Shown here one piece after another: positions 1 to 64,000 of a DNA stretch of 64,000 nt. Source of the stretch: Hyphomicrobiales bacterium (GTDB taxonomy: Bacteria; Pseudomonadota; Alphaproteobacteria; Rhizobiales; Beijerinckiaceae). Below the pieces are notes generated by a model. It ran no database searches. It was not told the DNA's origin and worked only from the letters and a program-made list of their open reading frames with translations. Where the stretch lies: assembly GCA_003963405.1 (NCBI GenBank), contig RXIY01000022.1:62001-126000 (forward strand), in the 5' to 3' direction. The first letter of the stretch is position 1. Each line of letters opens with the position of its first letter. Both the position numbers and the translations under genes were made by a program.

Positions 1-149
1 GCGGCGGGGGCCTCGACGCGGCTGAGGAACTGGAAGGCCTTCCCCTCGAGCTCGCGCTCGATCGCGCGCAGCCGATCGGGGCGCTCCGGGTGGCCCGGAC
101 CCATCTCGTGCGCGAGGCCGCTCGCATGTGTGAAGAGAAGGGTTTTCAC
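1..149 (-). CDS. Histone deacetylase family protein (acetoin utilisation AcuC/acetylpolyamine amidohydrolase type), N-terminal part only
   Basis: The reading frame runs leftwards off the window edge, so only 49 residues are present. It starts with GTG at 149 as MKTLLFTH and then reads HEMGPGHPERPDRLRAIE. The H-x-x-G-x-GHPE-x-P-x-R pattern is the hallmark N-terminus of bacterial class II-like histone deacetylase family proteins, which are zinc hydrolases that remove acetyl groups from lysines, polyamines or small amides. The zinc ligands lie beyond the edge, so activity cannot be judged. It is divergent from the L,D-transpeptidase gene at 408. The gap 150-407 holds no gene and presumably carries both promoters. 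Confidence 0.8.
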   Translation of the reverse strand, partial: MKTLLFTHASGLAHEMGPGHPERPDRLRAIERELEGKAFQFLSRVEAPA

Positions 150-407
150 CAGCTCGCCGCTTTACCGGCCGCCACCCGCGGACCGCCTTTTATTGGGCTG
201 TTTTTCGCCAATGTCCATGAAAAATGGAAGACGGTCCTTCGGCCTCCCCGTTCCCGAGGCGGCCGCGGACGGGGGGGCTTTCCCGTGGCGCTCGCGCAAC
301 ACCTCAAAGATTATTGGCGATAGCAGGGCGGAAAGCGGACTATGGGCGGCGGGTTCGTGGTAAGGGATTTTCAAGAATTGGGACTTGCGGCGGAGAGGAG
401 CGTGCTG

Positions 408-1016
408 ATGAAGTGGGAGACTATGGCTGCGATTTCGCTGTCCGCACTCGTTTTGGCGGGCTGCTACAGCGGCGTTCGGGTGCCTGACCCCAAACTCTCA
501 GCGCGCGACGCGGAATTTCTGGCCCTTGCCCCCAAGGCTCAGATCAGTTCGGAGTTCGACCGCTACCTCGTCGATTACAAGACGAATGAGCCCGTCGGCT
601 CGATCGTCGTCGATTCCCGGTCGCATTTCCTTTACTACATCATGCCCGGCGGCAAGGCCGTGCGCTACGGCGTGGCGACGGGGCAGGAGGCGATGGGCTG
701 GACCGGTCGCGCCTATATCGGCGGCATGCAGGAATGGCCGCGTTGGGTTCCGCCCAAGGACATGCTCGAGCGTTGGCCGCATCTCCAGCCAACGGCAGAC
801 GCCGGCGGCCTGCCCGGCGGTCCCGACAATCCGCTCGGCTCGCGCGCGCTTTATCTTTATCAGGGCGGCAAGGACACGCTTTACCGCATCCACGGCACCA
901 ACGAGCCCGAGAAGATCGGCCAGGGCGTTTCCTCCGGCTGCATCCGGATGCGGGATATCGACGCGATCGACCTTTACAACCGCGTCAAGGTTGGCACGCC
1001 TGTCGTTGTGATTTAA
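408..1016 (+). CDS. L,D-transpeptidase (YkuD domain) lipoprotein
   Basis: Product of 202 residues. A longer frame opens at 342, but ATG 408 is preceded by GGAGAGGAG at 392-400 and gives a clean lipoprotein signal with lipobox LAGC (Cys19). The YkuD catalytic region is clear: HGTNEP (His162) and SSGCIRM with the nucleophile Cys178. Such enzymes form 3-3 peptidoglycan cross-links or attach proteins to peptidoglycan in the periplasm. The lipid anchor would hold it at a membrane, probably the outer one. It is monocistronic, with a strong terminator at 1038-1070. Two further YkuD/DUF2778 types lie at 18.7-21.9 kb. Confidence 0.9.
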   Translation: MKWETMAAISLSALVLAGCYSGVRVPDPKLSARDAEFLALAPKAQISSEFDRYLVDYKTNEPVGSIVVDSRSHFLYYIMPGGKAVRYGVATGQEAMGWTGRAYIGGMQEWPRWVPPKDMLERWPHLQPTADAGGLPGGPDNPLGSRALYLYQGGKDTLYRIHGTNEPEKIGQGVSSGCIRMRDIDAIDLYNRVKVGTPVVVI

Positions 1017-1037
1017 ACGCCTGAATTTGCATTCGGA

Positions 1038-1070
1038 GAGCCCTTCCCCGGCGCGGGGAGGGGCTTTTTT
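1038..1070 (+). terminator. Rho-independent terminator after the L,D-transpeptidase gene
   Basis: An 11-bp stem (1040-1050 with 1054-1064, one G-T pair) with a 3-nt loop is followed by six T at 1065-1070. Confidence 0.85.
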
Positions 1071-1254
1071 GCGCTGAACGAGCAGCGCGGCGTCCACAAT
1101 AATTTTTGCAAGCTTGGCGAATATTTGCGGAACGGAGGCGCGACCACGGCGTTATCCGGGCGTTCTCGTCCGGCTGAGCAAGAGACGCCGGGACGGGGCC
1201 GTCGGGAGCATTGCGACCCAAGTTGATTGCGACGAGACAGGGCGGGAGGGAAGA

Positions 1255-1383
1255 ATGAGAAAAGCCGCTATTTTTGGGATTATAGCTTTTCTGCTGGCGG
1301 TGAGCTTCGCGAGCGCCGCGTCGATGATCAAGCCTGCGGACAGCGACGAGGATTTCTGCTTCGGCTACGCGGTCTGCGAATAA
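1255..1383 (+). CDS. Small secreted peptide, 42 residues, unknown function
   Basis: ATG 1255 follows GGGAGGGAAGA, a good ribosome binding site. The first 21 residues form a typical signal peptide (MRKAAIFGIIAFLLAVSFAS, then AAS). The mature part is about 20 residues, acidic, and ends FCFGYAVCE with two cysteines that could form a disulfide. The frame is open further upstream but without signal character. It converges with the membrane protein gene at 1388, only 4 bp away. I do not recognise a family. The signal peptide and ribosome site make it more likely real than chance, but it may be missed by gene callers. Confidence 0.55.
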   Translation: MRKAAIFGIIAFLLAVSFASAASMIKPADSDEDFCFGYAVCE

Positions 1384-1387
1384 GAGT

Positions 1388-1972
1388 TCAGGCGGGGGGC
1401 TTCTGGCGCAAAGCGTTCCGCAACAGAGCGGCGCGGCGCAGGAAAACCCCGCCGTTCTTTCCCATGACGGCGACGGCCCGGGCGCGTACACGTGCAAAAG
1501 AGGCCATCGCGCGCAACTTCAAGGGCCTTACCAACGCCAGAGACCAGTCGCGTATCTCGATGACGATCGAATAGAGCCGCGCGAACCACGCCATTTGCAG
1601 GAGTTTGTCGCGGCAGATGTCGAAGAGGAACGCCTCGACGCCCAGCGTCAGCGACTTCGAGAAAAAGATGAACAGAACGCCGAGAAAGACGTGACCTGAT
1701 GCCAGCAGGGCCAGCGCCGCGACCTTGATCGGCAGCACGCCCACCATCGGAACCGCGAACAGCGCCAGCGTCATCGGCGGCGACAGCCGGTCCACCAGAT
1801 CCGAAAGCCAGGGCTCGATGCGCTCCAGCCCGAGCGCCCGTTCGAGCTGGCGCAGCCAGTCCCGCACATGGTCCCATATCCAGGCCTCGATCAGGAAAAC
1901 GATCGCGAGCGTCAACCAGAACATGCGGCCGAGAAGAGACTTCAGCCGATCCATAACTTCCGGGCCTTCCAT
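1388..1972 (-). CDS. Conserved membrane protein of unknown function
   Basis: Product of 194 residues. I chose ATG 1972 (MEGPEVMDRLKSLLG) because GGAAGGAG lies 7 bases upstream; the longer frame to 2029 has no such site. Three hydrophobic stretches are visible: one near the N-terminus (FWLTLAIVFLIEAWIW), one in the middle (MTLALFAVPMVGVLPIK) and one following it (FLGVLFIFFSKSLTLGV). The C-terminus is strongly basic (many Arg), which suggests it lies in the cytoplasm. It has no motif that I can tie to a known function. It lies about 85 bp downstream of lpdA on the same strand and may be co-transcribed with it. Confidence 0.75.
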   Translation of the reverse strand: MEGPEVMDRLKSLLGRMFWLTLAIVFLIEAWIWDHVRDWLRQLERALGLERIEPWLSDLVDRLSPPMTLALFAVPMVGVLPIKVAALALLASGHVFLGVLFIFFSKSLTLGVEAFLFDICRDKLLQMAWFARLYSIVIEIRDWSLALVRPLKLRAMASFARVRARAVAVMGKNGGVFLRRAALLRNALRQKPPA

Positions 1973-2056
1973 GCCGTCGCTCCTTCCAGCTGGCGGGGCG
2001 CCGCCGTCTCGAGCAGCATGTAGGCGCAAAGGCGGACAGCGCCAAGGTCTGGGCGA

Positions 2057-3469
2057 TCAGATGTGAAGCGCCCGCTTCGCCACCGCCAGCGCCGCTTCCT
2101 TCATTGCTTCCGACATGGTCGGATGGGCGTGACAGGTGCGCGCCAGATCTTCCGACGAGCCGGAGAACTCCATCAGCACGGCGGCTTCCGCGATCAGCTC
2201 CCCGGCGCCGGCGCCGAGAATGTGAACGCCGAGCACGCGGTCGGTCACGGCGTCGGCGATGATTTTCACGAAGCCTTCGGTCTCCCGCATGGAGCGCGCG
2301 CGGCCATTGGCCGAGAAGGGGAATTTGCCGATCGCGACATTCAGCCCTTGGCCCCTTGCTTCTTCCTCGGTGACGCCGACGGAAGCCACCTCCGGCGAAG
2401 TGTACACGACCCCCGGAATGACCTTGTAATTCACATGACCGGCCTGGCCCGCGAGAATTTCGGCGACGGCCACGCCCTCGTCCTCCGCCTTATGGGCGAG
2501 CATCGGACCGCGCACGACATCCCCGATGGCGTAGACGCCGGGGACGTTGGTCGCGAAATGCGCGTCGATGACGATGCGTCCGCGCTCCAGCGCGACGCCC
2601 GCCTCTTCGAGCCCGAGCCCTTGCGTATAAGGAATGCGGCCCGTGGCGATCAGCACGACATCGGCCTCGATCTTGTCGGACGTCGCGCCATCGACGGAAG
2701 AATAGGAGACGACGACGCTTTCGCCCTCGCGCGCGACGCTCGTGACCTTGGAGGAAAGCTTGAAGGCGAAGCCCTGCTTTTCGAGAACCTTCTGAAAGCG
2801 CGACGCGACTTCGAGATCGAAACCGGGCAGCACGCGGTCGAGATATTCGATCGCCGTCACCTGCGCGCCGAGCCGGCGCCAGACCGAACCGAGCTCGAGG
2901 CCGATGACGCCCGCGCCGACGACGACGAGCCTTTGAGGAACCTTCTCCAGCGCCAGCGCCCCGGTCGAGGAGACGATCGTCTTCTCGTCGATGGGGATGT
3001 CGGCGCCCGACGCGTCGCGCAACGGCGCGACCGCCGAGCCCGTGGCGATGACGACGTTCTTCGTCTCGAGAGTCTGGATCGCGCCGTCCGGCCCGGTTAC
3101 GACGACCTTGCCGGGACCGGCGAGGCGGCCGACCCCGCGATAGGGATCGACCTTGTTCTTCTTGAAGAGAAAGGCGACGCCAGTGACATTGGCGCCCACC
3201 GTGTCGGCCTTGTGCTTCATCATCGCCGGGAGATCGAGCCGGGGCGGATCGACGATGACGCCGAGCGGCGCAAGGCCATGGGCGGCCTCGTCGAACATAT
3301 GCGAGGCGTGAAGCAGCGCCTTCGAGGGGATGCAGCCGACGTTCAGGCAGGTCCCGCCATAGGTCGCGTCCTTCTCGACAACGGCTGTCTTCAGCCCCAG
3401 TTGCGCCGCCCTCAGAGCGCAGACATAGCCGCCCGGCCCGGAGCCGATCACCACGAGATCATAGGTCAT
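2057..3469 (-). CDS. lpdA: Dihydrolipoyl dehydrogenase (E3)
   Basis: Product of 470 residues, the normal length. It reoxidises dihydrolipoamide on the E2 subunits of pyruvate/2-oxoglutarate dehydrogenase and reduces NAD+. The FAD site GSGPGG is at 9-14, the redox disulfide GGTCLNVGCIPSK has Cys41 and Cys46, a second dinucleotide site GAGVIGLELG is near 180, and the catalytic HAHPTMSE ends the protein (His449, Glu454). No other subunit of the complex is in the window, so the E1/E2 genes lie elsewhere or upstream in a different arrangement. The DUF1772 gene lies 32 bp upstream on the same strand. Confidence 0.97.
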   Translation of the reverse strand: MTYDLVVIGSGPGGYVCALRAAQLGLKTAVVEKDATYGGTCLNVGCIPSKALLHASHMFDEAAHGLAPLGVIVDPPRLDLPAMMKHKADTVGANVTGVAFLFKKNKVDPYRGVGRLAGPGKVVVTGPDGAIQTLETKNVVIATGSAVAPLRDASGADIPIDEKTIVSSTGALALEKVPQRLVVVGAGVIGLELGSVWRRLGAQVTAIEYLDRVLPGFDLEVASRFQKVLEKQGFAFKLSSKVTSVAREGESVVVSYSSVDGATSDKIEADVVLIATGRIPYTQGLGLEEAGVALERGRIVIDAHFATNVPGVYAIGDVVRGPMLAHKAEDEGVAVAEILAGQAGHVNYKVIPGVVYTSPEVASVGVTEEEARGQGLNVAIGKFPFSANGRARSMRETEGFVKIIADAVTDRVLGVHILGAGAGELIAEAAVLMEFSGSSEDLARTCHAHPTMSEAMKEAALAVAKRALHI

Positions 3470-3501
3470 GAACGCCGCTCTTCAAAAATGGCGCCGAAGC
3501 G

Positions 3502-3930
3502 TCAGCCCGCCGCCCAGACGAAAATCGCGAGGCCAAGTACTCCGATCGCGGTCTGCCCCAGCTCCAGCCGGCCCCACAGGTCGATGACCTTGCGGGCCTC
3601 ATGGGCCGCATCGGCCCCGATGAGGCCCAGGATGCGGTTGTTGAGCGGCACGATCGCCCAATAGGTGTAGGGCCATGAGGCGAGCATGACGAGGGCGCCG
3701 AAGAGCCAGCGCAGATCATCGAGCTCGCGATAGGCGATGAAGCCGAAAATTGCGGCAGCCGCCGCCAATCCGGCGAGCAGGAGGAAGCCGCGATGATCGG
3801 AGGGCTCCCACTCCTTGATGAGCGCGTCGTCGCTCAAGGCCAGACGCGCGGGCTGCTCGACATAATTGACGTAAAGAGACGCGCCGGTGAACGCGCCCGC
3901 CGCCGCGAGCGCAAGCGAACCAATGATCAT
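3502..3930 (-). CDS. DUF1772 domain membrane protein (anthrone oxygenase-like)
   Basis: Product of 142 residues starting at ATG 3930 (MIIGSLALAAAGAF). The N-terminal helix followed by GASLYVNYVEQPARL and the later WPYTYWAIVPLNNRI are typical of DUF1772, a four-helix inner-membrane family. The length fits the family. It sits between the GSCFA gene (28 bp upstream) and lpdA (32 bp downstream) on the same strand and could be part of one transcript. The biochemical role of bacterial members is not known to me. Confidence 0.85.
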   Translation of the reverse strand: MIIGSLALAAAGAFTGASLYVNYVEQPARLALSDDALIKEWEPSDHRGFLLLAGLAAAAAIFGFIAYRELDDLRWLFGALVMLASWPYTYWAIVPLNNRILGLIGADAAHEARKVIDLWGRLELGQTAIGVLGLAIFVWAAG

Positions 3931-3958
3931 CCTGCAATCCTTGTATGAGGTGAAAAGC

Positions 3959-5023
3959 TCAGGCCGACTCGATTGCTTCCTCGTCGCAGACGACGCGGGC
4001 GTTGGCTTCGGCCTCGGCGGCCACATCGACCTTGAGCGCGCGCACCGCCTCCTCTTCGCGCGCGCGGTCGGTGAAGTGATCGAAGAACATCTTCATCGTG
4101 CGGTCGATGCCGTGCGAATTGATGCGCCGCGTATCCTCCCGATAGAAGCGTCCGGCGTTCGGCGAGACGTTGACGAGATCGTAAGAGGGGAAATAAGCGA
4201 TGTTCGGCCGCGCCCGCACGACCTCGTCGGCGGCCGCGCGCAGGATCGACTTCACCGCCGTATTCGATACGACGACATGCCGGTCCTCATAGGTCGCGAT
4301 GATGCCGACGGGCGAGACGCTGAGAATGATGCGCACTTTCGGATTGACGGTGCGGATGCGGTCCACGGCGGCGAGGAAGTCGCGGACGACCTCGCTCACC
4401 GTCATATTGTAGAACTCGTAGACGCTATCGTCCCACGTCCCGCCGGCGACGCCCGGCGCGAGTTGCAGGATCGCGCCGTCCGCCTTGTGGCGCCAGGTCT
4501 CCGTGTGCCCGAAGGTGAAGACGAAGACGTCCATCGTCTCGAGCATGTGGCGCACGGCGGCGAGGTGACTCTCGCGGTCGGCCCGCATGTCCTCCAGCGT
4601 GGCGTAGCCCTCAGGTTCGATCCGCGGGCGGAAGGGATCGACGAATCGGCCGTCGTCCGGGCTGTTCCAGTAATCGAGCGACGGCTTGAAATCGCCGTAA
4701 GCGCGGTCGAGGAGCTGGCGGAACTGCGCGGTGGTGTAGATATTGCCGTAGCGGCAGGAATACATCGAGTAATTGCGGCGCAGCGCCTCCTCGGCCGACA
4801 TGCCCTGCGGCGGCTTTTCGGCGAGATAATAGGTGTAGCCGCTCGTCTGGAGGCGGTGGGCGATTTCCTGCGCGAAACAGCTTCCCGCCGTCGCCACGCG
4901 ATCCTCGCGCGCGATCTTGAACGGCGTCGACATCAGCGGATCGATGGCGAAGGGCGGCAGACCGGTCACAGCCTTGCGCCAGAAGCGATGGTCGGGTAGG
5001 GAGCTATAGGGATTGTCCGCCAC
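3959..5023 (-). CDS. GSCFA domain protein (SGNH-hydrolase-like)
   Basis: Product of 354 residues. The family-defining motif GSCFA is at residues 47-51 and a second conserved block, FGHTETW, at 171-177. The family is related to SGNH/GDSL esterases, with Ser48 as the expected nucleophile, and is often found near polysaccharide genes; its substrate is unknown. It is divergent from the WcbI-type gene at 5184 with 160 bp between the starts. WcbI also belongs to the SGNH-like glycan-modification world, so the pair may act on the same surface glycan. This is inferred from context only. Confidence 0.88.
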   Translation of the reverse strand: MADNPYSSLPDHRFWRKAVTGLPPFAIDPLMSTPFKIAREDRVATAGSCFAQEIAHRLQTSGYTYYLAEKPPQGMSAEEALRRNYSMYSCRYGNIYTTAQFRQLLDRAYGDFKPSLDYWNSPDDGRFVDPFRPRIEPEGYATLEDMRADRESHLAAVRHMLETMDVFVFTFGHTETWRHKADGAILQLAPGVAGGTWDDSVYEFYNMTVSEVVRDFLAAVDRIRTVNPKVRIILSVSPVGIIATYEDRHVVVSNTAVKSILRAAADEVVRARPNIAYFPSYDLVNVSPNAGRFYREDTRRINSHGIDRTMKMFFDHFTDRAREEEAVRALKVDVAAEAEANARVVCDEEAIESA

Positions 5024-5183
5024 GGGGCAAACTCCTGATCGCGGTGTGAATCAAGTCACGGATGGCGCTTGGCGTGTTGTTGTGGCGCGCCATCGCTCGT
5101 GAGCGGACCATAGACGAAGGCGCCGCCGCTTGTCACCAGCCGCAGGCCGGCGGACGACGCGGCCCAGGCGGCAAGGCCGGTGA

Positions 5184-6251
5184 ATGACCCAAATGTTCTC
5201 CCAGATCGAGAAGCAGATTTTCAAGTCCTGGATCCAGTACGCCATCGAGCCGCGCATAGCCAAGCTGACCGGGCGCCAGATCCGCACCACCGGCCCGCGC
5301 ATCGCGGTGATGGGCAATTGCCAGGCGTTCGGCGTCGCCTATGCGATGAAGGTCATGGACCCGAGCGCCACCGTCCATCATTTCTCGGCGATCGGGCATT
5401 CGCGCTTCGCCAATTTCGATCTCTTGGTCAAGACGCTCGAAACCTATGATTACGTCTTCTCCCACGAGTTCCTCTCGGGTCATTTGCGCGGGCCGGGAGA
5501 TTCGGCCGAGCTGCGCCAGCGCCTGCCGCGCGTGACGCGGCTGCCGGCCGTGACCTTCGCGGCCTTTCATCCCGATCTCATTTACATCCAGGACCCCACG
5601 CAGCCGCTGCACGGCTTCATCTTCGGGCCGCTCGGCCCCTATCATTCGGCGATCGCCGTCTTCGGCTATCGGGCGGGCCTGTCGCTCGACGAGACGCGGG
5701 CGTTGTTCAACGAAAACGTCTTTCAGGCGGCGGGCTATCTCGACATCTGGAACGACGCGGCGCGCGAACTGCTCGAAACCACCAAGCGGGATTTCGACGT
5801 CGATCTCTCGACGGAGCTGATGAAGTGGTCGCGCCGCGGCGTCTTCATGTTCAGCCTCGTGCATCCCATGCATTACGTGCTCTTCGATATCGCGAAGATC
5901 ATGTGGGAGAAGGTCGGGCTGAAGCCGCCGGCCACGGATTTCAGCTATTATCAGATCCACGATCTCGCCCGCGCCGAGATTTTTCCGGTCTATCCGCCGA
6001 TCGCGAAACACTTCGGCGTGCAGGGCGGCTATCTGTTCAAGCTGCAAAATCACCATCTCGCCAATGACGTGGGCGATTTCCTCACGCTGCCGCAATATCT
6101 CGCGGCCTGTTTCCGCACCTATGAAAAAGAAGGCGCCGCGCGTCTCGGCAATCCGCGCGTCGACGCCTGGCTCGCCGACGAGAAGACGAAGAACCTGCTC
6201 GTCGGCCTCGCGCGGGAGAATCTGAAGGCGGGTCGCCTGCCGACGCTCTGA
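5184..6251 (+). CDS. WcbI-type polysaccharide biosynthesis protein (putative acetyltransferase)
   Basis: Product of 355 residues beginning MTQMFSQIEKQ. The segment RIAVMGNCQAFG (GNCQ at 44-47) is the signature of the WcbI family, first known from Burkholderia capsule synthesis and thought to bind CoA and modify capsular sugar. The remaining length is that of WcbI plus a C-terminal helical part. It has no neighbouring glycosyltransferase cluster; the only companion is the divergent GSCFA gene. The intergenic palindrome pair at 6253-6291 follows the stop codon. The family call is good; the reaction is inferred. Confidence 0.82.
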   Translation: MTQMFSQIEKQIFKSWIQYAIEPRIAKLTGRQIRTTGPRIAVMGNCQAFGVAYAMKVMDPSATVHHFSAIGHSRFANFDLLVKTLETYDYVFSHEFLSGHLRGPGDSAELRQRLPRVTRLPAVTFAAFHPDLIYIQDPTQPLHGFIFGPLGPYHSAIAVFGYRAGLSLDETRALFNENVFQAAGYLDIWNDAARELLETTKRDFDVDLSTELMKWSRRGVFMFSLVHPMHYVLFDIAKIMWEKVGLKPPATDFSYYQIHDLARAEIFPVYPPIAKHFGVQGGYLFKLQNHHLANDVGDFLTLPQYLAACFRTYEKEGAARLGNPRVDAWLADEKTKNLLVGLARENLKAGRLPTL

Positions 6252-6252
6252 G

Positions 6253-6291
6253 GGGAGAGGCTTCGCCCTCTCCCTGCGAGCTGGGAGAGGG
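6253..6291. repeat. Overlapping intergenic palindromes, CCCTCTCCC/GGGAGAGGG type
   Basis: Two mutually exclusive hairpins share the middle arm. One is 6253-6273 (GGGAGAGG with CCTCTCCC). The other is 6266-6291, with 9-bp arms CCCTCTCCC and GGGAGAGGG and an 8-nt loop. The same 9-bp arms recur at 49823-49846. The site lies between convergent genes and has no T run, so it is a poor intrinsic terminator. It looks like a dispersed intergenic repeat. Confidence 0.6.
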
Positions 6292-6302
6292 CTGAGGACG
6301 CC

Positions 6303-7559
6303 TTACGCCTCGACGCGCTCCATGTCCCCGGTGAAGGCGCAGATGCGCGGCGCAATGTCGCGGCGGAAGCGGGAGCCGTTGAAAACGCCGTAATGGCCGA
6401 CGCCGTCCTGCAAGTGATGCGCCTTGCGCGCCGCCGGAATGCCGGCGCAGAGCTCTTGCGCGGCGAGCGTCTGGCCGACGCCGGAAATATCGTCCTTCTC
6501 GCCTTCGACAGTGAGCAGGGCCGTGCGGCGGATCGCCTTGAGGTCGACGAGTTCGCCGCGATGGCGCAGGAGCCCGAGCGGCACTTCGTGCCGGATGAAC
6601 ACGCGCTCGACCGTCTGGAGATAGAATTCGGCCGTCAGATCCATCACGGCGAGATATTCGTCGTAAAAGTCGCGGTGTTTCTCGGCCGAGTCGCCGTCGC
6701 CCTCGATCAGATGGTTGAACATCTCCATATGAGCCGTCACATGGCGCTCGATATTCATCGCCATGAAGCCCGAAAGCTGGAGGAAGCCCGGATAGACGTC
6801 GCGCCCCATGCCCGCATGAGGGAAGGGAACGGTGTGGATACAGTGGCGGCGGAACCACTCGATGCCGCGCTTCTCGGCAAGCTTGTTGACCGCGGTGGGA
6901 TTGACGCGCGTATCGATCGGGCCGCCCATCAGGATCATGGATTGGGGGGCCGCCGGATCGTCGGCCGCCTCCATGGCGGCGATGGCGCAGATCAGGGGCA
7001 CGGAGGCCTGACACACGCCAAGCGTGTGGACGGGCGTCCCGTCCTCGGCAAGGAAGCGCATCATCTCTTCGAGATAGTCGATGTAATCGTCGAGATCGAA
7101 ACCGCCCTCGATGAGCGGCACGGTGCGCGCGTCCGCCCAGTCGGTGATATAGACGTCGTGGCTCGGCAGGAAGGCCTCGACCGTCCCGCGCAGCAGCGTG
7201 GCGTAATGGCCCGACATTGGCGCGACGATGAGAAGCTTCGATTGACGCGGCGCCTCGCCCTCGAACTGCCGCTTGAAATGCAGCAGGCCGCAGAAGGGCT
7301 TCATCCAGACATGCTCTTCGGCGATCTCGACCGTGACCCCATCGATCACGGTCGTGTCGAGCCCGAACATCGGCTTTCCGTAACGGCGCGTCATGCGCTC
7401 GAAGAGTTCGGCGGAGGCCGCGATGCTGCGGCCGAGCGAGGTGTGATAGAGCGGATTGAGCGGGCTCTTGATCGTGTGCAACAGGGCGTCAGTCGCCGCG
7501 CGCGCCGGTGCGAAGGCCAGATGCAGCATCTCGTAAACGTGATAGGACATACGATCCAT
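6303..7559 (-). CDS. phaZ: Intracellular polyhydroxyalkanoate (PHB) depolymerase
   Basis: Product of 418 residues, the usual length. It mobilises stored polyhydroxybutyrate granules in the cytoplasm by hydrolysing the polyester. The alpha/beta-hydrolase nucleophile elbow reads GVCQAS with Cys183 in place of the usual serine, as in the Ralstonia PhaZ1 group. The ends MSYHVYEMLHLAFAP and GHYGVFNGSRFR are also characteristic. It is a single gene with no pha synthesis genes nearby. It implies that the organism makes PHB as a carbon store. Confidence 0.95.
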   Translation of the reverse strand: MDRMSYHVYEMLHLAFAPARAATDALLHTIKSPLNPLYHTSLGRSIAASAELFERMTRRYGKPMFGLDTTVIDGVTVEIAEEHVWMKPFCGLLHFKRQFEGEAPRQSKLLIVAPMSGHYATLLRGTVEAFLPSHDVYITDWADARTVPLIEGGFDLDDYIDYLEEMMRFLAEDGTPVHTLGVCQASVPLICAIAAMEAADDPAAPQSMILMGGPIDTRVNPTAVNKLAEKRGIEWFRRHCIHTVPFPHAGMGRDVYPGFLQLSGFMAMNIERHVTAHMEMFNHLIEGDGDSAEKHRDFYDEYLAVMDLTAEFYLQTVERVFIRHEVPLGLLRHRGELVDLKAIRRTALLTVEGEKDDISGVGQTLAAQELCAGIPAARKAHHLQDGVGHYGVFNGSRFRRDIAPRICAFTGDMERVEA

Positions 7560-7696
7560 ATTCCGAGCCTTTCCGCTACTCCTATGCTGCGCTGCACAAA
7601 AAATTTGTAGCCGAATTCTTCAAAAATGCAAAGTCCGGCGCCCGCGACATCGTCGCGCAGAAATGCGAACGGATTGAAGGCCCCTGGGGAAACAAC

Positions 7697-8656
7697 CTAT
7701 CTAGCGCCCGCCGCCGCGCCGGCGAACATCAGTAGCCAAAGCACGGCGGCCGACCCTTTGTAAATCATTAATCCGCGAAAAATATCCACCGCTGTGGCCT
7801 CCCGCCGGCCACGCCCGAGCAGGGCGCCGTCCACCGTTGCGCCATGATAGGCGCGCGGGCCGCCAAGCGCGAGGCCGAGCGCGCCGGCCATGGCGGCCTC
7901 GGGCCAGCCGGCGTTGGGCGAGGCGTGTCGCGCGGCGTCGGCGCGGGCGGCGTCGAGCGCGCCCTTCGCCGAGGCGGCCGGGATCGCCGCGGCCGTCGCA
8001 ACGATGAGGCCCGCCGCGACCCGCGCGGGCACGAGGTTGAGGAGATCGTCGCAGCGCGCCGCCGCCCAGCCGAAGGCGAGATGGCGGTCGGATTTGTGGC
8101 CGATCATGCTGTCGGCGGTGTTGACCGCCTTGTAGACGAGCGCGCCCGGCAAGCCGAAGAGGGCGAGAAACAGCGCGGGCGCGACGACGCCGTCGGAGAA
8201 ATTCTCGGCGAGACTTTCGATCGCCGCGCGGGCGACGCCGGCCTCGTCGAGCGCGGCCACGTCGCGGCCGACGATCTTTGCGACCTCGCGGCGCCCCTCG
8301 TCGAGGCCGCGCGACAGCCCTTGCGCTACGGCCGCCACATGATCGTAAAGGCTTCTTTGAGCAAGGAGGCTCGAGGCGAGGAGCGCGGCGAGAAGCCAGC
8401 CGAAGGGCAGGGCCTCGCAGAGCCGCTCGATGACGACTCCCGCGGCGAGCGGGAGGGCGGCGACGAGCATCAGCGCCGCGACGCCCTTGGCGCGTCGCCG
8501 GGCGGAGGTGTCGCTCTCACGGTTGAGCCGGCGGTCCAGCGCGCCGATGAGGGCGCCGATCCAGGTGACCGGATGGCCGATGCGCCGGAAGAGCGAATCG
8601 GGATAGCCCGCGCCCGCTTCGATCGCGAGCGCCGCCAGCGCAACGCCGAAACTCAT
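7697..8656 (-). CDS. cbiB: Adenosylcobinamide-phosphate synthase (CbiB/CobD)
   Basis: Product of 319 residues, usual for the family. It joins aminopropanol phosphate to adenosylcobyric acid in cobalamin synthesis and is an integral membrane protein. Typical features are the start GYPDSLFRRIGHPVTWIG, the core SLAENFSDGVVAPALF with NTADSMIGHKS, and the C-terminal GPRAYHG. Naming varies: cobD in the aerobic (Pseudomonas/Rhizobium) scheme, cbiB in the Salmonella scheme. cbiD and cobU lie just beyond the PEBP gene on the other strand, so three cobalamin genes fall within 3.4 kb. There is no room for a cobalamin riboswitch before any of them. Confidence 0.95.
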   Translation of the reverse strand: MSFGVALAALAIEAGAGYPDSLFRRIGHPVTWIGALIGALDRRLNRESDTSARRRAKGVAALMLVAALPLAAGVVIERLCEALPFGWLLAALLASSLLAQRSLYDHVAAVAQGLSRGLDEGRREVAKIVGRDVAALDEAGVARAAIESLAENFSDGVVAPALFLALFGLPGALVYKAVNTADSMIGHKSDRHLAFGWAAARCDDLLNLVPARVAAGLIVATAAAIPAASAKGALDAARADAARHASPNAGWPEAAMAGALGLALGGPRAYHGATVDGALLGRGRREATAVDIFRGLMIYKGSAAVLWLLMFAGAAAGAR

Positions 8657-8692
8657 GGGCGCGTATCGGCCGATATTTGGGGCGGGCGCCGC

Positions 8693-8715
8693 TCCCTCCC
8701 CGCAAGGGGGAGGGA
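8693..8715. repeat. Intergenic hairpin between cbiB and the PEBP gene
   Basis: The arms TCCCTCCCC (8693-8701) and GGGGAGGGA (8707-8715) pair perfectly around a 5-nt loop. It resembles in style, but not in sequence, the palindromes at 6253-6291 and 49823-49846. Confidence 0.45.
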
Positions 8716-8752
8716 TTTGGCCCCCGCAATATTCGTCGTCGGCCTCCTCACT

Positions 8753-9310
8753 TCAGCGCCCGAACACGCCGGTGATCGAGGCCTTGGCGAGCGCATTCTG
8801 ATTGATCGTGAAGCCGGCGATCGCCGTGCGGCCCTTGCCCGCGTCGCCGATCTTGTCGGTTTTCAGCGCATAGACGGTGATGACATAGCGATGCGGCTTG
8901 CCGGGCGGCGGGCACGGACCGCCGTAGGATCTGTCGCCGAAGTCATTTTCGAGATGATGCGCGCCGGGCGGCAGGTTCTTGCCGGAAGCGTCGCCGGCGC
9001 CCTGATTGAGTCTGCGCGCGTCCGGCGGAATATCCACGACGAGCCAGTGCCAGAAGCCCGCGCCGCCGGTCGGCGCGTCGGGATCGTGCATCAGCACGGC
9101 GAAGCTCTTCGTCCCTGCCGGCGGGTCGCTCCAGGTCAGTTCGGGAGAGAGATTGGCGCCCGTGCAGCCGAAGGAATCATAGACATGCTTCATGTCGATC
9201 TTCTGGCCGTCGGCGATGTCGGGGCTCCTGAGTTCGAAGGCCTGCGCGCCGGCGGCCTCGGCCGTCGCGAGCGTCATCATGGCGAAAAAGGATGTCAGGC
9301 TGCGATTCAT
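8753..9310 (-). CDS. YbhB/YbcL family Raf-kinase-inhibitor-like (PEBP) protein, exported
   Basis: Product of 185 residues with a signal peptide of roughly 22 residues (MNRSLTSFFAMMTLATAEAAGA). The PEBP ligand-pocket motifs are present: LMHDPDAPTG, then FWHWLVVDIP, and YGGPCPPPGKPHRY. Bacterial members bind small anionic ligands, but their physiological role is not established. It is divergent from cbiD with a gap of 100 bp. The ribosome site AAGGAGC precedes the ATG. Confidence 0.92.
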   Translation of the reverse strand: MNRSLTSFFAMMTLATAEAAGAQAFELRSPDIADGQKIDMKHVYDSFGCTGANLSPELTWSDPPAGTKSFAVLMHDPDAPTGGAGFWHWLVVDIPPDARRLNQGAGDASGKNLPPGAHHLENDFGDRSYGGPCPPPGKPHRYVITVYALKTDKIGDAGKGRTAIAGFTINQNALAKASITGVFGR

Positions 9311-9410
9311 GGGCCAAGCTCCTTCCTAGAAACGGGCGACCCTTTTAGCGGATCGCCGGCCCGGTGTCGCCGGGATGTCGCGGGGCGCGGGGACTTGCTA
9401 CACATGGCGC

Positions 9411-10526
9411 ATGACGGACGCGCCAAAAGATCGCTCCTTGCGCCGGGGCTGGACGACCGGCGCCTGCGCCACCGCCGCGACCCGCGCCGCCTTCGAGGCG
9501 CTGGTGACGGGCGCGCCGCCCCCCGATCCGGTTGAGATCGCGCTGCCCTCGGGCCGGCGCGTCGCCTTTGCGCTCGCCGAATTTGCGCGCGGACCCGATT
9601 TCGCGCGCGCGGGCGTGGTGAAGGACGCGGGCGACGATCCGGACGTGACCCATGGCGCCCTCGTGCGCGCCACGGTCCGCCGCGCCGCGCCGGGGACGGG
9701 CGTGTCCTTCCTCGCGGGGGAGGGCGTCGGCACGGTGACGCGGCCCGGCCTGCCGCTGGGGCCGGGCGAGCCCGCGATCAATCCCGTGCCGCGGCGCATG
9801 ATGGCCGAGGCGATCGCGGAAGCCGCACAAAAGCTCGGCGTCGAAGCCGACGCGAAGATCGAGATTTCGATTCCCCACGGCGCGGAGATGGCGAAGCATA
9901 CGCTCAACGGGCGCCTCGGCATCGTCGGCGGCCTCTCCATCCTCGGCACGACCGGCGTCGTCACGCCTTTTTCCTGCGCCGCCTGGATCGACAGCATTCA
10001 TCGGGGCGTCGATGTGGCGCGCGCGAGCGGGCTCGTCCATCTCGCGGCGACGACGGGCTCGACCTCGGAGGCCGCCGTGCAGAAGCTCTACGGTCTGCCC
10101 GACGCCGCGCTGATCGAAATGGGGGATTTCGTCGGCGGCTTTCTGAAATATCTGCGCACGCATCCTGTCGCGCGGGTCACGATCGGCGGCGGCTTCGCCA
10201 AGATGGCGAAGCTCGCGCAGGGCAGGCTCGATCTGCATTCGGGCCGCTCCACGCTCGATCTTGCGGAACTGGCGGAGACCGCGCGCGCGGCGGGCGCCGA
10301 TGGAGAGACGCAGGCGCGCATCCGCCACGCCAATAGCGCGCTCGACGCGCTGCTGATCGCCCGCGCCGAAGGCGTCGATCTCGCGGCCCCGGTGGCGCGC
10401 TCCGCCTTCGCCACCGCGGCGCGCGCGCTCGGCGCCGCCTGCGAGAGCGAGCTTCAGATCATGGTCTTCGACCGGGAGGGCGGCCTCCTGGCGCAGACGC
10501 CTTTCAAGAGGGCCTGCGATGCCTGA
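9411..10526 (+). CDS. cbiD: Cobalt-precorrin-5B C1-methyltransferase
   Basis: Product of 371 residues from ATG 9411 (MTDAPKDRSLRRG); the frame is open to 9375 but the extra residues are not family-like. CbiD methylates C-1 of cobalt-precorrin-5B using S-adenosylmethionine during corrin ring synthesis. The glycine-rich N-terminal RRGWTTGACATAA and the later TTGSTSE and GDFVGGFLKYLRTHP blocks fit CbiD. CbiD belongs to the early-cobalt (anaerobic) route but is widely found in aerobes that lack CobF. Its end overlaps the start of cobU by 8 bp, indicating translational coupling. Confidence 0.93.
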   Translation: MTDAPKDRSLRRGWTTGACATAATRAAFEALVTGAPPPDPVEIALPSGRRVAFALAEFARGPDFARAGVVKDAGDDPDVTHGALVRATVRRAAPGTGVSFLAGEGVGTVTRPGLPLGPGEPAINPVPRRMMAEAIAEAAQKLGVEADAKIEISIPHGAEMAKHTLNGRLGIVGGLSILGTTGVVTPFSCAAWIDSIHRGVDVARASGLVHLAATTGSTSEAAVQKLYGLPDAALIEMGDFVGGFLKYLRTHPVARVTIGGGFAKMAKLAQGRLDLHSGRSTLDLAELAETARAAGADGETQARIRHANSALDALLIARAEGVDLAAPVARSAFATAARALGAACESELQIMVFDREGGLLAQTPFKRACDA

Positions 10527-11052
10527 GCCGAGAGGGGAAGCCGAAAACCCCCGCCTGACGTTCATTCTGGGCGGCGCGCGTTCGGGAAAGAGCGCCTATG
10601 CCGAAGGGCTGATCATGGCGCATCCGGGGCCGTGGTTCTACATCGCCACGGCGGAGGCGTTCGACGACGAGATGCGGGCGCGCATCGGCGCCCATCGCGC
10701 GCGGCGCGGCGGCGACTGGCGCACCATCGAGGCGCCGCAGGAGCTGCCGGCGGCGATCGTGGCGGCGCCGGCCGAGTCGCCGCTCATGGTCGATTGCCTG
10801 GCGATCTGGCTCTCCAACAGAATGTTCGCGGAAGCCGATCTCGCGGCCGACCGCGCCGCGCTGGCCGCCGCGCTGCTGGCCCGCCGTGCGCCGACGGTGG
10901 TCGTCTCGCCGGAGGTGGGTCTCTCGATCGTTCCCGAAAACGCGCTCGCCCGCGCCTTCCGCGACGCCGCCGGGCTGCTGCATCAGGAGGTGGCGCGCAT
11001 CGCGGCGCATGTCGCGCTCGTGGTGGCGGGCTATCCGGTGAAGGTGAAGTAG
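10519..11052 (+). CDS. cobU: Bifunctional adenosylcobinamide kinase/adenosylcobinamide-phosphate guanylyltransferase
   Basis: Product of 177 residues, also called CobP in Rhizobium-type naming. It phosphorylates adenosylcobinamide and transfers GMP to it in nucleotide loop assembly. The P-loop GGARSGKS is at 18-25, a GAHRARRG segment carries the expected guanylylated histidine, and VDCLAIWLSN and VSPEVGLSIVPEN match conserved blocks (the last usually reads VSNEVG). It overlaps cbiD by 8 bp. The convergent metY gene follows. Confidence 0.95.
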   Translation: MPEPRGEAENPRLTFILGGARSGKSAYAEGLIMAHPGPWFYIATAEAFDDEMRARIGAHRARRGGDWRTIEAPQELPAAIVAAPAESPLMVDCLAIWLSNRMFAEADLAADRAALAAALLARRAPTVVVSPEVGLSIVPENALARAFRDAAGLLHQEVARIAAHVALVVAGYPVKVK

Positions 11053-11104
11053 GGCCTTTTTTCACTCCCCCTTGCGGCGTGGGCGGTTCTCGGTTTGGGC
11101 GCGT

Positions 11105-12403
11105 TTACGCCCCCGCCGCCTTCAGCCCCCGCTCCAGATCGGCGAGAATGTCGTCGATATGTTCGAGGCCAATTGAGAGGCGCACATAGCCGGGCGTCAC
11201 GCCGCTGGCGAGCTGCGCCTCTTCGCCGAGCTGGGAATGCGTCGTCGTCGCCGGATGGATGGCGAGGCTGCGCGCGTCGCCGATATTGGCGACGTGGTAG
11301 AACATCTCCAGCGCGTCGATGAAGCGGCGGCCGGCCTCCAGTCCCCCTTTGAGCTCGAAGCCGATCAAGGCGCCATAGCCGCCCTTGAGATAGGCGTCGG
11401 CGCGCCGGCGGGCTTCCCCGCTCTGCTGCGAGGGATGGATGACCCGCGTCACTTCGCTGCGCTTCGCCAGGAAATCCGCGACCTTCTGCGCATTCTGCAC
11501 ATGGCGCTCCATGCGCAGCGTCACCGTCTCGATTCCCTGCAGGGTGAGGAAGGCGTTGAAGGGCGAGGGCGCGGCGCCGAGATCGCGCAGAAGCGTCGTG
11601 CGCGCCTTGATGATATAGGCGACGGGTCCGAGCGGCTTGACCGCCTCGACCCACACCGCGCCGTGATAGCTCGGATCGGGCGTATTCAGCGCCGGCTGGC
11701 GGGCGGGGAATTTCTCCCAGTCGAAATTGCCGCCGTCGATGATCGCGCCGCCGATCGAGGTGCCGTGGCCGCCGAGATATTTCGTCGTCGAATAGACGAC
11801 GATGGCCGCGCCGTGATCGAGCGGGCGGGCGATGATCGGCGCCGCCGTATTGTCGACGATCAGCGGAATGCCGTATTCGCGGCCGATCGCCGCGACTTCG
11901 GCGATGGGAAAGACGGTGAGCTTGGGATTGGGGAGCGTCTCCGCATAATAGGCGCGCGTGCGGTCGTCCGTCGCACGGCGGAAGTTCTCCGGGTCCGCCG
12001 GATCGACGAAGCGCACCTCGATTCCCTGATCCTTCAGCGTATTGGCGAAGAGATTCCAGGTACCGCCGTAAAGATCGGTCGAGGAGACGACATTGTCGCC
12101 GACGCGCGCAAGGTTTTGCAGGGAGAAGGCCGAGGCCGCCTGTCCCGAGGACAGCGCCAGCGCCGCGACGCCGCCTTCGAGCGCGGCGAGCCGCGCCTCG
12201 AGCACGCCCGTCGTTGGGTTGCCGATGCGCGTGTAGATGTGGCCGAGCTCCTTCAGCGCGAAGAGATTGGCGGCGTGCTCCGTGTCGCGAAACTGATAGG
12301 ACGTGGTCTGGAATATCGGCACGGCGACGGCGCCGGTCGCCTCGTCGGCGCGCCACCCAGCGTGCAGCGCAATCGTTTCCGCATGTTTCGAGTCGTGAGC
12401 CAT
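11105..12403 (-). CDS. metY: O-acetylhomoserine (thiol)-lyase/aminocarboxypropyltransferase
   Basis: Product of 432 residues. ATG 12403 (MAHDSKHAETIALHAGW) is preceded by GGGAGGA at the right distance; the extension to 12427 is not needed. It is a PLP enzyme of the Cys/Met metabolism family that makes homocysteine from O-acetylhomoserine and sulfide. The PLP lysine is Lys208 in YSTTKYLGGHGTSIGG, and YTRIGNPTTGVLE is the usual N-terminal block. I looked for a SAM-II riboswitch in the 100-base leader and did not find one. Confidence 0.93.
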   Translation of the reverse strand: MAHDSKHAETIALHAGWRADEATGAVAVPIFQTTSYQFRDTEHAANLFALKELGHIYTRIGNPTTGVLEARLAALEGGVAALALSSGQAASAFSLQNLARVGDNVVSSTDLYGGTWNLFANTLKDQGIEVRFVDPADPENFRRATDDRTRAYYAETLPNPKLTVFPIAEVAAIGREYGIPLIVDNTAAPIIARPLDHGAAIVVYSTTKYLGGHGTSIGGAIIDGGNFDWEKFPARQPALNTPDPSYHGAVWVEAVKPLGPVAYIIKARTTLLRDLGAAPSPFNAFLTLQGIETVTLRMERHVQNAQKVADFLAKRSEVTRVIHPSQQSGEARRRADAYLKGGYGALIGFELKGGLEAGRRFIDALEMFYHVANIGDARSLAIHPATTTHSQLGEEAQLASGVTPGYVRLSIGLEHIDDILADLERGLKAAGA

Positions 12404-12542
12404 GGCCAATCCTCCCGCTACAGGCAACTAAACGAAAAGCCGGCGCGAGGCGATATTTTCTTGCCGGCGCGACGGCCCCGCCCATCTAGCCGTTGGGGGC
12501 TTACCCGGCCCGCCGCCAAGGCGGCGGTCAGGAGCGAGAACC

Positions 12543-12986
12543 ATGAAGAAAATTCTCGTGATCTCTGCTTTTCTGTCGGCAGGGGCCGTTGCGCCCGCGT
12601 GGGCGCTCGATCAGGGAGATCCCAATCCGCCGACCTTCGACGGGGGCCAGCCGGTCATGCCCAAGGAGGCGCAGCAGGGGCCCGGACTCCGCCAGGCCGA
12701 GGCCCGCGAGAGCGCCCCCGTCGAGGCGTCGGGCGTGATCCCCAAATCGACGATGACGCCCTCGCCCGGCGAAACCTCCGGGCCGGCGGTCGGCACGCAT
12801 GTCGATCCGCCGACGGTGGTGCAGAAAGAAAATCCCGCCGCCCAGATGCAGGCGTCGCCCACGGGCCTCGCCGGGCCGAGTGGCACCGCCGCCGGCTCGC
12901 CCGGCATCGAGGGCAAGGCCGGCACGCAGGCGGGCAAGGAATGGCTGCCGCCGGAAGAGCTTCGCGGCAGGAAGCCTAGCAGCTGA
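12543..12986 (+). CDS. Secreted Pro/Gly-rich protein of unknown function
   Basis: Product of 147 residues with a clear signal peptide (MKKILVISAFLSAGAVAPAW, then A). The ribosome site CAGGAG is 9 bases ahead of ATG. The mature protein is low in hydrophobic residues and rich in Pro, Gly, Ala and Glu, with no long helix-forming segment, so it is probably disordered. It has no cysteine. The last 11 bases overlap the 3' end of the oligopeptidase gene on the other strand. I do not recognise a domain. Confidence 0.7.
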   Translation: MKKILVISAFLSAGAVAPAWALDQGDPNPPTFDGGQPVMPKEAQQGPGLRQAEARESAPVEASGVIPKSTMTPSPGETSGPAVGTHVDPPTVVQKENPAAQMQASPTGLAGPSGTAAGSPGIEGKAGTQAGKEWLPPEELRGRKPSS

Positions 12987-15102
12987 GACGCGCCGCGCAG
13001 GCGAGCGCGAAGGCGTATTCCAATCCGGTGTCCTCCAGCGCCTCGAAACGTCCCGAGGCGCCGGAGTGGCCGGCCCCCATATGGGTGTGGAGCAGCACGG
13101 GCCCGCCGCCGGTCATGGTGGCCCGCAGCTTCGCGACCCATTTGAGCGGCTCCCAATAGGTCACGCGCGGGTCCGTGACGCCCGCGATCGACAGGATGGC
13201 CGGGTATCTCTGGGCGCGGATATTGTCATAGGGCGAATAGGACGCCAGACGGTCGTAGACCTTTTCGTCTTCGAGCGGATTGCCCCATTCGAGCCATTCC
13301 GGCGGCGTCAGGGGCAGATCGTCCCGCATCATCGTGTGAAGGACATCGACGAAGGGAACGCCGGCGATGATCCCGGCGAAAAGCTCGGGCGCCGCATTGG
13401 CGGCGACGCCCATCAGCAGGCCGCCGGCCGAGGCGCCCTGCGCCACGATCGCGCCGGCGCGCGTATATCCCGTCGCGACGAGATGGCGCGCCACGGTCAT
13501 GAAGTCCGAAAAGGTGTGCGGCTTTCTGTCGAGCTTGCCGTCCTCGTACCAGCGCCAGCCCTTGTCGGTTCCGCCCCGCACATGGGCCAGCGCATAGACG
13601 AAGCCGCGATCCACGAGCGACAGCGCGTCCTCGTTGAAACTCGCGCCGAGTGAATGGCCATAGGCGCCGTAGCCATAGAGCAGGAGCGGCGCGCCGCCCC
13701 GGCCCGGCTCGAAATCCGCGCGATGCAGCAGCGTGACGGGAATTGTCTCGCCATCCGCGGCCGGCGCGAAAAGCCGGCGCGTAATATAATTTTTTGGATC
13801 GTGTCCGGAAGGAATTTCCTGCCGCTTGCGCAGCACGCGCTCGCGCGTCCGCATGTCGTAGTCGAAGGTTTCGTCCGGCGTCGTCATGGAGGAATAGGTG
13901 AAGCGCAGCCTGTCCGTGTCGAATTCGAGGCCGGGATCGAGGCCGAGCGCGTAAGCCTCTTCCTCGAAGGCGATGGCGTGCTCCTCGCCGCTCGTCAGAT
14001 CGCGCACCATGATGCGCGGGAGCGAATTCTCGCGCGTCATCCAGACGAGCCAGTTTCGATAGACCGTGAAGGAGACGATCATCGCGCCGTCGAGATAGGG
14101 CGCGACATCGCGCCAGTTGGCGCGCTGCGGCGCATCGAGCGGCGCGGCCGAGATGCGAAAATCCTCGGCCCCGTCCGCATTGTTGAGGATGTAGACGAGA
14201 TCGCCGTGCGGCTCGACGTCGTAGCGCAGTCCCGGTTCCCGCGCGGCGACGCGCCGGGGCGGCGCCTCGGCGTCGGCGAGATCGACGAGCCAGCATTCAG
14301 AGGCGTCGTGCCCCCGAATGGCGATGACGGCGAAACGCCGGCAACGGCTTTCCTCGATGCCGATGAACCACGCGCCGTCGGGCTCCTCCAGAATCAGGCG
14401 ATCCGTCGCCGGGTCGGCGCCGACCTCGTGACGAAAGACCTGCGCCGTGCGATGGTTCTCGTCGACGCGCACGTAATAGAAGGCCCTCGAGTCGGCGCTC
14501 CAGACGATGGAGCCTTCCGTATCGGTCACCACGTCGTCGCGGTCCCGCCCATCCGCGAGCGCGCGGGTGCGAATGGCGTAAAGCTCCGATCCGGCGGCGT
14601 CGACGCTCCAGGCGAGCTGCGCGTGATCGGGCGAATGGGCGGTCTCGCCAATGTCGAAGAAGTCGTGGCCCCTGGCGAGCGCCTCGCCGTCGAGCAGGAT
14701 GGTCTCTTCCCCGCCGTCGCGCGGCGTGCGGCAGGCGATGGGGTGCTCCGCGCCTTCGCGGAAGCGCCCGTAATAGGCGAAGGGACCATCGGGATCGGGA
14801 ACGTCGGCGTCGTCCTCCTTGATGCGCCCGCGCATTTCGGCCACGAGGGTCTTGCGCAGCTCGGCGAGCGGCGCGACGGCTTGCGCGCAATAGGCGTTCT
14901 CCGCCTCGATCAGCGTCGCAATGTCCCGAGGAAGCTTTTTCGGGTCGCGCAGCACCTCGCGCCAGTTCTCGGCCGCAAGCCACGCGTAAGGATCGTCGAG
15001 GACGCGCCCATGCGTGGTCATGCGAAAGGCGCGCCGCTCCGCCACGGGGGGCGTCGCGCTCAGATCGAATGTCGCGTCGTCGATCTTTCGTGGCTCAGCC
15101 AT
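12976..15102 (-). CDS. ptrB: Oligopeptidase B (S9A prolyl oligopeptidase family)
   Basis: Product of 708 residues: an N-terminal beta-propeller (roughly 80-420) and a C-terminal alpha/beta-hydrolase. The catalytic triad is visible as GASAGG (Ser558), GVTDPRVTYWEP (Asp644) and GAGHSG (His679). The propeller end and active-site neighbourhood (HVRGGTDKGWRWYEDGK) match oligopeptidase B, which cleaves short peptides after basic residues. There is no signal peptide, so it should be cytoplasmic. It is a single gene, convergent with and overlapping the secreted protein gene at 12543 by 11 bp. Confidence 0.92.
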   Translation of the reverse strand: MAEPRKIDDATFDLSATPPVAERRAFRMTTHGRVLDDPYAWLAAENWREVLRDPKKLPRDIATLIEAENAYCAQAVAPLAELRKTLVAEMRGRIKEDDADVPDPDGPFAYYGRFREGAEHPIACRTPRDGGEETILLDGEALARGHDFFDIGETAHSPDHAQLAWSVDAAGSELYAIRTRALADGRDRDDVVTDTEGSIVWSADSRAFYYVRVDENHRTAQVFRHEVGADPATDRLILEEPDGAWFIGIEESRCRRFAVIAIRGHDASECWLVDLADAEAPPRRVAAREPGLRYDVEPHGDLVYILNNADGAEDFRISAAPLDAPQRANWRDVAPYLDGAMIVSFTVYRNWLVWMTRENSLPRIMVRDLTSGEEHAIAFEEEAYALGLDPGLEFDTDRLRFTYSSMTTPDETFDYDMRTRERVLRKRQEIPSGHDPKNYITRRLFAPAADGETIPVTLLHRADFEPGRGGAPLLLYGYGAYGHSLGASFNEDALSLVDRGFVYALAHVRGGTDKGWRWYEDGKLDRKPHTFSDFMTVARHLVATGYTRAGAIVAQGASAGGLLMGVAANAAPELFAGIIAGVPFVDVLHTMMRDDLPLTPPEWLEWGNPLEDEKVYDRLASYSPYDNIRAQRYPAILSIAGVTDPRVTYWEPLKWVAKLRATMTGGGPVLLHTHMGAGHSGASGRFEALEDTGLEYAFALACAARLSC

Positions 15103-15572
15103 TCTCTTTCCCGCCTGTCCTGCCGCCCGGAGGCTCGCGGGGCGCCTGCGAAAAGGGGCGACGCGCGCAAGCCTTTCTCAATATTTTCGTCGTTAGCCTT
15201 ACCACCCGGGGCCTCGGATTTTCGAGCGGAAACCAAAATGAGCTTCCTCCATCCCCATGTGCGCGCGGGCCGGCCACGCCGTCTACACGGCAAGGGCCTT
15301 ATCTTGTATCTTATTGAAAGAAAAGGCGCTGCGCCAGGGCTCCTGTTGGCGCGGCTGCTCCTCTCGGCCCTTGCGGGCGTCCTCGCCATCCACTTCTGGA
15401 GAAATCACCGGGGCTGAAATCCTCGCTGTTCCCTGCCGCTTCGGGCGCAGGAGGCGACCGAGACAAGTTCTTAAAAATGTCATAACGTCCGCCTTGGCCG
15501 CGTTCTTGAGTAGCGTTTGGCCAGGGAGAGTCCGAAGCCGCGCGGCCGGCTTCTAAAAACAAAAGAGACGTT
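15103..15572. other. 470-bp gap between ptrB and the psiF-like gene
   Basis: The gap should hold the divergent promoters of ptrB and the psiF-like gene. The only candidate gene is the weak small frame at 15238-15417, listed separately. An antisense frame (15311-15769) overlaps the psiF-like gene and reads unlike a protein. No hairpin followed by a T run is evident. Confidence 0.5.
15238..15417 (+). CDS. Possible small membrane protein, 59 residues (weak)
   Basis: ATG 15238 begins a basic N-terminus (MSFLHPHVRAGRPRRLHGKG) followed by one good hydrophobic segment (GLLLARLLLSALAGVLAIHF) and a short basic tail. A single-span small protein is possible. The ribosome site (GAGCGGAAACC) is weak, and the frame is open far upstream on the antisense strand of ptrB, so chance is not excluded. 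Confidence 0.25.
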   Translation: MSFLHPHVRAGRPRRLHGKGLILYLIERKGAAPGLLLARLLLSALAGVLAIHFWRNHRG

Positions 15573-15857
15573 ATGTACAAGAGCACCAAGTTCATTTGCG
15601 CGGCTGGCGCATTCGCTGCGTTGTTCGTCGGATCGTCCGCTTTTGCGGAAACCGCCTGGAAGCCGCCGGCGGAGATCGCCCCCAAGGCCGCCGAGGCCGG
15701 CGCCGCATCCACGGACGCCCCGGCCGCCACCCCCGCCGCCGCGACCTCACAGGCTTCGCCTGCGGACAAGGAAAAGGCCTGCGCCGATCAGGCCAAGGAA
15801 AAGGGCCTGAAGGGCAAGGCGAAGAAGCAGTTCAAGGCCGAGTGCTTGAAATCCTGA
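15573..15857 (+). CDS. PsiF-repeat-like small secreted protein
   Basis: Product of 94 residues. The signal peptide (1-25, ending SSAFA) is followed by an Ala/Pro-rich spacer and one C-terminal PsiF-type repeat, CADQAKEKGLKGKAKKQF, closing with ECLKS. The two cysteines (70 and 91) are in the expected spacing. Enterobacterial PsiF is phosphate-starvation inducible and has two such repeats; this one has a single copy. Its function is unknown. A bidirectional terminator at 15932 separates it from the convergent polyprenyl synthase gene. Confidence 0.82.
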   Translation: MYKSTKFICAAGAFAALFVGSSAFAETAWKPPAEIAPKAAEAGAASTDAPAATPAAATSQASPADKEKACADQAKEKGLKGKAKKQFKAECLKS

Positions 15858-15931
15858 CGCGATGCGCTGGCCGCGACATTTGCGCGGCCGGCTGTCTTGT
15901 CTCGAACTCGCATCCGGGAAGGAAATGAAAG

Positions 15932-15962
15932 GGGCGGGCGCCGGCGCCCGCCCTTCGTTTTG
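15932..15962. terminator. Bidirectional terminator between psiF-like gene and polyprenyl synthase gene
   Basis: A perfect 22-bp palindrome (GGGCGGGCGCC and its complement, about 15932-15953) forms a 9-bp stem with a 4-nt loop. It is followed by TTCGTTTT and preceded by GAAATGAAA, so it can act on both strands. Confidence 0.75.
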
Positions 15963-15968
15963 CGCGGG

Positions 15969-16979
15969 CTAGTAAACCCGCTCGATGCAGAAGTCGACCA
16001 CCTCGAGGAGCGCGTCCTTCCAGGGCGATGCGGGGAAGATTTCCATCGCGTCGCGGGCAATCGCGCCGTAATGGGCCGCGCGTTCGATCGTGTCGTCGAG
16101 CGCCTTGTGTTTTTTCATGAGTCCGCAGGCGGTCTCGACGTCGCCGTCGTTGATCTCGCCCTTCTCGAGCGTGCGCCGCCAGAACTCGCGCTCCTTCTCG
16201 CTGCCGCGCCGGAAGGCGAGCACGACGGGGAGGGTGATCTTGCCCTCGCGGAAATCGTCGCCGACATTCTTGCCGAGCTTGGCGGAGGAGCCGCCGTAAT
16301 CCAGCGCGTCGTCGATGAGCTGGAAGGCGATGCCGAGATTCATGCCGTAGCTGCGCGCGGCTTCCTCGTCGACCCTGGGCTTGCCCGCGAGCATCACGCC
16401 GACCTCGGCGGCCGCCGCGAAGAGCTCGGCCGTCTTGCGGCGGATCACGCCCATATAGGCGTCTTCCGTCGTCGTGGTGTCCTTGGCGGCGTTGAGCTGG
16501 AGAATTTCGCCCTCGGCGATGACGGCCGCGGCCTGCGAGACCACGGTGAGCGGCGGCACCATGCCCGGCTCGACCATCATCTTGAAGGCGTGGCCGAGCA
16601 GGAAATCGCCGACGAGCACGCAGGTCTGGTTGCCCCAGAGCATCCGCGCCGCGATCTTGCCGCGCCGCATGCTGGACTCGTCCACGACGTCGTCGTGGAG
16701 AAGCGTCGCCGTATGCATGAATTCGATGCCGGCGGCGAATTTGAGATGGCCGTCGCCCTTGTAGCCGCACATGCCCGCCGTCGCGAGCACGAGCATCGGG
16801 CGCAGGCGTTTGCCGCCGGCGGAAATCAGATGGTTGGCGACCTCCGGGATCGTCGTGACGTCGGAGCCCGTTCGCTGGATGATGAGCTGATTGGTGCGCT
16901 CGAGGTCCGGGCGGATCAGGCTGAGCAGGCTGTCGAGGCCTGCGGCCTTTTTCTCTTCGAGCGGAATAACGATACCCAC
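15969..16979 (-). CDS. ispB: Long-chain polyprenyl diphosphate synthase (ubiquinone side chain)
   Basis: Product of 336 residues, typical for octaprenyl/decaprenyl diphosphate synthases. The first aspartate-rich motif DDVVD is at 96-100 (LLHDDVVDESSMRRG) and the second, DDALD, at 223-227 (FQLIDDALDYGG). The enzyme adds isopentenyl diphosphate units to make the prenyl tail of ubiquinone. Chain length cannot be read from the sequence. It is divergent from the methyltransferase gene at 17154 with 174 bp between them. Confidence 0.93.
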   Translation of the reverse strand: MGIVIPLEEKKAAGLDSLLSLIRPDLERTNQLIIQRTGSDVTTIPEVANHLISAGGKRLRPMLVLATAGMCGYKGDGHLKFAAGIEFMHTATLLHDDVVDESSMRRGKIAARMLWGNQTCVLVGDFLLGHAFKMMVEPGMVPPLTVVSQAAAVIAEGEILQLNAAKDTTTTEDAYMGVIRRKTAELFAAAAEVGVMLAGKPRVDEEAARSYGMNLGIAFQLIDDALDYGGSSAKLGKNVGDDFREGKITLPVVLAFRRGSEKEREFWRRTLEKGEINDGDVETACGLMKKHKALDDTIERAAHYGAIARDAMEIFPASPWKDALLEVVDFCIERVY

Positions 16980-17153
16980 GGACCCCCCTACGGCCTTACC
17001 TCAATAACGGCGGGGCAATTTAGGGCCTTGCGTCGCTACCGGCAAGTCGAGCCTTCGATTGATCCTTCCGCTACGAAAAATAATCTGCTTCTGAACCATC
17101 TTGCCGGGTTGCGCTTGCGGCGCGCGCGTCGGGCATGTGACTGTCGCAAAACA

Positions 17154-17837
17154 ATGAGCGACGGCGAAATCGACGGATTTCTCGAAGGACGGCTGCGACT
17201 GCGGCAGGGGCGGGGCCACCGCGCAGGCCATGACGCGGTCCTGCTCGCCTCCGTGACGCCTCCGGACGCCCGTGGTCTGATCCTCGACATCGGGGCCGGG
17301 GCCGGAGCCGTGGGGCTCATGGCCGCCCTGCACGCCCCCGCCGCCCAAGTCGGGCTGGTCGAGATCGATCGGCAGACCTGCGCGCTCGCGCGAGAGAACA
17401 TCGAACGCAACGGCCTTGCGGCGCGCGTGACGGCGCATGAGGCCGACGTCGCCTCTGCGGCGTCGCGCCGCGCAGCCGGGCTCGTCGACGAGCAGGCTGC
17501 GCTCATCCTCACCAATCCGCCGTTTCACGAACCGTCGCGCGTGCGTGTGACGCCGGACGCCGGCAAGGCCCGCGCCCATGTCGCCGCCGCGCCGCTCTCG
17601 GAATGGGTGCGCGGCGCGCTCGCGCTGCTCGCGCCGGGCGGGCGTTTTGCGATGATCCATCGCGCCGACGCGCTCGCCGATTGCCTCGCCGCCGTCGCCG
17701 GAAGGCTCGGCGGCGTTTCGGTTCTGCCGATCTACTCCCGCCCCGGCGCGCCTGCGACGCGCATCCTGCTACAGGGGACGAAGGGATCGAAAGCGCCGCT
17801 GGCGCTTCTGCCGCCGAAGGCAATCTGGGATCGATAG
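17154..17837 (+). CDS. TrmN6/YfiC-like tRNA1(Val) A37-N6 methyltransferase
   Basis: Product of 227 residues. ATG 17154 (MSDGEIDGFLEGRL) is the sensible start; the frame is open far upstream but antisense to ispB. The SAM-binding motif I is DIGAGAGAVG (45-54), and the adenine-N6 signature NPPFH is at 121-125. The QGRGHRAGHDAVLLA block near the N-terminus is typical of YfiC/TrmN6 proteins, which methylate A37 of valine tRNA1 in E. coli. The target here is inferred by family. Confidence 0.85.
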   Translation: MSDGEIDGFLEGRLRLRQGRGHRAGHDAVLLASVTPPDARGLILDIGAGAGAVGLMAALHAPAAQVGLVEIDRQTCALARENIERNGLAARVTAHEADVASAASRRAAGLVDEQAALILTNPPFHEPSRVRVTPDAGKARAHVAAAPLSEWVRGALALLAPGGRFAMIHRADALADCLAAVAGRLGGVSVLPIYSRPGAPATRILLQGTKGSKAPLALLPPKAIWDR

Positions 17838-18052
17838 CGTAAGATCATGATTGTAATAGTTTTATTGCTATAGCTTGTCTTTTCCGCCGAATCGAATAGC
17901 TTAGCTTGCGATGGAGGGCGCTGCTCCCGCCCGAATGCAGGCGCCGTCTCGCCGTCCGGCGGCGGAGAAAGGGGCTCCTCTCCCGTCGTTCGGCGCCTCA
18001 TCGGCTGGGCGGCGGGGTTTTTTGGAAGCATATGGTCGGTGAAAGCACAGCC

Positions 18053-18742
18053 ATGACTATTCTTCTCGTCGAAGGCGATGCGGAACTGCATCAATCTCTC
18101 GCCGGCCTCCTTTCATCGGCGGGGGTGGTCGCCGCGGTCTCGAACGCCAGAGAATGTCGAGAGCGGCTGGCGCGATCGACGTTCGACCTTGCCGTGCTCG
18201 ATCTCAATCTGCCGGACGACAGCGGTTTTGCGATGGTCAGATATCTCCGGCGGACCACGCGCACCCGCATCATCGTCCACACGCATCGCGACACTCTGAC
18301 AGACCGCGTCGAGGCCTATACCCAGGGCGCCGATCTCTTTCTGGTGAAGCCTGCGCCCGAAGCGGAGATGCTGGCCGCCGTCAAGTCCTTGCTGGGGCGG
18401 GAGCAGCCGTCGCCGGAGGCGGAGCCGGGGGGCTGGCTGCTCGATAAGGGTGGCGGCCTGCGTGGGCCCGGCGGGGAGACGATCCGCCTGGGCCACCGCC
18501 AGATCGCCTTCATGAAATGCCTCGCCCGGACGCCGGGCCAACCCGTCGGCAGAGACGAACTGCGCCGGGCCATCGGAATCGAGGAGACGGACGAAAGCGG
18601 CCGGGCGCTGGACATGTTCGTGCGCCGCCTGCGTAACAGCATCGAGGAGCAGGCCCACCAGAAGGCCCCCATTACGACGATCTATCGGCAGGGTTTCGCC
18701 TTCGATCCCGCGTCTTCACAGGCGACCGCGCAGGCGGATTGA
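18053..18742 (+). CDS. Orphan OmpR-type response regulator with atypical acidic pocket
   Basis: Product of 229 residues from ATG 18053; ATG 18032 adds seven residues and is also possible (GGAAG just before it). The receiver domain (1-110) has phosphoacceptor Asp50 (LAVLDLNLPD), Thr77 and Lys99. The pocket that normally reads E-D-D after the first strand reads VEGD (7-9), so the second acidic metal ligand is glycine. A winged-helix DNA-binding domain follows (about 125-220, with LDMFVRRLRNSIE and TTIYRQGFAF). No histidine kinase is adjacent. The convergent L,D-transpeptidase gene ends 9 bp away. Confidence 0.9.
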   Translation: MTILLVEGDAELHQSLAGLLSSAGVVAAVSNARECRERLARSTFDLAVLDLNLPDDSGFAMVRYLRRTTRTRIIVHTHRDTLTDRVEAYTQGADLFLVKPAPEAEMLAAVKSLLGREQPSPEAEPGGWLLDKGGGLRGPGGETIRLGHRQIAFMKCLARTPGQPVGRDELRRAIGIEETDESGRALDMFVRRLRNSIEEQAHQKAPITTIYRQGFAFDPASSQATAQAD

Positions 18743-18751
18743 GGCCAGGCC

Positions 18752-19192
18752 TCAGTGGCGCGCGCGCCCCCAATGGCGCGCCCCGCCGCTGATGGAGATG
18801 ATCGCCCCTTGCTGGCGCACCATGGAATAAAGCTGCGCGGCATGTCCGGGTGAGAGCCGCACGCATCCATGCGAGACCGGGCGGCCGAGGGAGCCGGTGG
18901 CGTACGTCCCATGAATGGCGTAGCCGCCGTTGAAGAAGATGGAATGCGGCATCGGCGCATTGTCGTATTTGCTGGAGTAATGCATGGGTTGCAGCGCCTT
19001 GGCGGAGAAGACGCCGCGCGGCGTCCGGTAGCCGGGCCGCGCTGTCGAGACGGGCCAGACATAGCTGCCGCTCCCCGAATTGACATACATGCGCTGGCTG
19101 CCGAGATCGATGTGGACGCGAACTCGCGCCGCCGCGCTTTCTCCGCCTGCAATCGCGAAGAGCGAAACAAGAAGAAGGGCATTGATACGCAA
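18752..19192 (-). CDS. L,D-transpeptidase (YkuD), periplasmic
   Basis: Product of 146 residues: a signal peptide (1-22) and then almost only the YkuD catalytic domain. The motif is complete: IHGTYATGSLGRPVSHGCVRL with His94, His108 and nucleophile Cys110. It has no LysM or other targeting domain, as is common in the short alphaproteobacterial enzymes. It should make 3-3 cross-links in peptidoglycan or tether proteins to it. It lies downstream of the two DUF2778 genes on the same strand, with about 100 bp between. Confidence 0.92.
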   Translation of the reverse strand: MRINALLLVSLFAIAGGESAAARVRVHIDLGSQRMYVNSGSGSYVWPVSTARPGYRTPRGVFSAKALQPMHYSSKYDNAPMPHSIFFNGGYAIHGTYATGSLGRPVSHGCVRLSPGHAAQLYSMVRQQGAIISISGGARHWGRARH

Positions 19193-19295
19193 AGCAGCCT
19201 CCCGCGCGGATGAGCGTCAACCCAAGAGGCATATATGCGCCGCCTCGCGGCTATCCATCGCCGCGGGGTAAAAACCGCGCAGGGACAAGACGCTC

Positions 19296-20417
19296 CTACA
19301 TGCGCGCGACGACCACCAGCCGGCGAATGTCGCCGCGCTTATAGGCCTGAAGGAAGGCGTTGTAGTCGCGGAAGGAGACGCAGCCGTTGGAGTCGCCGTT
19401 CGGCCCGAGCATATAGGTGTGGGCAAGGAGACCCGCGCGGCCGTATATCGAATCACCGCCGATCGGCGTCAGGCGCAAGGCCTCGACGCCATGAAACAGC
19501 GCCTCGCGCGGCGTCAGGGCATAAACGGTCGGAGGCGTCGGACCGCGCATGCGCACATGCACGTAGCGCGGATCGTCGAGATATTCGCGAAGGCCCGAAT
19601 GGGCTTCGAGCCTGGTGCCGTCCGGCATGTAAACCGTGTGCGCCGAAATGTCGTAGACGGCGGTGCCGGCTCCCGCGCGCGGCGCCGGGCCGACGGCGGC
19701 AGATTGCGCCGGGGCCGCGGGCGCGGCGGGGCTCGTGACGCCGCCAAAAAGACCGCCGGTCGATTCCGGCGCGGCATAGGCCAAGACCTGAGCAGAGCCC
19801 TGAGCAGGAGCCTGCTGCGGGCGGCGCGCGTTGCGGCCGGTTTGCGCCGGCTCGGGCGGGGCGGCGGGTTGTTGGCTGGCGCCGGCGCCGCCGAAAATCT
19901 TCTCGAAGAAGCTGCGGGTGTCGGCTGACGCCGGCGCGGGGGCGGGTTCGGCGAGCGCGGCCTGCCGCTGCGGCGCGGGCGCCAGGCGGCTCGCAAGCGC
20001 CTTGAGATCGGCGGGCCGGCGGGGCGGCAGTGGCGTCGTCTCATCGTTAGGGGAGACGCTTTCCGCCTCCGCCGATTCGAGGTTCGCTTCGAGATTCGGG
20101 TCGAGCTTCGCCTCCGGCTCCAGAGCCACGGGCTCCACTTTCGCGGCGAGCGCGGCCGTCGTGTCGGCTGTCTGCGCAGGCGCGGCGGCCGTGCGGGCCC
20201 AGGGCCCAAGGCCCACGATCATCCGACCGTAAGGGTTGGCGGCAGGCGCCTCCGTCCGCGCCAGCGTGTCAGCCGCGACCGGCCCTTTTTGCCGATGGAC
20301 ATGCCAGCCGATCAGCAGGCTCGACGACAGCGCGACGCTTCCGAGCGCCACATAGGCGACGAAGCGGCCGCGATCTCGTGACAGGAAGCCATGTAAAATC
20401 TGGGGTTTCGTCAACAT
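19296..20417 (-). CDS. DUF2778 domain protein, copy A
   Basis: Product of 373 residues. ATG 20417 (MLTKPQILHGFLSRD) has GAGGG just upstream. After a short basic head comes one membrane span (about 20-38), then a long Pro/Ala/Glu-rich periplasmic linker, then the C-terminal DUF2778 domain (about 250-373). This domain ends AHTYMLGPNGDSNGCVSF (His333, Cys346), which resembles the H...SxGCV core of YkuD L,D-transpeptidases. A short RSFFEKIFGG motif lies in the linker. A near-copy of the catalytic domain follows in the gene at 20743. A cell-wall role is inferred from the motif and the adjacent YkuD gene. Confidence 0.85.
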   Translation of the reverse strand: MLTKPQILHGFLSRDRGRFVAYVALGSVALSSSLLIGWHVHRQKGPVAADTLARTEAPAANPYGRMIVGLGPWARTAAAPAQTADTTAALAAKVEPVALEPEAKLDPNLEANLESAEAESVSPNDETTPLPPRRPADLKALASRLAPAPQRQAALAEPAPAPASADTRSFFEKIFGGAGASQQPAAPPEPAQTGRNARRPQQAPAQGSAQVLAYAAPESTGGLFGGVTSPAAPAAPAQSAAVGPAPRAGAGTAVYDISAHTVYMPDGTRLEAHSGLREYLDDPRYVHVRMRGPTPPTVYALTPREALFHGVEALRLTPIGGDSIYGRAGLLAHTYMLGPNGDSNGCVSFRDYNAFLQAYKRGDIRRLVVVARM

Positions 20418-20742
20418 CCGCCCTCGGAAAATGATCGGGTGGCGCGCTCGCGCTGCGACCGGCGGCGTCACGAATCACGGGGTCGGCCGGGTCGAGCGGA
20501 CGCGCAAGAACGCCGCAGCAACACTCTGGAAAAGCATAGCGGCCTTGCTTGGGCTCGATTGAGGCGAATTCTTGGCTGTGCGTGGACAGCTTCGCACAAG
20601 GCGTCAGCCCGCCATAGACATAAGAAACCGTGTGAATGCAGAGACTTGGCACAGGATTGTCTGTCCCGAAATGAGGCGCCGGACAAAAAAACGCGCCGAT
20701 CCTGCGAGACCGGCGCGCTCGGTGGACGGGGCGGCTCCTCTC
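20418..20742. other. 325-bp gap between the two DUF2778 genes
   Basis: It contains the promoter side of copy A and, at its left-to-right end, the terminator of copy B (20685-20717). No credible coding frame is present. Sequence similarity between the two copies does not extend into this gap as far as I can see. Confidence 0.5.
20685..20717 (-). terminator. Terminator of DUF2778 copy B
   Basis: On the minus strand a 7-bp stem (CGCGCCG/CGGCGCG, 20692-20698 with 20711-20717) is followed by seven T (complement of the A run 20685-20691). Confidence 0.75.
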
Positions 20743-21879
20743 CTAGAGGTGCGCGACCACGGCGAGGCGGCGAATGTCGCCGCGCTTATAGGCCTGAAGA
20801 AAGGCGTTGTAGTCGCGGAAGGAGACGCAGCCGTTGGAGTCGCCGTTCGGCCCGAGCATATAGGTATGCGCGAGGAGTCCGGCTCGCCCGTAGATGGCGC
20901 CGCCGCCGCCGACAGGATTGAGGCGCAGCGCCTCGACGCCATGGAACAGGGCTTCGCGGGGGGTGAGCGTATAGATATGCGGCGGCGTCGGGCCGCGCAT
21001 GCGGAGATGCACATAGCGCGGGTCGTCGAGATGCTCGCGCAGGCCCGAATGCGCCTCCAGCCTCGAGCCGTCCGGCATGTAAACGACCCGGGCGGAGATG
21101 TCGTAGACCGCCGTATAGCGGTCGAAGCGCGCGGCGGGATTGGTGGGCGCGACGGCGCTGCGCAATCCGCCGAACAGCCCGCCCGTGTCGGCGGGCGTGG
21201 CGGCATAGGCCATGACCTCGCGATTCGGCCGGCCGGTCGTCAACGCCGCCGCAGCCTGGGGCGCGCCGCCAAAGAGGCGCTCGAAGAAGCTGCGGCCATC
21301 CGAGGGCGCGGCGGGAACGGTCGTGGAGCCTGCCGCCCGCGCCATCTGGCGCGCAGGACTACGCGGCTCGTCCCGCGCGAGAGAGACGGGCTGCTCCTTC
21401 GGGGGCTCGGGCTTGAGCGCGGCGGAAAGTTCCGGCGGGCGTCGTGGCGGCGTCGGCGCCTCGAGGCTCGCCAGCTCCGGCGCTGGCGCGGGCGGCGCGT
21501 CGGCGTCAGTTCGAAGGTCGACGGGGCGCGCGGGCGGCTCGGGCGCCTGCGCCGCCCGCCATGCGCCTTCGGTCGGTTTTGGCCCGGCCTCGGCGCGCGA
21601 GACGAAGAAATCATAGAACCGCGCGCGGGCGCTGCGTGGCGCAAAGGCTTGCGGCGCATGGGCGCCAATGCCGGAGAGGAGGGAGCCGCGCAGGCCGAGA
21701 TCGGCGGGGGCCAGTTCGGCGGTCTCGCGCGCCGGCTCGGCCGGCCCGGCGGGCTCCTCCGGGAGCGAGAACAAAAAGCCGCCGGTCAGCAGGCAGAGGG
21801 CTACGCCGCCGACCGCCGGGACGATCTTGTGCGCCCGACGGGGGGCGCGAACGCGGGGATACGACACATGGTTACGCAT
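20743..21879 (-). CDS. DUF2778 domain protein, copy B
   Basis: Product of 378 residues with the same plan as copy A: basic N-terminus, one membrane span (about 18-40), a long Pro/Ala-rich linker with RSFFERLFGG, and a C-terminal DUF2778 domain ending GPNGDSNGCVSF (His338, Cys351). The last 120 residues match copy A at well over 80 percent by eye, and stretches of the DNA are identical over tens of bases, whereas the linkers and spans differ. This suggests duplication with selection or gene conversion on the domain. It has its own terminator and probably its own promoter. Confidence 0.85.
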   Translation of the reverse strand: MRNHVSYPRVRAPRRAHKIVPAVGGVALCLLTGGFLFSLPEEPAGPAEPARETAELAPADLGLRGSLLSGIGAHAPQAFAPRSARARFYDFFVSRAEAGPKPTEGAWRAAQAPEPPARPVDLRTDADAPPAPAPELASLEAPTPPRRPPELSAALKPEPPKEQPVSLARDEPRSPARQMARAAGSTTVPAAPSDGRSFFERLFGGAPQAAAALTTGRPNREVMAYAATPADTGGLFGGLRSAVAPTNPAARFDRYTAVYDISARVVYMPDGSRLEAHSGLREHLDDPRYVHLRMRGPTPPHIYTLTPREALFHGVEALRLNPVGGGGAIYGRAGLLAHTYMLGPNGDSNGCVSFRDYNAFLQAYKRGDIRRLAVVAHL

Positions 21880-22026
21880 GGGCTAACGCTAGCGCCCATG
21901 GCTTTCGGAATGGTTTCCGAGGGCTTTCCCGGCAACTTCGAGTTTGGCTCAAATTGGAACGGCCCCGGCCATTGACCGCGGGCCGCGGCGACCGTAACTG
22001 CTTCTTCGCCGCGACAGGATGCCTGC

Positions 22027-22959
22027 ATGACCGCCACCGCCGACGATCTCTCCCCCACGCGCTCCTTCCAGGGCCTGATTCTCACGCTCCAGAATTTCTG
22101 GGCGGCGCAAGGCTGCGTCATTTTGCAGCCCTATGACATGGAGATGGGCGCGGGCACCTTCCATCCGGCGACGACGCTGCGCGCACTCGGCCCGAGGCCC
22201 TGGCGGGCCGCCTATGCGCAGCCGTGCCGGCGTCCCAAGGACGGGCGCTATGGCGAGAACCCCAACCGCGTGCAGCATTATTACCAGTTCCAGGTGATCC
22301 TCAAACCGTCGCCGGCCAATCTTCAGGAGCTCTATCTCGCCTCACTCGCCGCGATCGGCCTGGATGCGACGGTCCATGACATCCGATTCGTCGAGGACGA
22401 CTGGGAAAGCCCCACGCTCGGCGCCTGGGGGCTCGGCTGGGAATGCTGGTGCGACGGCATGGAGGTCTCGCAGTTCACCTATTTCCAGCAGGTTGCGGGC
22501 TTCGAATGCGCGCCGGTCGCGGGCGAACTCACCTATGGGCTGGAGCGGCTCGCCTGCTATCTGCAAGGCGTCGACAGCATCATGGAGCTGAATTTCAACG
22601 GCCGCGACGGCGCGGAAAAAGTCACCTATGGCGACGTCTTCCTGCAGGCCGAGCAGGAATATTCGCGCCATAATTTCGAGGCCGCCGACACGGCGAAGCT
22701 CTTCGAGGACTTTCGGGACGCGGAAGCCGAGTGCCGGCGCCTGCTCGATTTCGGCGCGGGCTCGGGCGATGAGCGGCATCTCATGGCGCTGCCCGCCTAC
22801 GACCAGTGCATCAAGGCGAGCCACGCCTTCAATCTGCTCGACGCGCGCGGGGTGATTTCCGTCACCGAGCGGCAAAGCTACATCCTGCGGGTGCGCGAGC
22901 TCGCCAAGGCCTGCGGGGCCGCCTGGCTGCGCACGGCGGGCGGCGGCGCCAACGGCTGA
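22027..22959 (+). CDS. glyQ: Glycyl-tRNA synthetase alpha subunit
   Basis: Product of 310 residues, the normal length for the alpha subunit of the alpha2beta2 bacterial enzyme, which charges tRNA-Gly. The start [18 protein letters not shown] and the blocks [19 protein letters not shown] and [15 protein letters not shown] are characteristic. The partner glyS, usually next or nearly next in alphaproteobacteria, is not downstream: 458 bp of non-coding sequence and unrelated genes follow. glyS must lie elsewhere in the genome. Confidence 0.97.
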
Positions 22960-23417
22960 CGGCCGCCGGGGCGCGGAAAAAGCTCAGTAACGAATTTGAG
23001 ATGTCCATATCGAGACCCGCGTCGGCGCCAGCCGGCGCGGGCGCCTTGCTGCGCCCAGTGACAGGCGCGAACCACGCGGGCCCGCGACAAAATCAAAAAA
23101 AAATTGTCTCGCCGATGAAACTATCGTAGAAGTTGTGCGCCTTATGGCAAAGTTCAAGCTTGCGTTGCTCGAATCGCACCCCATCTCCAGAGGGGTTCAA
23201 GCGGGAGCGTAGTGGCGCAGGGTGCGCGTTGGCGCACAGCCTCCGGGCTGGGCGTCATGCAAAGAGAGGCAAGACAGGCTGCGCCAGTACGGCCGCAGCC
23301 CAGTGCGGCGGGGGGAGCGCCCGCCGGGTCTTTCCGGGAACGCGAGGTCGCAGTCCTTGACTGTGTACATCGTTTGTTCTAGTAAAGTTCTTGTTTCGCT
23401 CTGTTTGGCAGGGTGTC
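22960..23417. other. 458-bp non-coding stretch downstream of glyQ
   Basis: No frame reads like a protein. The left part has GC-rich self-complementary sequence (near 23020-23060) and an A run at 23094-23105. The middle (23165-23340) is GC-rich, and I cannot match it to a known RNA. The right end carries a good promoter at 23357-23385. An unannotated RNA is possible but unproven. Confidence 0.45.
23357..23385 (+). promoter_or_regulatory. Sigma-70-type promoter upstream of gene 23418
   Basis: TTGACT at 23357-23362, a 17-bp spacer, and TAGTAA at 23380-23385. The expected transcript starts near 23392, about 25 bases before ATG 23418. Confidence 0.6.
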
Positions 23418-23810
23418 ATGCGTCGGGACCATAATTTTTCGCCATTAATGATGCGCCGGCCATCGCATGGCCTGTCGCCACGCGGTCAGGAACTCGATTC
23501 GCTCGCAGAAGCGAATCTCCTCCAGGGCCGCTTCTTCTCCTGGCGTGGCGTATCGGGACGCCGTTACGTCTGCTCCATCTTCCAGCGAGGCGAGGAAGGT
23601 TTCGTCTCCGAAGTGGAAAGCGCGGTCGTCGTCGGCGTGGCCCGTGAGGGCCTTGCGCGGCGCCCGCTCTGCGTCTTTTCGACGCGGGAGCCCGGGGCGA
23701 GGCCGCCACTCGCTTCCCTCGCCCACGAACTCGGCGTTTCCGAGTGGCATGTCCATTTCTGCGCCGGAGACGAAACGGCGCGCGATCTTTCGGGCTCGCT
23801 TCTCAATTGA
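23418..23810 (+). CDS. Conserved-looking hypothetical protein, 130 residues
   Basis: ATG 23418 (MRRDHNFSPLMMRR) follows CAGGG and lies just after the promoter at 23357; MMRRPSHG a few codons later is an alternative. The central part (RFFSWRGVSGRRYVCSIF, then EEGFVSEVESAVVVGVAREG) has regular alternation of hydrophobic residues, as in a small mixed alpha/beta fold. The C-terminal part contains SEWHVHFCAGD. It has no signal peptide, membrane span or DNA-binding motif that I can see. A hairpin (23828-23847) follows the stop codon. Function unknown. Confidence 0.6.
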   Translation: MRRDHNFSPLMMRRPSHGLSPRGQELDSLAEANLLQGRFFSWRGVSGRRYVCSIFQRGEEGFVSEVESAVVVGVAREGLARRPLCVFSTREPGARPPLASLAHELGVSEWHVHFCAGDETARDLSGSLLN

Positions 23811-24130
23811 AGCGGCTTCCGAATCAACGGGGCGCATAGACGCCCCGGACAACAGGGGCCCGGTCCTGACCGTAATGGATCGGAACGCCCCGGCTGAGTC
23901 AGCGTGTGGTCGCGTCCGGGTGACTTGTCGTCAAATAGTCGTTGCGTGAGCCGAGTATTCGTTGCGTTGGCGTTGAGTCGAGTTTCCGGTTTGCGTGGCG
24001 TGGGGCAGGCGTGGCGTGAGCGTAGCGTTTGTAGGCGTCGGGCGTCCGCGTGGCGTTGTGGGTCTGATTGCGCGTTGGATGAGTGCTCTAGCAGCCGGGG
24101 CTTGCCCCGGCCTTTTTTTCCTACGGTCTG
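23811..24130 (+). other. 320-bp G/T-rich non-coding stretch ending in a strong terminator; possible RNA
   Basis: No frame looks like a protein. From about 23900 to 24090 the plus strand is poor in A and rich in GCGT words, with an imperfect repeat (CGTTGCGT followed by GAG-C/T-CGAGT, twice near 23938-23985) and several GCGTGGCGT copies. A hairpin with 7-bp arms is at 23828-23847. The stretch ends in the terminator at 24094-24119, whose T run is on the plus strand only. A transcript must therefore cross it: either a long 3' tail of gene 23418 or a separate small RNA. Confidence 0.45.
24094..24119 (+). terminator. Rho-independent terminator
   Basis: GCCGGGG at 24094-24100, loop CTTG, CCCCGGC at 24105-24111 and then a T run to 24119. 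There is no T run on the other strand, so it does not serve the convergent ChaC-like gene. Confidence 0.85.
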
Positions 24131-24730
24131 TCAGACATCCTGTCCGGCCTGTCCGGCGGCAGGGCTCATCCGGCAGGACGAGCGGTCGAGACGTCGGACG
24201 ACTTCCTCGAGTTCCGGGTCGTGAATGTCGAGTTGCAGCAGGTGCTCGTAGGTGTTGCGCACATAGGCCGGATTGTCGCCGTTGAGGCCCACGCCTTCCG
24301 CGACGAGGCGGGTCATCTCATCGACAGGCAGGCGGCCGGCGTATTGATGATGGCTGCGGTCGACGACATAGGCCAGGGCGTTGACGCAGCCGCCCTCGGC
24401 AAATCGCACACCGATCGTCTTTTCGAGATAGACGGAAGTCACGAGCTCGCGTTCGCGCAGGTAGTGGATCGTGCTGTCGCGGTCGCGCGCCGCGACGCGA
24501 AAGGCCACGCCCTGGCAGGACCCGCCCCGGTCGAGACCGAGAACAAGCCCCGGCCGCTCGGGCGTGCCCCTGTGGACGTGGGAGAAAATGCAAAGAGACC
24601 GATGATAGCCGTGAACCCAGGCGAGGGCGCTCTCGACGAAGTCGAAGCCCGGCCGCCACATCAGCGAGCCATAGGCGAAAACCCAGAGATCCTCGTCGCG
24701 GGAATGCGTCGCCAGCAAACCTGACCTCAT
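24131..24730 (-). CDS. ChaC-like gamma-glutamylcyclotransferase
   Basis: Product of 199 residues. The fold-defining VFAYGSLMWRP motif (YGSL at 20-23) and the GYHRSLCIFSHVHRGTPERPGLVLGLDRGGSC block are typical of the ChaC branch, which cleaves glutathione to 5-oxoproline and Cys-Gly. YLRERELVTSVY carries the candidate catalytic glutamate. A role in glutathione turnover is inferred from the family. It is divergent from smc with a 211-bp gap and convergent with the terminator region at 24094. Confidence 0.9.
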   Translation of the reverse strand: MRSGLLATHSRDEDLWVFAYGSLMWRPGFDFVESALAWVHGYHRSLCIFSHVHRGTPERPGLVLGLDRGGSCQGVAFRVAARDRDSTIHYLRERELVTSVYLEKTIGVRFAEGGCVNALAYVVDRSHHQYAGRLPVDEMTRLVAEGVGLNGDNPAYVRNTYEHLLQLDIHDPELEEVVRRLDRSSCRMSPAAGQAGQDV

Positions 24731-24941
24731 CCGAGCTTTTCAGCTCCAGCGGCCGAACGCTGCGCCCGGCACATCGCAGTTTATCAATTCGCAGTTTTTC
24801 AATTCGCCTCTCGCAATGCAACAGGAAAGAGGCGCGTTCGCTTGAAACGGCTCGCCGAGCCTGCCGCCTCCACTGGATGCTTCCACAAGATATTGTCGGC
24901 CGTTTCTTGCCTTCCCCATGCTTTTGTGGCGCTCTTGACGC

Positions 24942-27900
24942 ATGAAATTCGAACGCCTGCGCATATTGGGGTTCAAGAGCTTCTGCGAGTCGACGGACTT
25001 CCTCATTCAGCCCGGCCTCACCGGCGTGGTCGGGCCGAACGGCTGCGGCAAGTCCAACCTCGTCGAGGCCCTGCGCTGGGTCATGGGCGAAAATTCCTAT
25101 AAAAACATGCGCGCGTCCGGCATGGACGACGTGATCTTTTCCGGCGGCGGGTCGCGCGCCGCGCGCAATTTCGCGGAAGTCGGCCTTGTTCTGGACAATT
25201 CCGCCCGCCTCGCGCCCGCCGGCTTCAACGACGCCGATCTCATCGAGGTCACGCGCCGCATCGAGCGCGAGCAGGGCTCGACCTATCGCATCAACGGCAA
25301 GGAAGTGCGCGCCCGCGACGTGCAATTGCTCTTCGCCGACGCCGCGACCGGCGCCCGATCGCCCTCGCTCGTGCGTCAGGGCCAGATCGGCGAGATCATT
25401 TCGGCCAAGCCGCAGGCGCGCCGCAGAATTCTCGAAGACGCCGCCGGCGTCGCCGGCCTGCATTCCCGCCGCCACGAGGCCGAGCTGAGGCTGAACGCCG
25501 CGTCCGAGAATCTGACCCGCCTAGAGGATGTTTTGAAGCAGGTCGAGAGCCAGGGCGACAGTCTGAGACGTCAGGCGCGTCAGGCCGCGCGCTATCGCGA
25601 GGTCGCCGCCAAAATCCGGCAGAACGAGGCGCTCGTCGCGCTCGTTTCCTACCAGATCGCCGCCGATCAGCTGCGCGACGCCGCCCGCAAGCTCGAAGCC
25701 GACATCCTCAACGTGCAGACGCGCACGCTCGAGCAGGCGGAGGCCGCGAAGCTTCAGGCCATCGCCGCGCATGAGCTGCCGAAGCTGCGCGAGAAGGAGG
25801 CCGAAGCCGGCGCCGCCGTGCATCGGCTCGTGGCCGCCCGTCAGGCGCTCGAGGCCGACGAACAGCGCGCCAAGCAGCGCATTTCAGAGCTCGCGCGGCA
25901 GATCGAGCAGTTCATGCGCGATCTCGAGCGCGAGCGGGCCTTGATCGAGGACGCCGCCGAAGTTGCGCAGAGGCTGGAGGACGAGCGCGCCGACCTTCTG
26001 GGCGCCGATTTGCAGGACGACGACCGGGAAGCCGAGGCGCGCGAGCGTCTTGCCGAGATCGAGGCGAAGCTCGCCGAGACCGAATCGGCCCTTTCCGACG
26101 TGCAGCAGCAGCTCGCGGGCGTGAACGCCCGGCGCGGCGCCATCGAATCGGCGCTGCGCGACGAGAACGCCCGCGTGGCGCGCTTCCAGGCGGAGCTCAC
26201 CCGGCTCGACACCGAATTCGCGCTGATCGCCGGGCAGGGCGGGGGCGTCGAGGAGGCGGCGCGTCTCGCCGAGGCGTTCGAGATGGCCGTCGAGGAGGCG
26301 CGCGCCGCCGACGAAGCCGCGCAGATGGCCGAGGAGGGGAGCCGTGAGGCGCGCGAGGCGGAGGCCGCCGCCCGTCAGCCGGTCGAGCAGGCCGCGCTGA
26401 GGGCGCAGCGGCTGGAGACCGAGGTCCGCACGCTCGAAAATCTGCTGCAATCCGGCGCTGGCGGCCTGTGGGCCCCGGTCGTCGAGAGCGTGACGGTCGA
26501 GAAAGGCTATGAGACGGCGCTCGGCGCCGCGCTCGGCGACGATCTCGACGCCTCCGCCGAGACATCTGCTCCCGCGCATTGGGCCATCACCGCCGACGCG
26601 GGCGACCCGTCTCTGCCCCCCGGCGTGCGCCCGCTCCTCGACATGGTCGAGGCGCCGCCGGCGCTGCGCCGTCGGCTCGCCCAGATCGGCGTCGTCCTGC
26701 GCACCGAGGGCGAGAGTCTGCGCAAGCTCCTGAGGCCAGGCCAGCGCCTCGTCTCCAGGGAAGGCGATCTGTGGCGCTGGGACGGCTTCACCCAGGCCGC
26801 GGAGGCGCCGACGCCGGCCGCGCGCCGGCTTGCCGAAAAGAATCGCCTCGCCGATCTGCGGGCCGAGGCGGCCCGCGCCCGCGCCGAGGCCGACGCCCTC
26901 GCCGAGGAGCTCGACGCCGCCCGGGAGGCGACGCGGCTCGCCACCCTTGGCGACGCCGCCGCCCGCGACGCCCAGCGCCGCGCCCGCGCCCGGCTCGAAG
27001 AGGCCCGCGAGCGCCACACCGCCGCCGAGCGCCGTCTGGCGCAGATCGGCCAGCGCCTCTCCGCGCTGGAGGAGGCCAAGGCGCAGACCCTCGCCAACCG
27101 CGACGAGGCCGCGCAGAAACGCGAATCGCTCGCCGCCGAGCTCGACGCGCTGGACGAGCCGGCCTCGCTCGCCGGCGCCATGGAGAGCCTGCGCGCCCGC
27201 GCCATGGTCGAGCGCGCCCAGGCGGGCGAAGCCCGCGCGTCCCTGGCGACGCTGCGCAACGAGGCCAACGCCCGCGCCTCGCGCGTCGCCGCGATCGCCC
27301 GTGAAATCGCCTCCTGGGCCGAGCGCCGCGACCGCGCCCAGGATCGGCTCGGCGAATTGGAGGAGCGTCTCGAATCGGCGCGCGAGGAGCAGGAGCGCCT
27401 CGCCGAGGCGCCGGACGCCTTCCTCGAGCAGCGCCGGGCCCTGATGAATGCGCTGGAGGACGCCGAGGCCGCCCGCCGCGACGCCTCCGACGCCCGCGCC
27501 GCCGCCGAGACGAGCCTCGCGGGCGCCGACCGCGCCGCCCGCGTCGCGCTCGACGCCATGAGCGCCGCGCGCGAGGAAAAGGCGCGCAGCGAGGCCCAGC
27601 TCGAGGCCGCGAAACAGCGCGCCGCCGACATCGAGCGCGCGATTGCGCATGATCTCGAAACCACGCCCGCCGCGCTCGCCGGTCTCGCGGGGGTGAAGGA
27701 GGGCGACGAACTCCCCGACATCGCCGAGATCGAGAAGCGGCTCGAATCCCTGCGCGCCGACCGCGAGCGCCTGGGCGCGGTCAATCTGCGCGCCGAGGAG
27801 GAGCTGACCGAAATCGACGCGCAGCGCGAGAAGATGATCGCCGAGCGCGACGATCTCGCCGAGGCGATCAAGAAGCTGCGCGCCGCCATCGCGAGCCTCA

Positions 27901-28397
27901 ACAAGGAGGGCCGCGAGCGCCTGCTCGCCGCCTTCGACAAGGTCAACGCCCATTTCAGGGAGCTGTTCACGCTGCTGTTCGACGGCGGCTCGGCGGAGCT
28001 TCAGCTCGTCGAAAGCGAGGACCCGCTGGAGGCGGGCCTCGACATTCTCGCCCGGCCGCCGGGCAAGAAGCCGCAGACCATGACTCTGCTCTCCGGCGGC
28101 GAGCAGGCGCTGACCGCCATGTCGCTGATTTTCGCCGTGTTTCTCACCAACCCGTCGCCGATCTGCGTGCTCGACGAGGTCGACGCCCCCCTGGACGACT
28201 CCAACGTCGAGCGCTTCTGCGACCTCATCGACGAAATGCGCAAGAAGACCGACACGCGCTTCGTGACGATCACGCACAACCCCATCACCATGGCCCGCAT
28301 GGACCGGCTCTTCGGCGTGACCCAGGCCGAGCGCGGCATTTCGCAGCTCGTCTCGGTCGATCTGGAGCAGGCGGAAAAATTCGCGCTCGCCAGCTGA
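24942..28397 (+). CDS. smc: Chromosome segregation protein SMC
   Basis: Product of 1151 residues. The N-terminal Walker A is GPNGCGKSN (31-39), the C-terminal signature LSGGEQ begins near 1050, and Walker B is CVLDEVDAPLDD near 1075. Between them are two very Ala/Glu/Arg-rich coiled-coil arms and a hinge at about 510-620. SMC organises and segregates the chromosome together with ScpA and ScpB, which are not in this window. The coiled-coil composition gives long antisense frames, which I do not regard as genes. Confidence 0.97.
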   Translation: MKFERLRILGFKSFCESTDFLIQPGLTGVVGPNGCGKSNLVEALRWVMGENSYKNMRASGMDDVIFSGGGSRAARNFAEVGLVLDNSARLAPAGFNDADLIEVTRRIEREQGSTYRINGKEVRARDVQLLFADAATGARSPSLVRQGQIGEIISAKPQARRRILEDAAGVAGLHSRRHEAELRLNAASENLTRLEDVLKQVESQGDSLRRQARQAARYREVAAKIRQNEALVALVSYQIAADQLRDAARKLEADILNVQTRTLEQAEAAKLQAIAAHELPKLREKEAEAGAAVHRLVAARQALEADEQRAKQRISELARQIEQFMRDLERERALIEDAAEVAQRLEDERADLLGADLQDDDREAEARERLAEIEAKLAETESALSDVQQQLAGVNARRGAIESALRDENARVARFQAELTRLDTEFALIAGQGGGVEEAARLAEAFEMAVEEARAADEAAQMAEEGSREAREAEAAARQPVEQAALRAQRLETEVRTLENLLQSGAGGLWAPVVESVTVEKGYETALGAALGDDLDASAETSAPAHWAITADAGDPSLPPGVRPLLDMVEAPPALRRRLAQIGVVLRTEGESLRKLLRPGQRLVSREGDLWRWDGFTQAAEAPTPAARRLAEKNRLADLRAEAARARAEADALAEELDAAREATRLATLGDAAARDAQRRARARLEEARERHTAAERRLAQIGQRLSALEEAKAQTLANRDEAAQKRESLAAELDALDEPASLAGAMESLRARAMVERAQAGEARASLATLRNEANARASRVAAIAREIASWAERRDRAQDRLGELEERLESAREEQERLAEAPDAFLEQRRALMNALEDAEAARRDASDARAAAETSLAGADRAARVALDAMSAAREEKARSEAQLEAAKQRAADIERAIAHDLETTPAALAGLAGVKEGDELPDIAEIEKRLESLRADRERLGAVNLRAEEELTEIDAQREKMIAERDDLAEAIKKLRAAIASLNKEGRERLLAAFDKVNAHFRELFTLLFDGGSAELQLVESEDPLEAGLDILARPPGKKPQTMTLLSGGEQALTAMSLIFAVFLTNPSPICVLDEVDAPLDDSNVERFCDLIDEMRKKTDTRFVTITHNPITMARMDRLFGVTQAERGISQLVSVDLEQAEKFALAS

Positions 28398-28420
28398 GCG
28401 CGAGCGACTGTTCCCGACGC

Positions 28421-28921
28421 TCAGCGGTTCGCCGTCTTCGCCTGGCCGTCCCGGGCCGGCGGGATCGGCTTGCCGCCCGACTTCTCGATTTCGGCGACGA
28501 GCTGCTTCATTTCCGCGATCTGCTGCGTCTGGTCCGTGGCGATGCGCCGCGCCAGCTCGCGCACGCGGGGGTCACGCAAATGCGCCCGTTCCGCGACCAG
28601 AATCGCGGCGGAGTGGTGCGGGATCATCGCGCGCATGAATTCGACCTCGTGGACGCCGTCCTGCGTCCGCACCAGCCAGGCTGCGGCGGCAAAGACGGCG
28701 ACCGCCGCCGCGACGATCACGGAATTCGCCGGCCCGCTGCGGTAAATGTCCGGCGAAAACAGAATGATGACCACCGCAACGGCGGCGCCGGCGGCGACGG
28801 CCATCCAGACGCGGCCGGCGCTGAACCAGAGATGATCGGCCTGATAGACGTCGAGATAACTCACGCAGAATATCAGAATGGTCGCGACCGCGATCATGAC
28901 GGCGAAACGCGCGTAAGGCAT
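28421..28921 (-). CDS. DUF305 domain membrane protein
   Basis: Product of 166 residues. ATG 28921 (MPYARFAVMIAVATI) has GGGAGGAG three bases upstream; the longer frame is rejected. Three membrane spans (5-22, 36-56, 68-85) precede a C-terminal DUF305 four-helix part with MIPHHSAAILVAERA (His102, His103) and a DPRVRELARRIATDQTQQI block. DUF305 is ferritin-like and often tied to metal handling, but its function is not settled. The 3' end lies 23 bp from smc, convergent. Confidence 0.88.
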   Translation of the reverse strand: MPYARFAVMIAVATILIFCVSYLDVYQADHLWFSAGRVWMAVAAGAAVAVVIILFSPDIYRSGPANSVIVAAAVAVFAAAAWLVRTQDGVHEVEFMRAMIPHHSAAILVAERAHLRDPRVRELARRIATDQTQQIAEMKQLVAEIEKSGGKPIPPARDGQAKTANR

Positions 28922-29306
28922 CGGCTCCTCCCTGTCCCCGCCGCGCGGCGGGGACGCCCGCCGTTCCGCCCCCATCCCGATTAACAACGCAGCGGCGCGG
29001 AAGGTCCGGACGGCGCGGCGCGCGGATTCGGCGCGGGGCCTTTCGCAAATGCACAAACTTTCACCCGCGCAAATCGTCGCAAGCGGATGTTTTCCTTTGA
29101 AATCAGTGGATTTGCGCAAAAGCGGCGCGCCTTGACTTCACAATGGCCCGTCAATATGTTGCGCGCGGCTCGAAAGGGTCCGGCCGCAAGCCGGGATCTT
29201 TCGATTCCAGCCGCTCCCGAAAGCCGGACCATCCCTCGAACCAAGCCGTCCCGGCCATCGTTCAATTTTGCGCGCGCCAGCCATTCGAGCGCGACGGAGA
29301 GAGCCG
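28922..29306. other. 385-bp divergent control region of the DUF305 gene and the atp operon
   Basis: It has no coding frame of its own. It contains the promoter at 29132-29160 reading towards atpI and the ribosome binding site of the DUF305 gene at its left edge. About 140 bases of leader separate the predicted transcript start from atpI. Confidence 0.55.
29132..29160 (+). promoter_or_regulatory. Sigma-70-type promoter of the atpI-B-E-F'-F operon
   Basis: TTGACT at 29132-29137, exactly 17 bp, and TATGTT at 29155-29160. It lies in the only long gap upstream of the ATP synthase genes. Confidence 0.62.
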
Positions 29307-29630
29307 ATGACCGAAGACGACAAGCGGGACGCCGAACAGGACGCGCTCAATGCGCGGCTCGAGAAGCTCAACGCGGCGCTGCGACAGCGCGACGAGGAGC
29401 GACTCGCCAAGGAGGCGCCGCCGCCCGAGAGAAAGGGCCTGTCGCGGGCGTTGAGCGTCGGGCTCAACGCTTTTTCCGAGTTTGTGGGCGCGGTGGCGGT
29501 GGGCGGGGTTCTCGGCTGGAAGGCCGATGAATGGCTCGGCACCAAGCCCTGGCTGATGATCGTCTTGCTCGGTCTCGGCATAGCGGCTGGCTTTTGGAAT
29601 ATTTATCGCGTGGCGAAGCCCAAGGACTGA
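29307..29630 (+). CDS. atpI: ATP synthase accessory protein AtpI
   Basis: Product of 107 residues. ATG 29307 (MTEDDKRDAEQDALN) follows GGAGAGAG; the frame upstream is not protein-like. A charged, coiled-coil-prone N-terminus precedes two membrane spans (FVGAVAVGGVLGWKADEWLG, then LMIVLLGLGIAAGFWNIYR). The GxxxGWxxDxxLGTKPW pattern is that of the alphaproteobacterial AtpI/FoF1-associated protein, which helps assemble the c-ring. It is the first gene of the Fo operon. Confidence 0.9.
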   Translation: MTEDDKRDAEQDALNARLEKLNAALRQRDEERLAKEAPPPERKGLSRALSVGLNAFSEFVGAVAVGGVLGWKADEWLGTKPWLMIVLLGLGIAAGFWNIYRVAKPKD

Positions 29631-29711
29631 GCCGCCGCGAAAGGAAAAGTCACCAGGCGCGGCCTTCGCGCCACCAATCGAGGGCCGGGCGGAGACGCTC
29701 GGGCAGAAACG

Positions 29712-30479
29712 ATGAGCACTGAAGCAGCGGCCGCGCCGAATCCGATTGAACAGTTCGAACTGCACCGCTACTTCCCGCATCAGATCGCGGGCGTCGAAAC
29801 CTCTTTCACCAACGCCTCGCTCTACATGCTCGTCGCCGCGCTGGGCGTCGTGCTGCTGATGGTCCTCGCGACCTCGCGCAAGGCCATCGTGCCGGGCCGC
29901 TTTCAGGCGCTCGCCGAAATGCTTTACGAGTTCGTCGCCAATACGGTGCGCCAGACCGCGGGCAAGGAGGGGATGAAGTTCTTCCCCTTCGTCTTCTCGC
30001 TCTTTTCCTTCATCCTGATCGCCAATCTGATCGGCCTCATCCCCTATACCTATTCGGTGACGAGCCAGATCGTGGTGACCGGCGCCTTCGCGCTGCTCGT
30101 CATCACGCTGGTGACGGCCTATGGCTTCTACCGCCACGGATTCGGCTTCCTCAATCTCTTCGTGCCGCATGGCGTGCCGCTGCCGGTGCTGGTGATCCTC
30201 GTGCCGATCGAGGTCATCTCCTTCCTGTCGCGCCCCGTGTCGCTCTCCATTCGTCTGTTCGCCAACATTCTCGCGGGCCACGTGACCCTCGCGGTGTTCG
30301 GCGGATTCGTCGTGCTGCTGCTCGCGGCCGGCGGCGTCTATTCGGCGCTCGCGCCGGTGCCGCTGCTCGCGATCGTCGCGCTCTATGCGCTGGAACTGCT
30401 CGTCGCCTGTCTGCAGGCCTTCGTGTTCAGCGTCCTCACTTGCGTCTATCTCAACGACGCGATTCATCCGGGCCACTGA
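29712..30479 (+). CDS. atpB: ATP synthase Fo subunit a
   Basis: Product of 255 residues. It provides the proton half-channels of the synthase. The essential arginine lies in SLSIRLFANILAGH, and the C-terminal helix ELLVACLQAFVFSVLTCVYL is typical. N-terminal IEQFELHRYFP and ANLIGLIPYTYSVTSQI also fit. It sits 81 bp after atpI and 48 bp before atpE in the usual alphaproteobacterial order. Confidence 0.97.
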   Translation: MSTEAAAAPNPIEQFELHRYFPHQIAGVETSFTNASLYMLVAALGVVLLMVLATSRKAIVPGRFQALAEMLYEFVANTVRQTAGKEGMKFFPFVFSLFSFILIANLIGLIPYTYSVTSQIVVTGAFALLVITLVTAYGFYRHGFGFLNLFVPHGVPLPVLVILVPIEVISFLSRPVSLSIRLFANILAGHVTLAVFGGFVVLLLAAGGVYSALAPVPLLAIVALYALELLVACLQAFVFSVLTCVYLNDAIHPGH

Positions 30480-30527
30480 TAAACACCCAACAATAAAAGT
30501 CGCCCATAATGAAAACAGGAGAAGTCT

Positions 30528-30752
30528 ATGGCTACTGAGATGCAACTGGTTGGCGCGGGTCTCGCCGCGATCGGCACCGGCGCTGCGGCGATCGGCGTCG
30601 GCCTCATCTTCGGCAACTTTGTCAATGGCGCGCTGCGCAATCCGACGGCCGCCGCCTCCCAGTTCACCAACGCGATCATCGGCGCGGCGCTCGCCGAAGG
30701 CCTGGGCATCTTCGCCTTCGTCATCGCGCTGCTTCTGTATCTGAAGGCCTAA
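30528..30752 (+). CDS. atpE: ATP synthase Fo subunit c
   Basis: Product of 74 residues forming a helical hairpin. The first helix carries the GTGAAAIGVG packing motif, the loop has RNPTA, and the second helix has the proton-binding Glu57 (GAALAEGLGIF). A clear ribosome site (CAGGAGAAG) precedes ATG, consistent with the high expression needed for the c-ring. Residues near Glu57 give no hint of sodium coupling. Confidence 0.97.
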   Translation: MATEMQLVGAGLAAIGTGAAAIGVGLIFGNFVNGALRNPTAAASQFTNAIIGAALAEGLGIFAFVIALLLYLKA

Positions 30753-30872
30753 AGAGCTTTCTCCTGATCTCGCGGGGCGCGCGCACATGGCGCGCCTCGC
30801 AGCCCGTACGCCCCTCGCAGAGGCGCGCCCCGCGTTCCATCCGCGCCGCGTCGAAGACTCTGGATCATCTCC

Positions 30873-31496
30873 ATGGCGATCATCTCTTCCGCCCACGCCG
30901 CCGAGGCCGAGCAGGAAACCCAAGGGACCCATGAAACCCAAGGGACCCTCGAAGCTCAAGGGACCCACGAATCCGTGGGCGCGCCGGGTGGCGAAGCCCA
31001 TCACGAAGGCGGCTTCCCGCCTTTCCAGACCGAGAATTTCGCGCCTCAGCTCGTCTGGCTGATGCTGATCTTCGGCTTTCTCTACGTGCTGATGTCGCGC
31101 ATCGCGCTGCCGCGCGTCGGCGGCATCATCGAGAACCGCGAATCCAAGATCGCCGCCGACCTCGACGCCTCGCGCGACATGCAGTCGAAGGCCCAGGCCG
31201 CCGCGCAGGCGAATGACGAAAACCTTCGCCGCCGCCGCGAGGAGGCCCAGGCGATCGGCCGCGAGGCCCAGCAGAAGATCGCCGCCGAGGCGGCCGCGCA
31301 GCGCACGCGCGCCGAGAGCGACGCCGCCGAGAAGATCCGCGCGGCGGAGGAGCGCATCGGCGCGGCCAAGAGCGCGGCGCTCGGCAATGTCGAGCAGATC
31401 GCCCTCGACGCCGCCGCCTCGATCGTCGAGAAATTGACCGGCGCCCCCGCCGATCGCGCCCGGCTCGCGGCCGAATATCAGTCCGTGAAGAACTGA
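30873..31496 (+). CDS. atpG: ATP synthase Fo subunit b' (long N-terminus with repeats)
   Basis: Product of 207 residues. It has an unusual hydrophilic N-terminal arm of about 55 residues with a threefold QGTHE-like repeat (see 30922-30966), then one membrane span (LVWLMLIFGFLYVLMSRIA), then a long Ala/Glu/Arg-rich stalk helix. Subunit b' pairs with subunit b (next gene, 13 bp on) to form the peripheral stalk in alphaproteobacteria and phototrophs. The His-containing N-terminal arm is longer than in many relatives. Confidence 0.94.
   Translation: MAIISSAHAAEAEQETQGTHETQGTLEAQGTHESVGAPGGEAHHEGGFPPFQTENFAPQLVWLMLIFGFLYVLMSRIALPRVGGIIENRESKIAADLDASRDMQSKAQAAAQANDENLRRRREEAQAIGREAQQKIAAEAAAQRTRAESDAAEKIRAAEERIGAAKSAALGNVEQIALDAAASIVEKLTGAPADRARLAAEYQSVKN
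30922..30966 (+). repeat. 18-bp tandem repeat inside the subunit b' gene
   Basis: The 9-mer AAGGGACCC recurs at 30922, 30940 and 30958, an exact 18-bp period. The intervening bases are partly conserved, encoding ETQGTHETQGTLEAQGTHES. Confidence 0.8.
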
Positions 31497-31509
31497 GGAG
31501 ACGCATTCC

Positions 31510-32007
31510 ATGCATTTCGACGCGGAATTCTACGTCGCCGTCGGCTTCACGATCTTCGTGCTCGTGCTGCTGTGGGTCGGCGCCCATTCCAAATTCGCCG
31601 CGCTGATCGACGCGCGCATCCATCGCATCAAGGGCGAGCTCGCCGAGGCGGAGCGCCTGCGCGCCGAAGCCGAATCGCTCCTCGCGTCCTTTGAGAAGAA
31701 GCGCGAAGAGGCGGAGGCCGAGGCCCGCGCCATCGTCGCCCAGGCGAAGGAAGAGGCCGAGCTGATCGCCGCCGAGGGCAAGCGCCGTCTCGACGAGTTC
31801 ATGGTCCGCAGCGTCAAGCAGGTGGAGCAGAAAATCGCTCAGGCCGAGGCCCAGGCCGCCGCCGAGGTGCGCGCCGCCGCCGCCGACGCGGCCGTGAAGG
31901 TCGCCGAACGCGTTCTCGCAAAGGGCGCGCCGGGCAAGGACTTCGTGACGGCCGGGATCAACGAGGTCAAATCGCTCGCCGAGCGCGCGCGCTACGTCTC
32001 GACCTGA
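31510..32007 (+). CDS. atpF: ATP synthase Fo subunit b
   Basis: Product of 165 residues: one N-terminal membrane span (FYVAVGFTIFVLVLLWVGA), then a long charged helix for the peripheral stalk. It is the last gene of the Fo operon; the F1 genes are not in this window, as is usual for alphaproteobacteria, where Fo and F1 are separate loci. A strong terminator at 32035 follows. Confidence 0.95.
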   Translation: MHFDAEFYVAVGFTIFVLVLLWVGAHSKFAALIDARIHRIKGELAEAERLRAEAESLLASFEKKREEAEAEARAIVAQAKEEAELIAAEGKRRLDEFMVRSVKQVEQKIAQAEAQAAAEVRAAAADAAVKVAERVLAKGAPGKDFVTAGINEVKSLAERARYVST

Positions 32008-32034
32008 AGCGGTTGATCTTTAGGAAGAATTTGG

Positions 32035-32063
32035 AAAGGCCGGCGTCAGCGCCGGCCTTTTTT
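32035..32063. terminator. Bidirectional terminator between atpF and the secreted protein gene
   Basis: A perfect 11-bp stem AAAGGCCGGCG (32035-32045) with its complement at 32050-32060, 4-nt loop, T run to 32063. The stop codon of the minus-strand gene (32046-32048) lies inside the loop region. Confidence 0.88.
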
Positions 32064-32642
32064 GCGTCTGGCCGCGGGCTTCTCTTCCGCATCGGCCGCG
32101 CCGCCGGTGAACCCGACGAGGATCTCATATTCTTCCTGCGCCTTGCCATTGGCGGGCACGGTCAGCGGATCGGCGAGCAGCCGGAAATCGGCGCGGGCGC
32201 CGCCGGCCGGGATCGAGGCGTTTACGCGATAATTCTTCGTGGAGACGATCGAATCGTCCTTGGTCCGGCGCAGCGCCACGCGAATGGTTCCACCATAAGC
32301 GCCAGGGGCGCCGGCCGGGCCGAGCATGGCGTCGCCCTCGACGCCGACCCGGATCACGATCTGATCGCCATTGACGACGCATTCCCGGGCAATGTCCTTG
32401 ATCGACACCTGATGATGCACGCTCGCGGCCTCGACGCCGGGAGGCGTTCGCAACATCTGCGCGCCGTCTTCCGCCACGATCACCGGACAATCCGCCGTGG
32501 CGCCGGGCGTCTGCGGCGCGTCCTTCTTGCCGCCGAGCATTTCCGGCATGCCGAGCTTGGGAAAATCGAAGGCGACGGCCGTCTCGACGCCTGGCGCCGC
32601 CAGCAGGGCGAGCGCCGCCAGTCCAGCAAAACCCTTGTTCAT
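32046..32642 (-). CDS. Secreted protein of unknown function downstream of ialB
   Basis: Product of 198 residues from ATG 32642 (MNKGFAGLAALALLAAPGVE), with GAGAGGAG upstream. After the signal peptide comes a beta-rich sequence with two cysteines (DCPVIVAEDGA and ARECVVNGD) and a very basic C-terminus (ARRKKGRR). No known motif. It lies 34 bp downstream of the IalB gene and is probably co-transcribed with it, so an envelope role is plausible. Its last codons overlap the shared terminator. Confidence 0.78.
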   Translation of the reverse strand: MNKGFAGLAALALLAAPGVETAVAFDFPKLGMPEMLGGKKDAPQTPGATADCPVIVAEDGAQMLRTPPGVEAASVHHQVSIKDIARECVVNGDQIVIRVGVEGDAMLGPAGAPGAYGGTIRVALRRTKDDSIVSTKNYRVNASIPAGGARADFRLLADPLTVPANGKAQEEYEILVGFTGGAADAEEKPAARRKKGRR

Positions 32643-32676
32643 CCGCTTGCGCGCTCCTCTCGAAGACCGCCGCCGA

Positions 32677-33207
32677 TCACGGCAGCTTCGCAAAACCTTC
32701 CTTGAATCCCTGCAGACTCAGAGGGAGGCCAATTCCCTCCTCGGGAACCTGATGAATGATGAAGGTGGCCATCTTGCCGTTCTTCAGATGGTCGATCAGC
32801 TTGTCGTCCATCGTCACTTCCGCCACACAGCCGGTCGGCAGACATTTGACGAAGCCGGCGAGGCCGATGTCCGTCTGGTCGATTTTCAGGCCGAGGCCAT
32901 TCGGCAACAGCACGCCGAGCGGCGCAATGACACGCAGCAGGCGGCTCTTGCCGTCGCTGGTCTTGAGCACGATCACCACCAGATTGACGTTGTTCTTGTC
33001 CTCGGCGACGACGCTCTGAATGAGCGCGCATTGCTCGGCGGAGGCGCCTGCCGGCGTCTCGCAGCGAATCTCCCAGTCGCCATATTTGGACTTGACCACG
33101 CCCTGGGCCAAAGCGGCGCTCGCGGCAGTTGTCATCACGACGCCGGCAACGCCCGCGACGAGATGTCGCAAGGGATTGGAGCAAATCGCGGCGCGAAAAG
33201 AATTCAT
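32677..33207 (-). CDS. Invasion-associated locus B (IalB) family protein
   Basis: Product of 176 residues with a signal peptide (to about 35, ending ASAALA). The KYGDWEIRCETPAGASAEQC start of the mature part, the paired cysteines and the LPLSLQGFKEGFAKL ending are family hallmarks. IalB proteins are periplasmic or outer-membrane-associated and are widespread in non-pathogenic Hyphomicrobiales; the name comes from Bartonella and does not imply virulence here. It is divergent from coxB. Confidence 0.92.
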   Translation of the reverse strand: MNSFRAAICSNPLRHLVAGVAGVVMTTAASAALAQGVVKSKYGDWEIRCETPAGASAEQCALIQSVVAEDKNNVNLVVIVLKTSDGKSRLLRVIAPLGVLLPNGLGLKIDQTDIGLAGFVKCLPTGCVAEVTMDDKLIDHLKNGKMATFIIHQVPEEGIGLPLSLQGFKEGFAKLP

Positions 33208-33540
33208 GGTCTCTCCAGAAGCAGAGGCGCCGATTATGTGCGGAAAAACGGCCGCTTCGCGGCCGCCGCGCCGTCGCGGGGCGGGCCGCTTTGCCTAGCA
33301 AATGGACCCGCGCTGTCAAGCCGCATCCCGCAGCGGCTCCTTGCCTCGCCGGGACCTTGCCCCAGCCTCTCCGGCGCGACCATTTGTCAGCCGAATTATG
33401 GCGACGCAGCAATTGCGCAGGAGTTGCGTTTGTGGTTGAACCGGGCCGGAACGGGCGAAGCCTGCCTCGGGCGAGGCGCGCCCGAAATTTGCATGAAAAA
33501 AATGACACTGTCTGACGAAAAGGTGCGAAAGGCGACCTGC
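33208..33540. other. 333-bp divergent region between ialB and coxB
   Basis: No coding frame is convincing. A small GC hairpin is visible at about 33247-33262 (GCGGCC repeated). The region must hold the promoters of the ialB pair and of the cox operon, but I see no clear -35/-10 pair. Confidence 0.45.
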
Positions 33541-34410
33541 ATGTCCACGGGCAATCGAAACTTCCTTTCTGTCGGGGCGCTTGCGGCGGCTGCCGCGCTT
33601 CCGGTCCTCCTCTTCGCTGGCTTTGCCTATGCTCAGGCCGAGGGACAGCCGACTCCGGGCGGCATCGGCCTGCCGGCGACGGTGACGGACATCGGCCGCG
33701 AGACGCAGTTCTTCTACAACGGCATCCTTCTGCCGATCATCACCTTCATCGCCCTGTCGGTCCTGGGCCTGCTGCTCTATGTCTCCTGGAGGTACAACGA
33801 GCAGGCCAACCCCGTGCCCTCCAAGCTGACCCATCATACGGGTCTCGAGATTGTCTGGACGCTCGTTCCGATCCTGATTCTGGTTGTCATCGCGATTCCC
33901 TCGTTCCGCATCCTCGCCCATCAGGTCGAGATCCCGGAGTCGAAGATCACCATCAAGGTGACGGGCAATCAGTGGTACTGGTCCTATAAATATCCCGAGG
34001 ACCAGGGCGGCGGCTTCGGTTTCGACCAGCTCATGAAGCCCGAGAATGAGCTCAAGGAAGGCGAGCCGAGGCTTCTCGCCGTCGACAACGAGGCCTATGT
34101 GCCTGTCAATGAGGTGGTGAAGCTCCAGATCACGGCGGCGGACGTCATTCACTCCTTCGTCATACCGGCGTTCGGCGTCCGCATGGACGCGGTGCCGGGC
34201 CGTCTGAACGAGACCTGGTTCCGGGCCGAGAAGGAAGGCGTCTATTACGGCCAGTGCTCGAAGATCTGCGGGAAGGACCACGCCTTCATGCCGATGGCCA
34301 TCCGGGTCGTGAGCCGCGAGAAATACGACGAGTGGCTCGCCGAGTCGAAAAAGAAGTTTTCCGCCGCCGAGTCGCGGACGCGCCTCGCTTCGAGCGAGCC
34401 GGCTCGCTGA
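33541..34410 (+). CDS. coxB: Cytochrome c oxidase subunit II (aa3 type)
   Basis: Product of 289 residues. I prefer ATG 33541 (MSTGNRNFLSVGALAAA) because GAAAGG precedes it; ATG 33493 adds 16 residues without a site. A signal peptide, two membrane spans and the periplasmic cupredoxin domain follow. The CuA ligands are complete: GQCSKICGKDHAFMPM with Cys239, Cys243, His247, Met250. The aromatic patch NQWYWSYKYP for electron entry is present. First gene of the oxidase operon. Confidence 0.96.
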   Translation: MSTGNRNFLSVGALAAAAALPVLLFAGFAYAQAEGQPTPGGIGLPATVTDIGRETQFFYNGILLPIITFIALSVLGLLLYVSWRYNEQANPVPSKLTHHTGLEIVWTLVPILILVVIAIPSFRILAHQVEIPESKITIKVTGNQWYWSYKYPEDQGGGFGFDQLMKPENELKEGEPRLLAVDNEAYVPVNEVVKLQITAADVIHSFVIPAFGVRMDAVPGRLNETWFRAEKEGVYYGQCSKICGKDHAFMPMAIRVVSREKYDEWLAESKKKFSAAESRTRLASSEPAR

Positions 34411-34449
34411 ACTGGACGCAAGACAACATAAGACATCGAGGACAAAACG

Positions 34450-36111
34450 ATGGCGAGTTCGACTGCCGGAGCGCATGACCATCCGAGAGGCCTGCGCCGC
34501 TTTCTCTTCTCAACGAACCACAAGGACATCGGCACGCTTTATCTGATCCTCGCCGTCATCGGCGGCGTGGTCGGCTCGCTGATGTCGGTCGCGATCCGCG
34601 CCGAGCTGATGTATCCTGGCATCGGCGTGTTTCCGGGGCTTGCGGCGCTCATCAACCATGCCGATCCGTCGATGGGTGTGGACGCCGCCAAGAACCTCTA
34701 CAATGTCTTCATCACCGCCCATGGCGTGCTGATGATCTTCTTCCTGGTCATGCCGGCCCTGATGGGCGGATTCGCCAACTGGTTCGTGCCGATCATGATT
34801 GGCGCGCCGGACATGGCCTTCCCGCGCCTCAACAATATTTCGTTCTGGTTCCTCGCCGTCTCGCTGATCCTTCTGGTCATGTCGATGTTCGTCGAGGGCG
34901 CGCCGGGCATGATGGGCTTTGGCGGCGGCTGGGTCTTCTATCCGCCGCTCTCGTCCAACATCGGCCATCCCGGTCCGGCGATGGACTTCGTCATTCTCTC
35001 GCTGCATCTCGCCGGCGCGTCGTCGATCCTGGGCTCGATCAACTTCATCACCACGATCTTCAACATGCGCGCGCCGGGCATGACGCTGCACAAGATGCCG
35101 CTCTTCGCCTGGGCCATGCTGGTCACGGCCTTCCTGCTCGTGCTGACGCTTCCGGTTCTCGCCGGCGCTATCACCATGCTGCTGACCGACCGTAATTTCG
35201 GCACCATGTTCTATGATCCGGCCGGCGGCGGCGACCCGCTGCTGTTCCAGCATCTGTTCTGGTTCTTCGGCCATCCGGAAGTCTATGTGCTGATCCTGCC
35301 GGCCTTCGGCCTCATCAGCCACATCGTGTCGACCTTCTCGAAGAAGCCGGTCTTCGGCTATCTGGGCATGGCCTACGCCATGGTCGCCATCGGCTTCCTG
35401 GGCTGCATCGTGTGGGCGCACCACATGTATACGGTCGGCCTGTCGCTGAACGCGCAGCGCTACTTCGTCTTCGCCACCATGGTCATCGCGGTGCCGACCG
35501 GCATCAAGGTGTTCTCCTGGATCGCGACGATGTGGGGCGGCTCGATCAGCTTCCGCGCGCCGATGATCTGGGCGATCGGCTTCATCTTCGTCTTCGTCAT
35601 GGGCGGCGTCACGGGCGTCGTGCTGGCGAACGCCAGCGCCGACCGTCAGCTCCACGAGACCTATTTCGTGGTGGCGCATTTCCACTACACGATGTCGCTC
35701 GGCGCCGTCTTCGCCGTCTTCGCGGGCTTCTACTACTGGTTCCCGAAGATGACGGGCTACCTCTACAACGAGACCCTGTCGAAGCTGCACTTCATCGTGT
35801 TCTTCATCGGCATCAACCTCACCTTCTTCCCGCAGCACTTCCTCGGCCTCGCCGGCATGCCGCGCCGCTATATCGACTATCCGGACGCCTTCGCGCTCTG
35901 GAACTATGTCTCGTCGATCGGCGCGTTCATCGGCGCGATCAGCATGCTGGTCTTCTTCTATACGGTTATCGAGGCCTTCATGAGGAAGCGTGAGGCGGGC
36001 GCCAATCCCTGGGGTCCGGGCGCCACGACGCTGGAATGGACGCTGCCTTCGCCGCCGCCCTTCCATCAGTTCGAGGTGCTGCCGCGGATTTCCGGCCCCG
36101 GCCACCAGTAA
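34450..36111 (+). CDS. coxA: Cytochrome c oxidase subunit I (aa3 type)
   Basis: Product of 553 residues with twelve membrane spans. It binds haem a and the haem a3-CuB centre, where O2 is reduced and protons are pumped. The CuB histidine/tyrosine motif reads [17 protein letters not shown], the HH pair is in [10 protein letters not shown], and the haem ligands lie in [10 protein letters not shown]. The E in GHPEVY marks the A-type K/D-channel class. It follows coxB by 39 bp. Confidence 0.98.
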
Positions 36112-36120
36112 GACGACGCT

Positions 36121-36148
36121 AGCCGGCGCGGGTCCGCCTGCGCCGGCT
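36121..36148 (+). other. Intercistronic hairpin after coxA
   Basis: AGCCGGCGC (36121-36129) pairs perfectly with GCGCCGGCT (36140-36148). There is no T run, so it is more likely an mRNA-stabilising or attenuating hairpin between coxA and ctaB than a full terminator. Confidence 0.5.
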
Positions 36149-36203
36149 GCCGCGAGACGATCGCGGCCTTTCTCGTTCCTGTCAGTTTCAAAGAGCGACG
36201 GCG

Positions 36204-37136
36204 ATGAGCGACGCATCCTATCTCGACGACGGCCAGAGCCCGCGCATTCCCGTTGCCGCGCCGTCGGACTATTTCCGGCTCCTCAAGCCGCGCGTCATGT
36301 CGCTCGTCGTGCTGACCGCGCTCGCGGGCCTCATGCTTGCGCCGACGCCGCCGCATCCGCTCATCGCCTTCACGGCGCTGCTCGCCATCGCCGTCGGGGC
36401 AGGGGCTTCGGGCGCGCTCAACATGTGGTTCGACGCGGACATCGACGCGGTGATGACCCGCACGCAACAGCGTCCGATTCCATCGGGCCGCCTGGAGGCC
36501 GACTCGGCGCTGGCCTTTGGTCTCGTGCTGGCGCTGCTTTCCGTATTCACGCTCGGCTTCGCCACCAACTGGCTTGCGGCCGCGCTCCTCGCCTTCACCA
36601 TCTTCTTCTATGTCGTCATCTACACGATGTGGCTGAAGCGTTCGACGCCGCAGAACATCGTCATCGGCGGCGCCGCGGGCGCGCTGCCGCCGATGGTCGG
36701 CTACGCCGCGGCGACCGGGGACCTGTCGCTTGCGAGCCTCGTGCTGTTCGCCATCATCTTCGTCTGGACCCCGCCGCATTTCTGGGCGCTCGCGCTCATC
36801 AAGCATGACGACTATGGTCGCGCGGGCGTGCCGATGATGCCCAATGTGCATGGCGCGGACCGCACGCGGCTCGAGATCCTCGTCTATTCCCTGCTGCTCG
36901 CGCCGCTCGGCGTCCTGCCCTGGCTGATGGGCTTCGCGACCGCCGTCTATGGCGTCGTTTCGGTCGTTTCCGGCCTTTATCTCGTCTGGCTCGCCGTGCA
37001 GGTCTATCGCCGGCGCGAGGGAGACGCGGCGCGGCGCGCGTCGCTGCGGCTGTTCCTGTTCTCGATTTCCTATCTCTTCATGCTGTTCCTCATTCTCGTC
37101 GCCGAGCGCGCGGCGCATATCGCCGGATACGTCTGA
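36204..37136 (+). CDS. ctaB: Protoheme IX farnesyltransferase (haem O synthase)
   Basis: Product of 310 residues with about nine membrane spans. It farnesylates haem B to haem O, the precursor of haem A for CoxA. The prenyl-diphosphate site [19 protein letters not shown] and the second [11 protein letters not shown] block are characteristic of UbiA-family CtaB. It lies within the oxidase operon between coxA and coxF. Confidence 0.96.
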
Positions 37137-37157
37137 GCGTCGCAAAAGGAAGAAGAC

Positions 37158-37346
37158 ATGAGCAGAGAGTCGCAGGAGAGGAGAACTGAGCGCGTCGATG
37201 ATGGCGTCGTTCTCACGCCGGAGCAGGAGCGCAGCCGGCGGGCGCGCAACATCGCCATCGGCGTTACCGTGGCGCTGCTTGCCGTGCTGTTTTATGCGAT
37301 CACGGTGGTCAGACTCGGCGGCGCCGTCGCCAATCGGGCGATCTGA
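37158..37346 (+). CDS. coxF: CoxF-type small membrane protein
   Basis: Product of 62 residues: a charged N-terminus (VVLTPEQERSRRARN) followed by one membrane span (IAIGVTVALLAVLFYAITVV) and the RLGG ending. This small protein occupies the conserved position between ctaB and ctaG in rhizobial oxidase operons. Its exact role is unknown; help in assembly is assumed. It ends 2 bp before ctaG. Confidence 0.82.
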   Translation: MSRESQERRTERVDDGVVLTPEQERSRRARNIAIGVTVALLAVLFYAITVVRLGGAVANRAI

Positions 37347-37348
37347 AG

Positions 37349-37939
37349 ATGAACGCCCCCGCCAGACACACGGCGCCCCGTCGCCCGCGCGCCATCGCCG
37401 CGGCGCTCGTCGTCGGCTCATTGGGAATGCTCGGGCTTTCCTTCGCGTCCGTGCCGCTCTACCGCGCCTTCTGCGCGGCGACGGGGTTCGGCGGCACGCC
37501 GCAGGTCGGCAAGACCGCGGCCGCGACGCAGGGCGAACGTCATCTTACCGTGTTGTTCGACGCGAATGTGTCGCGCGACCTTCCCTGGCGTTTCTCGCCG
37601 GAGGTCTCCAGGATTTCGCTGCGCACGGGCGAGATGGCGACTGTTTATTACAAGGTCGCCAATCTCTCCGACAAGGCGACGAGCGGCCAGGCTGCCTATA
37701 ACGTCAGCCCCGATCAGGCGGGCGCCTTTTTCGTCAAGGTGAAGTGTTTCTGCTTCGACGAGCAGCGCCTGGGGCCGGGCGAAACGGCGGAATGGCCCGT
37801 AGTTTTCTATCTCGATCCCGCGCTCGAGTCGGATGAAGCGATGCGTCGGGTGCAGGAAATTACTCTTTCCTATTCCTTCTATCCGACCCGATCTCCGGCG
37901 AAGACCAGCGACGCAGCCGGACAGAAGCCGAAGTCCTGA
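37349..37939 (+). CDS. ctaG: Cytochrome c oxidase assembly protein CtaG/Cox11
   Basis: Product of 196 residues. It has a single N-terminal span (ALVVGSLGMLGLSFASVPLY) and a periplasmic immunoglobulin-like domain. Copper is bound by the KCFCF motif (Cys133, Cys135), with a further Cys42 after the span. It delivers copper to the CuB site of subunit I. Order coxF-ctaG-coxC is standard. Confidence 0.95.
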   Translation: MNAPARHTAPRRPRAIAAALVVGSLGMLGLSFASVPLYRAFCAATGFGGTPQVGKTAAATQGERHLTVLFDANVSRDLPWRFSPEVSRISLRTGEMATVYYKVANLSDKATSGQAAYNVSPDQAGAFFVKVKCFCFDEQRLGPGETAEWPVVFYLDPALESDEAMRRVQEITLSYSFYPTRSPAKTSDAAGQKPKS

Positions 37940-38015
37940 TCGCCGGAGAAAGCCGGCGGAAACGTTGATCTCAAGAACACGCCGGGCGACCGGCGCATGA
38001 CGAGGAAAAGTAAAG

Positions 38016-38906
38016 ATGGCCGACGGACACGCGAAACCTCAACACGACTACCATCTCGTCGATCCGAGTCCGTGGCCGATCGCCGGCGCCTTCGCCGCGT
38101 TGGCCACCGCCATCGGCGCCATCATGTGGATGGCGCAGCACAAGGGCGCGCCGATCTACGGCCAGACCTGGGGCGGCACGCTGTTCTTCGCGGGTTTCGC
38201 GGCGATTCTCGCGGTTATGTACGCCTGGTGGAGCGACGTCGTGCGCGAGGCGCAGGTCGAGCGCCATCACACGCCGGTGGTTCAGCTTCACCACCGCTAC
38301 GGGATGATCCTCTTCATCCTTTCCGAGGTGATGTTCTTCGTCGCCTGGTTCTGGGCCTTCTTCAATTCCAGCATTTTCCCCGACGACGTCTGGCAGGTGA
38401 CGCGCACGGAGCTCTTCCAGGGCGTCTGGCCGCCGAAGGGCATGGAGGTGCTCAGTCCCTGGAAGCTGCCGCTGCTCAACACGGTCATTCTTCTGACCTC
38501 GGGCGCGACGCTGACCTGGGCGCATCACGGCCTGCTGCACGACGATCGCGGTCAGCTCCAGAAGGGCCTGATGGCGACCATCGCGCTGGGGCTGCTGTTC
38601 ACCTTCATCCAGGGCTATGAATACGCCCATGCGCCTTTCGCCTTCTCTTTCGATCCGGCGCACCCCGCGGCGACCAATTACGGCTCGACCTTCTTCATGG
38701 CGACAGGCTTTCACGGCTTTCACGTCATTGTCGGCACGCTGTTCCTGATCGTGTGCCTGGTTCGCGCCTTCAGGGGCCATTTCGCGCCCAACCAGCATCT
38801 CGGCTTCGAATTCGCCGCCTGGTACTGGCACTTCGTCGATGTGGTCTGGCTGTTCCTGTTCCTCTGCATATATGTCTGGGGGAACTGGGGCGGCGCGATG
38901 GAGTAA
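38016..38906 (+). CDS. coxC: Cytochrome c oxidase subunit III
   Basis: Product of 296 residues with seven membrane spans. Typical blocks are HHRYGMILFILSEVMFFVAW, FKLP-like WKLPLLNTVILLTSGATLTWAH, and the C-terminal WYWHFVDVVWLFLF. The protein stabilises subunit I turnover. A strong terminator lies 50 bp downstream, so the oxidase core transcript probably ends here. Confidence 0.97.
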   Translation: MADGHAKPQHDYHLVDPSPWPIAGAFAALATAIGAIMWMAQHKGAPIYGQTWGGTLFFAGFAAILAVMYAWWSDVVREAQVERHHTPVVQLHHRYGMILFILSEVMFFVAWFWAFFNSSIFPDDVWQVTRTELFQGVWPPKGMEVLSPWKLPLLNTVILLTSGATLTWAHHGLLHDDRGQLQKGLMATIALGLLFTFIQGYEYAHAPFAFSFDPAHPAATNYGSTFFMATGFHGFHVIVGTLFLIVCLVRAFRGHFAPNQHLGFEFAAWYWHFVDVVWLFLFLCIYVWGNWGGAME

Positions 38907-38954
38907 GCGTCCGGCGCGCATCACCCGCGCGCCGACCGAGAGACCGGAAAATCG

Positions 38955-38985
38955 ACGGTCACGGCGCCGCCGTGGCCGTTTTCTT
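38955..38985 (+). terminator. Rho-independent terminator after coxC
   Basis: An 11-bp stem (38955-38965 with 38969-38979, one G-T pair) is followed by TTTTCTT. Downstream DUF983, surf1 and beyond need read-through or their own promoter. Confidence 0.8.
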
Positions 38986-39002
38986 ATGGAAGCGAGCTCG
39001 CA

Positions 39003-39380
39003 ATGTCCGAAGAGCATGTCTATCCGCCCGCGCAGGTCTATATCGACGGGCTGCTCGGCAGATGTCCCCGCTGCAGCAAGGGGCATATGATCCAGGGTCT
39101 TCTAGAGGTCGCGCCGAAATGCGAGGTCTGCGGGCTCGACTTCTCCTTCGCCGACACCGGAGACGGACCGGCGATCTTCGTCATGACGATCGCGGGCTTC
39201 ATCATCGTCGGCCTCGCCTGGTACATCGAGGTCGCTTACCAGCCGTCCTACTGGATTCACGCGCTGATCTTTCTGCCGCTGTCCGTGATCGTTTGCATCG
39301 GGCTGCTGCGGCCGACCAAGGGGCTGCTGGTCGCCCTGCAATATTTCAACAAGGCCGAAGAGGGCCGCCGCGAATCATGA
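39003..39380 (+). CDS. DUF983 zinc-ribbon membrane protein
   Basis: Product of 125 residues. A zinc ribbon (CPRCSKGHM and CEVCGLDF: Cys21, Cys24, Cys40, Cys43) precedes two membrane spans. DUF983 proteins accompany alphaproteobacterial oxidase genes and are likely assembly or quality factors, though their role is not known. The surf1 start codon overlaps its stop codon (ATGA), so the two are coupled. Confidence 0.9.
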   Translation: MSEEHVYPPAQVYIDGLLGRCPRCSKGHMIQGLLEVAPKCEVCGLDFSFADTGDGPAIFVMTIAGFIIVGLAWYIEVAYQPSYWIHALIFLPLSVIVCIGLLRPTKGLLVALQYFNKAEEGRRES

Positions 39381-40114
39381 GAAGCGCCGCGCGGGCGCTC
39401 GTCTGGCCGGCGGCCGCGGCGGCGCTCGTCGCGGCGCTGCTCGTCGGCCTCGGGGTCTGGCAATTGCGCCGCCTGGCGGAGAAAGAGGCGCTCATCGCCC
39501 GCGTCGAGGCGCGCGTCCACCTTGCGGCCAAGCCCGTACCGCCCCCGAGCGAATGGGCCGCCCTCGATCCGGCGGAGTATGAATTCTCCCATGTGACCGC
39601 GCGGGGGCGCTACCTCCCCGGCCGCGACGCCCTCGTCTTCATGAAGCCGCCGGAGGGCTTCGGGCTCGAACCCGGCTATATGGTGCTGACGCCCTTCGCC
39701 CTCGCCGAGGGAGGCGTGATTTTCGTCGAACGCGGCTTCGTTCCGACATCGCGTGCGGAGGATGCGGCCGGGCGCGCGCCGCCATCGGGCGAGACGACTC
39801 TCACCGGTCTCATGCATGGCCCGCAGCGGCGCAACGCCTTTACGCCAGCCGATACGCCGGATCGGTTCATCTGGTTCACGCGCGACGCCGGACCGATCGC
39901 GGCGCGGCTGGGCCTCTCCGACGCCGCGCCCTTCACCCTGGCGCTGGAGGCGCCGGCCAGCGCGGGGCCGAACGGCTTTCCCCGGCCCGCGTCGACGGCG
40001 CCGGAATTTGCAAACAACCATCTCTCTTACGCGCTCACCTGGTTCTCCCTCGCCGTGGCGCTCGTCGTGATGTTTGCGCTCTTCGCCCGCGCCCGTCTCG
40101 CAAGCGGCGCATGA
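39377..40114 (+). CDS. surf1: SURF1 family oxidase assembly protein
   Basis: Product of 245 residues with one span near each end (LVWPAAAAALVAALLVGLGVW; YALTWFSLAVALVVMFALF) and a periplasmic middle. GVWQLRR near the start, FVERGFVP in the middle and NNHLSYALTWF near the end are SURF1 hallmarks. It is thought to deliver haem A to subunit I. It overlaps DUF983 by four bases. Confidence 0.93.
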   Translation: MRSAARALVWPAAAAALVAALLVGLGVWQLRRLAEKEALIARVEARVHLAAKPVPPPSEWAALDPAEYEFSHVTARGRYLPGRDALVFMKPPEGFGLEPGYMVLTPFALAEGGVIFVERGFVPTSRAEDAAGRAPPSGETTLTGLMHGPQRRNAFTPADTPDRFIWFTRDAGPIAARLGLSDAAPFTLALEAPASAGPNGFPRPASTAPEFANNHLSYALTWFSLAVALVVMFALFARARLASGA

Positions 40115-40131
40115 GGCGCGCAGAAGCCGCC

Positions 40132-40158
40132 TTGCGACGCGCGTGAATGTGCTATGAA
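40132..40158 (+). promoter_or_regulatory. Possible extended -10 promoter of thrC
   Basis: TGC then TATGAA (40153-40158) gives an extended -10 element; TTGCGA at 40132 is only 15 bp upstream, a poor spacing. The thrC start lies about 45 bases downstream. Confidence 0.35.
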
Positions 40159-40209
40159 AGAGGCTGACGCGCTCGTCCTCGCGTCGCCTGCCCCTATGGA
40201 TTGAGACAG

Positions 40210-41616
40210 TTGCGCTACCTTTCGACGCGCGGGGAAGCCCCGCAGCTCGCTTTTGAAGATGTTCTGCTCGCCGGCCTCGCGACCGATGGCGGGCTCTACA
40301 CGCCGCTCGCCTATCCGCATGTGTCGCCGGGGGAGATCGCGGCGCTCGCCGGCGCGCCCTATGAAGAGGCGGCGGCGCGGCTGATCGCGCCCTTTCTGAC
40401 CGAAGAGGCCTCGCAGGCGGCGCTGCGGGCCCAGACCGAGGCCGCCTATGCGAGCTTCCGGCACCGCGCCATCGCGCCGCTCACGCAGATCGCCGACAAT
40501 CTCTTCGTTCTGGAGCTTTTCCACGGTCCGACGCTCGCCTTCAAGGATCTGGCGATGCAGCTCCTCGGCCGCATGATGAACGACCTTTTGGAGAAGCGGA
40601 ACCTGCGCGCCACGATCGTCGGCGCGACCTCCGGCGACACGGGCGCCGCCGCCATCGAGGCCTTTCGCGGCCTGCCGCGCGTCGACGTCTTCATCCTCTA
40701 CCCGCATGGCCGCGTCTCGGACGTGCAGCGCAAGCAGATGACGACGGTCGCGGAGGACAACATCCACACGATCGCGCTGCAGGGCACCTTCGACGACGCT
40801 CAGAACATTCTGAAGCGACTGTTCCGCAACGCGCCGTTTCGCGAGCGCGTCGGCCTCGCGGGCGTCAATTCGATCAACTGGGCCCGCGTCGTGGCGCAGA
40901 TGGTCTATTATTTCACGAGCGGCGTGGCGCTCGGCGCGCCGCATCGGCGCATCTCCTACGCCGTGCCGACCGGCAATTTCGGCGACGTGCTGGCGGGCTA
41001 TATCGCCAAGCGCATGGGTCTGCCGGTCGACCGGCTGATCGTGGCCACCAACGCCAACGACATTCTCGCCCGCGCCCTGGCGACGGGGCGTTACGAGCCG
41101 CGCGGTGTGACGCCCACGCAGTCGCCGTCCATGGACATTCAGCTTTCCTCCAATTTCGAGCGCCTCCTGTTCGACGCCGCGGGGCGCGACCATGCGGCAG
41201 TGCGCGCGGCCTTCGCCTCGCTGGAGCAGTCGGGCTCCTTCGAGATTCCGGCGGGGCCGCTCGAGGCGATTCGCGCCGAATTCGAGGCGCTCGCGGTGGG
41301 CGAGGCGCAGACGACGGCGGAAATCGCCCGCACCTGGCGCGAGGCCGGCTATGTGCTCGATCCGCACACGGCGACCGGCGTGCGCGCCGCGCGGACGCGG
41401 CTCGAAAAGGACCCGGCCACGCCGGTCGTGGCGCTCTCCACGGCGCATCCCGCGAAATTCCCGGAGGCAATCGAACGCGCCATCGGCCGCCGGCCGCGCC
41501 TGCCCGACGAGATCGCCGCGCGCCTCGAGGGGCCGGAGCGATATACGGTTCTCGAAAACAGCGAGGCCCGCGTCGCCGCCTTCATCGCCGAGCGCGCCCG
41601 CGCGGCGCAGATCTGA
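40210..41616 (+). CDS. thrC: Threonine synthase
   Basis: Product of 468 residues if translation starts at TTG 40210 (MRYLSTRGEAPQ), which matches the usual N-terminus; TTG 40201 adds three residues. No ATG or GTG is available nearby, so the start is a rare TTG. It is a PLP enzyme that converts O-phosphohomoserine to threonine. The PLP lysine is in GPTLAFKDLAMQLLGR and ATSGDTGAAAIEAF binds phosphate. thrC next to surf1 is a conserved alphaproteobacterial arrangement. The M16 peptidase gene that often follows is absent. Confidence 0.94.
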   Translation: MRYLSTRGEAPQLAFEDVLLAGLATDGGLYTPLAYPHVSPGEIAALAGAPYEEAAARLIAPFLTEEASQAALRAQTEAAYASFRHRAIAPLTQIADNLFVLELFHGPTLAFKDLAMQLLGRMMNDLLEKRNLRATIVGATSGDTGAAAIEAFRGLPRVDVFILYPHGRVSDVQRKQMTTVAEDNIHTIALQGTFDDAQNILKRLFRNAPFRERVGLAGVNSINWARVVAQMVYYFTSGVALGAPHRRISYAVPTGNFGDVLAGYIAKRMGLPVDRLIVATNANDILARALATGRYEPRGVTPTQSPSMDIQLSSNFERLLFDAAGRDHAAVRAAFASLEQSGSFEIPAGPLEAIRAEFEALAVGEAQTTAEIARTWREAGYVLDPHTATGVRAARTRLEKDPATPVVALSTAHPAKFPEAIERAIGRRPRLPDEIAARLEGPERYTVLENSEARVAAFIAERARAAQI

Positions 41617-41632
41617 GCGTCGAGGCTTGCAC

Positions 41633-42229
41633 ATGGCTCTCTTTGGCGTCATTGGCCGTCGCGACATGCCGCTCCGGGGGGAGGGCGTCTATCTGCGCCC
41701 CTCCGAAATGCGCGATTACGTCGATTGGTCCTCGCTGCGCGAGCAAAGCCGCGCCTTTCTGACGCCCTGGGAGCCGATCTGGCCTGCGGATGATCTCACC
41801 CGCGCGAGCTTCCGTTACCGGGTGCGCCGGCACGCGGAGGAAATGGCGCGCGACGAGGCCTATTCCTTTTTCGTTTTTCGGGACGAGGACGACGCGCTGC
41901 TCGGCGGTCTTTCCTTCGGCCATGTCCGCCGGGGCGTCTCCCAGGCCGCGACGCTCGGCTACTGGATGGGCGAGCCCTATGCCGGCAAGGGCTATATGAC
42001 CCGCGCCGTGCGGGTGGCCTGCGCCTATATCTTCGAGCGGCAGGGTCTGCACCGGATCGAGGCCGCCTGCCTGCCCAACAACGAGCCCTCGAAGCGGCTT
42101 CTGGAGCGGGTGGGCTTCCGCCAGGAAGGTTATGCGCGGGCCTATCTGAATATCAACGGCGCATGGCGCGACCATCTGCTGTTTGGGCTTCTGGAGTCGG
42201 ACCCGATCCCGCCCGCGAAACCCCGCTAA
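41633..42229 (+). CDS. GNAT family N-acetyltransferase (RimJ-like)
   Basis: Product of 198 residues from ATG 41633 (MALFGVIGRRDMPLRGEG), with GAGG upstream. The order of motifs is that of RimJ/RimL acetyltransferases: VYLRPSEMRDYVDW at the start, GYWMGEPYAGKGYMTRAV as the acetyl-CoA loop, and ACLPNNEPSKRLLERVGF at the end. The substrate could be a ribosomal protein N-terminus or another amine. It lies 16 bp after thrC and is probably co-transcribed. Confidence 0.92.
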   Translation: MALFGVIGRRDMPLRGEGVYLRPSEMRDYVDWSSLREQSRAFLTPWEPIWPADDLTRASFRYRVRRHAEEMARDEAYSFFVFRDEDDALLGGLSFGHVRRGVSQAATLGYWMGEPYAGKGYMTRAVRVACAYIFERQGLHRIEAACLPNNEPSKRLLERVGFRQEGYARAYLNINGAWRDHLLFGLLESDPIPPAKPR

Positions 42230-42306
42230 CCATCCAAAATTTTTATTGCTGAGTTTCAGCCCGGTTCCTGTAGAGTGCCAAAGCTTGGCCATAAGGGGAG
42301 CTGGTC

Positions 42307-43068
42307 GTGACGCTCGAACACATTGAGAAAACCCTCGTGGGGGGCGCCGCCGTCGCCCGGCTCGATCTGATGGAGACCGCGCGGCTGATGCTCGATCTGG
42401 CGCAGGCCCCCGCGCGGCCGGAGGGTCCCCTCTATTTCACCTCGGTCAATGGCGAAGTGCTGGCGCGTCGCTTCTTCGACAAGGGTTTCGCCCGTCTGAT
42501 CGACAGCGCCGACTCGATTGCGGCGGATGGTCAGCCGCTGGTCACGGCCTCGCATCTCTTTTCGAGAAACCCGCTGCCGGAGCGGGTCGCGACGACCGAT
42601 CTTTATCCGCTCGTCGCGCTGATGGCGCAGCAGACGGGGGCGAGCTTCTATCTTCTCGGCGCCAGCGAGGAGATCAACCGCGCCGCCTTCGAGGCGACCC
42701 GGCGGGCGGCGCCCAATCTGCGGATTCTGGGCCGCTCGCATGGATTTCTGACCGGCCGGCGGCTGGAGGAGAAGCTCGACGAGATCAATGCGCTCGCGCC
42801 CGATATTCTCTGGCTCGCCATGGGCGTGCCGCTCGAGCAGCAATTCGTGCGCGATCACGCGCATCGGCTGAAGAATGTGAAGATCATCAAGACCTCTGGC
42901 GGCCTGTTCGACTTCGTCGCGGGGGCGAAAAAGCGCGCGCCGGAATGGATGCAGCGGGGCGGCTTCGAATGGGCCTTCCGCCTCGCCCTCGAACCCAGGC
43001 GGCTCGCGAGGCGTTATCTGACGACCAATCCGGTCGCGGCCTTTCTGTTGTTGACGCAGACGCGATGA
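42307..43068 (+). CDS. WecG/TagA/CpsF family glycosyltransferase
   Basis: Product of 253 residues with a GTG start at 42307 preceded by AGGGGAG. The SVNGEVLARR, GASFYLLGASEEI, PDILWLAMGVPLEQQFV and GGLFDFVAGAKKRAPEWMQRGGFEWAFRL blocks define the family, which transfers N-acetylmannosaminuronic acid or a related sugar to undecaprenyl-linked glycans. It stands alone, away from other polysaccharide genes. The gap from 42230 may carry its promoter. Its substrate is not predictable. Confidence 0.9.
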   Translation: MTLEHIEKTLVGGAAVARLDLMETARLMLDLAQAPARPEGPLYFTSVNGEVLARRFFDKGFARLIDSADSIAADGQPLVTASHLFSRNPLPERVATTDLYPLVALMAQQTGASFYLLGASEEINRAAFEATRRAAPNLRILGRSHGFLTGRRLEEKLDEINALAPDILWLAMGVPLEQQFVRDHAHRLKNVKIIKTSGGLFDFVAGAKKRAPEWMQRGGFEWAFRLALEPRRLARRYLTTNPVAAFLLLTQTR

Positions 43069-43074
43069 TCGGGA

Positions 43075-43098
43075 CGGGGCGTTTTCGCCCCGCTCTTT
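43075..43098 (+). terminator. Terminator after the WecG-type gene
   Basis: CGGGGCG (43075-43081), loop TTTT, CGCCCCG (43086-43092), then CTCTTT. It lies between convergent genes and touches the 3' end of hisG. Confidence 0.6.
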
Positions 43099-44059
43099 AC
43101 CCGATCCGCGCCGCGAGCCGTCCCCACAGAGCATTACCGGCGTTGAAGACGTAATCGAGCCGCGCGCTGGTGACGCGCTGGGCGCCCTTGCCGATCAGCC
43201 AGTCGGCGAGGGCGGCGACCCGTTTCGTCGGGCACGCGAAGGTCGCCGTCTCGCCGTTGCGCTCGCGCAGGCTGGCGCCGAAGGCGCTCTCCGCCTCGCG
43301 CAGCGTCTCGTCGGAGAGCGGCAGGGCGGCGCGCACTTCGCGCGTCGTGCGGGCCGCCTCTTCCGCGGCGATGCGGGAGAGAATCACGCGGGCGGCTTCG
43401 CGCGCCGTCTCGCTCCAGGGCGCGGCGAGGGACGCGACGAGATTGGCCTGGGAGCGCAAAATCACGCCGTCGTCGAGCACCTTCAGCGCATTGGCGGCAA
43501 GCGTCGCGCCCGTCGTCGTGATGTCGACGATCAGATCGGCAGAGCCCGCCGCGGGCGCGCCTTCCGTGGCGCCGGAGCTTTCGACGATGCGATAGTCGCT
43601 CACCCCGTGCCGGGCGAAAAAGCGGCGGGTCGTGTTCACATATTTGGTGGCGACGCGCAGCCCGCGCCCATGACGGGCGCGGAAGCCGTCGGCGACGTCG
43701 GCGAGATCGGCCATGGCGCGCACATCGATCCAGGCCTGCGGCGCGGCGACCACCACATTGGCGTGGCCGAAGCCGAGCGGCGCGATGAGCTCCACCTTGC
43801 GGTCGGGATCGGCGATTTCCTCGCGCACGAGATCTTCACCCGTGATTCCGAAATGCGCCTCGCCGCGCGCAAGGCGACTCGTGATTTCGGAAGCCGACAG
43901 AAAGGCGACCTCGACGCCGTCGAGCCCGGCGATCGCGCCGCGATAATCGCGCGCGCCGCGCCCCTGCGTCAGTTCGAGACCGGCGCGGGCGAAGAAGGCG
44001 TTGGCGTTCTCCTGGAGGCGGCCCTTGGAGGGCGTCGCCACGATGAGTTTCTGCGTCAT
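43097..44059 (-). CDS. hisG: ATP phosphoribosyltransferase, catalytic subunit
   Basis: Product of 320 residues from ATG 44059 ([19 protein letters not shown]). It carries out the first step of histidine synthesis, joining ATP and [20 protein letters not shown] and the PRPP loop [15 protein letters not shown] are visible. It is longer than the usual HisZ-dependent short form and yet is coupled to hisZ by an ATGA overlap; this long version with HisZ is also known in Rhodopseudomonas and Bradyrhizobium relatives. Confidence 0.94.
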
Positions 44060-45210
44060 GCCGCGCCTCCCGCCTGCGCGGCCCGCGCCAGCCTGTCGAT
44101 CCAGATGGCGGCGCCCACCGCCGGAATGTCGGCTTTTGCGCCGAGCGTCTTGAGCAGCCGGTCGTAGCGCCCGCCGCCGATGACCGGCTCGCTCGAGGCC
44201 GGATGGCGCGCCTCGAACACGAAGCCGGAGTAATAGTCGAGCTGGCGGGCGAAGCTTGCCGAAAACGCCATCCCGTCGAGATCGAGGCCGCGGGCGGCGA
44301 TGAAGCTCGCGCGCGTATCGAAGCGGTCGAGCGCCGCCGTGAGGTCGAGCCGGGCATCCTCGGCGAGGCTGCGCAGGGCCGCCGAGGCGATGTCGGGGGC
44401 GCCCTCGATGACGAAAAAGGCCTCGGCCAGCGCCCGCTTCTCGGGAGAAATACCTGCGCCCTCGGCCAGCGTCGCCTGATCGAGGAAGCGCTCCGCGATC
44501 TCGGCCGCGCTGCGTCCGCCGACCGCGGTGATGCCGGCGATGGAGAGAAGATCCTCGACGAGCCGCCGGGCGTCGGCCGGATCGGCCTTGGTCAGCGCCG
44601 CGAGCACGCCGGCCTTTTCGGCGCCGTTGCGCTGCGGGGGCGTGAAGATCGTCGCGAGCGACTGGCCGCGCGCATGGCCCTTCTCGACGCGACGGCGCCA
44701 CACGGGCGGCAGATCGAGCCCGTCCAGAAAGGCGGCGACGAGGCCGGCGTCGCCGATGCGGACGGAAAGATCGCCGGCGCCGCCGGCGCGCGCCGCATCC
44801 AGCGCCGCGCCGAGAATTTCGGCGTCCGCCGCCTCGCTGTCCTCGCGGCCGAAGCTTTCGATGCCGGCCTGCAAAAATTCGCCGTCCCCGCTCGCGCCAT
44901 GGATGGGCGCCCGGAAGATCGAGCCGCCATAGGCGAAGGCCGCGGCCCGCCCGGCCTGCGGCGACGCAAGATAATCGAGACAGACGGGGATCGTGTATTC
45001 CGGCCGCAGGCACTTCTCCGCGCCCGTGGCGTCGGTCGTCAGATAGAGATGGCCGCGAAAATCCTCGCCCGCGCGATCGAGAAAAACGCTCGCCGGCTGC
45101 AAAAGCTTCGGCTCGCGGCGGGCGAAGCCCGCGCGTTCGAAATGCGCCAATATGGCCGCAAGTCTGTCGGCGCCTTGCCTCTCGGGGGCTTGTTTCGTCG
45201 CGGCGGTCAC
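44056..45210 (-). CDS. hisZ: ATP phosphoribosyltransferase regulatory subunit
   Basis: Product of 384 residues. I start it at GTG 45210 ([17 protein letters not shown]) because GGAAGGAAG precedes it; the open frame beyond is an artefact of GC content. The protein is a class II aminoacyl-tRNA-synthetase paralogue (HisRS-like) without tRNA charging function. Motif 2-like [14 protein letters not shown] and the glycine-rich [15 protein letters not shown] are visible. It assembles with HisG and mediates histidine feedback. The stop overlaps hisG's start. Confidence 0.9.
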
Positions 45211-45318
45211 AATCTTCCTTCCGATTTTTCGGGCTTTCTTTAGCAAGCGGCCCGCGCCCGCGCATCCGCTTTCCGGCGGAAAGGTGAATGGCGCGCGGAT
45301 TTTTGGGCGCTCGGCGGC

Positions 45319-45344
45319 GAAAAACCGCAGCCCATGGGCTGCGG
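45319..45344 (-). terminator. Terminator of the hemerythrin gene
   Basis: A 20-bp palindrome (CCGCAGCC CATG GGCTGCGG, 45325-45344) is followed on the minus strand by five T. Confidence 0.72.
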
Positions 45345-45376
45345 CTCGGTTTTCCAGGCGGCATTCCGGGGCGCCT

Positions 45377-46447
45377 TCAGCGCCGGTGCTCCCACCCTCG
45401 GCGGGACGCTTCCGAATGTGCTTTGGGGTCGCCACGCCAGCCTCGGTGCTCGCTTCCCCGCTCCTGGCCTCCCCGCTCTTGGCCTCCCCGCTCTTGGCCG
45501 CTCCGGCTTGCGCCGCGCTCTTGCCCGCGAGCCATGGAGCCACGGCCCTCTTCTTTGCGGGACTCGCCGCGCTCCTCTTCGCGGCCGTGCGAAGGGCCGC
45601 CGCCGGTCTCGCGCTCTTCCCAGCCGCGCCGCGCGGCCTGCGCGCGCCGGCCGGCCTCGCCATGCCAGCCGTGTTCGCTGTCCTGGCGGCCGTGCGCGGA
45701 GCGGCGCTCGTCATAGGCGCCTCCGGCCTCGTCCTCGCGTTCGCCCCAGCCGCGGCCTTCCTCGCCTTCGCTTTCGCTCCCGCTCTCCCATGACGCGCGT
45801 TCTTCGCCCCGGCGACCCTCGCCCAAGCGGGCGCCTCTTCTGCTGGCGGGCGGGCTCGCCCAGACCTCTTCATCCTGCGCAAGCGTCACATGGAGCGCCT
45901 TGGGCTGCGGCAGCATGAGCTCCTCGGAGAACTGGTCCATGAGCTCCTCGCGCCGCGACGCCATGCGCGCTCCCAGCGCGGCCGTATCGACGCCGCCCTT
46001 GCGCGCCTCGTTGAAGATGCTGTCGGCGCCCTTTTCCTCTTCCTGGATGTGGTGGCGCATATATTCGGCGAGGACTTTCACCTTGGCGTCGAAGAAGGGA
46101 TCGGCCGTCGGCGTTCCCATCGCCACCTCGGCCACGAGGATCTTCGCGGTGTCGTGCTCGATCTGCGCCTCGTCGAGCAGCGGATCGTCGACATGCTCGC
46201 GACAGGCCGGGTAGAAGATTTCTTCCTCGAGCTCCGCGTGGATGGTCAGCTCCAGGCATATCTGCTGCGCGAGCTTCGATTTCTCGGCGCGCCGACGCGC
46301 CTGGTCATATTTGTCGAAAAGCTGTTCGACGCGGCGATGGTCCGCCTTCAGCATTTCGATGGCGTCGGTCTTGGGTTCGCCGTCGCCGTTCGACCGCTCG
46401 CCTTTCGCGGATCTGTTCTGCGTATCCCACTCGCTCTGCTTCGCCAT
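45377..46447 (-). CDS. Hemerythrin HHE-domain protein with a long repetitive charged tail
   Basis: Product of 356 residues from ATG 46447 (MAKQSEWDTQNRSAKG), with GAGG upstream. The HHE domain (about 28-150) has its likely di-iron ligands: His37, His70, Glu74, His98, His133, Glu137. It may sense or bind O2, NO or iron. Residues from about 210 to the end are almost only Gly, Arg, Glu, Ser and Trp, with a GGQER repeat (316-331) and two degenerate KGG-like units (GWHGEAGRRAQAARRGW and GWRGDPKAHSEASRRGW) like those in stress-induced conidiation-type proteins. The tail is probably disordered. Confidence 0.88.
   Translation of the reverse strand: MAKQSEWDTQNRSAKGERSNGDGEPKTDAIEMLKADHRRVEQLFDKYDQARRRAEKSKLAQQICLELTIHAELEEEIFYPACREHVDDPLLDEAQIEHDTAKILVAEVAMGTPTADPFFDAKVKVLAEYMRHHIQEEEKGADSIFNEARKGGVDTAALGARMASRREELMDQFSEELMLPQPKALHVTLAQDEEVWASPPASRRGARLGEGRRGEERASWESGSESEGEEGRGWGEREDEAGGAYDERRSAHGRQDSEHGWHGEAGRRAQAARRGWEERETGGGPSHGREEERGESRKEEGRGSMARGQERGASRSGQERGGQERGGQERGSEHRGWRGDPKAHSEASRRGWEHRR
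45455..45502 (-). repeat. 15-bp tandem repeat in the hemerythrin tail
   Basis: Three copies of a 15-bp unit, seen on the plus strand as CTTGGCCTCCCCGCT with small changes, encode GQERG units (residues 316-331). Confidence 0.75.
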
Positions 46448-46554
46448 GGGGTTTCCTCGACGTCTTGCTGGAAGCCGCCCCTTCAGCCGGTCACGTCGTA
46501 ACGCCCACGGCGATTTGCCTGTTCCAGAGCGGCGGGAGCGCCCTATCGACGCGA

Positions 46555-47340
46555 TCAACCATTGGGAAGTTTCTCCAGAAGCTGCTCGAGCGATTCAGAG
46601 CCCACCGAATTCGGGGGCGCGTAGGGCTCGGCCACCGATGCGACGAGCGAGATCGCGACAACGGCGGCGGCGGCGAAAATTGCCTGCGCCAGTAGCTGGG
46701 GCCGCACGCGCTCCAGATGCGCGACGGCGAGGCTCACCTGGGTGATGAAGGCGATGATGATCACCGCCGCCCATTTCCGGTCGTCCGGATAGGCGGCGGC
46801 GACGGCAAGCCGCTGCTCGCGAGCCGAGCGCAGCTTCATGACAGTGTCGACCAGCACGCGCTGATAGGGCGGATCGATCTTCGCGCTGCTCACGGCGCGG
46901 GTGAGCGTATTGAGCGCCGATTCGGCCTCGGACGACTCCTCGCCATTCTCCATGGTTTTCCATTCGAGGCCGACGACGGCCTCGACATAATCCCGGATCG
47001 CGTGAGGCAGATGGGCGGCGTCGACCCCATGATTCTCGCTCAGCGCGCCGAGGGTGACGAGCTGTTCGCGTTCCTGCGCCAGCGCGCGATAGGCCATGCC
47101 GTTCACCTCCCAGACATCATGGGACAGGAAAGTCATCAGCAGGCCGAAGAGCGTCGCCGGCACGCCGACGAAGGGCGGGACGACCCCCCTCAGGGTCTGC
47201 ACGAAGGGCGTCGCGGGAGAGGCGAAGCTCAGCCAGCAGAGAAAGAGGGCGAAAACCGCGAAGGCGCCGCCGAGAGTCAGCGCCATGAACTCCGTGGATT
47301 GCGCCATCCAGTCATGCAGAATTCCAATGTGAACGAGCAT
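46555..47340 (-). CDS. DUF4239 (bestrophin-like) membrane protein
   Basis: Product of 261 residues with spans at about 18-38, 50-68, 190-210 and 218-238. The order of two N-terminal spans, a long soluble middle (DVWEVNGMAYRALAQEREQL) and two C-terminal spans fits DUF4239. Function is unknown; a relation to anion channels of the bestrophin type has been suggested for the family. It is upstream of the hemerythrin gene on the same strand, with about 107 bp between. Confidence 0.82.
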   Translation of the reverse strand: MLVHIGILHDWMAQSTEFMALTLGGAFAVFALFLCWLSFASPATPFVQTLRGVVPPFVGVPATLFGLLMTFLSHDVWEVNGMAYRALAQEREQLVTLGALSENHGVDAAHLPHAIRDYVEAVVGLEWKTMENGEESSEAESALNTLTRAVSSAKIDPPYQRVLVDTVMKLRSAREQRLAVAAAYPDDRKWAAVIIIAFITQVSLAVAHLERVRPQLLAQAIFAAAAVVAISLVASVAEPYAPPNSVGSESLEQLLEKLPNG

Positions 47341-47478
47341 CGCGCCCTCTGCGAATCACGTATCCTGCGCGCATTTGGGCCCCCAAAGGGCGATGGCGCC
47401 AGCGCTTCCTGCGCGGGGCCCGCCGCGACGGCGGGCGCTCCCCTCTTGCATCGCGGCGCATCCTCTGCCACATAGAGC

Positions 47479-47574
47479 CCGGGAGGTTGGCGTTGGACGT
47501 TTCACTCGCCAACCGGGTCAGGTCCGGAAGGAAGCAGCCCTAACGAGCTTGAGCGGGTCTTCGTCCAGCCTCCT
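47479..47574 (+). ncRNA. ffs: Signal recognition particle RNA (4.5S, bacterial small type)
   Basis: The apical loop core GGTCAGGTCCGGAAGGAAGC (47516-47535) is the universally conserved Ffh-binding region, closed by AGCC. The outer arms GGGAGGTTGG (from 47481) and CCAGCCTCC (to 47573) pair to close a hairpin of about 95 nt. The position just upstream of dnaX is conserved in alphaproteobacteria. Ends are approximate. A poor -35 TTGCAT (47446) with CATAGA (47471) may be its promoter. Confidence 0.96.
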
Positions 47575-47658
47575 ACTTCACAGGCGCGCAATGCAGGGCC
47601 TCGCCGCTTCTGCCCGCGCCTTTTGTGTTTCTGGCGGACAGTGTTTCTGGCGGACGCA

Positions 47659-49482
47659 ATGGACCATGAGCACGACCAGCCGGGGCTGGACAACGCCGGG
47701 CCGTCGCTCTTTGGCGCCGAGGCCGCGCCGCCGGCCGCCTATCGCGTGCTCGCCCGCAAATACCGGCCCGTCACCTTCGCGGACCTCATCGGCCAGGAGC
47801 CGATGGTGCGCACGCTCGAAAACGCCTTCGATCTCGGCCGCATCCATCAGGCCTATCTGCTGACCGGCGTACGCGGCGTCGGCAAGACCACGACCGCCCG
47901 CATTCTCGCCCGCGCCTTCAATTACGAACGGCCCGCGACCGACGGCCGCCCCGCGATCGACAAACCCACGATCCACATGGACGGGCTCGGCGTCCATTGC
48001 CAGGCGATCATCGATTCGCGCCATGTCGACGTGCTGGAGATGGACGCCGCCTCCCATACCGGCATCGACGACGTGCGCGAGATCATCGACAATGCGCGTT
48101 ACCGGCCGGTCATGGCGCGCACCAAGGTCTATATCATCGACGAAGTGCACATGCTCTCCAAGGCCGCCTTCAACGGCCTGTTGAAGACGCTCGAGGAGCC
48201 GCCCGAGCATGTGAAATTCATCTTCGCGACCACCGAGATCGACAAGGTGCCGGTGACGGTGCGCTCCCGCTGCCAGCGCTTCGATCTGCGCCGCATCGAC
48301 GCCGGCCTGCTCGCCGGGCATCTGCGCAAGATCTGCGAGCAGGAAGCCGTCGCGATCGAGCCCGACGCGCTCGCCATGATCGCCCGCGCCGCCGAGGGCT
48401 CGGTGCGCGACGCACTCTCTCTGCTCGATCAGGCCATCGCCCATGGCGCGGCGCACAGCGCGAGCGGCGCGATCTCGGCCGAGGATTTGCGGCTGATGCT
48501 CGGCGTCGCCGACAAGTCGCGGATCATCGACCTGTTCGAGGCCACGATGGCGGGCGATGTGGCGAAAGCCATCGCCCTGCTCGAGGATCTCTACAACGGC
48601 GGCGCCGATCCGGCTCAGGCCCTCATCGAAATGGCCGAATTCGCGCATCTCGCCACGCGGCTGAAGCTCGCGCCCGAAACCGCGCAATCCGCGGCCCTCA
48701 CGCCGGAGGAGCAGCGGCGCGGGCGGGATGCCGCCGAGCGCCTCTCGGTTCCGGCGCTGACGCGGGCGTGGCAAATCCTGATGAAAGGCGTCGACGAGCT
48801 GCGCGGCTCGCAGCGTCCGCTTCAGGCGGCCGATATGGTGCTGGTGCGGCTCGCCTACGCCGCCGACCTGCCGACGCCCGGCGAAGCCCTGAGACAATTG
48901 GGCTTCGGCGCCCCCGGCGGGGCGCCGGGCTCCCCGCCCCGAGTCACGCCCGTCGCGAGCCGCCCCGCGCCTCAGCCGCAGGGCGCGAGCGCCGCCGCCC
49001 GGCCCGCGCTGGCGCAGCCGGCGCCGGCGGCCTCCGGCGTGACGCTCGCGAGCTTCGAGGCGCTCGTCGCCCTGGCCGAGGAGAAGCGCGACATTCGCCT
49101 GAAACTCGCGCTGGAATCGGACGTGCGGCTCGTGCGTTTCGAGCCGGGGCGCATCGAATTCGAACTCGCCCCCGGCGGCGCGCGCGATCTTGCGTCGCTT
49201 CTGATGCAGCGGTTGCAGCTCTGGACGAATGCGCGCTGGATGGTGTCGGTCGTCGCCTCGGGGGGCGCGCCGAGCCTGAAGGAAAAGCGCGAGGCCGAGG
49301 AGCGCAAGCTCCGCTCGGGCCTGGAGGCCGACCCGGTGGTGGCGAGCGTGCTGGCGCATTTTCCGGGGGCGCAGATCGTCGCCGTGCGAAGCCGGGAAGA
49401 GAACGCGGGCGTGGGCCGGCCGGAGGCCGAGGAGGCCGCGGACGTGCAATATGACGATTTATCCCCGGCGGACGAAGACTGA
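47659..49482 (+). CDS. dnaX: DNA polymerase III subunits tau/gamma
   Basis: Product of 607 residues from ATG 47659 ([14 protein letters not shown]). It is the clamp-loader ATPase that also joins the replicative polymerase cores. Walker A is GVRGVGKTT (70-78); [22 protein letters not shown] is the Walker B and sensor region. The zinc-finger cysteines of E. coli DnaX are replaced (GVHCQAI only), as in other alphaproteobacteria. I see no A-rich slippery site for a short gamma form. A 15-bp sequence GTGTTTCTGGCGGAC is directly repeated just upstream (47625 and 47641). Confidence 0.95.
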
Positions 49483-49494
49483 GGAGAGACCGCG

Positions 49495-49818
49495 ATGATG
49501 GACTTCATGGGCCTGATGAAACAGGCGCAGCAGTTTCAGGCCAAGATGGCCGAGGCGCAGCTCGAACTGGAGAACACCGAGGTCGAGGGCGAGGCGGGCG
49601 GCGGTCTCGTCAAGGTGCGGCTCACCGCCAAGGGCGCGATGAAGTCCATTTCCATCGATCCGAGCCTGGTGAAGCCGGAAGAGAGGGAAATTCTCGAGGA
49701 CCTCATCGTCACCGCCCATATGCAGGCGCGCGGCAAGGCCGACGAGCTGATGGCGGAAAAGATGAAGGCGATGACCGGCGGGCTCCAGCTGCCGGCGGGC
49801 TTCAAGCTGCCGTTCTGA
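49495..49818 (+). CDS. ebfC: YbaB/EbfC family nucleoid-associated protein
   Basis: Product of 107 residues that starts [17 protein letters not shown] and forms a dimeric tweezer that binds DNA. The long first helix, the [20 protein letters not shown] strand pair and [11 protein letters not shown] are typical. It sits 12 bp after dnaX and before recR, the universal order of this block. Confidence 0.94.
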
Positions 49819-49822
49819 GATT

Positions 49823-49846
49823 CCCTCTCCCCACTGCGGGAGAGGG
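49823..49846. repeat. Intergenic palindrome, CCCTCTCCC/GGGAGAGGG type
   Basis: CCCTCTCCC (49823-49831), loop of 6, GGGAGAGGG (49838-49846). The arms are identical to those at 6266-6291. It lies between ebfC and recR and has no T run. Confidence 0.65.
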
Positions 49847-49877
49847 GCGCGCCCCGCCCCCGCACGAAACAGTAAAA

Positions 49878-50483
49878 ATGGCCGAACGCGTCGCAGGTCC
49901 GGAAATCGAACGTCTCGTGCAGTTGCTCGCGCGGCTGCCCGGACTCGGGCCGCGGTCGGCGCGGCGCGCGGCGCTGCATCTCATGCGCAAGCGCGAGGAG
50001 CTTCTCGGCCCGCTCGCGGACGCCATGCGGGTCGCGCGGGAGCGCATCGTCGCCTGTTCGATCTGCGGCAATCTCGACACCAGCGACCCCTGCACCGTCT
50101 GCCGCGACGCGCGGCGCGACCCCTCGATCGTCATCGTGGTGGAGACGGTCGCCGATCTCTGGGCGCTGGAGCGGGCCGCGCTTCTCGACGCGCGCTATCA
50201 CGTACTCGGCGGCGTGCTGTCGCCGCTCGACGGCGTGGGGCCGGATGATCTCTCCATCGCCGGACTGATCGAGCGGGTGCGGAGCGGCGGGATTCGGGAG
50301 GTGGTGCTCGCCGTCAACGCCACCGTCGACGGCCAGACGACGGCGCATTACATCGCCGATCTGCTGGGCCCCTTCGGCGTCAAGGTGACGCGCCTCGCCC
50401 ATGGCGTGCCAGTCGGCGGCGAGCTCGACTATCTCGACGAGGGCACGCTCGCCGCGGCGCTGGCGCGGCGAACGGTTTTTTAG
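49878..50483 (+). CDS. recR: Recombination protein RecR
   Basis: Product of 201 residues, normal length. It acts with RecO (and RecF) to load RecA on gapped DNA. The helix-hairpin-helix [11 protein letters not shown], the zinc finger [16 protein letters not shown] (Cys60, 63, 72, 75) and the Toprim segment [15 protein letters not shown] are all present. The end [19 protein letters not shown] is standard. Confidence 0.97.
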
Positions 50484-50523
50484 AGGGCCTTCCGGCGAAG
50501 CGGAAACCTCGCTCCGGCCCGGC

Positions 50524-51183
50524 CTATTTCGCCGGCGTCTTCGCGGCGATGATCTTGTCGAAATCGGCCGTAGTGATCTCACCCGTATATTTTTCGCCGT
50601 TGATGAAGAAGGTCGGAGTCGAATTCACCCCGAACTTGTCGGCGGCGCGGGCGCGCACCTCGTTGACCTTCTTGTAGAGGTCCTGATCCTTGAGAATCGC
50701 CTCGAATTTTTCCTGGCTCAGGCCCGCCTGTTTGAGGACATTGGCGAGGCCGTCGAGCGGCTGGTCGACGAAAGCCCAATTCTTCTGCTGCGCGAAGAGA
50801 AGATCGACCACGGCGTCGCGCTTGTCGCCCATTTCGCGCGCCAGCATGAAGGCCGCGGTGGCGAGCGGATCGAGCGGGAACTCGCGCAGCGTGAATTTGA
50901 CCTTGCCCGTGTCGATGTAATTCTTTTTCAGCGTCGGATAGACGTCGTGATGGAAGGCCGCGCAATGGCTGCAGGTCATCGAGGCGTATTCGACGATCGC
51001 GACGGGCGCATTGGCGTCGCCCTCGACGATGTCGGGGAGGGCGTTCGGCGCCATGAGCTCCATGAGCGACACCGAGCCCGAGGCCGCCTTTTCGGCCAGG
51101 GCGGGCGAGGCGGCGAGGGCGAGCGCGCCGCCGGCGGCGGCAATCAGGCGGCGGCGGGTGATCGCAGAAAGCGGAAAGGACAT
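50524..51183 (-). CDS. DsbA-family thioredoxin-fold protein, exported
   Basis: Product of 219 residues. ATG 51183 (MSFPLSAITRRRLIAAAGG) gives a signal peptide with adjacent arginines that could be Tat-like. The redox motif is CSHC (71-74), and the cis-proline loop NSTPTFFINGEKY follows the inserted helical domain. The closest style is DsbA/BdbD proteins that oxidise or reduce disulfides in the periplasm. It is convergent with recR by 40 bp. Confidence 0.9.
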   Translation of the reverse strand: MSFPLSAITRRRLIAAAGGALALAASPALAEKAASGSVSLMELMAPNALPDIVEGDANAPVAIVEYASMTCSHCAAFHHDVYPTLKKNYIDTGKVKFTLREFPLDPLATAAFMLAREMGDKRDAVVDLLFAQQKNWAFVDQPLDGLANVLKQAGLSQEKFEAILKDQDLYKKVNEVRARAADKFGVNSTPTFFINGEKYTGEITTADFDKIIAAKTPAK

Positions 51184-51253
51184 GGAAGGCCCGTAGCTGG
51201 AATGATCGGCGGGCCGAACATAGTCGTTCGGCCCTCGATCGCAACCCCAAACG

Positions 51254-51481
51254 CTATCGCTTGCCGGTCGGAAGCCCATGCTTGGGCTGGAAGAAGTAAT
51301 AGACGAGCGCGATCGCGGCGAAGACGCCGCCCGCCCAGAAGACGACGTCGCCGATCTGCAAATCCTGCAAGCTGAAGCTTGCAAGGCTCACGAGCAGCCC
51401 CGCGATGGCGAACCACAGCGGCGACTGGCTGCGCTCCTCGGCCTGCGCAGGCCTCCGCCCGTTTGACGCATTATTAGACAT
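51254..51481 (-). CDS. Small two-span membrane protein, 75 residues
   Basis: ATG 51481 is preceded by a perfect GGAGGAATT. A polar N-terminus (MSNNASNGRRPAQAEERSQ) is followed by two hydrophobic segments (PLWFAIAGLLVSLASFSL and VVFWAGGVFAAIALVYYFF). No known motif. It lies 70 bp upstream of the DsbA-like gene on the same strand. Confidence 0.7.
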   Translation of the reverse strand: MSNNASNGRRPAQAEERSQSPLWFAIAGLLVSLASFSLQDLQIGDVVFWAGGVFAAIALVYYFFQPKHGLPTGKR

Positions 51482-51619
51482 AATTCCTCCCTGCCTCGTT
51501 TTTTGGGCAGGATAACGCGACGGCCGAGCCAAATGGAAGAGATAACCGGCGAGCCTCGTCTTGCGGCGACGCTCGAAAAGCGGCGGTCCCCGTCACACTT
51601 CAGAAGCTTATGAGACCGA

Positions 51620-51868
51620 ATGGATCAGCCAGACGACTTCTCTTCGCCGGCGGGGAATTTGCTCATGTCCATCGCAGAAGAAGGCACGCGGCGTGAGAGA
51701 GCCCGGAACCAGTCTCTCATGCAGGCGCAGCTCGCAGCCGCCATTCGCGAGGCGCTCAAGGACACCCTCGCCGAACCCCTTCCCTTCGAAGTGCGTTTTC
51801 TGCTCGATCTGCTTTCGGCGAAGGAACAGGCCGCGCGCAGGGCGTCGGGGCGGGAGCGGAACAATTGA
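51620..51868 (+). CDS. Small hypothetical protein, 82 residues
   Basis: The sequence reads as a helical protein (MDQPDDFSSPAGNLLMSIAE, later QLAAAIREALKDTLAEPLP and FEVRFLLDLLSAKEQAARR) with a protein-like composition. The ribosome site is weak (GAGACC). An opposite-strand frame (51608-51895) is also open but reads worse. Function unknown. Confidence 0.5.
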   Translation: MDQPDDFSSPAGNLLMSIAEEGTRRERARNQSLMQAQLAAAIREALKDTLAEPLPFEVRFLLDLLSAKEQAARRASGRERNN

Positions 51869-51919
51869 GAGGTCGCTTGCGGGCCGCGCCGCCACGGCCC
51901 TCCCGCGCAGGCGAAAACG

Positions 51920-52210
51920 CTAGTTGCCGCAGGCGTAGCTCAGCTCGCTGTGGCTGATCTGGTCGGCGACCCAGTGCACGCCCCTGGCCCGGTTGGCTTC
52001 GATGAAGGCGGAGGCCCTGTTCAGCTCGTCGTCCGATAGCGAGAGGTTGCACATGAGCGCGACCTGGCGGCCGATCTCCGCCTTGCGGGCGGCGGGGGTC
52101 TGCCGTGACAGCACGGCGCTGATGGCCGCCGCGGGCGAGGGCTTGGCGATCGCCGGAACAGCCGTCGCCGCCAGGATCGCGCCGCCAGCCAGGAGGATGA
52201 GCTTCTTCAT
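51920..52210 (-). CDS. Small secreted hypothetical protein, 96 residues
   Basis: ATG 52210 gives a classic signal peptide (MKKLILLAGGAILAATAVPA, then IAKPS). The mature part is helical (SAVLSRQTPAARKAEIGRQV) with two cysteines (MCNLSLS and SYACGN at the end). It lies downstream of the hybrid kinase gene, 123 bp apart on the same strand. I do not recognise a family. Confidence 0.65.
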   Translation of the reverse strand: MKKLILLAGGAILAATAVPAIAKPSPAAAISAVLSRQTPAARKAEIGRQVALMCNLSLSDDELNRASAFIEANRARGVHWVADQISHSELSYACGN

Positions 52211-52333
52211 GCCGTTTCGAGACCTTTCTGATGTTTGTCGCCGCATCGCAGAAGCTTGAAAACACGACGAGATTGTGACGCGGATGCGGCCGTGGGCGAC
52301 GCCGGCGCGAAGAAAGAGGTTCAAACGGCGTTC

Positions 52334-54289
52334 TTATGCGCGGGGCTTGTCGGCGCACGCATTCGGGGCGACGCTCGCCAGCAATTGCCGCAGGGCGGTC
52401 AGGCTCGCCGGCTTGGTGAGCTGAGCGTCGAAACCGGCCTCCCGCGCCCGGTCCTGAATTTGATCGGGACCCCATCCCGTGAGCGCCACGAGCGTCGCCG
52501 CCCGCCCTTCCGGCACGGAGCGAATCCGGCGCGCCGTTTCGTAGCCGTCCATTCCGGGCATGCCGATGTCGAGAAAGATCAGTTCCGGCTGGAAACCGGC
52601 AAGCGCCGCGAGCCCTTCGGCGCCGCCATAGGCGACGCGCACCGTGGCGCCGAAGCCGTCGAGGAGGGCCATGAGGCTGTCGGCGACGTCGCGTTCGTCG
52701 TCGATCACGAGGATACGGCGGGGGGCCGCCGTCTGCCCGGGCGCCTTTCCGCCGCGCTCCGGCGTCTTTTCCAGGGCGCCCGCGACGCTGACGGGGAGGT
52801 GCACGGTGAAGGCGCTTCCCTTGCCGAGTCCGTCGCTTTGCGCCTCGACGGCGCCTCCGTGCAATTCCGCGATGCGGCGCACGAGGGCAAGCCCGACGCC
52901 AATTCCGCCCTGGGCGCGACCGAGCGTCCTGTCGACCTGCGTGAAGAGCTCGAAGACATGCGGCAGCATTTCGCTGGGGATGCCAACCCCATTATCGCGC
53001 ACGACGACGACGGCCGCGCCTTCTTTCGCCTCGGCGGTCAGCGAGATGACCCCGCCGGGGTCGGTGTATTTGGCGGCGTTATTCAGGAGATTGGTGAAAA
53101 GCTGCGCGAGGCGCACCGGGTCGCCGTCGACCACGATCGGGTCCGGGGGCAGGGCGATTTCGAGCTTGTGGCCGCCGCGCTCGATCAAGGGCCGCGCCGT
53201 CTCCAGCGCATTGCGCAGCACATCGGCGAGGTCGATCGGCTGCTTCTTGAGCTCGATCTTGCCCCTCGTGATGCGGGAGACCTCGAGAAGATCGTCCACG
53301 AGGCGATTCAGGTGCTGCGCCTGCCGGTCGGCGATTTCCAGCATGGAGAGATCCCGCGCATCCCAACTGGCCTGCTCGGCGTCCCATTGCAGAACGTGTA
53401 TGGCGTTGCGGATCGGCGCCAGCGGGTTGCGCAGCTCATGGGCCAGCGTGGCCAGAAACTCGTCCTTGCGTCGGTCCGACTCGCGTAATTTTTCCATCAG
53501 CTCGGAGCGGCTTCTCTCCGCCCGGACGCGCTCGGTGATGTCCGTGTGGCTGATGACGACCGCCGCCGGCGCGCAATTGGCCCGCGCCCCATGCATGAGG
53601 AACCACCGCTCCGAGCCCGGCGCATGGCAGGGATACTCCATCGAGAATTCGTTGCGCTCTCCCCTCAGCAACTGCTCGATCCCGTCCAGGGCCGTCCTGG
53701 CGTGCAGGTCGCCCTCGGCGGCGGCGGCGCGGCTGACGTCCATATAATTTGCGCCCACCGCGACGCAGTGGCGCTCGCCGGGCGCAAAACATTCCCATCG
53801 GCTGTTGATTGCGATGATTTCTCCGGAGGCGTCGATCACCGCGATCTCATGGGGCAATGAGTCGAGCACCCCGCTGAGAAATTCTTCGCGCTTCCTGATT
53901 TTCTCTTCGGTAAACTCACGATTGCGCGCATTGGCGGCTTTCAGCTGCGCGTCGATCGCCGAAACGATCGCCCGGCGCTTCGCTTCCGTAAGGGCCGCGA
54001 CGCTGGAGCCGATGGTCAGGAAGGCGATCAGGCGCAGGAGGTCGCCGCCTGAAACCATCAAGGCGCTCGCCGGCTCCATGAAGAAATAGACGCCCAGCGC
54101 CGACGAGAGGATCGTGGCGAAGAAGGCGGGTCCGGCCCCCGCAAGGGCGGCGACGAGCAGCACTGCAAAAAAGAAGGAAACGAAAGGCTGGCCATGCACG
54201 GCGTTGTTCAGCCAGAACCTGATCGCAAGCGCGGCCAGCACGGCGAACAGCGCAAAGAGATAGCGACCGGACCGAATCATGCGCGCCAT
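52334..54289 (-). CDS. Hybrid sensor histidine kinase (DUF4118-PAS-HisKA-HATPase-REC)
   Basis: Product of 651 residues. A DUF4118-like membrane sensor with four spans occupies 9-105, then a linker coiled coil and a PAS domain (about 140-255, ending VISHTDITERVRAERS). HisKA carries His284 (LATLAHELRNPLAP), and the ATPase has NLLNNAAKYTD and DNGVGIP. The receiver at the end has Asp574 (LIFLDIGMPGMDG) and Lys626. No partner regulator is adjacent. The N-terminal part is KdpD-like. The signal is unknown. Confidence 0.93.
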   Translation of the reverse strand: MARMIRSGRYLFALFAVLAALAIRFWLNNAVHGQPFVSFFFAVLLVAALAGAGPAFFATILSSALGVYFFMEPASALMVSGGDLLRLIAFLTIGSSVAALTEAKRRAIVSAIDAQLKAANARNREFTEEKIRKREEFLSGVLDSLPHEIAVIDASGEIIAINSRWECFAPGERHCVAVGANYMDVSRAAAAEGDLHARTALDGIEQLLRGERNEFSMEYPCHAPGSERWFLMHGARANCAPAAVVISHTDITERVRAERSRSELMEKLRESDRRKDEFLATLAHELRNPLAPIRNAIHVLQWDAEQASWDARDLSMLEIADRQAQHLNRLVDDLLEVSRITRGKIELKKQPIDLADVLRNALETARPLIERGGHKLEIALPPDPIVVDGDPVRLAQLFTNLLNNAAKYTDPGGVISLTAEAKEGAAVVVVRDNGVGIPSEMLPHVFELFTQVDRTLGRAQGGIGVGLALVRRIAELHGGAVEAQSDGLGKGSAFTVHLPVSVAGALEKTPERGGKAPGQTAAPRRILVIDDERDVADSLMALLDGFGATVRVAYGGAEGLAALAGFQPELIFLDIGMPGMDGYETARRIRSVPEGRAATLVALTGWGPDQIQDRAREAGFDAQLTKPASLTALRQLLASVAPNACADKPRA

Positions 54290-54496
54290 TGACCCTGCTC
54301 AAGCTTTCGACAACGATCGGCGATCGAGGGGCGACAAATCCACTAGAAGCGCACGCGTCACTAGGCAAGCTGATGCTCGTCGTTTCCAAAGAGGGGAAAG
54401 CGTCGGAGTCTGTCAATTGGATCAATACGCGATACGTTGATCTATCTCGCCTTTCGCGTGTGTGGGGTGCGTTGTCGGCGAGAGCCGCGTCAAATG

Positions 54497-54522
54497 AAAA
54501 AGCCCGGCGAGGGGGCCGGGCT
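54497..54522 (-). terminator. Terminator of the porin-like gene
   Basis: On the minus strand AGCCCGGC and GCCGGGCT close a 6-nt loop and are followed by TTTTT. The gap 54290-54587 to the kinase gene holds nothing else except the palindromes at 54535-54582. Confidence 0.8.
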
Positions 54523-54534
54523 CCTTTGAGCAAG

Positions 54535-54582
54535 AAGGGGCGAGTCGCCCCTTTCAAGACAGGAAGGGGCGACTCGCCCCTT
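54535..54582. repeat. Two adjacent 19-bp palindromes in the 3' region of the porin-like gene
   Basis: AAGGGGCGAGTCGCCCCTT (54535-54553) and AAGGGGCGACTCGCCCCTT (54564-54582) are each self-complementary except for the central base and are exact reverse complements of each other. They lie between the stop codon and the terminator. Confidence 0.85.
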
Positions 54583-54587
54583 TAAGA

Positions 54588-55397
54588 TCAGTAGGTGGCG
54601 ACGGCCGGAGCCGAGGCGCCCCAGTTGAAGTGATAATTCACGCCGGCGCGGACCGTGTTGATCTGCGGATGACGATGGTATCCGACCTGGAACCCGAAGG
54701 GCCCCGTCGCGCCGCCGCTGTTGAGGTCGGTGTAGAGATATTCGGCCTTGGCCGACCAGTTGGGCAGGAACATCCATTCCACGCCGCCGCCAGCGGTCCA
54801 GCCGGTGCGGGTGTTGCTCTGGTTCGCGCCCGCCGAAACGCCGCCATAGGCGAAGCCCGCCGTGCCGTAGGCGAGCAGGGTCGGCGTGATCAGGAAGCCG
54901 GCGCGCCCGCGCACCGTGCCGAACCAGTTGAGCGCGACGCCGGCATTGCCCCCCGGCAACAACGGCACGAGGAAGGCGCCAGGGTTGTTCGGGTCGGGAT
55001 AGACGAAAAAGTTGCTGTTGCCGCCCGAGCGCATGCTCGTGCCCTGGAAGTCCGTCTCGACGCCGACGAGGAAGCTCGATCCGATCTGGTAGTTGTAGCC
55101 GATCTGGCCGCCGCCCACGACGCCGCCGGCGTTGGTGCCGCCATTGTTGTTGCCGGGCAGGAGGGAGATGGCGCCGGTCGCCGTGCTCGCATAAGGCGTC
55201 AGGGCGTTGGGATTGACGCTGTTGGCGCTCCACCCGCCGCCGAGATTGAGACCCGCGTAGAAGCCGGTCCACATCGGGGGCGGCGGCGGCGGCGGCACAT
55301 AGGCGGGGGCCGCCTTGCGATACGGCAGGTCGGCCGCGAAGGCGGCGCCGCTGAGCGCGGCGAGGGAGACCGCCGTGAGAAGACCGATTTTTTTCAT
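54588..55397 (-). CDS. Outer-membrane beta-barrel protein (Omp25/Omp31-like porin family)
   Basis: Product of 269 residues from ATG 55397 (MKKIGLLTAVSLAALSGAAF). The signal peptide ends at AAFA, and the mature protein starts ADLPYRKAAPAYVPPPPPPP, then WTGFYAGLNLGGG, the standard start of rhizobial Omp25/31-type eight-stranded barrels. The C-terminal RAGVNYHFNWG carries the closing strand. It sits in the outer membrane. Two palindromes and a terminator follow. Confidence 0.93.
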   Translation of the reverse strand: MKKIGLLTAVSLAALSGAAFAADLPYRKAAPAYVPPPPPPPMWTGFYAGLNLGGGWSANSVNPNALTPYASTATGAISLLPGNNNGGTNAGGVVGGGQIGYNYQIGSSFLVGVETDFQGTSMRSGGNSNFFVYPDPNNPGAFLVPLLPGGNAGVALNWFGTVRGRAGFLITPTLLAYGTAGFAYGGVSAGANQSNTRTGWTAGGGVEWMFLPNWSAKAEYLYTDLNSGGATGPFGFQVGYHRHPQINTVRAGVNYHFNWGASAPAVATY

Positions 55398-55586
55398 TAG
55401 TGAACCCTTACGCTTTTGCTTCCGGTTCGATGTTTTTGATGCCGAAAGCTTTTTCCACACTGGAGAAATCTGGGCCGTGGGTCGATCCAAATCGCTCCGT
55501 AAGGTCAATAATCGGTCAACGGGATTAAGTTTTCCCCAAAAGGCGGCGCTTCGCCGGGGGTGCGCCAGCGCTTCCGCAAATATGAA

Positions 55587-55608
55587 AGCCCGGCCGCAAG
55601 GCCGGGCT
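55587..55608 (-). terminator. Hairpin terminator of the HdeA/HdeB-like pair
   Basis: AGCCCGGCC (55587-55595), loop of 4, GGCCGGGCT (55600-55608); read on the minus strand it is followed by TTTC only, so it is a weaker terminator. Confidence 0.6.
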
Positions 55609-55672
55609 CGGGTCTCTCACGCTCATGTCGCTGCGGGGCGCCTGCCATGCAGGCCCCCGGCCGGGCTCCACT

Positions 55673-55966
55673 TCAGCGGGCGTTCTTCTCGATCGCCTGC
55701 ATCAGCGGGGATTTCGGCAGCTTCTTGCAGTAGCGCGTGATCTTCTCGGTGTTGCGCTTCACGTAGAGCGTGTCGATGACGGTCAGGTTCTTGGAGGACA
55801 TCCAATAGCCGCGCATCCAGTTGCCGATGAAGTTCTGGGTCTCGGGATCGTAGCCCGAGAAATCCTTGCAGGTGATCTCGGACATGTCGATCGTGACCTG
55901 CGCGGAGGCGGGGGCGGCGATCAGGAGAGCGCCGGCGACGGCGGCGAAAATGACGTTACGGATCAT
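55673..55966 (-). CDS. HdeA/HdeB family periplasmic protein, copy 1
   Basis: Product of 97 residues with a signal peptide (1-22). The two family cysteines are Cys33 (ITCKDFSGYD) and Cys80 (RYCKKLP), set in a helical body with NWMRGYW, the usual HdeA/B pattern. HdeA and HdeB are acid-activated chaperones in the periplasm of E. coli. It lies 19 bp after copy 2 and was probably made by duplication. The family is common in Hyphomicrobiales and its acid role there is not proven. Confidence 0.88.
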   Translation of the reverse strand: MIRNVIFAAVAGALLIAAPASAQVTIDMSEITCKDFSGYDPETQNFIGNWMRGYWMSSKNLTVIDTLYVKRNTEKITRYCKKLPKSPLMQAIEKNAR

Positions 55967-55985
55967 GTGGCTTGCCGTCCTCTTC

Positions 55986-56282
55986 TTACTTCTTCTCGGT
56001 GGCGCGCTCGAGGCCCACCATCACCGACTGGTCCTTGTTGGACTTGCACCAGTCCAGCACGCTCGCCGTGTTCCGCTTGAACAGGCTCATGTCGATGAAG
56101 CTGCGGCCGGCCTTCTGAGAGAAGAAGCCGCTCATGAAGGCGGCGAAGTCCGCCTGGTCGTCGGGCGACATGGCGAGCACTTCTCCGCAGGTGACCTTCA
56201 TCATGTCGATCTTGACCTGCGCCTGCGACAGCGACGGCGCGAGCGCGCCCGCGAGCGCCAGCGCGACGATTAGTTTCTTCAT
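55986..56282 (-). CDS. HdeA/HdeB family periplasmic protein, copy 2
   Basis: Product of 98 residues with a signal peptide (1-21, ending SQA). Cysteines are Cys32 (VTCGEVLAMSPDD) and Cys79 (DWCKSN). AFMSGFFSQKAG matches the helical core with a conserved aromatic pair. It is the first gene of the pair, about 250 bp from the efflux gene on the other strand. The two copies are similar in layout but clearly diverged in sequence. Confidence 0.88.
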   Translation of the reverse strand: MKKLIVALALAGALAPSLSQAQVKIDMMKVTCGEVLAMSPDDQADFAAFMSGFFSQKAGRSFIDMSLFKRNTASVLDWCKSNKDQSVMVGLERATEKK

Positions 56283-56531
56283 CTAGCTCTCCTTGCAATG
56301 ATCCCCGTGGCGCGACGTTCCAGTCCCTGCCGGCTTCTTCCAGCGAGACCTCTGCGAGCGCCCGCGCGACCATTGCACAGCCACTGTCATAAGTCCAAGC
56401 TCGTACAATGGGAATTCCGCAGCCAGTCCGGTTGCTCCGCAGGCCGCTGTGGACGCCGAAGGAAGACTGTCCTAGTTTCAGCCGCGTCGCCGCCTGATCG
56501 CGTCACCCTCCTTTTCGCCCGAGAAACAGTC

Positions 56532-57704
56532 ATGAAGCCAAAGCGATTTCTCGCGAGTCCACAAGCTGTGTGGCTGGGCCTGGGAGGGCTGGCGGTCGCC
56601 GCCCTCGTCGCCTTCAGGGTCGTCGCGGGCGCGCAGGATGGCGGGGCGGCCACGTCGCCGCCGCCGCCGCCCAGCGTCACGGTGGCGCATCCGCTTGCCG
56701 AGACGGTTCCGCGCTGGGACGAATTCACCGGACGATTCGTCGCCGTGCAGCGCGTGGAGGTGCGTCCGCGCGTCTCGGGCGCCGTGGAGAAGATCCATTT
56801 CGCCGACGGGCAGATCGTGAAGGCCGGCGATCTTCTCTTCACCATCGACCCGCGCCCCTATCAGATTGCGGTCGACAGCGCCCGCGCAGAGGTCGCGCGC
56901 ATGCAGGCGCAGACCACCATGCTGTCCAGGGACGCCGCCCGCGGGGAGTCGCTCGTCGGCGGCGGCACGATCACGCGGCGCGACATGGATCAGCGGCGCG
57001 GCGGCTCGGATTCCGCCCGCGCCCAGCTTCTGGGCGCCGAGGCGTCGCTGCGCAACGCCGAGCTCAATCTGGAATGGACGCAGGTGCGGGCGCCGATCGC
57101 CGGCCGCGTGTCCGACCGGCGCATCGACACCGGCAATCTGGTGCAGGCGGGCGCAACGCTGCTTACGACCATCGTCACGCTCGACCCGATCTATTTCGAG
57201 TTCGACGTGTCGGAATCCGATTACCTGCATTATGCCCGCAGCGGCGCGGGGCATCAGAAGGCGGGGCAGACGCCGGCCTTCGTGCGGCTCGCCGACGAGA
57301 GCGACTGGAGGCGCAAGGGAACGATCGACTTCCTCGACAATCAGCTCAATGTCCATTCGGGCACGATCCGCGCCCGCGCCGTCCTCGCCAACAAGGATCT
57401 CTTCCTGACGCCCGGCGCCTTCGGCCGCGTGCGCCTTAATGGAGGCGACGCGTCGGCCCTGCTCATTCCCGACGCGGCCGTCTCCTCCGACCAGACGAGC
57501 AAGGTCGTGATGACCGTGACGCCGGATCGCAAGGTCGCCGCCAGGCCGGTCGCGCTCGGTCCGCTGCACAAGGGCCTGCGCGTCGTGCTCTCCGGCCTCG
57601 ACCGCGACGATCTCGTCATCACCGCCGGACTCGCCAATCCCATGGTGCGTCCGGGCGCCGCCGTCGCGCCGGTCGAAGCCGCGATTGCTCCTGCGGGAAA
57701 CTAG
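56532..57704 (+). CDS. RND efflux system periplasmic adaptor (membrane fusion protein)
   Basis: Product of 390 residues from ATG 56532 (MKPKRFLASPQAVWLG). After a membrane anchor and a Pro-rich linker come the barrel-sandwich hybrid (VEVRPRVSGAVEKIHFADG, then IVKAGDLLFTIDPRPY), a helical hairpin and the beta-barrel (LNLEWTQVRAPIAGRVSDR, GNLVQAGATLLTTI). It links the inner-membrane pump (next gene, 7 bp on) to an outer-membrane channel, which is not encoded nearby. Confidence 0.93.
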   Translation: MKPKRFLASPQAVWLGLGGLAVAALVAFRVVAGAQDGGAATSPPPPPSVTVAHPLAETVPRWDEFTGRFVAVQRVEVRPRVSGAVEKIHFADGQIVKAGDLLFTIDPRPYQIAVDSARAEVARMQAQTTMLSRDAARGESLVGGGTITRRDMDQRRGGSDSARAQLLGAEASLRNAELNLEWTQVRAPIAGRVSDRRIDTGNLVQAGATLLTTIVTLDPIYFEFDVSESDYLHYARSGAGHQKAGQTPAFVRLADESDWRRKGTIDFLDNQLNVHSGTIRARAVLANKDLFLTPGAFGRVRLNGGDASALLIPDAAVSSDQTSKVVMTVTPDRKVAARPVALGPLHKGLRVVLSGLDRDDLVITAGLANPMVRPGAAVAPVEAAIAPAGN

Positions 57705-57711
57705 ACGACCC

Positions 57712-60700
57712 ATGCGCTTTCCGCATTTCTTCATCGAGCGGCCGATCTTCGCCGCCGTCCTGTCGATGCTGCTCACCATCGCCGGCCTCATCGCCGCGCG
57801 GACGCTGCCCGTGTCGGAATATCCCGACATCGCGCCGCCGACGGTGATGATCACCGCGACCTATCCCGGCGCCTCGGCGGAGGTCATCGCGCAGACGGTC
57901 GCCTCTCCGATCGAGCAGGAGGTCAATGGCGTCGACGACATGCTCTACATCGCCTCGCAATCGACGGGCGACGGCCTGCTCACGATCAATGTCGTGTTCA
58001 AGACGGGCGTCAACATCGATCTGGCGCAGGTGCTGGTGCAAAATCGCGTGGCGATCGCGACGCCGCGCCTGCCGGAAGAGGTGCAGCGTTTCGGCGTCGT
58101 GGTGAAGAAGGCCTCGCCCGATCTCATGATGGTCGTGCATCTGCGCTCGCCCGACGGCTCGCGCACGCAGCAGTATATTTCCAACTATGCGACGCTCTAT
58201 GTGCGCGACGTGCTGGCCCGCCTCGAGGGCGTGGGCGACGTGCGCGTCTTCGGCGCGCGCGATTATTCGATGCGCGTCTGGCTCGATCCCGACAAGATCG
58301 CCGCGCGCGGCATGACGGCGGGCGAAGTCGTCATGGCGCTGCGCGCGGCCAATCTTCAGGTGGCGGCCGGCGCGATCAACCAGCCGCCCGCGGCCTCCCC
58401 CGGCGCCTTTCAGCTTTCCGTGCGCACGCTCGGGCGCCTCTCCGAGCCCGCCCAGTTCTCCGACATCGTGCTGCGCTCGGACGCCGACGGTCAGGTGCGC
58501 CTGCGCGACGTGGCGCGCGTCGAGATCGGCGCGCAGGATTATACGGTCAACGCCTATCTCGACCGCGATCCGGCGACGGCCATCGCCATCTTCCAGAAGC
58601 CTGGCTCCAATGCGCTCGCCACCTCGGAGGCGGTCGAGGCGGCGATGGCGGAGGCGAAGAAGCAGTTCCCGGCGGGCATAGATTATTCGATCGTCTATAA
58701 CCCGACCGAGTTCATCCAGCAGTCGGTCGACCAGGTGGTGCGCACGCTCGGCGAGGCGATCATCCTCGTCGTTCTGGTGGTGATCCTGTTCCTGCAGACC
58801 TGGCGCGCCGCGATCATTCCCGTCGTCGCCATTCCGGTCTCGCTCATCGGCAGCTTCGCGGTGATGAAGCTCCTCGGCCTGACCTTCAACACGCTCTCGC
58901 TCTTCGGCCTCGTGCTCGCCATCGGCATCGTGGTCGACGACGCCATCGTCGTCGTCGAGAATGTCGAACGCTATCTCGATCACGGGCTCACGCCGAAGGA
59001 AGCCGCGCACAAGACGATGGACGAGGTCGGCGGCGCGCTGATCGCCATTGCGCTCGTGCTCTGCGCGGTCTTCGTGCCGGTCGCCTATATCACCGGGCTT
59101 CAGGGCGCCTTCTACAAGCAGTTCGCCATCACCATCGCTTCGGCGACGCTCATCTCCGCCTTCGTCTCGCTCACGCTCTCGCCGGCGCTCGCCGCCATTC
59201 TTCTGCATCCGAGAGGCGAGGAGAAAGAGCCGGAGGGGCGGCTTGCGGTTTTGCTCCACGCCTTCTTCGCGCGCTTCAATCTACTCTTCGAGCGCCTGTC
59301 CGATCGCTATGGGTCGATGACCGCGCGGCTCGTGCGCCTGGGGCTCGTTTCGCTCATCGTCTATGCGGGGCTGATCGGCGTGGCGCTGGAGCTTTTGCGG
59401 CGCACGCCCACGGGCCTCGTGCCGACGCTCGACCGCGGCTATCTCATCGCCGCCTTTCAATTGCCGCCGGGCGCGGCGCTCGATCGCACCGACGCGGTGA
59501 TGCGGCAGGCGACCGACATCATCCTCAAACGGCCGGGCGTCGAATCGAGCGTGGTGTTCACGGGCTTCGACGGCGCGACCTTCACCAATGCGCCCAATTC
59601 CGGCGTGATCTTCGTCACGCTGAAACCCTTCGCCGAGCGCCACCGGCAGGGGGTGACGGCGATCGGCGTCCGCGACGATCTGCGCGCGGCCCTGTCGCCG
59701 ATCAAGGAAGCCTTCGTCTTCGTGCTGGAGCCGCCGGCGGTGCCCGGCATCGGCACGGGCGGCGGCCTCAAGGGCTATGTGCAGGATCGCGGCGGCATGG
59801 GCCTTCCGGCGCTGGAGGCGGCGACATGGGGGCTCGCCGGCCCGGCCATGGGCGCGCCCGGCGTGGCTCAGGCCTTCACGCTCTTCAACACGCGCACGCC
59901 GCAGATCTTTGCCGACATCGACCGCACCAAGGCCGAGATGATCGGCGTGCCGATCTCGCGCGTCTTCGAGACCCTGTCGGTCTATCTCGGCTCAGTCTTC
60001 GTCAACGACTTCAACATTTTGGGCCGCACCTACCGCGTCATGGCTCAGGCCGACAATCCACACCGGCTGACGCTGCGCGACATTTCCGAACTCAAGACCC
60101 GCAGTGCGACCGGCGAGATGACGCCGCTCGGCGCCATCGCGACCTTCCGGGACACGACGGGCGCCTTCCGCGTGCCGCGGTACAATCTCTACCCCGCGGC
60201 GGAAGTGCAGGTGAACCTCCAGCACGGCGTCTCCTCGGGGCAGGGGATCGCGGTGATCGAAGGGCTCGCCAAACAGACGCTGCCGCGCGGATTCGGCTTC
60301 GAATGGACGGAGATCGCGCTGCAGGAGAAGCTTGCCGGCAATACGGCGATGCTCGCCTTCGGCCTTGCGGTCGTCTTCGTCTTTCTGCTGCTCGCGGCGC
60401 TCTACGAGAGCCTCGTGCTGCCGCTCGCCGTCATCCTCATCGTGCCCATGTGCGTGCTCGCCGCCATGGCCGGCGTCGCCCTGGAGGGGCTCGATCGGAA
60501 TATTCTCGTCGAGATCGGCCTGGTCGTGCTGATCGGCCTCGCCGCCAAGAACGCGATTCTCATCGTCGAATTCGCCCGTCAGGGCGAGGACGAGGGCAAG
60601 GACCGCTTCGCGGCGGCGATCGAGGCGGCGCGCACCCGGCTGCGGCCCATCCTCATGACCTCCCTCGCCTTCATTCTGGGCGTTCTGCCGCTCGTCGTCT

Positions 60701-60852
60701 CGCATGGCGCCGGCGCCGAAATGCGCCAGTCGCTCGGCGTCGCGGTGTTCAGCGGCATGATCGGCGTGACCCTGTTCGGGCTCGCCTTCACGCCGATCTT
60801 CTATGTGCTGTCGCGCGCGCTCTCCCTGCGGATGCGCGGGCGGGCGCGCTAG
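57712..60852 (+). CDS. RND efflux permease (HAE1/AcrB family)
   Basis: Product of 1046 residues from ATG 57712 (MRFPHFFIERPIFAAVLS). It is the proton-driven pump of a tripartite multidrug-type exporter. Proton relay residues are Asp409 and Asp410 (GIVVDDAIVVVENVER); the standard PFFIxRPIFA-type start and the C-terminal RPILMTSLAFILGVLPL are seen. Twelve membrane spans and two porter loops fit. No TolC-like gene or local repressor is present. Substrates are unknown. Confidence 0.96.
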   Translation: MRFPHFFIERPIFAAVLSMLLTIAGLIAARTLPVSEYPDIAPPTVMITATYPGASAEVIAQTVASPIEQEVNGVDDMLYIASQSTGDGLLTINVVFKTGVNIDLAQVLVQNRVAIATPRLPEEVQRFGVVVKKASPDLMMVVHLRSPDGSRTQQYISNYATLYVRDVLARLEGVGDVRVFGARDYSMRVWLDPDKIAARGMTAGEVVMALRAANLQVAAGAINQPPAASPGAFQLSVRTLGRLSEPAQFSDIVLRSDADGQVRLRDVARVEIGAQDYTVNAYLDRDPATAIAIFQKPGSNALATSEAVEAAMAEAKKQFPAGIDYSIVYNPTEFIQQSVDQVVRTLGEAIILVVLVVILFLQTWRAAIIPVVAIPVSLIGSFAVMKLLGLTFNTLSLFGLVLAIGIVVDDAIVVVENVERYLDHGLTPKEAAHKTMDEVGGALIAIALVLCAVFVPVAYITGLQGAFYKQFAITIASATLISAFVSLTLSPALAAILLHPRGEEKEPEGRLAVLLHAFFARFNLLFERLSDRYGSMTARLVRLGLVSLIVYAGLIGVALELLRRTPTGLVPTLDRGYLIAAFQLPPGAALDRTDAVMRQATDIILKRPGVESSVVFTGFDGATFTNAPNSGVIFVTLKPFAERHRQGVTAIGVRDDLRAALSPIKEAFVFVLEPPAVPGIGTGGGLKGYVQDRGGMGLPALEAATWGLAGPAMGAPGVAQAFTLFNTRTPQIFADIDRTKAEMIGVPISRVFETLSVYLGSVFVNDFNILGRTYRVMAQADNPHRLTLRDISELKTRSATGEMTPLGAIATFRDTTGAFRVPRYNLYPAAEVQVNLQHGVSSGQGIAVIEGLAKQTLPRGFGFEWTEIALQEKLAGNTAMLAFGLAVVFVFLLLAALYESLVLPLAVILIVPMCVLAAMAGVALEGLDRNILVEIGLVVLIGLAAKNAILIVEFARQGEDEGKDRFAAAIEAARTRLRPILMTSLAFILGVLPLVVSHGAGAEMRQSLGVAVFSGMIGVTLFGLAFTPIFYVLSRALSLRMRGRAR

Positions 60853-60902
60853 TCGGCGGGGGCGCGAAGGAGGACGAGACGCCGCGTCTCGAGCGGCCCT
60901 GG

Positions 60903-60931
60903 TTGTCAATTCCTCTGTTCCAAGGCTAAGC
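60903..60931 (+). promoter_or_regulatory. Possible promoter of the HdeD-aquaporin fusion gene
   Basis: TTGTCA (60903-60908) with a 17-bp spacer to CTAAGC (60926-60931). The -35 is good and the -10 poor. There is a GGAGG ribosome site about 8 bases ahead of ATG 60967. Confidence 0.35.
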
Positions 60932-60966
60932 TACGCCGTCACTCAATTTATTTTGGAGGATGCGGC

Positions 60967-62304
60967 ATGACTGCCTTTGCTTCGGTTGATTACACGGCTG
61001 CGGAGGCGGCCACTCTGCGCGCCAAATGGGGCTGGATGGTCGCCTTCGGGGCGCTGCTCGCGCTCGCCGGCTTCGTGGCGCTCGGCAGCGTCGTCAGCGC
61101 GACGGTCGTCACGGTCTATGTTGTCGGCGTCGCGATGATCGCCTCCGGCATTGTCGAAATGGTTTACGCCATCGTCGTCCGGTCCTGGAAGAAGTTCTTC
61201 TTCTGGTCGCTCATCGGCCTCCTCTATTTCATCGGCGGCATAGAGGTCATCAACAATCCGATGCTCGCGGCCGGCTTCCTGACGCTGCTGCTGGGCGCGG
61301 GGCTCGTCGCCGCCGGGCTCATCCGCACCTTTCTGGCCTTCCAGCTGCCAAAGGAGGCGCCGCGGGGCTTCGTCGTCTTTTCCGGGATCGTCACCCTCCT
61401 GCTCGGCGGGGTCATCCTCGCCCATTGGCCGGTGTCGAGCCTCTGGGTGCTCGGCACGTTTCTGGGCGTCGATCTGATCTTCGCCGGCGCGAGCTGGATG
61501 GGATTTGGCCTGTCTCTCAAGCGCGCCGGCGATAGCGGCGCCGTGGGCGCGGTCGGCGGCGAGCGCGTCGCGGTCGATCCGCCGGTCGAGGGGTTCTCGC
61601 GGGATTTCGGGCGCAAGCTTTTCGCCGAATTCCTCGGCACCTTCTGGCTCGTCTTCGGCGGCGTCGGCAGCGCGCTGATCTCGGCGGGCTTTCCCCAGCT
61701 CGGCATCGGCTTCACCGGCGTTTCGCTCGCCTTCGGCCTCACCGTGCTGACCGGCGCCTATGCCTTCGGCCCCGTCTCGGGCGGCCATTTCAACCCCGCG
61801 GTGTCGCTCGGCCTCGCGACGGCCGGCCGCTTCCCCTGGAAGGAGCTCGGCCCCTACTGGATCGCTCAGCTCGTCGGCGCAACCTTCGCGGCGTTCGTGC
61901 TGCTCCAGATCATGAAGGGCAATATCGACTTCTCGCTCGCCAACGGCTTCGCCGCCAATGGCTATGAGGATCATTCGCCCGCAGGCTTCACCTGGCAGTC
62001 CGGCTTCCTCATCGAAACCGTGCTGACGGCCTTCTTCCTGCTCGTCATTCTCGGCGTGACCGAAGGCCGCGCGCCTGTCGGCTTCGCGCCGATCGCCATC
62101 GGCCTCGCTTTGACGCTGATCCATCTTGTCGATATTCCGGTCACCAACGCCTCGGTGAACCCGGCCCGTTCGACCAGCCAGGCGGTCTTCGTCGGCGGCT
62201 GGGCGCTGGAGCAGCTCTGGCTGTTCTGGGTGGCGCCGCTACTCGGCGGCGTCATCGGCGGCCTCATCCATCGCTTCGCGCTGGCCGACGAGGCCACGGG
62301 CTAA
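60967..62304 (+). CDS. HdeD-domain/aquaporin Z fusion membrane protein
   Basis: Product of 445 residues. Residues 18-185 form a six-span HdeD-type (DUF308) domain, with charged loops RSWKK and KRAGDSG. After a short polar linker (about 190-212), residues 213-440 form a full AqpZ-type channel. The two NPA boxes are at 277-279 (GHFNPAVS) and 398-400 (NASVNPARS). His386 and Arg401 of the selectivity filter are kept; the threonine near the second NPA of E. coli AqpZ is Ala395. In E. coli HdeD belongs with HdeA/HdeB and acid resistance, and two HdeA/B genes lie 5 kb away. A strong terminator follows. Confidence 0.9.
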
Positions 62305-62333
62305 AAGGCGATAGAGTCTTAACGATTGTCTCG

Positions 62334-62370
62334 CGGGTCCGGCCGTTGCGGCTGGACCCGTTTTTTTTTT
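62334..62370 (+). terminator. Strong rho-independent terminator after the fusion gene
   Basis: A 12-bp stem (62334-62345 with 62349-62360, one G-T pair), 3-nt loop, then ten T at 62361-62370. Confidence 0.92.
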
Positions 62371-62386
62371 GTCGTTGACGCGGGGA

Positions 62387-62791
62387 TCAGGCCCTTGCGA
62401 CGGGAGCGCCCGGCGCCTGGAAGAGCGGGCCTCGAACCTGAGCGGGCTCGAGGGTTTGCGGCGCGCCGAAATAGGCGCGCACCTCGGGGGGCACTTCCGC
62501 AAGTTTCTCGCTCAGCAGCGAAATCAGGAGGCTGACGCTTTCGGCGATATCGAGCCCCGGCTGATCGAGCCACTCGGTTCCCAGAAAGGCGGAGAGTTCG
62601 TCGAGTTCGACCCGCTCGCTCTCCTGATCCATCAGCTCCGGCGGAAGATCATCCAGCCCGACGCCGAGCGCGCGGGCGAGGGCGGCGAGGGGCGACTCGC
62701 CGTTTCGCCACCCGCCGACGTGATAGGCCAAAATGGCGCGTTTGGAGCCGCGCCAGTCGCAGTCGATACGGCTCCAATCCTGGTCGAGCAT
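62387..62791 (-). CDS. Hypothetical acidic protein, 134 residues
   Basis: The ATG at 62791 follows GTAGGAG seven bases upstream. The sequence is helical and acidic in its middle (LGVGLDDLPPELMDQESERV, then AESVSLLISLLSEKLAEVPPE) with a Trp-rich N-terminus (MLDQDWSRIDCDWRGSKRA). No signal peptide. No domain is recognised. It lies about 60 bp downstream of the curlin-like gene on the same strand. Confidence 0.65.
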   Translation of the reverse strand: MLDQDWSRIDCDWRGSKRAILAYHVGGWRNGESPLAALARALGVGLDDLPPELMDQESERVELDELSAFLGTEWLDQPGLDIAESVSLLISLLSEKLAEVPPEVRAYFGAPQTLEPAQVRGPLFQAPGAPVARA

Positions 62792-62854
62792 GGTAAACTC
62801 CTACACGCTGCATGCTTCATCTGCGGACCGCCCCCTCCTTTGGGAGCGGCTGGA

Positions 62855-63178
62855 TCAGGGCTGGAAGGGCGGCAGCGATTCGATGTGCTGGCCGAGACCC
62901 ACGTAGTTCTGGCTCCCGATCTGACCGACGGCCGCATCGTTGCCGAGCTTGCCGCCCGCCTTGCCGATGGCGACCTGCTGAACGCCGAAGAAATTCACGA
63001 CGCTGCGCTGATCGGCGTTGACGCTGTTATTTTGTCCGAGCTGCACGCCCGCGGTGGCGCTCAGGAGCGGATTGCGAATGACGACGCCGATGAAATTCGG
63101 GTTCAGGCTCAGGAAACCACCCGCCTGCGCCTGGGCGGCTCCGGCGCAGAGAAGAACGGGGACAATCCAGTATTTCAT
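62855..63178 (-). CDS. Small secreted protein with curlin-type repeats
   Basis: Product of 107 residues from ATG 63178 (MKYWIVPVLLCAGAAQAQAG), signal peptide to about residue 18. The mature part has two exact matches to the curlin spacing Q-x-G-x2-N-x5-Q: Gln46/Gly48/Asn51/Gln57 and Gln86/Gly88/Asn91/Gln97. Between them lies an IGKAGGKLGND segment. Curlin (CsgA/CsgB) repeats form amyloid surface fibres; with only two clear units this could be a minor, nucleator-like subunit or an unrelated small repeat protein. No csgG/E/F-type gene is in the window. Confidence 0.6.
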   Translation of the reverse strand: MKYWIVPVLLCAGAAQAQAGGFLSLNPNFIGVVIRNPLLSATAGVQLGQNNSVNADQRSVVNFFGVQQVAIGKAGGKLGNDAAVGQIGSQNYVGLGQHIESLPPFQP

Positions 63179-63293
63179 TTCCGCTCCGCTTTTTTTGGCG
63201 CCCACCCCTCTCGACGAGGGGCAGGGGCGCAATCTCGTTCCGGGCCGTGACCGACGCGGGCCACGACCCGTCAGCATCCCGCTAGAGCGGTTC

Positions 63294-63596
63294 TCAGTTG
63301 GCGCCGAAGCTCAGCGGAACCTGCCCCTGAATCACGACGGCCTTGTTGACCGCCTCGCCGCCCTTGGCCGTGTTGCCGATCGACTGGCTGACGTCCATCT
63401 TCTGCGCCAGCGCGGACTTGTCGCCGGCGTTGACCGGAAGCTGCACCTGGAGGCCGAGGAACTTGTTGGTCGCGACGCCGCCCTTGGCGGTATTGCCGAT
63501 CGACTGGCTGAGATTGGCCACCTGGCTGAGATCGATCGCGAAGGCGAAGGTCGTCGAAAGAGCGACGGCGGCCGAGGCGAGAAGCAGCTTTTTCAT
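63294..63596 (-). CDS. Small secreted two-repeat protein
   Basis: Product of 100 residues with a signal peptide (1-20, MKKLLLASAAVALSTTFAFA). The mature part has two copies of SQSIGNTAKGG-x-A-x-NK at 30-45 and 70-85, forty residues apart, near-identical also at the DNA level. The rest is Val/Leu/Asn-rich. This resembles fibre- or matrix-type subunits built from repeats, but I cannot name a family. Its start lies 320 bp from the divergent gene at 63916, and the curlin-like gene follows on the same strand after about 115 bp. Confidence 0.72.
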   Translation of the reverse strand: MKKLLLASAAVALSTTFAFAIDLSQVANLSQSIGNTAKGGVATNKFLGLQVQLPVNAGDKSALAQKMDVSQSIGNTAKGGEAVNKAVVIQGQVPLSFGAN

Positions 63597-63915
63597 TTTG
63601 ATATTCCTTCGAGAATAAGGACGAAGCCCGGACCGGTCCGAACCTCGACGGAGACTTATCCAATCCTGGGAACCTGTTACTAGTCACCAATATGGCTGAT
63701 CTTGTAACGCAAGAATCGAAACAAAAGGTTATAACAAGTTACATATTGGGCAGGTTATTCTACCCAAAAGTCGTACGTAATTATACGTAGTCCCGGAGGC
63801 GCGACCATGCCGGGCGCGCCCTGTAGGCTCCGGGTCGATCCTCGGCTAGGATCAACCGGAGCAGGGGCTCCGGCGGAGACCTGCGTGCAAGTGAAGAGTT
63901 GAGAGGAGGGCTAAC
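63597..63915. promoter_or_regulatory. 319-bp AT-rich divergent control region with GTTAC boxes and palindromes
   Basis: It is markedly more AT-rich than its surroundings between about 63670 and 63790. GTTAC or its complement occurs at 63676, 63703 and 63738, GTTATAAC at 63728-63735, and GTTAT at 63754. CCAATATG (63687-63694) is mirrored by CATATTGG (63742-63749), 47 bases apart, and TACGTA-ATTA-TACGTA lies at about 63774-63789. It sits between the secreted-repeat gene and the divergent secreted gene, so it likely holds regulator sites and both promoters. Confidence 0.6.
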
Positions 63916-64000
63916 ATGCGTTCCGCCGTTCTTGGCGCCCTTCTGTCGGCGGCGTTTTGCGGCTCGGCCGTGTTGGTCACCCTAAATGCCTTGGCCGCGC
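63916..64000 (+). CDS. Secreted protein, N-terminal part only (cut by window end)
   Basis: ATG 63916 follows GGAGG (GAGAGGAGGGCTAAC). The 28 visible codons give MRSAVLGALLSAAFCGSAVL and then VTLNALAA, a typical signal peptide with the likely cut after ALA. Nothing of the mature protein is visible, so no function can be given. It shares its upstream region with the secreted two-repeat gene at 63294. Confidence 0.6.
   Translation, partial: MRSAVLGALLSAAFCGSAVLVTLNALAA

Follow-up and report, generated by a model that had tools for sequence, protein, structure and literature searches.

A single reading frame in the genome of a Methylocystis bacterium (Hyphomicrobiales) begins as an HdeD-type membrane protein and ends as an aquaporin. 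Is this a genuine protein of its lineage, how did two genes come to be joined, and what might the joined protein do? The frame lies near the end of the stretch from 62,001 to 126,000 of contig RXIY01000022.1, and this whole stretch of 64,000 nucleotides is here called the window. Within it, the fusion gene opens with an ATG that has a GGAGG seven bases upstream, and the following features were recognized.

60955..60959, + strand: Shine-Dalgarno-like GGAGG (from the sequence; in G163, the copy from the same species, the duplex has an energy of -9.3)
60967..62304, + strand: hdeD-aqpZ fusion gene, 445 amino acids, a single open frame (ORF, Pfam, NCBIfam; 11 of the 39 Methylocystis genomes have it at full length)
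61018..61521, + strand: HdeD/DUF308 domain, residues 18-185, six predicted transmembrane helices (Pfam, NCBIfam, structure model)
61525..61605, + strand: variable linker, residues 187-213 (to 215 up to RKL) (alignments and model; low confidence at 192-207)
61603..62271, + strand: AqpZ/MIP domain, residues 213-435 (Pfam, NCBIfam, comparisons with AqpZ)
61792..61800, + strand: first NPA box, residues 276-278 (sequence and alignment)
62158..62166, + strand: second NPA box, residues 398-400, with Ala395 for Thr183 of E. coli AqpZ and Arg401 kept
62333..62361, + strand: terminator-like hairpin of 13 pairs, followed by a T run (hairpin scan against shuffles)

The last of these is the strongest of four terminator-like sites in the window (shuffle mean 2.2). 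The evidence set out below establishes a natural HdeD-type/AqpZ membrane fusion that is genuine, conserved and lineage-specific.

Two membrane domains in one frame

The only Pfam matches on the fusion protein are DUF308, MIP and a sub-cut-off DUF7470. DUF308 is matched in two stretches, the better at residues 27-92, with 50.6 bits against a cut-off of 25, and the HdeD half, modelled alone, is predicted to form six long helices (residues 21-189, mean pLDDT 88.8); the six-span HdeD/DUF308 domain proposed in the preliminary description is thus borne out. The NCBIfam equivalog for HdeD, PRK10209, covers residues 16-186 with 52.5 bits, below its cut-off of 189, so that "HdeD-type" is the correct term and orthology to E. 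coli HdeD is not established. With the HdeD/DUF308 family the fusion therefore shares the DUF308 match, the six helices and up to 58% identity to unfused relatives, but it falls below the E. coli equivalog cut-off and its C end runs into an aquaporin.

The second half is matched by MIP at residues 213-435 (E 1.4e-47) and by the NCBIfam aquaporin Z equivalog with 346.1 bits against a cut-off of 256, which confirms that an HdeD-type domain and a complete aquaporin share one frame. The expected NPA boxes and the His/Arg pair of the filter (H386 and R401) are indeed present. By alignment, the filter residues F256, H386, A395 and R401 of the window copy correspond to F43, H174, T183 and R189 of E. 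coli AqpZ; owing to A395, the window copy departs from the E. coli filter, which is F-H-T-R. AQP4 and AQP0 likewise have F-H-A-R. Ala occupies position 183 in 11 of the 12 fusion copies and in 15 of 18 unfused AqpZ rows of the genus, and Thr occupies it in all eight outgroup rows kept, six of 14 outgroup AqpZ loci having been dropped together with the fragment G164 (start motif unmatched). The Thr-to-Ala change, for which an effect on selectivity was first suggested, is not part of the fusion, because unfused AqpZs of the genus share it. In comparison with the AqpZ proteins of E. coli (1rc2) and Agrobacterium (3llq), the C-terminal half of the fusion lies above the NCBIfam cut-off and has the same NPA boxes and the same F, H and R, with 62-67% identity over aligned residues to the 11 AqpZ entries listed; unlike them, the fusion is extended at its N end by about 213 residues, predicted to include six helices, and has Ala in place of Thr183. 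Water conduction by the AqpZ half is most likely, since the canonical features are present and many AqpZs of the genus have Ala at position 183.

Between the halves, the linker of the window copy counts 27-29 residues (187 to 213-215) instead of the 25 given at first. It begins, within a few residues and in most rows compared, where unfused HdeD proteins end. The low confidence at residues 192-207 comes from the full-length model, and its alignment, A2 (L027 left out), misaligned the last helix of the unfused HdeDs.

Just upstream of the gene on the + strand, at 56298-60852, are genes for an HlyD-type adaptor and an AcrB-type pump, whose frames overlap by 20 bases. On the - strand, 63294-63596 encodes a small protein that begins like a signal peptide, contains the motif SQSIGNTAKGG twice and has no Pfam match. 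Locus L082 contains the gene of an amine-oxidase-type FAD enzyme (L082:4437-6008; the Pfam assignment is for this copy alone), and L065, L077 and L079 have frames whose N ends resemble it, within a few kilobases of several fusion copies. The neighbourhood of the fusion is partly conserved.

Distribution and descent in Methylocystis

The genus search, the only one here that was not a sample, found 12 copies of the fusion in 11 of 39 Methylocystis genomes. Besides the window genome (G000), these are G163, a second assembly of the same species with a copy 100% identical to that of the window, and nine further genomes at 77-90% identity: G150, with two copies (90 and 81%), and G114, G154, G017, G179, G166, G153, G152 and G161 (77-86%). 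The matches in G114 and G017 each contain one stop, which is most likely the gene's own end because both frames are open through the fusion. The two genes of G150 are located at C2 161031-162359 (L075) and C1 3761794-3763137 (L076); L075, the 90% copy, sits on a contig of 233 kb, possibly a plasmid.

The family, order, class and phylum searches were overlapping samples. Full-length matches were confined to G000, G114 and G017 among 149 genomes of the family (E <= 0.001), to the same 11 carriers among 397 genomes of the family (E <= 1e-115), to G000 and G017 among 397 genomes from 141 genera of the order (E <= 1e-60), to G000 among 385 genomes of the class (E <= 1e-85), and to G000 and G017 among 398 genomes of the phylum (E <= 1e-85). 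In these four sets of samples no fusion was found outside Methylocystis, at thresholds that a distant independent fusion or one of reverse domain order could escape. Twelve loci elsewhere, a part of the junction-crossing matches in the lists, were checked for both domains, and five proved to be of HdeD type only and seven of MIP type only, so that there is neither a fusion nor an adjacent pair among them. Among 530 plasmid records with a match, none had a single place covering 80% of the query; a search of genome contigs returned eight loci. The tight taxonomic cluster that would mark a lineage invention is therefore seen, the carriers belonging to one Methylocystis lineage in all samples searched. 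An assembly or sequencing error at the junction, named in the preliminary description as able to refute the fusion and favoured by nothing except that the two parts are separate genes elsewhere, is rejected as having a negligible chance of being right, given the identical same-species assembly and nine further genomes in which the fusion recurs with differing junction sequences.

Fusion and free AqpZ exclude each other in these genomes: the 11 carriers gave no match to a free AqpZ, and the 18 genomes in which a free AqpZ occurs all lack the fusion. The fusion is the sole aquaporin found in the carrier genomes.

In a codon tree of rpoB built from 32 of the 39 Methylocystis genomes (left out were G162 and six that lacked a usable rpoB), the 11 carriers form a single clade (100/100). 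The fusions group together in the HdeD-half tree (65/87), inside a set (100/99) with seven unfused HdeDs of the genus. They are not grouped in the MIP-half tree, where G161 is the first branch and the unfused AqpZs of G089 and G149 and an unfused clade of 13 rows fall among them; here monophyly of the fusions is rejected (p-AU 0.018). The species tree would be explained by a single fusion event followed by vertical descent, with which the HdeD tree is consistent, but the conflict of the MIP-half tree with a single fusion clade requires in addition that some lines later lost the HdeD half, or that recombination took place. G089 lacks the fusion, and its leader agrees with the G161 linker at 20 of 36 bases, where the 99th percentile of an ungapped null is 16. 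De-fusion in G089 was dropped as a candidate, since a gapped score as high arose in 20 of 300 shuffles and in 82 of 235 control windows (around other GGAG..ATG sites).

An operon was sought as the ancestral state. The HdeD half had no tblastn hit (E <= 1e-3) at 13 loci around unfused AqpZs of the genus, and no hdeD/aqpZ neighbours were among the matches listed for the 149-genome family sample, the closest listed pair on one contig being about 96 kb apart (G027); neither comparison revealed an ancestral operon. A separate observation concerns G1304:C5:2178601-2179296, an AqpZ match (214-445) from another genus of the family, which is 81% identical to the AqpZ half of the window; it stands above the other genera listed and could reflect a transfer.

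The linker, selection and the proposed history

Our preferred account, to which we give somewhat better than an even chance, is that aqpZ was joined to an hdeD-type gene, likely once, and yielded a 12-helix protein in which a water-type AqpZ has a co-located HdeD partner. The aqpZ gene, with its own leader, would have been joined in frame to the 3' end of the hdeD-type gene, most likely a single time, in the ancestor of one Methylocystis clade. Judged from its frame the fusion is one polypeptide, and translation as a single chain would give one inner-membrane protein consisting, in order, of an HdeD domain (six helices, both ends cytoplasmic), a short cytoplasmic linker and an ordinary water-type AqpZ. 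AqpZ forms tetramers, as the title of 2abm states for the E. coli protein, so that as many as four HdeD domains could be present in each assembly, 1:1 with the channel subunits. The AqpZ half would most likely be a water conductor like its counterparts in other bacteria, with the HdeD half as a membrane-embedded partner whose stress-related role is now co-expressed, co-located and perhaps functionally coupled with the channel.

The linker preserves possible traces of this history. In four of the 12 copies (those of G017, G154 and G161, and L076, the 81% copy and the only one of the two in G150) it has an in-frame ATG preceded by a Shine-Dalgarno-like site, GGGAGC, AGGAGC or AGGAGG. In the linkers of these four, 68 of 118 codons end in G or C (GC3), whereas the halves of the 11 distinct copies have a GC3 of 0.81 and 0.83. 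A low GC3 and such an ATG are expected of a linker descended from the untranslated leader of aqpZ, and the ATG is probably the relic start of the former gene. A direct test of homology between the linker and the leaders of unfused genes was not significant, so this origin is one that we only infer. The linker of the window copy has a GC3 of 26/29. In L082 (G161) the linker contains a short repeat, QDGFNLQDGF, as though a duplication had copied the segment past the former aqpZ start. The existence of copies that have the probable old start and of others that lack it suggests a way in which a single membrane protein arises from two genes.

The same start codons raise the alternative that two products are made, the full fusion and a free AqpZ from within the linker, which would form mixed tetramers. 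Their anti-Shine-Dalgarno energies (-6.5 to -10.3) resemble those of 12 unfused aqpZ starts (-6.4 to -9.3; one of 13 unfused loci, G173, absent) and are among the strongest 1.6-10.3% of 438 start-like codons, and the low linker GC3 of these copies points the same way. Energy by itself is weak proof, however, as in-frame codons that cannot start AqpZ score alike (TTG at -10.3 in G163, ATG at -9.5 in G017), and the GC3 of the G154 linker (0.69) is only slightly under that of its halves (0.76 and 0.79), whereas G152 and G153, which lack a linker ATG, are also low (0.67 and 0.70). Moreover, the window copy, G163 and six more copies have no linker ATG. An internal start had been named at the outset as able to undo the fusion; the window linker offers a single weak GTG (-3.5, from the identical G163 copy), and for this copy a linker start is rejected on its sequence. 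We regard the two-product alternative as doubtful, although it is the best placed of those considered.

A little less probable still is a neutral joining, with the HdeD half a passenger and only the AqpZ half of consequence. Over 55 pairs of distinct copies the median dN/dS of the HdeD half (residues 14-186) is 0.164, about twice that of the AqpZ half (residues 214-440; 0.083), and G089 and others could, on the MIP tree, have lost their HdeD half. A value of 0.16 nevertheless means strong constraint (the linker median is 0.424, from 39 usable pairs), the HdeD half is broken in none of the 12 copies, and all 11 members of the rpoB clade have kept it. Both halves are under purifying selection and are maintained.

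HdeD proteins are widespread. Passages of PMC9769608 and PMC8407380 report for E. coli genes a role in acid, heat or chlorine resistance, whereas passages of PMC3924187 and PMC4602095, respectively, hold that functional assignment of an HdeD-family protein is not possible and place HdeD under unknown function. Coupling therefore cannot be argued from homology, and a tie between water flow and acid stress, as first suggested, is offered here as a hypothesis. A term search of the text of a paper on acid adaptation in methanotrophs (PMC6119699) found neither HdeD nor aquaporin nor AqpZ. A stress-coupled aquaporin, whose HdeD half would control the gating or the placement of the channel during acid or oxidant stress, and in which internal starts, in the copies that have them, would let the cell adjust how many subunits of a mixed tetramer bear HdeD and how many are free, we consider improbable, more so than a neutral joining. 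Returning to the preferred account of a co-located partner, the HdeD domain probably acts in the same membrane patch, 1:1 with the channel, on something affected when water, or a small solute resembling it, flows through. Its tie to the only aquaporin found in these genomes is a concrete lead on the role of HdeD, and as the carriers are environmental methanotrophs (methane-eating Methylocystis), tests are feasible.

Comparison with other aquaporin fusions

Natural fusions of aquaporins are already known, and the pairing with HdeD is new among the literature searched, in which no published report of an HdeD/DUF308-aquaporin fusion was found (most subscription journals lie outside it). Aquaglyceroporin-arsenate reductase fusions of Mycobacterium and Salinispora are attributed, in a passage of PMC9775063, to Wu et al. 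2010. As described there, these are likewise natural one-chain joins of an aquaporin-family channel and another domain, with a small arsenate reductase domain C-terminal to the aquaglyceroporin. Pfam finds no enzyme domain in the Methylocystis fusion, which, unlike the arsenate reductase fusions, has a second polytopic membrane domain, placed N-terminal to a water-type channel.
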